From Actinomycetes bacterium (GTDB lineage Bacteria; Actinomycetota; Actinomycetes; Actinomycetales; Cellulomonadaceae), in NCBI GenBank assembly GCA_021778635.1, contig JAJYCD010000034.1:1-33926 (forward strand): a stretch of DNA of 33,926 nucleotides, given 5' to 3'. Position numbers and translations under genes: made by a program. The notes beneath the pieces were generated by a model. The model did not search any database. It was not told the DNA's origin and was given only the letters and a program-made list of their open reading frames with translations. Within the stretch, counting starts at the first letter, position 1. Each line of letters starts with the position of its first letter. Of the stretch, positions 1 to 33,926 are shown in pieces.

Positions 1-1
1 G

Positions 2-274
2 CTCGTCATGACCGTCGAGCCCGGGTTCGGGGGGCAGTCGTTCATCGAGGGGACGCTGCCGAAGATCCGCCGGACCCGCGCCGCGATCACGGCGTCCGGG
101 GCCCCGGTGCGGATCCAGGTGGACGGCGGAGTCTCGCGGGCGACCATCGGGCGGATCGCTGCTGCAGGCGCGGACGTCTTCGTCGCGGGCTCGGCCGTGT
201 ACGGTGCGCCCGACATCGGCGCGGAGATCGACGCCCTGCGCGCGCTCGCCGTGGCGGCCGCGACGGCGTCCTGA
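2..274 (+). CDS. rpe: Ribulose-phosphate 3-epimerase, C-terminal part (cut by window edge)
   Basis: Rpe interconverts D-ribulose 5-phosphate and D-xylulose 5-phosphate in the pentose phosphate pathway. The open frame is already running at the window start (Leu-Val-Met) and gives the last 90 or so residues of a TIM barrel. The [13 protein letters not shown] segment is the conserved metal/phosphate-binding loop of the family. It is followed by IQVDGGV, with the second catalytic Asp, and by VAGSAVYG, the C-terminal phosphate-gripping loop. The 5' end lies outside the window. The gene sits just before the riboflavin operon; ribulose 5-phosphate is also a riboflavin precursor, so the neighbourhood makes metabolic sense. 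Identification is very safe from motifs. Confidence 0.93.
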
Positions 275-411
275 ACCACCGTCGGCCGCCGTGGGCGCCC
301 GCGCGAACCGATCCGTCGTCCCCACTGCTGCGCGCATCTGCCGTCGTCCGGCACACGCGGCGTCGGCCGCAGAACACCGGGTGTGGCATCATCGTGACGA
401 GAACGAGAACA

Positions 412-573
412 CACACGTGCTCCGGGGTCGGTGCAATTCCGAGCCGGCGGTGACAGTCCGCGACCCGAGCCGGGACCGTATTCGCGTCTGAGGGCGAGAG
501 CGCGGTCGTGGCGCGGTTGACCTGGTGGAACTCCAGGACCGACGGTGAAAGTCCGGATGGGAGGCAGTACGTG
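412..573 (+). promoter_or_regulatory. FMN riboswitch (RFN element)
   Basis: The leader shows the RFN blocks in order: GGGTCGGTGCAATTCCGA near 424, CCGGCGGTGACAGTCCGCGA near 444, a variable arm to about 515, CCTGGTGGAACTCCAGGACC near 531, then GACGGTGAAAGTCCGGATGG at 541. A closing stem can form from ACGT at 415-418 and ACGT at 569-572. FMN binding to this class represses riboflavin genes. Downstream, CCTCACC (638-644) is complementary to GGTGAGG (669-675), which contains the ribD ribosome binding site. GTGAG at 588-592 could compete for the same strand. This suggests control of translation start; that part is inference. Confidence 0.95.
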
Positions 574-637
574 GCGGTGCGCGCGGCGTGAGTCGCACGA
601 GCCGTGGTTCGCGGCGCGGGTCGTCCTGCGCTGCCGA

Positions 638-675
638 CCTCACCCCGGAGCGCGGCTGACGCCCGGGAGGTGAGG
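638..675 (+). promoter_or_regulatory. Candidate SD-sequestering hairpin of the riboswitch
   Basis: CCTCACC at 638-644 pairs perfectly with GGTGAGG at 669-675. Two more C-G pairs are possible below a one-base bulge at 668. The right arm includes the purine-rich ribosome binding site of ribD, which starts at 682. No U-run follows, so a translational rather than a terminator role is the better guess. Confidence 0.5.
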
Positions 676-681
676 ATCGCG

Positions 682-1815
682 ATGTCGGACACGTCCGTGT
701 CGCCGGTGGAGTCCGCGGCGATGCGTCGTGCGCTCGCGCTGGCCGCCCGTGGTCCCGTCCATGGTCCGAACCCCCAGGTCGGCTGCGTCCTGCTGGGCCC
801 CACCGGTTCCGTTCTCGGTGAGGGCTGGCACCGGGGAGCCGGTACTGCTCACGCCGAGGTGGCCGCCCTGCGCGACGCCGGCGCGCGTGGGGTCGACGTC
901 CGCGGTGGCACCGCGGTCGTCACGCTCGAACCCTGCAACCACATCGGACGGACGGGCCCGTGCGCGGTCGCCCTGGCCGACGCGGGAGTGGCACGTGTCC
1001 TGTACGCGGTTCCCGACCCGAGCGCGCGGGCGGGCGGCGGCGCCGAGTACCTGCGTTCTCACGGTGTCGACGCGGTCGGCGGTCACCTGAGGCCGGCGGG
1101 GGAGCAGCTCCTGCGGGTCTGGCTGCAGGCGATCCGCTCCGGACGCCCGTTCGTCACCCTCAAGATCGCCAGCAGCCTGGACGGTCGGGTGGCGGCAACG
1201 GATGGCACCAGCAGGTGGATCACGTCCGGCGAGGCGCGCGCGCACGCGCACCTGCTGCGAGGACGCGTCGATGCGATCGCGATCGGCTCGGGAACGATGC
1301 TGGCGGACGACCCGTCCCTGACCGCGCGGACCCCGTCCGGTGAGCCGGTCGGCCATCAGCCGCTGCGCGTCGTGGTCGGGCACACCGAGGTGCCGGCAGG
1401 CGCCCGGCTCCGAGCTCCGGGCGGCGAGCTGGTCGCCCTCCGCACGCACGACCCCCACGAGGTCATGGCCGCTCTTGCCGCTCGCGAGGTGCGCCACGTG
1501 CTCGTCGAGGGTGGTCCGGTGCTGTCGACGGCGCTCCTGCGGGCCGGCGTCGTCGACGAGGTCCACGCCTACGTCGCCCCCGTCCTGCTCGGTTCCGGCT
1601 CGACGAACGTCGGCGACCTCGGGATCGGCACGATCTCCGACGCCTTGCGACTTGACGTGCACCAGGTCCTCCACCTGGGACCCGACGTCCTGCTCGTCGG
1701 CACGCCCTCGTCCGCGGACGCCACCGTGTCGGCCGGCGGTGGCCGGGCGTCCCTCGGCACGCCGTCGGCCTCGACCAGCGCATCATCCAGCACCGTCCAG
1801 CGTGAGGAGAACTGA
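682..1815 (+). CDS. ribD: Bifunctional diaminohydroxyphosphoribosylaminopyrimidine deaminase / reductase
   Basis: RibD carries out the second and third steps of riboflavin synthesis: deamination of the pyrimidine, then NADPH-dependent reduction of the ribose side chain. The N-terminal part is a zinc cytidine-deaminase fold with HAEVAAL and the PCNHIGRTGPC zinc motif. The C-terminal part, from about residue 150, is the DHFR-like reductase (LKIASSLDGRVA, then SGEARAHAHLLRGRVDAI). The 377-residue length fits the family, with a short Ala/Ser-rich tail. I start at ATG 682, preceded by GGAGG and GTGAGG; the frame is open further upstream, but that part is leader. It is the first gene of the riboswitch-controlled operon, and its stop overlaps the ribE start (TGATG). 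Confidence 0.95.
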   Translation: MSDTSVSPVESAAMRRALALAARGPVHGPNPQVGCVLLGPTGSVLGEGWHRGAGTAHAEVAALRDAGARGVDVRGGTAVVTLEPCNHIGRTGPCAVALADAGVARVLYAVPDPSARAGGGAEYLRSHGVDAVGGHLRPAGEQLLRVWLQAIRSGRPFVTLKIASSLDGRVAATDGTSRWITSGEARAHAHLLRGRVDAIAIGSGTMLADDPSLTARTPSGEPVGHQPLRVVVGHTEVPAGARLRAPGGELVALRTHDPHEVMAALAAREVRHVLVEGGPVLSTALLRAGVVDEVHAYVAPVLLGSGSTNVGDLGIGTISDALRLDVHQVLHLGPDVLLVGTPSSADATVSAGGGRASLGTPSASTSASSSTVQREEN

Positions 1816-2540
1816 TGTTCACCGGGATCGTCGAAGAGGTCGGGCAGGTCGTGGAGATCAGCCGCCCCGGGGGGGAGAGCGGTGACGCGCGCCTGACGCT
1901 GCACGGACCGCTCGTGACGTCCGACGTCCACCGTGGCGACTCGATCTGCGTCTCGGGCGTGTGCCTGACCGTCACCGACCTGCCCGACACCGGTGTGTTC
2001 ACCGCGGACGTGATGCCCGAGACGCTGCGGCGCACGTCGCTCGGCGGCCTGGTGGCGGGGTCGACGGTGAACCTCGAACGCGCGGTGCGTGCGGATGCGC
2101 GCCTCGGTGGGCACGTCGTCCAGGGGCACGTGGACGGTGTCGGCGTCATCGCACGGCGATCTCCGGGACCTCGATGGGACGACGTCGAGATCTCGATCCC
2201 GGTGGACCTCGCGCGATACGTCGCCGAGAAGGGCTCGGTCACCGTGAGCGGCGTGTCTCTCACGGTCACCTCCGTCGGGCGCGACACGTTCGGCGTCTCG
2301 CTCATCCCGACCACCTTGAGCGCGACCACGCTGGGCGAGCTCACGGTGGGCAGCGCGGTCAACATCGAGGTGGACGTCCTCGCCAAGTACGTCGAGAGGC
2401 TCCTCGAGACGAGCCCGTCCGCGGGTGCGCCTCGACACGCGGCACCACGCGGCGGAACGGCAGCCGACCCGGTCGACGGCCCCGGAGACGACCCGCAGGA
2501 CACCGACACGGACAGCCACAGAGATCAGGACGCACGATGA
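1815..2540 (+). CDS. ribE: Riboflavin synthase alpha subunit
   Basis: Riboflavin synthase joins two molecules of 6,7-dimethyl-8-ribityllumazine to give riboflavin and the pyrimidine precursor. The protein shows the expected internal duplication: MFTGIVEEVGQV opens the first lumazine-binding half, and GHVVQGHVDGVG opens the second at about residue 97. Each half carries the SVxVxGVxLTV-type segment. The ATG overlaps the ribD stop and follows GAGGAG. At 241 residues it is longer than the usual 200-215. The excess is a disordered tail rich in Pro, Asp and Thr after about residue 200, probably not catalytic. The ribE/ribC naming differs between species. Confidence 0.95.
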   Translation: MFTGIVEEVGQVVEISRPGGESGDARLTLHGPLVTSDVHRGDSICVSGVCLTVTDLPDTGVFTADVMPETLRRTSLGGLVAGSTVNLERAVRADARLGGHVVQGHVDGVGVIARRSPGPRWDDVEISIPVDLARYVAEKGSVTVSGVSLTVTSVGRDTFGVSLIPTTLSATTLGELTVGSAVNIEVDVLAKYVERLLETSPSAGAPRHAAPRGGTAADPVDGPGDDPQDTDTDSHRDQDAR

Positions 2541-3871
2541 CGAGCACCGGCCCAGCTCCCACGCCTATCCGCACCGGGACGGTCGAGGAGGCGCTCGACG
2601 CGCTCCGGCAAGGCCGGCCGATCCTCGTCGCCGACTCCCCGGACCGTGAGAACGAGGCAGACGTGATCCTCGCCGCGCAGTCCGCGACCACGGAGTGGGT
2701 GGCGTGGACGATCCGACACTCGTCCGGGTACCTGTGTGCCCCGATGCCAGCGGCGCGCGCCGACGCGCTCGACCTCCCGCTCATGGTGCCGCAGAGCCAG
2801 GACCCACGGCGGACCGCCTACACCGTGACGGTCGACGCCGCGCACGGTGTCACGACGGGGATCTCGGCGGCCGATCGGGCCTTCACCCTGCGCGTGCTGG
2901 CCGATCCCGCGTCGGGTCCCGAGAACCTCATCCGGCCAGGGCACGTGCTGCCGCTCCGAGCGGTGCCCGGCGGCGTGCTGCACCGGTCGGGGCACACCGA
3001 GGCGGCGGTCGACCTGTGCCGGCTCGCGGGTCTCGAGCCCGTCGGGGCGATCGCCGAGCTGGTGAACGACGACGGCACCATGACGCGCCTGGGCCAGGCG
3101 TCCGCGGTCGCGCAGGAGAACGGCCTCGTCCTCCTCACGATCGCCGATCTCATCGCATGGCGGACCTCGCACGGCGACCTTCCCGTCCGGGAGAACGTCC
3201 CCGAGCACGGCGTACCGGGTGCCACGCCGCGCCCGCGTGTCCACGAGACCGGAACCGCGGAGCTCCCGACCCGGCACGGCCTGTTCCGGATCCACGGGTA
3301 CCGAGACCTGCGAACGGGCTCGGAGCACGTCGCGATGGTCTCCGAGCGTGCTGCGAGCGGCGTCCCGGTCGTGCGCGTGCACTCGGAGTGCCTGACCGGG
3401 GACGCGTTCGCCTCGGCACGCTGCGACTGCGGGCCGCAGCTCGACGCGGCCCTCGCCACCGCCGCGAGCGAAGGCGGCGCCGTGGTCTACCTCCGGGGCC
3501 ACGAGGGACGCGGGATCGGCCTCCTGGCCAAGATCTCCGCGTATGCACTGCAGGACGACGGGCGCGACACGGTCGAGGCGAACATCGACCTCGGGTGGCC
3601 GGCGGACCGGCGGGAGTACGGCGCCGCAGCCGCGATCCTGCACGACCTCGGCCTCGATCGCGTGCAGCTGTTGACGAACAACCCGGCCAAGGTCGCCGGG
3701 CTGACCGCGCACGGGATCGACGTGGTCGAGGTGCGACCGATCGAGGTCGGTCGCACACCCCAGAACGCGCGATACCTGCGGACCAAGGCCCTGCTGATGG
3801 GTCATCTGCTGAGCGACACGGAGACGGCAGCCGCAGGTTCGGCCACCACCGAGGACGAGGAGACAGCGTGA
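2537..3871 (+). CDS. ribBA: 3,4-dihydroxy-2-butanone 4-phosphate synthase / GTP cyclohydrolase II
   Basis: This fusion supplies both precursors of riboflavin: the four-carbon unit from ribulose 5-phosphate and the pyrimidine from GTP. Residues 1-200 are the DHBP synthase domain, with the acidic DRENEADVI motif and the [10 protein letters not shown] segment. Residues from about 230 are GTP cyclohydrolase II, with [12 protein letters not shown], the zinc ligands in ARCDCGPQ, and [10 protein letters not shown]. The ATG at 2537 overlaps the ribE stop (ATGA) and follows AGGA. The open frame extends upstream to 1961, but that part only shadows ribE. At 444 residues it is normal for actinobacterial RibBA. 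Confidence 0.96.
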
Positions 3872-4335
3872 GCGGCGCAGGAGCACCGAGGATCACCACC
3901 GACGGCACCGGTCTGCGGGTCGTCGTGATCGCGGCGAGCTGGCACACCCAGATCATGGACGGCCTTCTCGCGGGGGCGACGAGAGCCTTGGACGCCGCAG
4001 GGGTCGCCGACGTGACCGTCGTGCGCGTCCCCGGATCGTTCGAGCTGCCAGTGGCTGCCGCCCGCGCCGCGCAGCAGGGTGCGGATGCCGTCGTCGCGCT
4101 CGGCGTCGTGATACGTGGCGGCACGCCGCACTTCGAGTACGTCTGCGAGGCCGCCACGATGGGCCTGACCGACGTCTCGGTGCGCAGCGGGGTCCCCGTC
4201 GGCTTCGGGGTCCTGACCTGCGACAACGAGGCCCAGGCGTTCGAGCGTGCCGGCCTGCCCGGTTCGCGTGAGGACAAGGGCGCCGAGGCGGCCGAGGCGG
4301 CGGTCGCCACCGCGATCGCCCTGCGCTCCCTGTGA
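3868..4335 (+). CDS. ribH: 6,7-dimethyl-8-ribityllumazine synthase
   Basis: Lumazine synthase condenses the pyrimidine and the four-carbon phosphate, the step before riboflavin synthase. Conserved segments are ASWHTQI near the N-terminus, [26 protein letters not shown] (with the catalytic His region), and [15 protein letters not shown]. The length of 155 residues is typical. The GTG start overlaps the ribBA stop (GTGA) and has GAGGAGA just upstream, so the frame extending upstream from 3868 is not used. It is the last gene of the riboflavin operon. Confidence 0.95.
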
Positions 4336-4383
4336 ACGCTGCCCGGTCGCTGGACGCCGCGCGAGGTCCGCACGTCGGCCGTC

Positions 4384-4389
4384 TAGGCT
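4384..4389 (+). promoter_or_regulatory. -10 box of hisE, leaderless
   Basis: TAGGCT lies seven bases before the GTG start and no ribosome binding site is seen, the pattern of a leaderless actinobacterial gene. hisE and hisG therefore probably have their own promoter, separate from the riboswitch operon. Confidence 0.65.
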
Positions 4390-4396
4390 CAGCGGT

Positions 4397-4660
4397 GTGA
4401 AGACGTTCGACTCCCTGTTCGCCGAGCTGACCGAGAAGGTCGCTACCCGCCCGACCGGATCGGGCACGGTCGCCGAGCTCGACGCGGGTGTGCACGCGAT
4501 CGGCAAGAAGATCGTCGAGGAGGCGGCCGAGGTCTGGATCGCGGCCGAGCACGAGGGGGCGGATCGGACCGCGGAGGAGATCTCGCAGCTCCTCTACCAT
4601 CTGCAGGTGCTGATGCTCGCGTGCGACCTCACGCTCGACGACGTGTACGCCCACCTCTGA
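4397..4660 (+). CDS. hisE: Phosphoribosyl-ATP diphosphatase
   Basis: HisE hydrolyses phosphoribosyl-ATP to phosphoribosyl-AMP, the second step of histidine synthesis. It is a small all-alpha MazG-like protein of 87 residues. The signature is [13 protein letters not shown] with its metal-binding Glu residues, followed by [17 protein letters not shown] chose GTG 4397 because TAGGCT sits at the right distance for a leaderless start and the family usually begins with a [10 protein letters not shown]-like sequence. hisG follows after 61 bases. Confidence 0.93.
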
Positions 4661-4721
4661 CCTGTTGGCTCCCTGCGGGGGTCGCGTCCGACCCGCCGCC
4701 CGTCCTGAACCCGAGGGCCTC

Positions 4722-5570
4722 GTGCTGAGAATCGCCGTACCGAACAAGGGATCGCTGTCGGAGCCCGCCAGCGAGATGCTCCGGGAGGCCGGCTACCGCC
4801 AACGGCGCGACTCCCGTGAGCTCGTCCTCGCCGACCCGGCGAACGACGTCGAGTTCTTCTTCCTTCGCCCGCGCGACATCGCGTTGTACGTGGGTTCAGG
4901 AACCGTCGACGCCGGGATCACCGGCCGGGACCTCCTGCTCGACTCCGGGGCCCCCGCCGTGGAGCACCTGGAGCTGGGCTTCGCGCGGTCGACGTTCCGA
5001 TTCGCCGCTCCGGCCGGCGAGATGTCCACCGTCGAGCAGATCGCCGGCAGGCGGGTGGCGACGTCCTACCCGGTTCTCGTCGCCGATCACCTGAGCCGGC
5101 GAGGCATCCCGATCGCCGGGGTCGTGCGGCTCGACGGTGCGGTCGAGACAGCGGTACGGCTCGGAGTGGCCGACGTGATCGCCGACGTCGTCGAGACCGG
5201 CACGACGCTCCGGGCGGCCGGGCTGGAGATCTTCGGCGAGCCGATCCTCCGGTCCGAGGCCGTCCTCGTGAGGCGGTCCGACCAGGACGCGCCCGCAGGT
5301 CTCGAGGTGCTCACGCGCCGCTTGCAGGGGGTCCTCACGGCACGCCAGTACGTGCTGATGGACTATGACATCCCGTTGACGGAGGTCGAGGCCGCGGTCG
5401 CGATCACCCCGGGTCTGGAGTCCCCGACGGTCTCCCCGCTGCACGACCGCGACTGGGCCGCGGTGCGCGCGATGGTGCGGCGAGACGAGACCAACGCGGT
5501 GATGGATGCGCTGTACGACGTGGGTGCTCGCGCGATCCTGGTGACGTCGATCCACGCGTGCCGGTTGTGA
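4722..5570 (+). CDS. hisG: ATP phosphoribosyltransferase, long form
   Basis: HisG starts histidine synthesis by joining ATP and PRPP, and is normally feedback-inhibited by histidine. The protein opens with [15 protein letters not shown], shows [17 protein letters not shown] near residue 62, and has the PRPP loop [18 protein letters not shown] near residue 153. The 282-residue length and the C-terminal ACT-like region identify the hexameric long form, which does not need HisZ. GTG 4722 is preferred because it follows CCGAGGG and matches the family N-terminus. The stop overlaps the next start (GTGA). Confidence 0.95.
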
Positions 5571-6055
5571 GCCCGGGGCGGGCAGGCGTGCCGGGCCACG
5601 GGCCACGGGACTCCCTGCACGCCCCGTTCCGCCCGCGGCTCGCCCGCGCGGTCTCCGGCTCCTTCGCGGCGGCGGTCGTCGTGCTGACACCGGTGCTGGC
5701 GATCGCGCTGCCGACGGACGGCTCCGGTGCCTTCGCTCTTCCGGACCGGCTCGGGATCCTCCTGGTCGGCGCGGCGATCGTCGTCTTCCTGTGGCGGCAG
5801 GCCTCCGTCGCGGCCTTCCCCGACGACGACGGCCTCACCGTGCGGAACCTCGTGTTCACGCGACGGCTCGCGTGGGCAGAGATCGTCTCCGTCAGGTTCG
5901 GGTCCGGCCGTCCGTGGGTGCAGCTCGACCTTGCGGATGGCGACACGCTCGCGGTGATGGGCGTCCAGGAGTCGGACGGTGCCCGGGCCGTGGAGGAGTC
6001 ACGGCGCCTGGCGACGCTCGTCGCGCTCCACACCCCGCTCGACCACGACAGCTGA
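5567..6055 (+). CDS. PH-domain membrane protein
   Basis: The 162-residue protein has two hydrophobic segments, at about 26-45 and 58-76, and then a short soluble domain. The segment [20 protein letters not shown] fits the bacterial PH domain (bPH_6-like) found next to his and rib genes in many actinobacteria. The GTG at 5567 overlaps the hisG stop, so it is likely co-transcribed and coupled to hisG. No catalytic motif is present and its role is unknown. It ends 11 bases before the stop of the convergent DUF3866 gene. Confidence 0.75.
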
Positions 6056-6066
6056 TCGGTCCCGGC

Positions 6067-7251
6067 TCAGCGCGCGAGCATCGCCTCTGCGTGGACCCCG
6101 GCCGCCGCGGCAGCGAGGAACGCGGCGGGATCGGCATCGAGGCCGCGACCCATGGTCGACAGCGGGATCGGCGTCCCGCGAAGTGCGGCGAGCAGGTCCG
6201 GCCCCGTTTCCACCCGCACGAGGTGGTGCCGACCGTGCGGCGCACCGAGAGCGGCGCACTGCGCGGTGATCGTGTCACCGAGCTCGGCGAGCGCCGACGT
6301 CGCGGGGAACTCCGGCACGACGACGTCGGCCGGCGCGAGAGCCACGCGTCCGAAGGCGGTGAGGGAGTGGTGCGACACGCCGCGATGGCGCGCGCGGGGA
6401 TCGGCCCCCGAGACCCGCAGCGAAGCGATCGGGCGACCGCGCAGCGTGGACGCAGCGTTGACCGCGTCGCCGGCGGAGACGCCGGAGAACCCCCATCGGG
6501 TACCGGTGCCGAGGTTCCCCGGACCCTGCGCGACGACGACCAGGTCGGCCGCGACGACCAGGTGCGCCGCGAGCAGTCCCATGTGCACGGTGACGGCTTC
6601 GAGATCCCCTCCGAACGCCTGCCCGACGGTCACGCAGGAGGCGAGCCATCCGGCGTCGCGGAGTGCCGCCACCGTGCGCGAGAACCACACCGGCAGTGCC
6701 CCGCCGTCCGTCATCACGTAGGCGACCCGAGGAGCCGGGCGCCCGGCCAGGGCGGCCGAGTGACGTGCGCCGGCGATGATCGCGGGAACAGCGGAGTGCA
6801 GGTCAGCCACGACGACCGGCACGCCGCCGAGGTCGTCCGCGTCGCGCAACAGCTCGTGGTGATCCGATTCCTGGTCGTCGACGCCGAGCACCATCGTCTG
6901 GAGCGGCGTGTACCGCGCCTTGACGAGGTGACCGGGGGAGGGCGCCGGGTCGTCGGGGACCCGGTCCGTCCTGGCCGCCACGAGTGCATAGCCGCCCGTG
7001 CCGAGTCCCCGGTCCAGCGCGGTGACGTTCAGCAGGACGCGGGCCCCGACGTCGACCGCACCGACCAGCTCGGGATAGGCGAGCGCACGCACAGCTGCGT
7101 GGACCGTGCGCGTTTCCGTCGGTCTCCCCTCGGAGTCGTCGGTGCCACCGTCCGGGCCGGGGAGGGCGGCGTCCAGCTCGACCGCGACCTCGACGGCTCC
7201 GCGCCAGGCCCGTCCGACCGACACCACGGCTCCTGCCCGCCACGTGATCAC
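6067..7251 (-). CDS. DUF3866 family protein
   Basis: A 394-residue soluble protein with no signal peptide. It resembles the actinobacterial DUF3866 family often found beside pafB; no biochemical role is known to me. Visible features are an N-terminal beta-rich part (VITWRAGAVVSV), a glycine-rich centre, and segments such as GTGTRWGFSGVSAGDAVNA and GVSHHSLTAFGRV with conserved-looking His residues. GTG 7251 is preferred because TACCGT lies six bases upstream on the minus strand. The open frame runs on to 7764 but would overlap pafB. It is divergent from pafB with only 33 bases between the start codons. Confidence 0.72.
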   Translation of the reverse strand: MITWRAGAVVSVGRAWRGAVEVAVELDAALPGPDGGTDDSEGRPTETRTVHAAVRALAYPELVGAVDVGARVLLNVTALDRGLGTGGYALVAARTDRVPDDPAPSPGHLVKARYTPLQTMVLGVDDQESDHHELLRDADDLGGVPVVVADLHSAVPAIIAGARHSAALAGRPAPRVAYVMTDGGALPVWFSRTVAALRDAGWLASCVTVGQAFGGDLEAVTVHMGLLAAHLVVAADLVVVAQGPGNLGTGTRWGFSGVSAGDAVNAASTLRGRPIASLRVSGADPRARHRGVSHHSLTAFGRVALAPADVVVPEFPATSALAELGDTITAQCAALGAPHGRHHLVRVETGPDLLAALRGTPIPLSTMGRGLDADPAAFLAAAAAGVHAEAMLAR

Positions 7252-7284
7252 GGCATCACGGTACCGGCCTACTACCGTGGTCCC
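7252..7284. promoter_or_regulatory. Compact divergent promoter between DUF3866 gene and pafB
   Basis: TACCGT occurs on both strands, at 7273-7278 (+) and at 7263-7258 (-), each followed by six bases and a GTG start. The two -10 boxes are only nine bases apart. Each -35 region must therefore lie near or inside the opposite gene's start, so the two polymerases should exclude each other. Both genes look leaderless. Confidence 0.6.
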
Positions 7285-8316
7285 GTGGCCGAACCCATTC
7301 CTCCCGCCGAGCGGTTGCTCAATCTCGTCATCGCCCTCGTGAACACCGGGAGCAGGATGTCGAAGGAGCAGATCCGCAGCACGGTCGCGGGGTACGGCGA
7401 CGCTGCATCGGACGACGCCTTCGAACGGATGTTCGAGAGGGACAAGGACGCGCTCCGCGATCTGGGCATCCCGATCCTCACCGTGACGGGGCGCGGGCAC
7501 GGGGACGACATCGGCTATCGCATCGACCAGGACGCGTACGCGATGCCCCAGGTGGACCTGACCGCAGCCGAGCTCGGCGTGCTGTCGCTGGCTGCGCAGT
7601 TCTGGCAGGACCGCACGTTGCGGACCGACGCGACGCGCGCCCTCACGAAGCTCCGTGCGGTCGGTTCCGGTCCTGAGGCGGAGGACCTGGTCGCGGGACT
7701 CGCTCCGCGTGTTCCTGCCGCCGGCGCCGCTCTCGGTCCGTTGCTCGACGCGGTGCACGCCCACCAGGCCGTCACCTTCAGCTATCGAGCGGCGAGCACC
7801 GGTGAGGTGCGGACGCGGGTGCTGGAACCCTGGCGCCTGCTCGTGCGCGAGGGCGGGTGGTACGTCGTGGGGCTGGACCGCGACCGGGAGGCCGCACGAT
7901 CGTTCCGGCTCAGTCGCATCGAAGGACCGGTCCGCGGCGTCGGACCGACGGCAGCCTTCGTTGTCCCGGTCGGGATCGACCCCGCCGCGGTGCTGGACTC
8001 GCGGCGCACGGAGACGTCGGCGATCGCCGCCCTCGCGGTTCGCCCGGAGCGCGCGAGCGCCTTGCGGTCACGCGCGACGTCCCGTCCGGAGGGGTCGACG
8101 CAGCTCCCTCCCGGGCTCGTGGACCGCGACCTGATCCACGTGCCCTACACGTCGATCACGGCATTCGTCGATGAGGTCGTCGGGTACGCGGACGCCGTGG
8201 TGGTGCTGGAGCCCGACGAGCTACGGGATCGGATCGTGGCGCGGCTCCAGGCAGCGTCGGCCCTCGACACGACGCCCGGTCGCACGGACAGCGAGGGGGT
8301 GAACCGTCATGGCTGA
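7285..8316 (+). CDS. pafB: WYL-domain regulator PafB
   Basis: PafB and PafC together form a transcription activator of the LexA-independent DNA damage response in mycobacteria. The 343-residue protein starts with a winged-helix region (ERLLNLVIALVNTG, then FERDKDALRDLGIPI). The WYL domain follows at about 155-215, with VTFSYR, GGWYVVGLDRDR and the SFRLSRI segment thought to sense single-stranded DNA or nucleotide ligands. GTG 7285 is leaderless, with TACCGT six bases upstream; the very long frame upstream is an artefact of GC-rich DNA. The stop overlaps pafC by eight bases. No proteasome genes are visible in the window. Confidence 0.9.
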   Translation: MAEPIPPAERLLNLVIALVNTGSRMSKEQIRSTVAGYGDAASDDAFERMFERDKDALRDLGIPILTVTGRGHGDDIGYRIDQDAYAMPQVDLTAAELGVLSLAAQFWQDRTLRTDATRALTKLRAVGSGPEAEDLVAGLAPRVPAAGAALGPLLDAVHAHQAVTFSYRAASTGEVRTRVLEPWRLLVREGGWYVVGLDRDREAARSFRLSRIEGPVRGVGPTAAFVVPVGIDPAAVLDSRRTETSAIAALAVRPERASALRSRATSRPEGSTQLPPGLVDRDLIHVPYTSITAFVDEVVGYADAVVVLEPDELRDRIVARLQAASALDTTPGRTDSEGVNRHG

Positions 8317-9289
8317 GAGAGCGCCGGATCGACTGGTCCGCATGCTCGGGATGATCGCCTACCTCGAGCGGCACGGCGGGGTTCCCGTCGAGGAGCTTGC
8401 CGAGCAGTTCCAGGTGTCCCGCCGCCAGGTCGTCGACGACATCGACACGCTGTGGCTGACCGGGACACCGGGTTACTGGCCGCACGACCTCATCGACTTC
8501 GACGCGGCGGCGCTCGAGCAGGGCGTCGTCCGCGTGACGCAGAGCCGCGGGATGACCCGGCCTCTGCGTCTGGGGACGCGCGAGGCGATCGCCCTCGTCG
8601 CTGCCTTGCGCGCGATGCGCGAGTCCCTCGTGGCAGGCCTCGACCCGGACCGGCTCGCGGTGCTGCAGTCGGTCCTGGACAAGCTCACGGCGGCGACGGG
8701 AGAGGCCGCCACGATCGTCGACGTCCGTCTCGCCGCCGACGGTGAACCGGTCGTGAACGCGGCAGTGGGTGCGGCGCTCCAGGCAGGACGGCGGCTCAAG
8801 ATCGACTACGTGACCGCGTCGGACGTCTCCGGGGAGCGGGAGGTGGACCCCCTCCGTCTCGTGACGGGCGAGCGTCGGACCTATCTCGTCGCCTGGTGCT
8901 GGCGAGCCGGCGCAGAGCGCCTCTTCCGGATGGACCGCGTGCTGTCCGCCGAGGTGCTGGACGTCCCGGTGGCGGAGCATCCACGGTCGGATCACGCGGA
9001 CACGTTCCACCCCGACCAGGACGCCGAGCTGGTGACGCTCGAGCTCGAGAGCCGGGCGCGCTGGGTCGCGGAGACGGTGCCCGTCGAGGCGGTTCGCAAC
9101 CGGCCCGACGGATCGTTCGAGGTGGACCTGCGGGTGGTCGACCGGACGTGGCTCCGCCACCTCCTCCTCCAGATCGCGCGCGACGTCCGTGCCGTCCGGC
9201 CGAGCAGCATCGCGGTCGACGTGGCGCGCGTCGCGCGGAGCGCCCTGAACGCGTACGGAGTCACGGGACCGCGCGCGACCGCGGACTGA
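8309..9289 (+). CDS. pafC: WYL-domain regulator PafC
   Basis: Partner of PafB in the DNA-damage-responsive activator. The 326-residue protein has an HTH near residues 10-45 (EELAEQFQVSRRQVVDDIDTL) and a WYL domain at about 145-215 (RLKIDYVTAS, RTYLVAWCWRAGAERLFRMDRV). In this paralogue the WYL triplet reads YLV. A C-terminal WCX-like part follows. The ATG lies inside the end of pafB, so the two subunits are made from one transcript by coupled translation, which suits an obligate heterodimer. Confidence 0.9.
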   Translation: MAERAPDRLVRMLGMIAYLERHGGVPVEELAEQFQVSRRQVVDDIDTLWLTGTPGYWPHDLIDFDAAALEQGVVRVTQSRGMTRPLRLGTREAIALVAALRAMRESLVAGLDPDRLAVLQSVLDKLTAATGEAATIVDVRLAADGEPVVNAAVGAALQAGRRLKIDYVTASDVSGEREVDPLRLVTGERRTYLVAWCWRAGAERLFRMDRVLSAEVLDVPVAEHPRSDHADTFHPDQDAELVTLELESRARWVAETVPVEAVRNRPDGSFEVDLRVVDRTWLRHLLLQIARDVRAVRPSSIAVDVARVARSALNAYGVTGPRATAD

Positions 9290-9313
9290 ATCACGGCGGA
9301 TACGCTGACGCTC

Positions 9314-9646
9314 ATGCTGTGGTTCTCGGTCTGGACCGTTCTCGTCCTCGCGACGATGGTCGGCGCGTTCGCCGTGGGGCGCGATCTGTGGCGCAAGGCG
9401 CGTGCCCTCCTGGACGAGCTCGGGCGCGCCTCCGAGGTCTTCGGGGAGCTGGCGGTCCAGGCCGCCGCGCTCGCCGACGCGGCGGCATCACTCGAGGCCG
9501 TGCGCGCCGCACGCGACCCGTTCGCTGATCCGGTGGCCGCTCGACGGGCCCGCGCGACGATCCATGGTCGCCGCGCGCAGCGCCGGTCGGCCCGCGAGGA
9601 GCGCAACCGTGCGACGACCGAGAGCTGGGGACGCTTCACGCACTGA
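9314..9646 (+). CDS. Small membrane-anchored protein of unknown function
   Basis: The 110-residue protein has one N-terminal transmembrane helix (about residues 2-21, LWFSVWTVLVLATMVGAFAV). A helical, charged and Ala-rich cytoplasmic part follows, likely coiled coil at 28-70. TACGCT at 9301-9306 is seven bases before the ATG, so it is probably leaderless. It lies between pafC and tatA, but I see no motif linking it to protein export. No function can be assigned. Confidence 0.7.
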   Translation: MLWFSVWTVLVLATMVGAFAVGRDLWRKARALLDELGRASEVFGELAVQAAALADAAASLEAVRAARDPFADPVAARRARATIHGRRAQRRSAREERNRATTESWGRFTH

Positions 9647-9697
9647 GTGCGCCGACCACTCGATCCGTCGCTCGGCCCCCGACCGACGGCGGTGGCC

Positions 9698-9735
9698 TAG
9701 CATGAGCCGCACGACAGGTACCTACGGAGGAGTCC
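9698..9735 (+). promoter_or_regulatory. tatA -10 box and ribosome binding site
   Basis: TAGCAT at 9698-9703 is a good -10 box. ACGGAGGAG at 9724-9732 is a strong ribosome binding site before the ATG at 9737. This gene therefore has a short leader, unlike several neighbours. Confidence 0.55.
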
Positions 9736-9736
9736 G

Positions 9737-10036
9737 ATGTTCCGCAACGGTCTGACGCCGACGCACGTGATCGTGGTGCTGGTCATCGTCGTGCTCCTCT
9801 TCGGCGCGAAGAGGCTCCCCGACGTGGCCAAGAGCGTCGGACAGTCGCTCAAGATCTTCAAGCGGGAGATGAAGGACCTCACGTCGGCGGACTCGACGAC
9901 GTCGCCGTCCCCCCCGACGTCATCGCCCGCGGCTCCGCCGGTGCCGCCCGACCCGGGTGGGGGGTCGACAGCGCCACCCGGGCCCACCGCCGGTACCGAT
10001 CCGCTGCCGCCGGCCGGCGCCGGCCCTCAGGTCTGA
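9737..10036 (+). CDS. tatA: Sec-independent (Tat) translocase subunit TatA
   Basis: TatA polymerises around TatC to let folded proteins bearing twin-arginine signals cross the membrane. The 99-residue protein has one N-terminal transmembrane helix (about residues 10-22). The conserved hinge FGAKRLPD and an amphipathic helix (VAKSVGQSLKIFKREMK) follow. From residue 55 onward the tail is disordered and rich in Pro, Ser, Gly and Thr. tatC follows after six bases, so they form an operon. A TatA rather than TatB identity is favoured by the FGAKRLP hinge and TatA-like length. Confidence 0.92.
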   Translation: MFRNGLTPTHVIVVLVIVVLLFGAKRLPDVAKSVGQSLKIFKREMKDLTSADSTTSPSPPTSSPAAPPVPPDPGGGSTAPPGPTAGTDPLPPAGAGPQV

Positions 10037-10042
10037 CCGTCG

Positions 10043-10903
10043 ATGGCCCGACGTCCGGGCCGCTCCTCCACGGGCGGCCGCATGTCTCTGCGCGCTCACC
10101 TGGCCGAGCTGCGCAAACGCCTCGTGCTGGCCGTGATCGGTCTTCTCATCGGCGGCGTGGTCGGGTGGATCGTCTACGACCCCGTGTTCGCCGCGCTGCA
10201 GCAGCCGCTGATCCGGGCGGGTGCCGCGCGTCACGGTGAGGTCGCCCTGAACTTCTCCGGCGTCGCGACCTCGTTCGACATGAAGATCAAGGTCTCGCTC
10301 TTTCTCGGCGTCCTGGTGACCAGCCCGTGGTGGCTGTACCAGCTCTGGGCGTTCATCACCCCAGGACTCACCCGGAAGGAGCGCCTGTATGCCGTGGGCT
10401 TCCTGTCTGCGTCGGTGCCGCTGTTCCTGGTGGGCTCGTACCTCGCATGGTGGGCGCTGCCGAACGCCGTCGCACTGCTGACCGAGTTCACGCCCAAGAA
10501 TGCGGTCAACTACATCGATGCGCAGACCTATCTGAGCTTCGTCATGCGCCTGATCCTGGCGTTCGGTATCGCATTCCTGCTGCCGGTCGTCATGGTCGCG
10601 GTCAACTTCGCCGGCCTCGTTCAGGCACGGACGTGGGCGCGTGGCTGGCGGTGGGCGGTGATGGCGGCCTTCGTGTTCGCCGCGGTCATGACGCCGACAC
10701 CCGATGCGATCACGATGATCGCGCTCGCCCTGCCGATCTGCCTGCTCTACTTCGTGGCCGTCGGTGTCGCCGCGTTGCACGATCGCCGGGTGAACCGCGA
10801 GCGACTCGCGCAGGGACTGCCGCGGTTGGACGGGACCTTCCCGGACGACACCGAGACACCGCAGCCCGGCGGGGCAGCCCGCTCCTCCGAGACCGAACGG
10901 TGA
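10043..10903 (+). CDS. tatC: Tat translocase receptor subunit TatC
   Basis: TatC binds twin-arginine signal peptides and is the core of the Tat pore. The 286-residue protein has the family pattern: N-terminal RAHLAELRKRLV, then six hydrophobic helices, with SPWWLYQLWAFITPGLTRKER between helices and FGIAFLLPVVMVAVNF near residue 172. A polar tail ends the protein. I keep the ATG at 10043; an internal ATG at 10082 (MSLRAHLAELR) is also possible, as neither has a clear ribosome binding site. The stop overlaps the next gene (GTGA). Confidence 0.94.
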   Translation: MARRPGRSSTGGRMSLRAHLAELRKRLVLAVIGLLIGGVVGWIVYDPVFAALQQPLIRAGAARHGEVALNFSGVATSFDMKIKVSLFLGVLVTSPWWLYQLWAFITPGLTRKERLYAVGFLSASVPLFLVGSYLAWWALPNAVALLTEFTPKNAVNYIDAQTYLSFVMRLILAFGIAFLLPVVMVAVNFAGLVQARTWARGWRWAVMAAFVFAAVMTPTPDAITMIALALPICLLYFVAVGVAALHDRRVNRERLAQGLPRLDGTFPDDTETPQPGGAARSSETER

Positions 10904-11811
10904 GCCGGCTCGGCGTCGTCGTCAACCCGACGGCCGGTCGGGGGAGAGGAACCGACCTCGGATCGCACACCACGCGACTGCTGCGATCACGCGGGCACGA
11001 CGTCATCGACCTGTCCGCCGGAACCATCGCCGAGGCGACCCGCAACGCGCGGCGGGAGATCCTCGCCGGCGTCGACGCCCTCGTGGTCGTCGGCGGAGAC
11101 GGGATGGTGCATCTGGGGGTCAACGTGGTCGCCGGCACCGCGCTGCCGCTCGGGATCGTCGCGGGGGGGACGGGGAACGACATCGCGCGGTCGCTGGGAC
11201 TCCCGCGCCACGACGTCCGCGCATCGCTGCAGGCGATCGAGCACGGACTGACCCACCAGACCCGGCCCGTCGACGCGGTGCACGTGAGCACACCCGAAGG
11301 CGATGGCGTCGAGTGGTACCTCGGGGCGTTGTCCTGCGGTGTCGATGCCGCCGTGAACGCCCGGGCGAACGAGCTCACCTGGCCGCAGGGCGGCGGACGG
11401 TACGTGCGGGCACTTGCGTCCGTGCTCGGGTCGTTCCGGCCGTACGGGTTCCGGGTCACGCACGACGACGGCGTCTGGGAGTCCGCCGGCACCGTGGTCG
11501 CGGTGGCGAACGCCCCGCTCTTCGGCGGCGGGATGCGCATCGCTCCCGACGCGTTGATGGACGACGGGCTCCTCGACGTCGTCGTGGCGGGCCCGTTCAC
11601 GAGGGCGGGAGTCGTCCGGATCTTCCCGGGGATGTACAGCGGCCGGCACCTCCGGCACCCCGAGGTCCAGGTCTTCCGGACCCGATCGGTCCTGATCGAA
11701 CCCACCGGTCGAGCGGATGCTCCTCCGCGTGCGTTCGCGGACGGCGAGCCCGTCGCGATGCTTCCGCTGCGCGCTGACGTACGCGTGGGCGCGGTGCACG
11801 TCCTCGCCTGA
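10900..11811 (+). CDS. Diacylglycerol kinase family lipid kinase (DagK-like)
   Basis: These enzymes phosphorylate lipids such as diacylglycerol or long-chain bases using ATP. The 303-residue protein begins GVVVNPTAGRG, carries the nucleotide loop VVGGDGMVHLGVN near residue 65, and shows GIVAGGTGNDIARSLGLP near 85. The C-terminal lobe has GGGMRIAPDALMDDGLLDVVV near residue 205 and FADGEP near the end. GTG 10900 overlaps the tatC stop, implying co-transcription. The exact lipid substrate cannot be told from sequence. Confidence 0.88.
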   Translation: MSRLGVVVNPTAGRGRGTDLGSHTTRLLRSRGHDVIDLSAGTIAEATRNARREILAGVDALVVVGGDGMVHLGVNVVAGTALPLGIVAGGTGNDIARSLGLPRHDVRASLQAIEHGLTHQTRPVDAVHVSTPEGDGVEWYLGALSCGVDAAVNARANELTWPQGGGRYVRALASVLGSFRPYGFRVTHDDGVWESAGTVVAVANAPLFGGGMRIAPDALMDDGLLDVVVAGPFTRAGVVRIFPGMYSGRHLRHPEVQVFRTRSVLIEPTGRADAPPRAFADGEPVAMLPLRADVRVGAVHVLA

Positions 11812-11843
11812 GCGGCTGCGCTCCGCTGCGAGGAGAGTGACCG

Positions 11844-11849
11844 TAGGCT
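11844..11849 (+). promoter_or_regulatory. -10 box of helY, leaderless
   Basis: TAGGCT is seven bases before the ATG at 11857 and no purine-rich ribosome binding site lies at a proper distance. Confidence 0.6.
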
Positions 11850-11856
11850 GACTCTC

Positions 11857-14754
11857 ATGGCCAGCACCTCGCGGTCCCGGTCCGCCGCACCGCGATCCAT
11901 CGTCCCGGTGTCGTCGGCCCAGACGGACGAGCGAAGCCCGGCCGAGCGGTACGCCGCCGCGCGACTGCGTGCCGCCGACTCCAAGACCGCCCTGGCCCGG
12001 TTCCGGACGACTGTCGACTTCGAGCTCGACGAGTTCCAGGTCGAGGCGTGCCGCGCCGTCGAGCAGGGCCGCGGCGTGCTCGTGGCCGCGCCGACGGGAG
12101 CCGGCAAGACGATCGTCGGTGAGTTCGCGGTGCACCTCGCCCTGGCGAACGGCCGGAAGGCGTTCTACACGACGCCGATCAAGGCCCTGTCGAACCAGAA
12201 GTACGCCGACCTGGTCCGCCAGCACGGCGCTGACCGGATCGGGCTGCTCACCGGGGACACGACCGTCAACGGCGAGGCGCCCGTCGTCGTCATGACGACC
12301 GAGGTACTGCGGAACATGCTGTATGCGGGGTCGACCACGCTCGACGGCCTCGGCTACGTGGTGATGGACGAGGTGCACTACCTCGCCGACCGGTTCCGGG
12401 GACCGGTCTGGGAGGAGGTGATCATCCACCTCGCACCGGACGTCCAGCTCGTCTCGTTGTCGGCGACGGTGTCCAACGCCGAGGAGTTCGGCGAGTGGCT
12501 CGAGATGGTCCGGGGCGACACCGCCGTGGTGGTGACCGAGCACCGCCCGGTCCCGCTCGGTCAGCACGTCCTGGCCCGCGGGGACCTGCACGATCTCTAT
12601 GCCGGCCACGTGGATCCCACCTCGCCCGGCACCAGCCCGCCGATCAACCCCGAGCTGGCCGCGCTGCTCCGCCGACGCACGCCGGACGAGCTCCCTCGCG
12701 GAGGAGGACCGGGGCGTCGCGGCGACCGTGGGTACCGCGGTCGCGGGGGCCCGGGTGCTGGGGGTGGCCACCGGCCGACCTCGCGGTTCGCCGTGGTGGA
12801 CCTCCTGGAGGAGGCCCACCTCCTTCCGTCGATCTACTTCATCTTCTCGCGGGCCGGGTGCCAGGGCGCCGTGGCCCAGTGCGTCGGAGCCGGTCTGCGC
12901 CTGACCACGCCGGCCCAGGAGGCGGACGTCCGGCGCATCGTCGAGGAACGGTGCGCCACGATCCCGGCCGAGGACCTCGACGTCCTCGGCTACTGGGAGT
13001 GGAGCGACGCGTTGGCCCGAGGCATCGCGGCCCACCACGCCGGGATGCTGCCGCTCTTCAAGGAGACCGTCGAGGATCTCTTCTCGCGCGGGCTCGTGCG
13101 CGTCGTATTCGCGACCGAGACGCTCGCCCTGGGGATCAACATGCCCGCGCGATCCGTCGTCCTCGAGAAGCTCGTGAAGTGGGACGGTCGAGCGCACGTC
13201 GACATGACTCCGGGGGAGTACACGCAGCTCACGGGTCGCGCAGGTCGGCGCGGGATCGACACGGAGGGGCACGCCGTGGTCGTGGACCATCCCGGTCTCG
13301 ACCCGGTCGCGCTCGCCGGTCTCGCCTCGAAGCGGCTCTACCCGCTCCGGTCGAGCTTCCGCCCGACCTACAACATGGCCGTCAACCTCGTGGCGCAGGT
13401 CGGCAGGGAACGGGCCCGAGAGGTCCTGGAGACCTCCTTCGCGCAGTTCCAGGCCGACCGGGGCGTGGTAGGCCTCGCACGGCAGGCACAGGCGCACACC
13501 GAGGCCCTCGAGGGCTACGCCGAGGCGATGCGGTGCGAACGCGGTGACTTCGCCGAGTACGCCCGTCTGCGTCGCGCGATCGCCGAGCGGGAACGTGAGC
13601 TGAGTCGCGAGGCACGCGCGGTGCGACGGGCCGAGGTCGCGGCGAGTCTGACCGGCCTGAGACCGGGTGACGTCCTGACGATCCCGGCCGGCCGGCGCCA
13701 GCTGCATGCGGTGGTGCTCGAGCCCGGTGACGATGCCGCCTTCGACGGTCCCCACCCCGTCGTGCTCACGTCCGAACGGCAGGTGCGCACGCTCACTGCC
13801 TCGGACATCGGTGACGGGGTACGGCAGGTGGGCTACATCCGGGTCCCGCGCGGGCTCGAGGTGCGCAGCGCGGGTGCCCGACGGGACCTCGCGGCGCGGC
13901 TGCGTGCCGCGGTCGAGGCAGGGCGGCTCGGCGGGCACGAGGCCACGAGGCGCCGGGCGGCCGACGGAGACCGGCGGACCGCAGGTCGGCCGGGTCGGCG
14001 GGGCGGTGCCGATGCCGCCGACGACGCCGAGCTCCTCCGGTTGCGACGAGCGCTGCGGACCCATCCGTGCCACGCCTGCCCGGAACGCGAGACGCACGCA
14101 CGGTGGGCCGAACGATGGTGGCACCTCCAGGCGGAGCACGACGCCCTCGTCGCGCGGATCGAAGGTCGGACGAGCTCCATCGCGCGCGTCTTCGACCGCA
14201 TCTGCGACGTGCTCACCGGTCTCGGCTACCTCGACGGCTCGGTCACCGCGGACGGACAGTGGCTCCGACGGCTCTACGCGGAGAACGACCTCCTCGTTGC
14301 GGAGTGCCTCCGGCGCGGAGTGTGGGAGGAGCTCGATGCGCCCGCCCTGGCCGCTGCCGTGTCGACCCTCGTGTACTCGGCCCGGCGTGACGATCGCGAC
14401 GAGGACCCGCGCATCCCGGGCGGACCGCAGAGCCGGCTCGGACGCGCGCTCGGCGAGACCCTCCGGATCTGGTCGGAGCTCGACGACCTGGAGAGGTCGC
14501 ACCGGATCGAGGCCACCGGCCCGCTCGACCTCGGTCTCGTCGAGTCGGTGCACCGGTGGGCGACGGGACGGAGCCTGGATGCCGTCCTGCGGGGGAGCGA
14601 GCTGTCCGCCGGCGACTTCGTCCGATGGTGCAAGCAGGTGATCGACCTGCTCGACCAGATCGCCGACGCGGCCCCGCACGAGCACGTGCGGCTCACCGCG
14701 CGGCGAGCCGTGCACGCATTGAAGCGCGGGGTCGTGGCCTACTCGTCCGTGTAG
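11857..14754 (+). CDS. helY: Ski2/Mtr4-like DExH RNA helicase HelY
   Basis: A 965-residue superfamily 2 helicase of the actinobacterial HelY type, related to eukaryotic Ski2/Mtr4, which unwind RNA for decay. Motif I APTGAGKT lies near residue 78, motif II is DEVH near 171, motif III SAT near 202, and motif VI QLTGRAGRRG near 456. ATETLALGINMPARSVV (motif V region) and a C-terminal DSHCT-like helical domain follow. A Gly/Arg-rich insertion sits at about 282-305 between the two helicase domains. The start is leaderless (TAGGCT upstream). The gene closes the conserved paf-tat block. An exact RNA target is not known. Confidence 0.9.
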   Translation: MASTSRSRSAAPRSIVPVSSAQTDERSPAERYAAARLRAADSKTALARFRTTVDFELDEFQVEACRAVEQGRGVLVAAPTGAGKTIVGEFAVHLALANGRKAFYTTPIKALSNQKYADLVRQHGADRIGLLTGDTTVNGEAPVVVMTTEVLRNMLYAGSTTLDGLGYVVMDEVHYLADRFRGPVWEEVIIHLAPDVQLVSLSATVSNAEEFGEWLEMVRGDTAVVVTEHRPVPLGQHVLARGDLHDLYAGHVDPTSPGTSPPINPELAALLRRRTPDELPRGGGPGRRGDRGYRGRGGPGAGGGHRPTSRFAVVDLLEEAHLLPSIYFIFSRAGCQGAVAQCVGAGLRLTTPAQEADVRRIVEERCATIPAEDLDVLGYWEWSDALARGIAAHHAGMLPLFKETVEDLFSRGLVRVVFATETLALGINMPARSVVLEKLVKWDGRAHVDMTPGEYTQLTGRAGRRGIDTEGHAVVVDHPGLDPVALAGLASKRLYPLRSSFRPTYNMAVNLVAQVGRERAREVLETSFAQFQADRGVVGLARQAQAHTEALEGYAEAMRCERGDFAEYARLRRAIAERERELSREARAVRRAEVAASLTGLRPGDVLTIPAGRRQLHAVVLEPGDDAAFDGPHPVVLTSERQVRTLTASDIGDGVRQVGYIRVPRGLEVRSAGARRDLAARLRAAVEAGRLGGHEATRRRAADGDRRTAGRPGRRGGADAADDAELLRLRRALRTHPCHACPERETHARWAERWWHLQAEHDALVARIEGRTSSIARVFDRICDVLTGLGYLDGSVTADGQWLRRLYAENDLLVAECLRRGVWEELDAPALAAAVSTLVYSARRDDRDEDPRIPGGPQSRLGRALGETLRIWSELDDLERSHRIEATGPLDLGLVESVHRWATGRSLDAVLRGSELSAGDFVRWCKQVIDLLDQIADAAPHEHVRLTARRAVHALKRGVVAYSSV

Positions 14755-14776
14755 CGGCGCCTCCACCACGACGCCG

Positions 14777-14801
14777 GAGCCCTGGCAGGTCGCACGGGCT
14801 C
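14777..14801 (+). terminator. Weak hairpin after helY
   Basis: GAGCCC at 14777-14782 pairs with GGGCTC at 14796-14801 across a 13-base loop, 22 bases after the helY stop. There is no T-run and the loop is long, so this is a weak terminator candidate. Confidence 0.3.
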
Positions 14802-14809
14802 GGCTGCCC

Positions 14810-14815
14810 TATCGT
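14810..14815 (+). promoter_or_regulatory. Possible -10 box of amidohydrolase gene
   Basis: TATCGT lies eight bases before the GTG at 14824, consistent with a leaderless or nearly leaderless transcript. Confidence 0.5.
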
Positions 14816-14823
14816 CAGGTCAC

Positions 14824-16479
14824 GTGAGCAGCACCCTGTATCGACGCGGCGTGATCCACGCACCGTCCGACCCGTTCGCCGAGGCCGTGCTCGTGGCGGA
14901 CGGCGTCATCGCCTGGCTCGGCACGGACGATGCCGCGAGTGGACTCACGGACTCCGTCGACGAGGTGATCGATCTCGATGGCGCGCTCGTCGCACCGGCC
15001 TTCGTCGACGCGCACGCGCACCTCCTGGAGACGGGCTTCGTGCGCGAGGGCGTCGACCTCACCGGACGTGGCGGGGTACGGAGCCTCGCAGAGGCGCTCG
15101 ACCGCGTCGCGACCGCCGCTCGCGACCTGCCACCGGGCGTGGTGCTCCTGGGCCACGGCTGGGACGAGACGTCATGGCCAGAGGGGCGCGGCCCCACGCG
15201 TGAGGAGCTCGATCGAGCGTCAGCCGGGGCTTCCGTGTACCTGGCTCGTGTCGACGTGCACTCGGCCGTGGTCTCGACGGCGCTCGCGTCCGCGCTCGGC
15301 CTCGAGGCCGAGCGCGGATGGTCCCCCGACGGGTGTGTGGTGGGTCCGGCCCACCACCTCGCACGCGTGGCGGCGCGAGCGGTGGACGATCGGCGGCGCA
15401 CCGCGTTGTACCTGGCGGCGCTGGCCGACGCGGCGGCACACGGCATCGCCTCGGTCCACGAGCACAGTGCTCCGTACATCGACACGCGCGACGGCCTGCG
15501 CTCGCTTCTCGAGATGACCAGGGATCCGGAGAGCCGCCTGCCGTCGGTCGTCGGCTACCGGGGGGAGCTCTGCGTGACGGTGGACGATGCGCGTGAGCTC
15601 CTCGAGGCGATCCCCGGACTGACCGGCATCGGCGGCGACCTCAACGTCGACGGCTCACTCGGCTCGCGGACCGCCGCGCTGCGGTCGCCGTACCGGGACG
15701 ACCCGACAGCATCGGCAGGAGGGTCGGCCACCCCCGCGGGAGAGCTGTACCTGACGGGTGAGCAGGTCTCCAACCACGTCGCGGCTGTCACCCGCGCGGG
15801 GGTGCATGCGGGCTTTCACGTCATCGGGGACCTCGCGATGGACGAGCTCCTGCTCGGTCTCCGTGCGGCCGCCGAGGTCGAAGGAATCGAGGCGATCCGC
15901 GCGGCCGGGCACCGCGCGGAGTCGGCAGCGATGATCGACGCGCCGCACCTCGCCGCTCTCGTTCTTCTCGGCGTCCGGCTGAGCATGCAGCCGGCCTTCG
16001 ACGCGGCCTGGGGCGGACCGGACGGGATGTACGCCGCACGGTTGGGCGCGGGGCGAGCGGCCGCACTCAACCCGTTCGCGGATCTTGCTGCGGCCGGCCT
16101 CCCGCTCGCGTTCGGGTCGGACTCTCCGATCACGCCGTTCGATCCATGGGGTGCCGTCCGCGCGGCCATGTGGCACCACCAGAAGGATCAGCGCCTGTCC
16201 GCACGGACAGCCTTCCGGGCTCACACCCGGTCCGGGTGGCGACTCGCCGGGCTCGCCGGCACCGGTGCCGGCGAGCTCCGGATCGGCGCCCCCGCGCATC
16301 TCGCGGTCTGGCGCGCGGAACACCTCGTCGCCGAACGTGCCGACGGCACGATCACCGCGTGGAGCACCGACACGAATGTCGGTGCGCCGCTTCTCCCGGA
16401 CCTCGAACCGAGTGCCCCCGATCCGGTCTGCATCCGTACGGTTCGCGACGGAGTAGTCGTCTTCGACACGATGACCTGA
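14824..16479 (+). CDS. Amidohydrolase family protein (YtcJ-like)
   Basis: A 551-residue metal-dependent hydrolase of the amidohydrolase superfamily, closest in style to YtcJ-type proteins, which have no agreed substrate. VAPAFVDAHAHLLETG near residue 58 gives the HxH metal motif. FHVIGDLAMDELL near 335 and FGSDSPITPFDPW near 430 give further metal and catalytic residues (His and Asp). The C-terminal beta part (GAPAHLAVWRAEHLV) is typical. GTG 14824 is the start suggested by TATCGT upstream. No signal peptide is visible, so it is probably cytoplasmic. It stands alone between helY and lnt. Confidence 0.83.
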   Translation: MSSTLYRRGVIHAPSDPFAEAVLVADGVIAWLGTDDAASGLTDSVDEVIDLDGALVAPAFVDAHAHLLETGFVREGVDLTGRGGVRSLAEALDRVATAARDLPPGVVLLGHGWDETSWPEGRGPTREELDRASAGASVYLARVDVHSAVVSTALASALGLEAERGWSPDGCVVGPAHHLARVAARAVDDRRRTALYLAALADAAAHGIASVHEHSAPYIDTRDGLRSLLEMTRDPESRLPSVVGYRGELCVTVDDARELLEAIPGLTGIGGDLNVDGSLGSRTAALRSPYRDDPTASAGGSATPAGELYLTGEQVSNHVAAVTRAGVHAGFHVIGDLAMDELLLGLRAAAEVEGIEAIRAAGHRAESAAMIDAPHLAALVLLGVRLSMQPAFDAAWGGPDGMYAARLGAGRAAALNPFADLAAAGLPLAFGSDSPITPFDPWGAVRAAMWHHQKDQRLSARTAFRAHTRSGWRLAGLAGTGAGELRIGAPAHLAVWRAEHLVAERADGTITAWSTDTNVGAPLLPDLEPSAPDPVCIRTVRDGVVVFDTMT

Positions 16480-16598
16480 GCACGCGTCGTCGCCGGCGCG
16501 GACGGATACCGACACGCCGAGCGACACGCCAGCTGATCGCGTCGGGTGACTGGGGCCGGGAGCGAGCTGACCTGCGGCAACGTCTCTCACCAGGACAA

Positions 16599-16634
16599 AT
16601 GTCACCTTGACATGGCTGCCGAGATGAGTAACTT
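16599..16634 (+). promoter_or_regulatory. Sigma-A-type promoter overlapping an inverted repeat
   Basis: TTGACA (16607-16612) and TAACTT (16629-16634) are separated by 16 bases, one of the best consensus-like promoters in the window. A perfect inverted repeat, ATGTCA-CCT-TGACAT at 16599-16613, overlaps the -35 box. A looser one, with TGAG and CTCA arms, covers the -10 at 16625-16638. This layout suggests a repressor-controlled promoter. The regulator is not known. Confidence 0.55.
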
Positions 16635-16638
16635 CTCA

Positions 16639-16713
16639 GGTGTTCCACCCCCGCAGCTGCGGAGGCGGACGCAGGGGTTCCTGACGGTCGCCCGGCCCGC
16701 GGGTGCGAACACC
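16639..16713 (+). ncRNA. Candidate structured RNA downstream of a strong promoter
   Basis: GGTGTTC at 16639-16645 is the exact reverse complement of GAACACC at 16707-16713, giving a seven-pair closing stem. Inside it, ACCCC (16647-16651) pairs with GGGGT (16675-16679), and the palindrome CCGCAGCTGCGG (16652-16663) can fold locally. Transcription from the promoter before it should begin near 16640, right at the first stem strand. It could be a small RNA or a long leader of lnt. I do not recognise any known riboswitch in it. Confidence 0.35.
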
Positions 16714-16817
16714 GGCTGGGCCCGCGTGTTCAGTAGACAACGGACGGCGCTCGATCCGAGCCCGACCGGCACGAAGGACACGCGGGCCTTCCGGTTCGCG
16801 CTCTCAGCGAGCTGTCG

Positions 16818-16823
16818 TAGGCT
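16818..16823 (+). promoter_or_regulatory. -10 box of lnt, leaderless
   Basis: TAGGCT lies six bases before the GTG start at 16830 without a ribosome binding site. It is a second, proximal promoter in addition to the one at 16607. Confidence 0.6.
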
Positions 16824-16829
16824 TCGGCG

Positions 16830-18395
16830 GTGCCTCTGCGAGAACCGACCCGATGGTGGTCGTTGATCCTCGCGGTGGCGGGTGGACTCCTCACCGAGGC
16901 AGCATTCCCGGATCTCGGTTGGTGGGGATGTGCGTTCCTCGGGGTCGCGGCACTGTTCCTCGCCCTGGGCCGCGACAGCGCTCGGTGGAATGCGCTGGTG
17001 GGACTGCTGTGGGGGCTGGCCTTCTTCGCGCCGCAGATCATCTGGGCCGACTACGCCGTCGGTCGAGTGCCGTGGCTTGCGCTCACCGTGTTCGAGTCGT
17101 GCTACATCGCCGTCCTGGGCGCCGCGTGGTCATGGGTGCGACGCGGTGCCGTGATCTGGCGCAGTGCTGCGCTCCAGACCGGGGCCTTCGTCACCCTGTG
17201 GGTCGCGGTCGAGGATCTGCGGTCGAGCGTTCCCTTCGGCGGGTTCCCGTGGGGGAGGCTCGCGTTCTCCCAGTCCGATTCACCCCTGCTCGCGCTGGCG
17301 TGGCTCGGGGGCGCGCCTCTGGTCTCGGCGGCGGTCTGCCTCGTCGGTGTCGCGACGGCGCTGGTGCTGGTCGCCACGCGCGGGCTTCGGTTGGGCCACG
17401 CGCTGGCAGCGATCGCCGTGGTCGTCGCGGTCGTCGTCCTTCCGCTGCTCATCCCGCTCGACACCCAGGCGGAGGACGGCACCCTGCGCGTCGGCGCTGT
17501 CCAGGGCAACGTGCCGTCGCCGGGCCTCGATGCGTTCGCGCAGGCGGGCAAGGTCCTCGACAACCACCTCGCGGGGACCGCGGCGCTGCTCGACCAGGTG
17601 CGCCCCGGCGAGCTCGACGTCGTGCTGTGGCCCGAGAACGGCACGGACATCGACCCGCAGGCCGATGCCGGCGCAGCGAAGGCCATCGACGACGCTGCGC
17701 GACAGATCGGGGCTCCGATGCTGGTCGGGACCGTGCAGTACCCGAAGACGGGTGGGCGATACAACACGGCCGTGCTGTGGGAGCCGGGCGTCGGCGTGGT
17801 CGCGAGCTACACCAAGCAGCATCCGGCCCCGTTCGCGGAGTACATCCCGATGCGCAGCCTCCTGCGTCCGTTCTCCTCGGCGGTGGACCTCGTCCAGGTG
17901 GACATGCTGCCCGGCACCAAGGTGGGGGTCGTCCCGTTGGCCTCCGCACGTCTCGGACGGACGGTCAAGCTCGGCGACGTGATCTGCTTCGAGGTCGCGT
18001 ACGACGACCTGCCGCGGGAGGCCGTGCGCGCGGGGGCAGAGATGCTCGTGGTCCAGACGAACAACGCCTCGTTCGGGTTCACCGCCGAATCGACCCAGCA
18101 GCTCGCCATGTCCCGGCTGCGCGCGGTCGAGCTCGGGCGTGCGACGGTCCAGATCTCCACGGTCGGCGTCAGCGCGGTGATCGCCCCGAACGGTGTCGTC
18201 AGCGACCGTACGGGTCTCTTCACGCCGGCTCAGCTCGTGGCGCGTCTTCCGCTTCGCCACTCGCTCACCCCGGCGGCCGTCGTCGGCGCATGGCCGGTCC
18301 GAGTGGCGGACGCCCTCGCGGTCGCCACGATGCTGGCGGGCTGTGCGGGGGCATCTCGGCTTCGACGCCGATCCACAACGAAACGAGGAACCTGA
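16830..18395 (+). CDS. lnt: Apolipoprotein N-acyltransferase
   Basis: Lnt adds a third acyl chain to the N-terminal cysteine of lipoproteins in the membrane. The 521-residue protein has about six N-terminal hydrophobic helices (to about residue 215), then a nitrilase-fold domain. The catalytic triad is visible: Glu269 in LWPENG, Lys329 in YTKQHPAPFAEYIP, and Cys386 in VICFEVAYDD. A final hydrophobic helix lies near 495-510. In mycobacteria Lnt and Ppm are fused or adjacent; here the neighbour ppm is a pseudogene, while lnt looks intact. GTG 16830 is chosen from the leaderless -10 box. Confidence 0.93.
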   Translation: MPLREPTRWWSLILAVAGGLLTEAAFPDLGWWGCAFLGVAALFLALGRDSARWNALVGLLWGLAFFAPQIIWADYAVGRVPWLALTVFESCYIAVLGAAWSWVRRGAVIWRSAALQTGAFVTLWVAVEDLRSSVPFGGFPWGRLAFSQSDSPLLALAWLGGAPLVSAAVCLVGVATALVLVATRGLRLGHALAAIAVVVAVVVLPLLIPLDTQAEDGTLRVGAVQGNVPSPGLDAFAQAGKVLDNHLAGTAALLDQVRPGELDVVLWPENGTDIDPQADAGAAKAIDDAARQIGAPMLVGTVQYPKTGGRYNTAVLWEPGVGVVASYTKQHPAPFAEYIPMRSLLRPFSSAVDLVQVDMLPGTKVGVVPLASARLGRTVKLGDVICFEVAYDDLPREAVRAGAEMLVVQTNNASFGFTAESTQQLAMSRLRAVELGRATVQISTVGVSAVIAPNGVVSDRTGLFTPAQLVARLPLRHSLTPAAVVGAWPVRVADALAVATMLAGCAGASRLRRRSTTKRGT

Positions 18396-18403
18396 CCGGG
18401 CAC

Positions 18404-18987
18404 GTGCTCGTCGTGCTCCCGAGGTACAACGAGCTGCCCTCGTTGCCGCTCACCCCCGGTCGGCTGAGGGCTGAGGCGCCCACGGCGGACCGACTCCTCG
18501 TGGATGACGGGTCTCCAGACGGAACGGGCGAGCTGGCGGACAGCCGCGCGGCGGTCGACAGCATCCACGTGATGCACCGCACCGAGGGGCGCGGCCTCGG
18601 ACGGGCGTACCTCGTCGGCTTCAGCTGGGCCCTCGAGCATGGTGACGAGGCCCTCGTCGAGATCGACGCGGATGGATCGCTCCTGCCGGCGACCTCGTAG
18701 CGATCCTGGATCGGATCGACGCTGACCCGTCGCGTTCGGCCGACCCGGTCCTCGGATCCCGGTGGATTCCAGGCGGACGCGTCCAGAACCGGCCGTGGCA
18801 CCGTCAGCTGCTGCCTCGTGGGGGCAAGGCGTAGGCGCGGATCCTCTTGGGGATCCCGCTCAAGGACGTGACGCGAAGATTCCGTTCCGGTCAGGTGCGA
18901 GGGTCGTCGAGGTTCGCATCACCTTCGTCGAGCGCGAGGCCGGCGAGTCGAGGAATCGTGGCGGAGGCCCTGGTCAAGGTGACGTAG
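18404..18987 (+). pseudogene. ppm1: Decayed polyprenol-phosphate mannosyltransferase
   Basis: Ppm transfers mannose from GDP-mannose to polyprenol phosphate for glycolipid and protein mannosylation. The N-terminal part is clear: VLVVLPRYNELPSLPL, then LLVDDGSPDGTGELAD, HRTEGRGLGRAYLVGF and VEIDADGS. Near 18685-18690 one base is missing, and the frame ends at TAG 18698. In the next frame the gene continues as GDLVAILDRID and GSRWIPGGRVQN, then meets TAG at 18832, where the family has Tyr. After IPLKDVT about 40 residues appear deleted, and RVVEVRITFVEREAGES is in a third frame; IVAEALVKVT is in yet another. Several independent lesions argue against a single sequencing error. It lies eight bases after lnt. 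Confidence 0.88.
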
Positions 18988-19010
18988 TCGGGGCTTCAGG
19001 ACGCCGGACA

Positions 19011-19043
19011 CGCAGCAGCCGACGCGATGCGCCGGCTGCTGCG
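19011..19043. terminator. Hairpin between ppm pseudogene and rbpA
   Basis: CGCAGCAGCCG at 19011-19021 pairs perfectly with CGGCTGCTGCG at 19033-19043, and GCG/CGC inside the loop can pair as well. It lies between the 3' ends of two convergent genes, so it probably stops transcription from both sides. There is no T-run, as is common in GC-rich actinobacteria. Confidence 0.65.
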
Positions 19044-19092
19044 GAAGTGACGGACGCACGCGCGACTCGCCCGCCGTGCGGCATGCGCGAGG

Positions 19093-19437
19093 TCAGGCGC
19101 TGCGGCGGAGCTTTCCGGCGCGCAGCAGCGCGAGACGCTCGTCGAGCAGGTCCTCGAGCTCCTTGATCGTTCGGCGTTCGAGGAGCATGTCCCAGTGCGT
19201 TCGTGCGGGCTTGGTCGCCTTCGGCTGCGGCTGCTCTGCGCCACGGAGGAGCGCCTCCCGACCGCCGGGCAGCTCCCAGGTGAGCGGAACGTCGGCCTCG
19301 ATCGAGAACGGGACCGTGACCGTCTCGCCGTTCGGGCCGTCGTAGTGAGCGAGGATGCGTGGAGCGAACTCGACGCCGTCCTCCGTCTCCATGCTCTGGG
19401 AACCGATACGCATACCGCGCAGTGAGCGGTTCGCCAT
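19093..19437 (-). CDS. rbpA: RNA polymerase-binding protein RbpA
   Basis: RbpA binds RNA polymerase and the main sigma factor and stabilises the open promoter complex in actinobacteria. The 114-residue protein starts RSLRGMRIGSQSMETE, has a beta-rich core, and then the basic linker and sigma-binding part KPARTHWDMLLERRTIKELEDLL. ATG 19437 follows GGAGG at five bases. Unlike Streptomyces RbpA, whose core carries Cys zinc ligands, this protein has no cysteine: the usual Cys positions read YDGPNGETV and WELPGGREA. In this it resembles the mycobacterial form. A GGAAC-N18-GTT promoter lies upstream. Confidence 0.93.
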   Translation of the reverse strand: MANRSLRGMRIGSQSMETEDGVEFAPRILAHYDGPNGETVTVPFSIEADVPLTWELPGGREALLRGAEQPQPKATKPARTHWDMLLERRTIKELEDLLDERLALLRAGKLRRSA

Positions 19438-19486
19438 GTGGACCTCCGTAGTGCTCAGTAAGCCATGGGCATGAGTCGTACGCTTC

Positions 19487-19512
19487 AACGAGCCACGAAC
19501 CGTCAGTGTTCC
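19487..19512 (-). promoter_or_regulatory. SigR/SigH-type promoter of rbpA
   Basis: On the minus strand GGAAC (19512-19508) is followed by exactly 18 bases and GTT (19489-19487). This matches the SigR (Streptomyces) and SigH/SigE (mycobacteria) thiol-oxidative and heat stress promoter pattern. rbpA is a known SigR target in Streptomyces. Expected start of transcription is near 19480, giving a leader of about 43 bases. Confidence 0.7.
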
Positions 19513-19589
19513 GACCTCAGGTGAAGGTCTGGTGAACGGGCGACGGTCGCGGGGAACGCGGATGGTGCCGACGACGGCGCTGAACTCGA

Positions 19590-19595
19590 TACGGT
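19590..19595 (+). promoter_or_regulatory. -10 box of aldo/keto reductase gene, leaderless
   Basis: TACGGT lies seven bases before the ATG at 19603, and no ribosome binding site is present. The candidate GTG at 19594 overlaps this box and is less likely to be the start. Confidence 0.6.
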
Positions 19596-19602
19596 GAGGC
19601 GT

Positions 19603-20586
19603 ATGAGCGCTGAGACGGTCAGGCACGAACTTTCATTGTACCGCCAACTCGGTTCGTCCGGACTGATGGTGTCGGCGACAGGACTCGGATGCAACACCTT
19701 CGGAGTCACGGCGGCTCCCGAGACCGTCGGAGGGATCGTCGCGGCCGCGCTCGACGAGGGGATCACCTTCTTCGACACGGCAGACGTGTACGGCGCGGTT
19801 CCGGGCCAGAGCGAGGAGCTGCTCGGAGCGGCGCTCGGCGGCCATCGCGACGACGTGGTGCTCGCGACCAAGTTCGGGATGGACGCGCACGGTCTCAACG
19901 GCGCCGACTGGGGAGCTCGCGGCTCTCGGCGCTACGTCCGGCGCGCAGTCGAAGGGTCGCTCCGAAGGCTGAGGACCGACCGCATCGACCTGTACCAGCT
20001 GCACGCCCCGGATCCCTGGACGCCGGTGTCCGAGACGTTGCAGGCGCTCGACGAGCTCGTCGCTGAGGGGAAGGTGCGATACGTCGGGTCGTCGAATCTC
20101 GCAGCCTGGCAGGTCGCCGACGCCGACTGGACCGCACGCGAGCAACGGACGGTCCGGTTCGTCTCGGCACAGAACGAGTACAACCTCCTCCGGCGCGCTG
20201 CGGAGCGCGATCTCCTGCCCGCCGCGCGGCGTTTCGGCGTCGGCCTGCTCCCGTACTACCCGTTGGCGTCGGGGCTGCTCACCGGCAAGTACCGACGTGG
20301 GGAGCCGGCTGGCGCGGACACCCGGCTGGCCCGCCATCCGGATCGCCTCCGAGCAGCGGACTTCGACGTGATCGACTCCTTGTCGCTCCTGGCGGGGGAG
20401 TGGGGCGTGCCTCTCCTGTCGCTCGCGTTCGGTGCGCTGTCGGCGCGTCCCGAGGTCGCGTCCGTCATCGCGGGTGCGCGCACGGCCGATCAGGTCCGCG
20501 CCAACGCGCGTGCCGCCCGGTGGACGCCGACGGCCGAGCAGTGTCGACGGATCGACGAGGTCAGCAGCTCCGCATCCCCTAATTAG
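19603..20586 (+). CDS. Aldo/keto reductase
   Basis: A 327-residue NADPH-dependent oxidoreductase with a TIM barrel fold. The catalytic tetrad is present: Asp and Tyr in FFDTADVYG, Lys in VLATKFG, and His in LYQLHAPDP. NADP-binding features near the C-terminus include SVIAGARTADQVRANARA. The sequence is of the YghZ/YhdN-like subgroup; the substrate is unknown. It is divergent from rbpA and probably leaderless. The stop codon (TAG 20584-20586) overlaps a MarR-type operator, which seems to belong to something downstream or to be left over. Confidence 0.9.
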   Translation: MSAETVRHELSLYRQLGSSGLMVSATGLGCNTFGVTAAPETVGGIVAAALDEGITFFDTADVYGAVPGQSEELLGAALGGHRDDVVLATKFGMDAHGLNGADWGARGSRRYVRRAVEGSLRRLRTDRIDLYQLHAPDPWTPVSETLQALDELVAEGKVRYVGSSNLAAWQVADADWTAREQRTVRFVSAQNEYNLLRRAAERDLLPAARRFGVGLLPYYPLASGLLTGKYRRGEPAGADTRLARHPDRLRAADFDVIDSLSLLAGEWGVPLLSLAFGALSARPEVASVIAGARTADQVRANARAARWTPTAEQCRRIDEVSSSASPN

Positions 20587-20601
20587 TTGATGATTCAATT
20601 A
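20584..20601. promoter_or_regulatory. MarR-type operator palindrome
   Basis: The sequence fits TAnTTGA-N4-TCAAnTA, an 18-base palindrome like sites bound by MarR-family repressors. It is a sharp AT-rich island in GC-rich DNA and contains -10-like sequences in both directions (TATAAT on the minus strand just beside it). No MarR gene is visible in the window and no clear gene starts after it. Confidence 0.45.
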
Positions 20602-21070
20602 TATGGGGGATGTGGACCCTGAGCAGTCGTCCCACCACCCCGAGGTCCGCCACGACGACGGACCTCGCGTGCGTGCGTCGATGCGTTGCGAAGGAACCTG
20701 CGCGCTCCCTGCCCGACAGGAACGAGCGGCAGATCGTCATCGCGACGATGCGGCGATCATCGAGCCGGCTCGCCTCGGCCGACGCCGTGCCGATCGCCCT
20801 GGCGCGCACGGACGAACGCCGTGGCGCGAAGCGCAGCAGGCGGGCGCGAGGTGGCGACGTCGTGACGCATCCCGCGGATCACGGGCGCCCGTCCGGCTGC
20901 GGGCGTCGTGCGTCCGCCACGCACGACGTCGAACCTACTATCGCCGATAAGGCACATTATGACATTACGGCGCCGCGTCGTGAGTTCTGAGAACGGGCGG
21001 CGGTGAGACGAGCCGCGCCCATCGCCCTCCCCTGGCAGGAGTGACAGGGCGCGCGTGCCATCCTGGTGGC
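20602..21070. other. 469-base stretch without a recognisable gene
   Basis: Frames at 20603-20950 and 20610-20990 (plus) and 20579-20809 (minus) are open but show no family motif, are very rich in Arg, Ala and Thr, and look like GC-driven noise. An AT-rich patch at 20936-20970 contains ACATTATGACATTA, with the half site CATTA twice ten bases apart, and CATAAT on the minus strand. It may hold a promoter. The stretch could be the remains of a lost gene controlled by the operator at 20584. Confidence 0.4.
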
Positions 21071-21361
21071 ATGCGTGACGACACACCACAGCCCGACATC
21101 CCGGACACGACCGACGTTCAGCCGGCGGATCCCGGCTCGTCGGAGGCCGCGGCACCGATCCTTCTGCAGGACCGCTGGTGGTGGTCGCCGACGCTGAGCC
21201 TCGTGCTCGGGGGTGTCATCACTGCGATGCAGGTGTCCGCGCTCCGGACCGGCGGCGTCTGGTTGAACTGGCTCGTCGCGGCGATCGGAACCGCCGTGGC
21301 CGTCTCGGGCCTGGTCAGGTTGCTGCGCGCCTACGCGAAGGTCCGTTCACGTACCAGCTGA
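21071..21361 (+). CDS. Small membrane protein of unknown function
   Basis: A 96-residue protein with an acidic, Pro-rich N-terminal part (to about residue 37) and then two hydrophobic helices, about 48-64 and 70-88, linked by a short loop. The C-terminus is basic (LRAYAKVRSRTS), which suggests a cytoplasmic tail. ATG 21071 has CATCCT six bases upstream, a weaker leaderless signal. A strong hairpin follows its stop. I do not recognise a family. Confidence 0.65.
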   Translation: MRDDTPQPDIPDTTDVQPADPGSSEAAAPILLQDRWWWSPTLSLVLGGVITAMQVSALRTGGVWLNWLVAAIGTAVAVSGLVRLLRAYAKVRSRTS

Positions 21362-21580
21362 TTCCGTGGATCCGATCCGATCCACGCCTGCTTCGTCCCC
21401 AGCGACGACGTGCCCGCGCACGTCGGGCGTAGCCCGCGCGACGTCGGCCACCTCTTCCTCGGGCCTCGGCGGTACGGTCTCGTCGAGCTCGAGGATGGCC
21501 AGCTCGTCGAAGGACAACGGCGCAGCGTCAGCACCGTGCGGCGTGGGTATGGACACTGGGCCTCCGATCGTCGGCTTCAC
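21347..21580 (-). CDS. Possible small acidic protein
   Basis: A 77-residue frame rich in Asp, Glu and Val, for example PLSFDELAILELDETVPP, which is less like random GC-rich noise than nearby frames. GTG 21580 has TAGCGT (21591-21586, minus strand) five bases before it, in line with the leaderless pattern here. Its 3' end overlaps the end of the gene at 21071 by 15 bases. It contains a terminator-like repeat, which counts against it. No family is recognised. Confidence 0.38.
   Translation of the reverse strand: MKPTIGGPVSIPTPHGADAAPLSFDELAILELDETVPPRPEEEVADVARATPDVRGHVVAGDEAGVDRIGSTESAGT
21365..21386 (+). terminator. Hairpin after the small membrane protein gene
   Basis: CGTGGATC (21365-21372) and GATCCACG (21379-21386) form a perfect eight-pair stem with a six-base loop, three bases after the stop codon at 21361. 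The loop repeats the GATCC unit. It is a good candidate for factor-independent termination despite the missing T-run. Confidence 0.6.
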
Positions 21581-21635
21581 CCGTCACGCTAGTCCCCCGT
21601 GGCACCCGCCGTTCAGGCGGCGACGCGATCTCCGG

Positions 21636-22295
21636 TCAGTACGTGACCGCGATCGTCTCGCCGACGGCGAGTCGTTGGTAGTCCGCGCCACCCATGCCCG
21701 CAACAAGACGGTCGACCAGCGCGTTCCCGACATCGCTCAGCAAGGCGCTGTGGATCGGGACGACGCGCCGTGGCCGTACCGCCCGCACGAAGTCGATCAC
21801 CTCACGCACTGACAGCCACGGCGCCGAGACAGGCGCCAGAAGGACCGCGATCTGCTCCTCCCCCGCCTCGGGGACGGTGAACGAGTCACCAGGATGCAGG
21901 ATCGCACCGTCGATGACGAAGGCGACGTTCGCGACCCGCGGCACGTCGACGTGGATGAGGGCGTGCACGTCTCCGACCGTCGTGATCTCGAACCCGGCCG
22001 CCGTGAAACGATCTCCGCCCCGGACAGCGTGCAGCCGCTCCCCCGACGCGCCGGTATCGGCGAGCAGGTCCACCACACCTCTCGGGGCCCAGACCTCGAG
22101 CGTCGATCTCTCGACCACAGCGCCGGCGAGCTCGTCCATGACGACGTGGTCGACGTGCTCGTGCGTCACGAGGACGGCGTCGACCGTCGCGAGGGACGCC
22201 CGGTCGCTGAAGGAACCGGGGTCGATCACCAGGCTCCGACCGGCACGCGTGAGCTGGATGCACGCGTGCCCCCAGAACGTCAGGTCTGTCTCCAT
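21636..22295 (-). CDS. Metallo-beta-lactamase-fold hydrolase
   Basis: A 219-residue protein of the UlaG-like branch of the metallo-beta-lactamase superfamily. The metal motif is VTHEHVDHV at about residue 43, followed by a second site in ILHPGDSF and a His in VVPIHSALL. The start METDLTFWGHACIQL is typical of this branch, including the early GHA. ATG 22295 follows GGGGAC. The substrate cannot be deduced; family members act as phosphodiesterases, lactonases and nucleases. It is divergent from the ParA-like gene. Confidence 0.85.
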   Translation of the reverse strand: METDLTFWGHACIQLTRAGRSLVIDPGSFSDRASLATVDAVLVTHEHVDHVVMDELAGAVVERSTLEVWAPRGVVDLLADTGASGERLHAVRGGDRFTAAGFEITTVGDVHALIHVDVPRVANVAFVIDGAILHPGDSFTVPEAGEEQIAVLLAPVSAPWLSVREVIDFVRAVRPRRVVPIHSALLSDVGNALVDRLVAGMGGADYQRLAVGETIAVTY

Positions 22296-22387
22296 GTCCC
22301 CATTCTCCTCTTCGTCGCTGACATGTTCCTGGGCGCCTCCTCGTGGTCCTCCCCGCGACGAGTGTGCTGGGTCCTGCCAGGCACGGC

Positions 22388-22393
22388 TACGGT
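22388..22393 (+). promoter_or_regulatory. -10 box of ParA-like gene, leaderless
   Basis: TACGGT is six bases before the GTG at 22400. This supports that start over the longer frame from 22343. Confidence 0.6.
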
Positions 22394-22399
22394 GTACCC

Positions 22400-23170
22400 G
22401 TGCTGGTCCTCGGTGTCTGCAGCCTCAAGGGCGGTGTCGGCAAGACGTCGGTCACGCTCGGTCTCGCGTCGTCCGCGCTCGCTCACGGCATCCGGACCCT
22501 GGTCGTGGATCTCGACCCGCAAGGCGACTGCACGATGGCTCTCGGCGTGCCGCAGTCGGGAATCCCCGACGTCGCCGAGGTCCTCGCCGACCCGTCTCCT
22601 GAGACCGTCCGCGGTTCGGTCGTCTCGAGCGGGTGGGCACCTGAGGGCCTCGACGTGATCCCGGGCTCGGCACGCTCGGCGGCACACGACGGCCCGGGCA
22701 AGGAGAGCAGCGATCTCGATCGTCTGACCTATGCGCTGTCGTGGCTCTCAGGCTACGAGCTCGTCCTGGTCGACTGCCCGCCTTCGCTCGGGGGGCTGAC
22801 ACGGGCCGGCCTCCGGGCCTGCGACCGTGCGGCGGTCGTGACGGAGCCGGGGCTCTTCTCTGTGATGGCAGTAGGACGCGCGCTCCGCACGATCGACGAG
22901 CTGAGACGCGGGCCCGCACCGTCGCTCCAACCGCTGGGCATCGTCGTCAACCGGGTGCAGGCCCGATCGACCGAGCAGACCTACCGGATCGAGGAGCTCC
23001 GCAGCCTCTACGGCCCGTTGGTCCTCGCACCGAGCATCCCCGAGAGGGCCGCCCTTCAGCAGGCCCAGGGAGCGGCTCGCCCGGTGCACACGTGGCCCAG
23101 CCGGGCGTCAGCCGGGCTCGCTGCGGCCTTCGATGCGCTGCTCGAGAGGGCGCTCCGCGCCCCTCGCTGA
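22400..23170 (+). CDS. ParA/MinD-like P-loop ATPase (orphan)
   Basis: A 256-residue ATPase with the deviant Walker A motif LKGGVGKTS at residue 9, the switch region VVDLDPQGD near 36, and VLVDCPPSLGG near 125. Proteins of this type move plasmids, chromosomes or protein cargo on nucleoid or membrane surfaces. No ParB-like gene or parS-like site is seen beside it. In other actinobacteria a similar gene stands near the merR-garA cluster, so a role in positioning or cell division is a reasonable guess. The start is leaderless. It converges on merR across a strong hairpin. Confidence 0.85.
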   Translation: MLVLGVCSLKGGVGKTSVTLGLASSALAHGIRTLVVDLDPQGDCTMALGVPQSGIPDVAEVLADPSPETVRGSVVSSGWAPEGLDVIPGSARSAAHDGPGKESSDLDRLTYALSWLSGYELVLVDCPPSLGGLTRAGLRACDRAAVVTEPGLFSVMAVGRALRTIDELRRGPAPSLQPLGIVVNRVQARSTEQTYRIEELRSLYGPLVLAPSIPERAALQQAQGAARPVHTWPSRASAGLAAAFDALLERALRAPR

Positions 23171-23199
23171 CCGTCGCCGTCCCGTGCGCCTCACGGGGT

Positions 23200-23227
23200 G
23201 CGGATCACCGAGGCGTCGGTGATCCGC
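23200..23227. terminator. Bidirectional hairpin between parA-like gene and merR
   Basis: GCGGATCACCGA (23200-23211) and TCGGTGATCCGC (23216-23227) form a perfect 12-pair stem with a four-base loop (GGCG). It sits between the 3' ends of two convergent genes. This is the strongest simple hairpin in the window. Confidence 0.8.
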
Positions 23228-23235
23228 GCGGCCGG

Positions 23236-23832
23236 TCAGCCCGCCGAGCGAGCTTGGCGACGCAGGCTCAGCTCGTCGGACGCCAGGGCGTCGTCCGTTG
23301 CCGCCGGGCCTTCGCCGTCGGCGCGCTCGGTCGGCAGGGCGGCCAAGGTTCCCTCGACCTCACGCCACACGCGTCCGACCGCGATGCCGAAGACGCCCTG
23401 CCCACCCTGGACGAGATCGATCACCTCGTCGGCCGACGTGCACTCGTAGACGCTTGCGCCGTCACTCATGAGGGTGATCTGTGCCAGGTCGTCGACGCCG
23501 CGTTCACGCAGGTGCGACACCGCGGCGCGGATCTGCTGGAGCGAGACGCCCGTGTCGAGAAGTCGCTTCACCACCTTGAGGACCAGGATGTCGCGGAAGC
23601 TGTACAGACGTTGCGTCCCCGATCCTGTCGCGGGTCTGACCGTCGGTTCGACGAGTCCGGTCCGCGCCCAGTAGTCGAGCTGCCGGTAGGTGATCCCGGC
23701 CGCACGGCAGGCCGTCGGACCGCGATAGCCCGTCGACGTGTCGAGGTCCGGGAGCTCGTCGCCGAAGAGCAGACCCTGTGCCCGTTGAGGGATGCCGCCG
23801 GAGGCCTCGATGGTGTCACCGCTGCCGCTCAC
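23236..23832 (-). CDS. MerR-family regulator, Rv1830-like
   Basis: A 198-residue regulator like Mycobacterium Rv1830. The MerR helix-turn-helix core is GYRGPTACRAAGITYRQLDYWARTGLVEP, then YSFRDILVLKVVKRLLDTG, with the fold at about residues 35-105. VDDLAQITLMSDGASVYEC and GGQGVFGIAVGRVWREV follow and may act in effector binding or dimerisation. No metal-binding cysteine pair of classic MerR type is seen. I prefer GTG 23832 after GGAGG, although the frame is open to 23982. It ends the conserved minus-strand cluster and has its own promoter. Confidence 0.85.
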   Translation of the reverse strand: MSGSGDTIEASGGIPQRAQGLLFGDELPDLDTSTGYRGPTACRAAGITYRQLDYWARTGLVEPTVRPATGSGTQRLYSFRDILVLKVVKRLLDTGVSLQQIRAAVSHLRERGVDDLAQITLMSDGASVYECTSADEVIDLVQGGQGVFGIAVGRVWREVEGTLAALPTERADGEGPAATDDALASDELSLRRQARSAG

Positions 23833-23938
23833 GCGTCCTCCGCTCCACTGGTGCATCACACCGCGCGGCGGATGCATTCCTCCTGGTCGACACGCATGCG
23901 AACTCGCCACGCGTGTTCCCTGGAGGATGACTACCTGA

Positions 23939-23967
23939 ACGCTAGGCCTGCCCACCAGGGGCGTCAA
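23939..23967 (-). promoter_or_regulatory. Sigma-A-type promoter of merR
   Basis: On the minus strand TTGACG (23967-23962) and TAGCGT (23944-23939) are 17 bases apart, a near-ideal promoter. Transcription would start near 23932, leaving a leader of about 100 bases before GTG 23832. Confidence 0.65.
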
Positions 23968-24012
23968 CGACGCGGGCGCCACGGGATTTCGGCGTGTCGC
24001 GGCCAGTGTGTC

Positions 24013-24033
24013 TCACCTTCAACCAGAAGGTGA
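24013..24033. promoter_or_regulatory. Inverted repeat upstream of the merR promoter
   Basis: TCACCTTC-AACCA-GAAGGTGA is a perfect eight-base inverted repeat across the bifunctional nuclease stop codon and about 45 bases upstream of the merR -35 box. It resembles the inverted repeats bound by the actinobacterial MerR proteins of this cluster, but it could also be a transcription terminator for the nuclease gene. I cannot decide from sequence. Confidence 0.5.
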
Positions 24034-24558
24034 AGGATCTGGTCCGGGCCGCTCCCCACCCGGCTCGGTGCCTGTCTCGAAGTCCTCCGGCGCGACGCGC
24101 TCGAGGAACTCACGGAACTCCTCGACCTCATGCTCCTCGGCACCCGTCGCGCTCACTTCCACGCCGGCGATCGCCACGATGACGGCGGAGCACATCACCG
24201 GGCACCCCGTCCGTAGGGCCACGGCGATGCCGTCCGACGCGCGCGAGTCGACTCGCGCGCCGTTCGACAGGACGAGAGCGGCGTGGAACACGCCACCGAT
24301 GAGGCTCGTGATCTCGACGCGCACGAGCTCGGTACCACATGCTTCGAGAACCGAGCAGATGAGGTCGTGCGTCATCGGCCTCGGCGGGACGATGCCGGCC
24401 TGGAAGGTCGCGATCGCGCTCGCCTCCGCCGGGCCGACGAGGATCGGCACGACGAGAGCCGAGGCGGGGTCGAAGAGGAGCACGACGAGCTCGTCCGCGG
24501 AGACGTGCTGGCGCACGCCCACCACCTCGACCGTCACGAGCTCCTCGCCATGTGCCAT
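24019..24558 (-). CDS. Bifunctional nuclease family protein (DUF151), Rv1829-like
   Basis: A 179-residue protein of the BFN/DUF151 family, some members of which cleave RNA and DNA. The core runs from VEVVGVRQHVSADELVVLLFDP through VGPAEASAIA and RPMTHDLICSVLEACG to DSRASDGIAVALRTGCPV, the most conserved segment. The Glu/Pro-rich tail from about 145 is variable. ATG 24558 has TAGCGT six bases upstream on the minus strand, so it may be leaderless. It stands between ftsR and merR as in Mycobacterium. Activity in this protein is untested. Confidence 0.87.
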   Translation of the reverse strand: MAHGEELVTVEVVGVRQHVSADELVVLLFDPASALVVPILVGPAEASAIATFQAGIVPPRPMTHDLICSVLEACGTELVRVEITSLIGGVFHAALVLSNGARVDSRASDGIAVALRTGCPVMCSAVIVAIAGVEVSATGAEEHEVEEFREFLERVAPEDFETGTEPGGERPGPDPSPSG

Positions 24559-24564
24559 GACTCC

Positions 24565-24570
24565 ACGCTA
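24565..24570 (-). promoter_or_regulatory. -10 box of bifunctional nuclease gene, leaderless
   Basis: TAGCGT on the minus strand is six bases before the ATG at 24558, with no ribosome binding site, within the 79-base gap after ftsR. Confidence 0.55.
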
Positions 24571-24637
24571 CGTGCCCACGGGCGCGCCGTCGCCGTGAGA
24601 CGCGAGACGAGCGACGAGGCAGCGCATGCCGCAGGTG

Positions 24638-25447
24638 TCAGGGCGCGACATCCCCGACGCCGGCCCGCACGAGCGCCGTGTGCAGGCGCGCACACAGCTC
24701 ACCCAGCTCCGCGGCAACGGTCCCGGCATGGGCCCGTGCCGAGACCGACGTCTGCCCGCGGAAGGGGGCCACGACCTGTTCGATGAGGTCGACCTGACGT
24801 TCGGCTGCCGCTCGGAACGAGCGCAGGTGCCTGACGTCGATCCCGTACTCGCCGAGCGCCCCCGCGAGCACGGCGATCTCGCGCGCCCATGGATCGAACC
24901 TCCCACCCGGGCCCGGACGCAGCACCCCCGCCGAGACGAGCTCGTCGACGAGCTCGGGAGGGACAGACGCGTCCTCGGCGACACCGGCGGCCGTGAGACG
25001 ACCGGAGGCCGACGGTCGGTGTGCGACCCCGTCCTCGGTCGCCAGGCGCGCGCGCGGCACCATCGCATCGTCGGCACCCGCATCGAGTGCGTCGAGCTTC
25101 TCACCAATCACCTTGAGAGGGAGGTAGCGGTCCCGTTGCTCGCGCAGCACGTACCGCAGCCGCTCGACGTCGGCCGGGCTGTACTGCCGATAGCCGGACG
25201 GCGTACGCACCGGCTCGATCAGGTTGTGCTCCTCGAGGAACCGGAGCTTGGAGTTCGTGACCGCCGGGAACTCGATGCGCAGCGCCGCGAGCACGTCGGA
25301 GATGCGCATGGTCGCGTGCCGCGAGATGCCGCGAGGCCAGCGTTCGTTCTCGGTCTCGGGAACGGCGCTGCGATCGGTCGCCGCCGAGTCGGCGGCCGAC
25401 CCGCGCGCCACCGGCCCGAGAGACCGCTCGGGCCGCGGCGTGCTCAC
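24638..25447 (-). CDS. ftsR: MerR-family regulator FtsR (Rv1828-like)
   Basis: A 269-residue regulator. In Corynebacterium its homologue FtsR activates ftsZ, and Rv1828 is the mycobacterial form. After a 45-residue disordered start, the MerR fold is clear: MRISDVLAALRIEFPAVTNSKLRFLEEHNLIEP, then GYRQYSPADVERLRYVLREQRDRYLPLKVIGEKLDAL. The remaining 150 residues form a helical effector domain. The GTG start overlaps the garA stop (GTGA), so it is co-expressed with garA. The true division-gene targets lie outside the window. Confidence 0.87.
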   Translation of the reverse strand: MSTPRPERSLGPVARGSAADSAATDRSAVPETENERWPRGISRHATMRISDVLAALRIEFPAVTNSKLRFLEEHNLIEPVRTPSGYRQYSPADVERLRYVLREQRDRYLPLKVIGEKLDALDAGADDAMVPRARLATEDGVAHRPSASGRLTAAGVAEDASVPPELVDELVSAGVLRPGPGGRFDPWAREIAVLAGALGEYGIDVRHLRSFRAAAERQVDLIEQVVAPFRGQTSVSARAHAGTVAAELGELCARLHTALVRAGVGDVAP

Positions 25448-25920
25448 GAGCCTTCTGCGGCGTCGCCCTGCCGCTGGTGATCGCGTGCCGGGCTCGGGTG
25501 GAACGTCATGCGGTACTTGCCGATCTGGACCTCGTCACCTGCCTTCAGGACGACCGAGTCGATCCTGTTGCGATTCACGTAGGTACCGTTGAGCGAGCCC
25601 ACGTCTCGAACTACGAAGTCGTCGAGCTCACGCACGAACTCCGCGTGCTTGCGCGAGACCGTCACGTCGTCGAGGAAGATGTCGGCAGCGGGGCTCCGGC
25701 CCGCAACGGTCCGCTCGGCGTCGAGGAGGAATCGGGCGCCCGAGCTCGGCCCGCGCTGCATGATCAGCAGCGCCGAGGTGCGCGGAAGGGCCGAGACGGC
25801 CGCGACCTCCTCGGCCGTCAACCCGATCGGAGCCGCCGATTCGGGTTCCGCCGCGTCGAAGTGCCCCAGGCTCATCGTCGTGTCTGCGCTCGGTCGTTGC
25901 GGATGCGGTGAATCCGTCAC
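25444..25920 (-). CDS. garA: FHA-domain metabolic regulator GarA (OdhI-like)
   Basis: GarA (OdhI in Corynebacterium) blocks 2-oxoglutarate dehydrogenase and controls glutamate metabolism; its phosphorylation by Ser/Thr kinases switches this off. The 158-residue protein has the phospho-acceptor pair Thr14-Thr15 in SADTTMSLGHF, similar to the ETTS motif of the mycobacterial protein. The FHA domain at about 65-140 shows AGRSPAADIFL, VTVSRKHAEF and DVGSLNGTYVN, with the expected phosphothreonine-binding residues. GTG 25920 overlaps the stop of a short upstream ORF. No gcvH lies upstream, unlike Mycobacterium. Confidence 0.92.
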   Translation of the reverse strand: MTDSPHPQRPSADTTMSLGHFDAAEPESAAPIGLTAEEVAAVSALPRTSALLIMQRGPSSGARFLLDAERTVAGRSPAADIFLDDVTVSRKHAEFVRELDDFVVRDVGSLNGTYVNRNRIDSVVLKAGDEVQIGKYRMTFHPSPARDHQRQGDAAEGS

Positions 25921-25970
25921 ATCGCCTCCTCAGCGCGCGTGCCACACCGGAGCGTGGGTGAACTGGTCAT
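25917..25970 (-). CDS. Leaderless upstream ORF coupled to garA
   Basis: An ORF of 17 codons (MTSSPTLRCGTRAEEAM) starts at ATG 25970, five bases after TAGGCT on the minus strand. Its stop (TGA) overlaps the garA GTG start. The garA ribosome binding site GAGGAGG lies inside it. Translation of the short ORF should bring ribosomes to garA. The peptide has no obvious attenuation sequence. It is too short to call with certainty. Confidence 0.45.
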   Translation of the reverse strand: MTSSPTLRCGTRAEEAM

Positions 25971-25975
25971 GGCAC

Positions 25976-25981
25976 AGCCTA
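25976..25981 (-). promoter_or_regulatory. -10 box upstream of garA
   Basis: TAGGCT on the minus strand sits five bases before the ATG of the short upstream ORF. It gives garA and ftsR a promoter of their own, separate from the DUF881 operon. Confidence 0.55.
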
Positions 25982-26025
25982 TGCGCAGGGCCAGGCGTAC
26001 GGCACTACTCCGACCGTCGGCGGGT

Positions 26026-26829
26026 TCAGCCGCCGTCTCCGGTGAGCGGGGTGGCGTACTCCGGCGCTGTGATCTGCTTGACCGCAGTGACCTGGACGTC
26101 CGCCTTGCGTGTGATCGTGTCACGACCGCCGTCGTGCCGCACGGTCGCCATCGCGCCGCCAGGGATCTCCAGAGCCGGGGCCATCGTGTCCGGGTCACCG
26201 ATGGCGATCCAGGTGTAGGGAGCCTGGATCGCGACACCGTCGACGACGACCCCGGACGCATCGTCGGTGAAGTAGCTGCTCGCCGTGAGACGAAGGTTGC
26301 CGAGCTGCACCGCCTCGGCACCGGCGTTGCGCAGCTCCTCGAGCACGTTGAGCATGTCCACGGCCGGGATCCGTCCCGACTGCTGCACGAGCGTGATCTC
26401 GATCCCGGTGCCGTGGGCCGGCAGGCGGCCGGAGAGGATCCCCTGGGTCGCCGCCCGCTGCGTCGCGGCCTCGACCGCTGCCTTCTGCTTGTCCGAGCCC
26501 GAGAGGAGCTGCTGCCGGGTCTGCTCGAGCGTGGCAGCCTCCCGCTGAAGCTGTTCGTACCGCTGCGTCGAGTCGTCGAGGATCCGCACGAGGTCCGACT
26601 GCCGCAGGTTCGAGAGGCCCTCGACGCGGGTCTGACGGACCTGCGCGACCACCGCGAACCCGAGGAGCGCGCACAGCACCCCCGCAAGCACCTGACCGCG
26701 CGAGGCGCGAGGCCGCAACCCGAATGCGATCACGCGCCAGCTAGAGGGAGCCGACGCCGGCGTCGGCGTCTCGTCGGTGACCGTCGGAATCGCGTCGGTC
26801 GGCGCGTCGCTGCGGTGGTCGGGAGTCAT
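26026..26829 (-). CDS. DUF881 family membrane-anchored protein (Rv1825-like)
   Basis: A 267-residue protein with a polar 44-residue start, one transmembrane helix at about 45-62 (GQVLAGVLCALLGFAVVAQV), a coiled-coil stretch at about 80-125, and then the DUF881 domain. Signature pieces are LSGRLPAHGTGIEITL, LRNAGAEAVQLGNLRLTASSYF and YTWIAIGDPDTM. The domain is probably outside the membrane. The function is not established. It is paired with a second DUF881 gene around sbp. Its start follows the sbp stop by one base. Confidence 0.87.
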   Translation of the reverse strand: MTPDHRSDAPTDAIPTVTDETPTPASAPSSWRVIAFGLRPRASRGQVLAGVLCALLGFAVVAQVRQTRVEGLSNLRQSDLVRILDDSTQRYEQLQREAATLEQTRQQLLSGSDKQKAAVEAATQRAATQGILSGRLPAHGTGIEITLVQQSGRIPAVDMLNVLEELRNAGAEAVQLGNLRLTASSYFTDDASGVVVDGVAIQAPYTWIAIGDPDTMAPALEIPGGAMATVRHDGGRDTITRKADVQVTAVKQITAPEYATPLTGDGG

Positions 26830-26830
26830 G

Positions 26831-27163
26831 TCACGCTCGGAAGACGTGACGGCGGATCGCAGCGGCGTTCGAGAAGATCCTGATCCCGAGAACGACGACG
26901 ACGCCGGTCGACAGCTGGCTCCCGACCCCGAGCTGATCCCCGAGGAACACGATCAGGGCCGCGACGACCACGTTCGAGAGGAAGGACACGACGAACACCC
27001 GATCGTCGAAGATGCCGTCGAGCTTCGCGCGCAGGCCACCGAAGAGCGCGTCGAGCGCGGCGACCACGGCGATCGGAAGATAGGGCTGGAGCTCCGTCGG
27101 CACCGTCGGCTCGAGCCACAGTCCCGCCACCACCCCGGCGATCAGTCCGAGAACCGCAATCAC
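26831..27163 (-). CDS. sbp: Small basic protein family (DUF1290) membrane protein
   Basis: A 110-residue membrane protein with about three hydrophobic helices (2-17, 28-42 and 57-76) and the family motif YLPIAVVAALDALFGGLRA. It always occurs with DUF881 genes in actinobacteria and some Firmicutes, where it lies near division genes. The ATG overlaps the upstream DUF881 stop (ATGA). The precise role is unknown. It is likely a scaffold in an envelope complex with its two DUF881 neighbours. Confidence 0.88.
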   Translation of the reverse strand: MIAVLGLIAGVVAGLWLEPTVPTELQPYLPIAVVAALDALFGGLRAKLDGIFDDRVFVVSFLSNVVVAALIVFLGDQLGVGSQLSTGVVVVLGIRIFSNAAAIRRHVFRA

Positions 27164-28113
27164 GGCGCATCTCCTCCGGTTGTTCGAGTCGCCCCGGTCG
27201 ACGACAGGGTGACGACCTCGGTGTCAGACGATGCCACACCGACGTGGGATGCCGTCGTCGCGGCCGCACTCGGCACGGAGGTCGCCGTCGGGTCGAGCGG
27301 GCTCGCATACCGAAGCGAGATGGCGCCCGCACCAGGAAGCCGGAGGGAGGTCTTGACGGCGACGTCGGTGCTGATGCCCCACGTCGAGCGCAGGTACGCG
27401 AGCTGCGACGCCGCCGGTGTGCGAGCGAACCGGGTCTGCATCCGGTCCGGATCGCCGATCGCGTCGACCGTGTACGGACCGGAGAGCGGAACGAGGTCGA
27501 CAAGGATCGCGCTCCCCGCGCTACGGATCGCCGTGAGCGATGTGAGGCGCTGCCCGTTCACCGCGATCGCCTCGGCGCCGCTCGCCCACAGCGAGTTGAC
27601 GACCGACTGAAGGTCCGCGTCCTGCACCATGCTGTCCGCCGCCACGTTCCCGGACGCGTCGGCAGGTGCGTCAGCGAGCGAGACGCGAAGACCAGGGCCC
27701 GTGACCGCGGTCACACCTGCGGCGACGTCGCCGCTCTTCAGACGCGCGATGAGCGCGGGGTCCTGGGCGGCGAGCGCCTGCGCCTGGAGCCCCGCCACCT
27801 CGTCGTTCAACGCCTGGTTGCTGGCGCGGAGCGCAGCGGCCTGGGCGGTCCGATCGGTGATCTGCTTCTCCAGCAGGGTCCGCGCGGCAAGGACCGCAGG
27901 TTCGGGAGCGCGCAACGAGACGACGGCGACGGCCGTGGCCGCGCCGAGGCCGACCGCGGTGACGAGGACGATCACGCGGCGGGCACGAGGTGGGCGCCGG
28001 TAGCCCGGAGCCGCCTTGCGTGCGGACGCCTCCGCATACCCCGGGTCGAGCGGGTGACGCATCACCTCGGTCAGAAGGCTCATGGAGGCGTCGAGAGGAC
28101 GGGTGGCAGTCAT
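27160..28113 (-). CDS. DUF881 family membrane-anchored protein (Rv1823-like)
   Basis: A 317-residue paralogue of the DUF881 gene at 26026. The cytoplasmic start is about 47 residues long, the transmembrane helix is at about 48-66 (VIVLVTAVGLGAATAVAVVSL), and a coiled coil follows at about 77-115. The DUF881 domain then shows GPGLRVSLADAP, LQSVVNSLWASGAEAIAVNGQRLT and YTVDAIGDPDRMQTRF. A Ser/Thr/Ala-rich tail is poorly conserved. ATG 28113 overlaps the pgsA stop (ATGA). The much longer open frame upstream is a shadow of pgsA. Confidence 0.88.
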   Translation of the reverse strand: MTATRPLDASMSLLTEVMRHPLDPGYAEASARKAAPGYRRPPRARRVIVLVTAVGLGAATAVAVVSLRAPEPAVLAARTLLEKQITDRTAQAAALRASNQALNDEVAGLQAQALAAQDPALIARLKSGDVAAGVTAVTGPGLRVSLADAPADASGNVAADSMVQDADLQSVVNSLWASGAEAIAVNGQRLTSLTAIRSAGSAILVDLVPLSGPYTVDAIGDPDRMQTRFARTPAASQLAYLRSTWGISTDVAVKTSLRLPGAGAISLRYASPLDPTATSVPSAAATTASHVGVASSDTEVVTLSSTGATRTTGGDAP

Positions 28114-28694
28114 GTCGGGCTCCCGCCGGCGCCGAGCAGCCGACGCGCCTGCGTCGCGTACAGCCCCCCGGCCAGCCAGTACAGACCGATCCCCCACCAT
28201 GCGAAGGCCCAACCGAGCACGAGTGCCCCGGCGCCCAACGGGCCGGACCGCTGCGCGAGAAGGAGGAGCGGAAGCGCATACAGGAGTGCGAACGTCCCGG
28301 CCTTCCCGACGAAGTGCACCGGAAGCGGACCGTAGCCGTGACGCGCGAGCGGGACGAGCAGCACCGCCATCAGGGCGTCCCGAAGAACGATGACGACGAC
28401 GAGCCACCACGGCACGACGTCGCGCCATGCCAGGGCGACCAGCGTCACGAGGATGAACAGTCGGTCCGCTGCCGGGTCGAGCACCTTGCCGAGCTCGGAG
28501 ACCTGGTGGAGGCGGCGGGCGAGGACGCCATCGAGCCAGTCGCTCGCCCCGGAGACGGCGAGGACGACGAACGCCCACGCATCGTGGTGCTGCGCGAGGA
28601 GCACCGCGAAGAGAGGGACCAGCAGCAGTCGGACCGCGCTGATCACGTTGGGGATGGTCACGATCCGTGAGCTGTCCCCCGACTCGGCTGGCAC
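28110..28694 (-). CDS. pgsA: CDP-alcohol phosphatidyltransferase
   Basis: An integral membrane enzyme of 194 residues that joins a CDP-activated lipid or alcohol to an alcohol acceptor, such as glycerol 3-phosphate. The family signature DWLDGVLARR, then GKVLDPAADR, fits the DxxDG-AR-G-D-D motif with all four Asp residues. About five or six hydrophobic helices are present. It corresponds in position to mycobacterial pgsA2 (Rv1822), whose exact substrate is uncertain, so the symbol is by analogy. GTG 28694 follows AAGGG. It heads the operon of DUF881 and sbp genes. Confidence 0.87.
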   Translation of the reverse strand: MPAESGDSSRIVTIPNVISAVRLLLVPLFAVLLAQHHDAWAFVVLAVSGASDWLDGVLARRLHQVSELGKVLDPAADRLFILVTLVALAWRDVVPWWLVVVIVLRDALMAVLLVPLARHGYGPLPVHFVGKAGTFALLYALPLLLLAQRSGPLGAGALVLGWAFAWWGIGLYWLAGGLYATQARRLLGAGGSPT

Positions 28695-28753
28695 CGCGAC
28701 CCTTCATCGTCTGCTGTCACCGTGTGTCGACGCGCAAGCATCGACCTGGCGCG

Positions 28754-28777
28754 ATCCTACGACGTGCGAGTCGACTC
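28754..28777 (-). promoter_or_regulatory. Candidate pgsA operon promoter
   Basis: TAGGAT on the minus strand (28759-28754) is a plausible -10 box about 60 bases before the GTG start. A ten-base palindrome, GAGTCGACTC, lies at 28768-28777, between the expected -10 and -35. No clear -35 is visible. Confidence 0.35.
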
Positions 28778-28857
28778 TCGTGGAGCCGGCCCGCGCGCGG
28801 CCCGCGCGGCGCGCCCCGCAGGTCCTGCCCGCGCGGCGGGTGTGGTTCGCTGGTGAC

Positions 28858-29274
28858 GTGGACGACGACCGCGACGAGACGATCACCCGACTGCTCACGA
28901 CGACGCGACGCTGGGCCGTCGTCGGGCTGTCTGCCAACGACCGTCGCCCTGCCTACTCCGTCTCCCGCTTCCTCCAGCAGGCGCTGTCTATCGAGATCGT
29001 CCCGGTGCACCCGAAGGCGGAGACCGTGCACGGCGCCGTCGGCTACGCGACCCTCGCCGAGGTTCCCGGGCCGGTGGACGTCGTCGACGTGTTCGTGCGC
29101 TCCGCGCTTGCGGGGTCGGTCGTCGACGAGGCGATCGCGCTCGGCGCGCACGCAGTCTGGCTCCAGCTCGGCGTCGTCGACGCGGCGGCGGCGGCGCGGG
29201 CGCGTGCGGCCGGTCTCGACGTCGTGATGGATGCGTGCCCGGCGATCGAGGCTCCGCGCCTCGGGCTCGTCTGA
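28858..29274 (+). CDS. CoA-binding domain protein (YccU-like)
   Basis: A 138-residue Rossmann-fold protein of the CoA-binding family that includes YccU. RWAVVGLSANDRRPAYSVSRFL forms the nucleotide loop, IVPVHPKAETVHG follows, and VVDVFVRSALAGSVVDEAIALGAHAVWLQLGVVDA is the typical C-terminal half. There is no succinyl-CoA ligase catalytic domain, so it probably binds CoA or a nucleotide without a known reaction. GTG 28858 fits the family N-terminus, although the frame is open far upstream. It is divergent from pgsA. Confidence 0.82.
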   Translation: MDDDRDETITRLLTTTRRWAVVGLSANDRRPAYSVSRFLQQALSIEIVPVHPKAETVHGAVGYATLAEVPGPVDVVDVFVRSALAGSVVDEAIALGAHAVWLQLGVVDAAAAARARAAGLDVVMDACPAIEAPRLGLV

Positions 29275-29345
29275 GGCTGCACCGCGCCGATCACCTCGAC
29301 CGAGGCTGTGGGGCACGTCACGACGATGGCCACCCCGGCGTCGCG

Positions 29346-29351
29346 TATCAT
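29346..29351 (+). promoter_or_regulatory. Possible -10 box before the DEAD-box gene
   Basis: TATCAT is a good -10 box, with no convincing -35. Transcription from it would start near 29357, leaving a leader of about 157 bases. An upstream promoter is also possible. Confidence 0.4.
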
Positions 29352-29353
29352 GG

Positions 29354-29503
29354 GATCACTCATGGAGTAAGTCGCTCCCCTGGTGTTCTGGGTCGCGGCG
29401 GGACGTCTGGACGATACAGACACCCGCTGCCGCGGTGTGTTCGGGATGGCGACCCGTGGGCGGTCCCCCTGGCCTCCCTCGTGACGCTCCCGCCCCAGTG
29501 ATC
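29354..29503 (+). ncRNA. Candidate structured 5' leader of the DEAD-box helicase gene
   Basis: Several complementary segments nest in order. GATCACT (29354-29360) pairs with AGTGATC (29497-29503), and GGGTCGC (29390-29396) with GCGACCC (29449-29455). Inside this, GTCTG (29405-29409) pairs with CAGAC (29417-29421), and a hairpin at 29420-29438 has a TGCC loop. GGGCGG (29458-29463) pairs with CCGCCC (29490-29495). The result resembles a multi-arm cis-regulatory RNA just before the start codon. If transcription starts at 29357, the outer stem loses three pairs. I recognise no known riboswitch. Confidence 0.45.
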
Positions 29504-29514
29504 GGTCAACTCTG

Positions 29515-31389
29515 ATGACGCCCTCTGCCCCTGAGATCTCTGCGCCGACGGACGCTCCTGCGGATGACGCAGCGACGTCGACGTTCGCGGACCTGAACCT
29601 GCCCGAGTCGTTGCTCCGAGCGATCGAGATGCTGGGCTTCACGACCCCCTCCGCCATCCAGGAGCAGGCGATCCCCGCGCTTCTCGCCGGCCGCGACATC
29701 ACGGGGGTGGCGCAGACCGGCACGGGAAAGACCGCGGCGTTCGGTCTGCCGCTGCTCGCGTCCATCGACCCGGCTGTCCGTCAGGTCCAGGCCGTCGTGC
29801 TGACTCCCACGCGTGAGCTCGCGATGCAGGTGGCCGAGGCCATCGAGTCCTTCGCGACCCAGCTCCCGGGCCTCGGCGTTCTCGCGGTGTACGGCGGCTC
29901 GCCGTTCCTGCCGCAGCAACGCGCCCTCCAGCGTGGTGCCCAGGTCGTCGTCGGAACACCGGGGCGGGTGATCGATCACCTCGAGAGGCATACGCTCCGG
30001 CTCGACGACGTGAAGTTCCTCGTCCTCGACGAGGCCGACGAGATGCTGCGCATGGGATTCGCCGAGGACGTCGACAAGATCTTCGCCGCCGCACCGGTCG
30101 AGCGCCAGGTCGCCCTGTTCTCGGCGACGATGCCACCCGCGATCCGAGCCGTCGCGGCGAATCATCTCCGCTCACCCGTCGAGATCGCCGTCACGCGGCA
30201 GTCGTCGACGGTGACGAGCGTGCGCCAGACCTACGCGGTCGTTCCCTATCGCCACAAGGCCGGTGCCCTCGCTCGAGTGCTCGCGGTCTCCGATGCGGAC
30301 GCCGCGATCGTCTTCGTGCGGACTCGAGGGGCGGCCGAGGAGGTCGGTAGCGCACTCGTCGAGCGCGGCATCTCAGCCGCCTACATCTCGGGAGATGTCG
30401 CGCAGGCCGAGCGGGAGAAGATCGTCGAGCGCCTACGCTCCGGTGCGCTCAACGTGCTCGTGGCGACGGACGTGGCCGCTCGCGGCCTCGACGTCGACCG
30501 GGTCGGACTCGTGGTCAACTTCGACGTCCCGACCGAGCCCGAGGGATACGTGCACCGCATCGGACGCACCGGCCGCGCCGGGCGCACCGGCGAGGCTCTC
30601 ACCTTCGTGACACCGAACGAGCAGGGTCGATTGCGATCCATCGAGCGCATCACGCGGCAGAAGCTTCAGGAGGTGGCGATCCCGTCTCCCGCAGCCGTGT
30701 CCGAGCACCGTGTTCTCCAGCTTCTGAGCCGAGTCGCTGAGCGCACACAGGCCGGACGCCTGGACCTCTACCGAGAGGCGGTCGCGGTCTTCCTCGCACA
30801 GAACCCGGGAACAGATCCGATCGACCTGGTCGCTGTCATCTCGGCACTCGCCGTGGGCGACGACGGCCCGGTCGCACGACCGACGGGCGACGACCTCGAC
30901 GACGCACTGAGCCGCGCACACCTCACGCCCGAGCACGACGACAGGGCGGGACGGTCCGGCGGACAAGGGGCGCGCGCCGACCGGAGCCCGAACCGGCGAC
31001 CGGCAACCGGAACCCGGTACCGATTGGCCGTCGGGCACACGCACGGCGCCCAGGCGGGCGCGATCGTCGGGGCGCTGACCAACGAGGGTGGTCTCGTCGG
31101 CAAGGATCTCGGCAAGATCGACATCTTCCCGAGCTTCAGCCTCGTCGAGATCCCTGGGGGTCTCACCCCCGATGCCTTCGACCGGATCTCACGGGCTCGA
31201 GTGGCAGGGCGACCACTGCGCATCAGGCTCGACGACGGCCCGCCGGAGCGCGGTGCGCACCACGCCTCGGCACGCCCGTCCGGGCCCGGCACCCACCGCA
31301 GTGCCGATCGCCATCCGAGTGACGCCCGGACCGCCGATCGGCGTCCCTCGACGGAGCGACCCGGCCGGTTCCACGCCAACCCCCGCTGA
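29515..31389 (+). CDS. deaD: DEAD-box RNA helicase with DbpA-type RNA-binding domain
   Basis: A 624-residue DEAD-box helicase of the DeaD/CsdA type, which remodels RNA and assists ribosome assembly, often in the cold. The Q motif region is GFTTPSAIQEQAIP near residue 42; AQTGTGKT lies near 65, LVLDEADEM near 169, SAT near 203, and HRIGRTGRAGR near 346. A DbpA-like RNA-binding domain (about 500-575, TRYRLAVGHTHGAQAG onward) precedes an Arg/Ser/Pro-rich disordered tail, typical of actinobacterial forms. The ATG lacks a strong ribosome binding site and lies behind a long foldable leader. The symbol is by family. Confidence 0.9.
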   Translation: MTPSAPEISAPTDAPADDAATSTFADLNLPESLLRAIEMLGFTTPSAIQEQAIPALLAGRDITGVAQTGTGKTAAFGLPLLASIDPAVRQVQAVVLTPTRELAMQVAEAIESFATQLPGLGVLAVYGGSPFLPQQRALQRGAQVVVGTPGRVIDHLERHTLRLDDVKFLVLDEADEMLRMGFAEDVDKIFAAAPVERQVALFSATMPPAIRAVAANHLRSPVEIAVTRQSSTVTSVRQTYAVVPYRHKAGALARVLAVSDADAAIVFVRTRGAAEEVGSALVERGISAAYISGDVAQAEREKIVERLRSGALNVLVATDVAARGLDVDRVGLVVNFDVPTEPEGYVHRIGRTGRAGRTGEALTFVTPNEQGRLRSIERITRQKLQEVAIPSPAAVSEHRVLQLLSRVAERTQAGRLDLYREAVAVFLAQNPGTDPIDLVAVISALAVGDDGPVARPTGDDLDDALSRAHLTPEHDDRAGRSGGQGARADRSPNRRPATGTRYRLAVGHTHGAQAGAIVGALTNEGGLVGKDLGKIDIFPSFSLVEIPGGLTPDAFDRISRARVAGRPLRIRLDDGPPERGAHHASARPSGPGTHRSADRHPSDARTADRRPSTERPGRFHANPR

Positions 31390-31395
31390 CGAGCC

Positions 31396-31444
31396 CCCGC
31401 TCTCGCGGGCCGCGTGGACGGAGCCGTTGCGCGCTCGCGGCTCC
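31396..31444. terminator. Paired hairpins between deaD and threonine aldolase genes
   Basis: Two hairpins lie in the short gap between convergent genes. CCCGC-TCTC-GCGGG is at 31396-31409. GGAGCCG (31420-31426) pairs with CGGCTCC (31438-31444). Together they probably end transcription from both sides. Confidence 0.55.
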
Positions 31445-31499
31445 GGGCCTTTCGGGCCATCCCCGGACGAACCTGCACGGAGCTCGTGCGCCGATGCCC

Positions 31500-32546
31500 T
31501 CAGCTCGAGACGACCGCGCGGATGGCCTCGGCGAAGTCGTCGACATCAGCGGGCGTGGTGTCGAACGAGCACATCCAGCGCACCTCCCCCGCCCTGTTCC
31601 AGTCGTAGAAGTGCGCATGGTCCCGGATCCGGTCCGCCGCACCCGCCGGCAGCACGGCGAAGACGGCGTTCGCGTCCGTGGGCTGGGTCACCCGGACCCC
31701 GTCGATCGCATCAACCGCCGTCCGGAGGCGCGTCGCCATCGCGTTCGCGTGCTGGGCCGAACGGAGCCAGAGGTCGCCCTCGAGCAGTGCGACGAACTGT
31801 GCCGAGACGAATCGCATCTTCGAGGCGAGCTGCATGGTCACCTTGCGCATGTACCGGAGCCCTTCGGACCGCGCGGGGTCGAGCACGACCACGAGCTCGC
31901 CGTACATGAGGCCGTTCTTCGTGCCACCGAAGGACACGACGTCGACGCCGAGGTCCGTGGTGAGCGCGCGCAAGGACTGCCCGAGATGCGCAGCCGCGTT
32001 GGCGAGCCGTGCCCCGTCAAGGTGCACGGCCATCCCGAGGCCGTGGGCGTGCTCGACGACCGCGCGCAGCTCGTCGACCGAGTACGCAGTGCCGAGCTCG
32101 GTCGTCTGAGTGACGGACACGACACCCGGCTGGGCCCGGTGCTCGTCACCCCAGCCCCACGCTTCGCGGTCGACGAGCTCAGGCGTGAGCTTGCCGTCGG
32201 GGGTCGGCACCGTCAGGAGCTTGAGGCCGCCGACACGCTCGGGTGCGCCGTTCTCGTCGGTCGCGATGTGTGCCGTCTCGGCGCAGATCACCGCTCCCCA
32301 TCGCGGGAGCATCGACTGGAGCGACAACACGTTCGCCCCCGTGCCGTTGAAGACGGGAAATGCCTGAGCGTGCTCTCCGAAGTGCGAGGCGATCACGGTG
32401 CCGAGCCGCGCGGTGTAGGCATCGCCACCGTACGCGACCTGGTGTCCACCGTTCGCATCCGCAAGAGCGAGCAGGATCTCCGGGTGCACACCCGCGTAGT
32501 TGTCGGAGCCGAACTCGTGCCTGTGGGTGTCATGGATCGTCGTCAC
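31500..32546 (-). CDS. ltaE: Low-specificity L-threonine aldolase
   Basis: A 348-residue PLP enzyme (aspartate aminotransferase fold) that splits threonine or allo-threonine to glycine and acetaldehyde. Segments typical of the family are the N-terminal HEFGSDNYAGVHPE, FPVFNGTGANVLSLQ, AVHLDGARLANAAAHLG with the PLP-binding Asp, and VSFGGTKNGLMYGE with the Lys that binds PLP. GTG 32546 is favoured: AATGAT lies six bases upstream, and the family N-terminus matches. The frame running on to 32984 overlaps zur and is a shadow. Closely related beta-eliminating lyases cannot be excluded. Confidence 0.87.
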   Translation of the reverse strand: MTTIHDTHRHEFGSDNYAGVHPEILLALADANGGHQVAYGGDAYTARLGTVIASHFGEHAQAFPVFNGTGANVLSLQSMLPRWGAVICAETAHIATDENGAPERVGGLKLLTVPTPDGKLTPELVDREAWGWGDEHRAQPGVVSVTQTTELGTAYSVDELRAVVEHAHGLGMAVHLDGARLANAAAHLGQSLRALTTDLGVDVVSFGGTKNGLMYGELVVVLDPARSEGLRYMRKVTMQLASKMRFVSAQFVALLEGDLWLRSAQHANAMATRLRTAVDAIDGVRVTQPTDANAVFAVLPAGAADRIRDHAHFYDWNRAGEVRWMCSFDTTPADVDDFAEAIRAVVSS

Positions 32547-32616
32547 CGCTCCATCATTCCCGATGCGGGAGTCGGTCCGGACCTGGTCGACCCACGCGCG
32601 CCCGGGACGCGCCGCG

Positions 32617-33030
32617 TCAATCCTCCGAGAATCCCGCGAGCGCATCCTCGTCACGGCAGTCCGCGCAGATCCCGAACAGCTCGATCGTGTGCGTGATGTC
32701 GCTGAACCCGTGCGCCTGCCCGACGCTCGAGGCCCACTCCTCCGCGCCAGGACCGTCGATCTCGACGGTGCTCCCGCATCGGCGGCACACCAGGTGGTGA
32801 TGATGGTGGCGGGTGCCGCACCGCCGATACACCGACTCTCCGTCTGCGGTCCTGAGCACGTCCACGTCTCCGCGCTCGGACAGCGTCTGTACGGCGCGGT
32901 ACACCGTTGCGAGACCGACCGTCGAGCCGCGCTGGCGAAGGATCTCGTGCAGCTGCTGCGCGCTGCGGAACTCGTCGAGATCATCGAGCAGATCGATGAT
33001 CTCCGTGCGCTGACGCGTGTTGCGCTGCAC
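32617..33030 (-). CDS. zur: Zinc uptake regulator of the Fur family
   Basis: Zur represses zinc uptake and zinc-free ribosomal protein genes when zinc is plentiful. The 137-residue protein has the Fur-type winged helix (RQRTEIIDLLDDL, then FRSAQQLHEILRQRGSTVGLATVYRAVQTL) and metal-binding segments: RCGTRHHHHHLVCRRCG, GFSDITHTIELFGICADC. The His run and the two CxxC pairs favour Zur over Fur. GTG 33030 follows GGGGG at eight bases. Nearby cysteine-free bL32 and bL36 genes agree with this role. I see no Zur box in the window, as the promoter of that operon lies beyond its end. Confidence 0.85.
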   Translation of the reverse strand: MQRNTRQRTEIIDLLDDLDEFRSAQQLHEILRQRGSTVGLATVYRAVQTLSERGDVDVLRTADGESVYRRCGTRHHHHHLVCRRCGSTVEIDGPGAEEWASSVGQAHGFSDITHTIELFGICADCRDEDALAGFSED

Positions 33031-33077
33031 TGTGCGGACCCCCTTCCCTCGCCGAATGCGGAGACCCGAGAGGCTCC

Positions 33078-33083
33078 AGCCTA
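33078..33083 (-). promoter_or_regulatory. Candidate -10 box of zur
   Basis: TAGGCT on the minus strand, about 48 bases before the GTG start. The -35 region (near AAGGTC) is weak. Confidence 0.35.
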
Positions 33084-33185
33084 CGTGAACCCGTCCACGC
33101 GACCTTCCTGCCCGCGTCGCCGTCCCCCGGGCCCCGCCGTCGACCCCGACGCAAGACCGTGCGGTCCGGCGACGACCGCAGCGAC

Positions 33186-33223
33186 GTGAAGGCCCGCCCC
33201 GCGATCGCGGGACGGGCCTTCAC
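33186..33223. terminator. Strong hairpin after the HU gene
   Basis: GTGAAGGCCCG (33186-33196) and CGGGCCTTCAC (33213-33223) pair perfectly. The inner bases 198-211 continue the stem after one mismatch. It lies 14 bases after the HU stop on the minus strand, so it separates HU from zur. Confidence 0.75.
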
Positions 33224-33236
33224 CTCACATGTGTTG

Positions 33237-33512
33237 TCAGTTCGAGACGGCACGCTTCAGCGCCGAGCCGGCGGTGAGCTTCACCCGGAAACCGGCCGGG
33301 ATCTCGAGCTTCTCGCCGGTCTGCGGGTTGACGCCCGTCCGTGCGGAACGCTCCGCACGCGCGACGGCGAACAACCCCGGGATGGTCACGGCCTCGCCGG
33401 CTCCGAGCTGCTCGACCAAGACCTCCTGAAAGGCCTTGAGGGCGGCGTCGGCGACGGAGTTGCTCAGGTCGGCCTTGCCGGCAACGGCCTGGACGAGCTC
33501 GGTGCGGTTCAC
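33237..33512 (-). CDS. HU-family nucleoid DNA-binding protein
   Basis: A 91-residue HU protein that bends and packs DNA. It starts NRTELVQAVAGKADLSNSVADAALKAFQEVLVEQL; the DNA-binding arm is GLFAVARAERSARTGVNPQTGEKLEIPAGFRVKLTAG, with conserved Arg and the NPQTG tip. Unlike the lysine-rich long HupB of mycobacteria and the HupS of Streptomyces, it has no basic tail. It is the short HupA-like type. GTG 33512 follows AGGGAG. It lies between zur and the cysteine-free ribosomal genes. The link to zinc is positional only. Confidence 0.92.
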   Translation of the reverse strand: MNRTELVQAVAGKADLSNSVADAALKAFQEVLVEQLGAGEAVTIPGLFAVARAERSARTGVNPQTGEKLEIPAGFRVKLTAGSALKRAVSN

Positions 33513-33619
33513 AGATGTGCTCCCTGTAGTCGGTAGATGTAGGACGCCCGAGAGACATGTTCCCGGACGGACGGCCGTGCGTGTCGGTGAAGAACCCGAT
33601 CGCGCACGCCCAGAAGAAC

Positions 33620-33790
33620 TTAGTCCTCGAAGGTGACGAGACCGCGCTGTGCAGCGCGGGCGAGTCGCCGCGGGATCCGCACCGTTCGGCCCGCAACGGT
33701 GACGGGAACGAGATCGACGGCGGTGGTCTTCCACTGCGAACGTCGCGCGCGCGTGTTGCTGCGCGACATCTTGCGCTTCGGTACAGCCAT
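33620..33790 (-). CDS. rpmF: Ribosomal protein bL32, cysteine-free form
   Basis: A 56-residue large-subunit ribosomal protein. The start [20 protein letters not shown] is the hallmark of bL32. Standard actinobacterial bL32 carries zinc-binding CxxC pairs in the second half; here that part reads [19 protein letters not shown] and contains no cysteine. Such C-minus paralogues replace the zinc form when zinc is scarce and are usually under Zur. Its ATG overlaps the bL36 stop (TGATG), so the two are co-translated. It was too short for the listed open frames. Confidence 0.9.
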
Positions 33791-33912
33791 CAGCCCTGTC
33801 GTCCCTTCCAGCGGGGGTTCTTCTTGTTGATCACGAACACCTTGCCGCGACGGCGGACCACGATGGAGCCGTCCTTCTGCTTCAGGGATCGCAGTGACGC
33901 GCGCACCTTCAT
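33790..33912 (-). CDS. rpmJ: Ribosomal protein bL36, cysteine-free form
   Basis: A 40-residue ribosomal protein of the C-minus (zinc-independent) bL36 type. It starts [19 protein letters not shown] and ends NPRWKGRQG; the four metal ligands (Cys and His) of the zinc form are absent. The ATG follows GGAGG at nine bases, and the operon promoter should lie to the right of the window end. Such paralogues are typically repressed by Zur in actinobacteria; the neighbour zur fits. Other members (bL28, bL33, uS14 paralogues) may follow outside the window, but this is inference. Confidence 0.9.
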
Positions 33913-33926
33913 GAGTTCTGTCCTCC

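Follow-up and report, generated by a model that had tools for sequence, protein, structure and literature searches.

A conserved and apparently structured mRNA leader upstream of a DeaD-type RNA helicase gene in Cellulomonadaceae

The rne 5' UTR and the leaders of ribosomal protein genes are autogenous structured leaders of RNA-processing genes. The locus described here likewise has a 5' UTR, apparently structured, before a gene for an RNA-binding protein; it differs in that the gene encodes a DEAD-box helicase, that no Rfam match was obtained and that autoregulation is only proposed. In other bacteria, helicases of the DeaD type belong to the cold-shock proteins, and the cspA and csdA cold-shock leaders of E. 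coli are long 5' UTRs before genes for a cold-shock RNA chaperone or helicase. A long 5' UTR before a gene for such a protein is a shared trait, whereas neither the present leader nor the leaders of 20 relatives matched a family in Rfam. In Synechocystis, expression of the RNA helicase gene crhR is controlled partly by the helicase itself and partly by temperature (PMC3485376), which provides a precedent for helicase autoregulation; that system is cyanobacterial, and no conserved leader fold is described in the available part of the report. The uORFC-6-1 motif is a structured element before hflX, whose product has RNA helicase activity; it contains an upstream ORF (PMC8632094), whereas in the leaders studied here no reading frame is open in all 50 sequences (36, 22 and 19 of 50 for the three frames). 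A leader of a DEAD-box helicase gene was not found in the main texts of PMC6429828, PMC2864571, PMC11109978 and PMC8632094, nor in the accessible results of a wider literature search, and the element is likely to be unpublished.

The window, i.e. the whole stretch of DNA that was analyzed, comprises 33,926 nucleotides. Its features around the helicase gene are summarized in Table 1. Relatives have an element of about 150 nt in common upstream of the same helicase, with blocks in a fixed order. Typically, GGAGUUCGUCGC and UCCCGCGUGUUCGUGUG come before a variable hairpin, GGUGUGUUCGGGAGNGCGACC separates this hairpin from a second one, which is also variable, and ACUCC, ACGAA(A)CGGU and ATG follow. 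The region would represent the 5' untranslated leader of the deaD-type helicase mRNA. In the proposed branched fold, helix P1 would close the structure and enclose P2 and P3, beyond which a GU-rich internal loop would lead to hairpin P4; hairpin P5 is placed after the 3' strand of P2 and before that of P1. The start codon would be preceded by a conserved element (ACGAAACGGU or a similar sequence) in the place where a Shine-Dalgarno sequence is expected; by eye, no such sequence is visible before the helicase ATG, as the original prediction for this DNA had stated.

Table 1. Features of the helicase promoter, leader and gene in the window
Feature	Position	Strand	Basis and remarks
Crp/GlxR-type dyad GTG-N7-TCAC of the helicase promoter, GTGGGGCACGTCAC	29308..29321	+	motif match; center at -44 from predicted start
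-10 box TATCAT	29346..29351	+	predicted (inferred) start about 29358, about 6 nt before P1
P1 5' strand GGAGU	29364..29368	+	RNAalifold on A4; A2 pair statistics
P2 5' strand GUCGC	29371..29375	+	RNAalifold on A4; A2 pair statistics
P3 5' strand UCCC	29376..29379	+	placed by eye; window row out of step in the sequence-only alignment
P4 apical hairpin	29395..29430	+	folding; contains GTCTG/CAGAC
3' side of GU-rich internal loop, GGUGUGUU	29434..29441	+	sequence-conserved in alignments
P3 3' strand GGGA	29443..29446	+	RNAalifold on A4
P2 3' strand GCGAC	29449..29453	+	RNAalifold on A4
P5 hairpin between 3' strands of P2 and P1; outer stem mismatched in the window	29455..29481	+	
P1 3' strand GCUCC	29486..29490	+	RNAalifold on A4
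Pre-start element, conserved, located 8 nt before ATG: GAUCGGU (its common form is ACGAA(A)CGGU)	29500..29506	+	alignments
DEAD-box RNA helicase gene, 624 residues	29515..31389	+	ORF list; Pfam: DEAD, Helicase_C, DeaD dimerisation and DbpA RNA-binding domains

A covariance model built from 15 leaders (R1) was used to search the genomes of the family with strict filters at E ≤ 0.001. Matches were obtained in 138 of 221 genomes, 136 of them with a single match and two with a double match. The second matches in these two genomes (G215 and G223) are located inside same-strand ORFs of 348 and 519 codons, respectively, with no helicase nearby; since they lie within ORFs and the helicase is absent from both stretches, they were taken as chance. 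The association with one gene is consistent: each of the 57 loci with flanking sequence is followed by the helicase gene in the same orientation. These loci come from 57 genomes (30 from the family search with R1, 27 from a search of the order with R2, a model built on the alignment A2 described below). The 83 family genomes lacking an R1 match represent an upper bound on leader absence. Five loci among them (L006, L007, L009, L029 and L082) match R1 once the locus alone is searched, and diverged leaders were recognized by eye in L022, L024, L028 and L083. Two loci of genus g5, L084 and L085, may lack the leader. They encode the same helicase, no leader is recognizable by eye or with R2, and the stretch before the start codon reads GAAAGCGGTCC. 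The leaders of L028, L029 and L083 (genera g13, g17 and g15) are longer and contain additional sequence around P4 or P5.

The leader appears to fold into a shape that has been kept through evolution in many relatives. In a sequence-only MAFFT alignment of 25 leaders (A4), chosen from 50 for ease of alignment, RNAalifold predicted three nested helices, P1 (GGAGU/ACUCC), P2 (GUCGC/GCGAC) and P3 (UCCC/GGGA), but not P5. Double-sided changes are found in two of 15 pairs in this alignment, of which one stands isolated and does not belong to P1-P3. The covariation term of A4 is near nil (-0.08). The larger alignment A2 contains the 50 loci matched by R1 among 70 searched. It was fitted to the structure of the model itself, which favors that structure; 89.6% of its pair cells are standard pairs, compared with 82.3% after shuffling, and none of 500 shuffles, which ignore relatedness, reached the observed value. 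Genus g11 has P1 replaced by UCGCA/UGCGA, a pairing picked by eye and then checked. The compensatory changes called for in relatives exist, with double-sided changes at 14 of 22 pairs in A2. However, when all column pairs were tested for covariation against a home-made null based on a tree (60 simulations), none reached E < 0.05, whether the 50 leaders were aligned as in A2 or by sequence only. In the ranking on A2 the top pair is outside any helix, and pairs of P5 occupy ranks 2 to 4 of 9,453 column pairs. The sequences of P1-P3 are so conserved that the test has little power for these helices, and covariation support is thin.

Folding energy alone was considered as evidence and set aside as weak. 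The original prediction described the leader as strongly foldable, which was not borne out: its minimum free energy of -71.3 kcal/mol compares with a shuffled mean of -68.3 kcal/mol (z -0.68), and 51 of 200 shuffles fold equally well. Averaged over 21 genera, z is only -0.72 when the whole leader is considered. For the P5 stretch this average is -1.89, so that P5 folds better than its shuffles, genus g6 being an exception; for the P4 stretch, where the effect is weaker, it is -0.66. Single-sequence folding gives the comparative fold as its optimum in only seven of 50 leaders, L021 among them, and another structure in the remaining 43; the penalty has a median of genus means of 4.5 kcal/mol and amounts to 7-10 kcal/mol in the window.

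Four nested pairings had originally been drawn for this leader, and all four perfect complementarities are present: GATCACT (29354-29360) with AGTGATC (29497-29503), GGGTCGC (29390-29396) with GCGACCC (29449-29455), GTCTG (29405-29409) with CAGAC (29417-29421), and GGGCGG (29458-29463) with CCGCCC (29490-29495). The nested structure did not hold as drawn, most of the four helices not being among the conserved ones. The outer helix is missing in the same-genus relative L003 (GGCCTACT / AGCGATC), and the predicted transcription start would leave four of the seven 5'-arm bases outside the transcript. L003 does keep GGGTCGC/GCGACCC, for which no counterpart is visible by eye in other genera. This helix competes with P2, as GCGAC (29449-29453) alternatively pairs with GTCGC (29371-29375). 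Only seven of 50 leaders have another GTCGC between the two strands of P3. GGGCGG/CCGCCC is also kept in L003, but only with three G-U pairs, and again has no counterpart by eye in other genera, whereas GTCTG/CAGAC exists as drawn but belongs to the variable hairpin P4. The wider claim of a structured cis-acting leader before the helicase gene is supported by the comparison with relatives. The observation is partly confirmed, being real on grounds other than those first given. The original interpretation is partly supported as well, with the thermal or helicase-dependent sensor that it suggested as a candidate reading.

The promoter elements are conserved together with the leader. TANNNT is found 9-17 nt upstream of GGAG in 50 of 50 leaders, compared with five of 150 control windows; with a -10 box in this position throughout, the transcript should begin a few nucleotides before P1. 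The start predicted for the window lies upstream of position 29390, in agreement with the original placement of the leader. A strict sigma-70 scan that required a -35 box found no promoter at this place, which would fit an activator replacing the -35 box. The dyad GTG-N7-TCAC is present upstream in 49 of 50 A2 leaders (0.175 expected from mononucleotide shuffling), the exception being L089 of family f20. Relative to the predicted start, its centers fall at about -55, -44 or -65 and are thus spaced by 10-11 bp. The 33.9-kb window as a whole contains nine matches to the dyad, which is about chance (5.86 expected). The dyad corresponds to the GlxR consensus GTG(N)8CAC and resembles the consensus for Crp of Streptomyces, GTG(N)6GNCAC, both as given in PMC10033298. 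The genome from which the window was taken encodes a Crp/Fnr-family homologue (L178; best PDB match 3h3u, E 1.2e-84). The dyad is regarded as a putative Crp/GlxR site, the protein being assigned from the motif.

Leaders of similar layout are present in other families of the order. In family f13, the loci L031 and L137-L150 have their own conserved leader upstream of the helicase, with the same layout and a different sequence. A separate alignment of 12 of the 15 f13 loci (A3) was prepared, and RNAalifold predicted P1 GGAGC/GCUCC, P2 CCGC/GCGG, P3 GGCCC/GGGCC and P5 GGACC/GGUCC for f13. This topology matches P1-P3 of the own family (f1), with other P2 and P3 sequences and with hairpin P5 in addition. 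Double-sided changes are found in three of 19 f13 pairs, the covariation term is small (-0.66), and in the rows of L142 and L031 some helices, paired by eye and then checked, pair at only four of five positions. The f20 leaders were also fitted by eye and then checked, with GGAGC/GCUCC combined with GCGA/UCGC or UGACCC/GGGUCG. The dyad GTG-N8-CAC is present in 15 of 15 f13 loci from 24 genomes searched (0.46 expected), with centers at -49, -55 or -60, so that the phasing seen in f1 is not kept; in f20 it was found in two of seven loci examined.

R2 also matches the f20 leaders L130, L134 and L136 and the f13 leader L141 (E 4e-4). In the order, R2 gave matches in 33 of 396 genomes at E ≤ 0.01: 29 of the own family, one of f20 (E 1e-8) and three weak ones (E 0.004-0.009). 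In the class, it matched three of 296 genomes, two of the own family and one weakly (E 0.009). R3 matched 15 of the 396 genomes of the order, all of them f13, and on 25 loci of other lineages it gave a single match, L030, at E 0.36. Outside f1, f13 and f20, R2 and R3 gave no convincing leader, although the helicase is also encoded in further families of the order. By eye, the sequence before the helicase gene in L030 (family f12) partially fits the f13 layout.

When the whole window was searched with Rfam 15 (4,227 families), the gathering threshold was reached only by an FMN riboswitch and by no family in the leader, in line with the original view that the leader belongs to no recognized class. 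The best sub-threshold match in 29250-29600 was mir-138, with an E-value of 1.1 and on the opposite strand. The FMN riboswitch (RF00050, 81.6 bits) is located at 413-574 on the forward strand. Terminator-like sites were searched in 29200-29620 of the window only, and none was found. A leader peptide or attenuator was considered and rejected, as no frame is open throughout the 50 leaders and the leader of the window has no terminator. The element usually occurs once per genome, in front of a single gene that encodes an RNA-binding enzyme. Together with the lack of a common leader ORF and of a terminator in the leader of the window, this suggests control of translation or decay rather than attenuation.

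Judged from sequence comparison, the leader probably controls how much helicase is made. The best explanation, to which we give about an even chance, is a new cis-regulatory leader of the deaD-type helicase mRNA, most likely serving autogenous control by the helicase; its mechanism, including sensor and direction of effect, is a matter of inference. Control of this single helicase gene would most likely be post-transcriptional and probably autogenous: the helicase, or an RNA-folding capacity that depends on it, would act on the leader and thereby set the translation or the decay of its own mRNA. The DbpA-type RNA-binding domain of the helicase (Pfam) was counted in favor of autogenous control. 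That the element as a rule stands in one copy before one gene suggests autogenous control rather than a metabolite riboswitch; the same arrangement leaves room for a thermosensor too.

Such a thermosensor, in which the fold of the leader and not the helicase would sense temperature and raise translation or mRNA stability in the cold, like the E. coli cold-shock mRNAs, is considered unlikely. It would suit the role of DeaD-type helicases elsewhere as cold-shock proteins, and in many leaders no more than about 4 kcal/mol separates the comparative fold from the optimal one. Temperature control is also reported for crhR in the available part of PMC3485376. No Rfam thermosensor matched, however, and the conserved loop and pre-start sequences would exceed what a melting hairpin needs.

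A two-state switch is a distinctly doubtful alternative. The 5' strand of P1/P2 (GUUCGUCGC) would alternatively pair with the pre-start element (GCGACGAAC) and hide the translation start, which would be exposed when P1/P2 form. Complementarity of 7-11 bp is present in genera g3, g6, g7, g12 and g21 (genus-median p ≤ 0.01), sequence changes in g6 preserve it, and the combined p over 20 genera is 0.0013, uncorrected for relatedness. Against this, the genus-median p exceeds 0.05 in 15 of 20 genera, the genus of the window included (g1, 0.34), and a test of cognate versus swapped partners showed no preference (p 0.46). Among eight region pairs tested, the lowest p (0.013, uncorrected) was obtained for the internal loop with the pre-start element, with p 0.09 in a second test. 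The alternative pairing, strong in five genera and not in the other 15, was kept both as a rival and as the basis of a related, equally doubtful model, in which the core helices would compete with a helix over the translation start, the helicase would refold its own mRNA, and the Crp-type promoter above would link the leader to the carbon/cAMP state.

Recognition of the GU-rich internal loop (CGUGUUCGUGUG / GGUGUGUU) by another trans-acting factor or a small ligand appears very unlikely. The loop strands are conserved in sequence while the flanking hairpin varies, but one gene, usually one copy per genome and an RNA helicase as the target are unlike metabolite riboswitches, and the sense-strand 9-mers that four leaders share with the 23S rRNA locus are not above shuffles. 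Mimicry of 23S rRNA was accordingly rejected (3, 3, 1 and 2 sense 9-mers, shuffled means 4.2-4.7, using the 23S locus of G001 with flanks); the antisense 9-mers shared with this locus numbered 8, 4, 3 and 7 in the four leaders, counted without a control. A suspected likeness of GTTCGGGATGG in the window to antisense 5S rRNA was likewise rejected, as most relatives read GTTCGGGAG or similar in this place. Just as improbable is a passive conservation, in which the fold would do no more than shield the 5' end or keep promoter and start codon apart: P1 starts a few nucleotides from the predicted start, as a protecting stem would, but several helices, conserved loops and a conserved pre-start element would exceed such needs.

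Taken as a cis-regulatory leader of the helicase mRNA, the element adds an RNA without a match in Rfam 15 to the leaders tied to DEAD-box helicases, and offers a way to ask whether these helicases regulate themselves through structured mRNA; dozens of natural leader variants can be used for mutational design. The Crp/GlxR-type dyad in nearly all examined leaders of two families suggests two layers of control over an RNA-remodeling enzyme. If the leader were indeed to sense helicase activity, cells would gauge their RNA-unwinding capacity directly.
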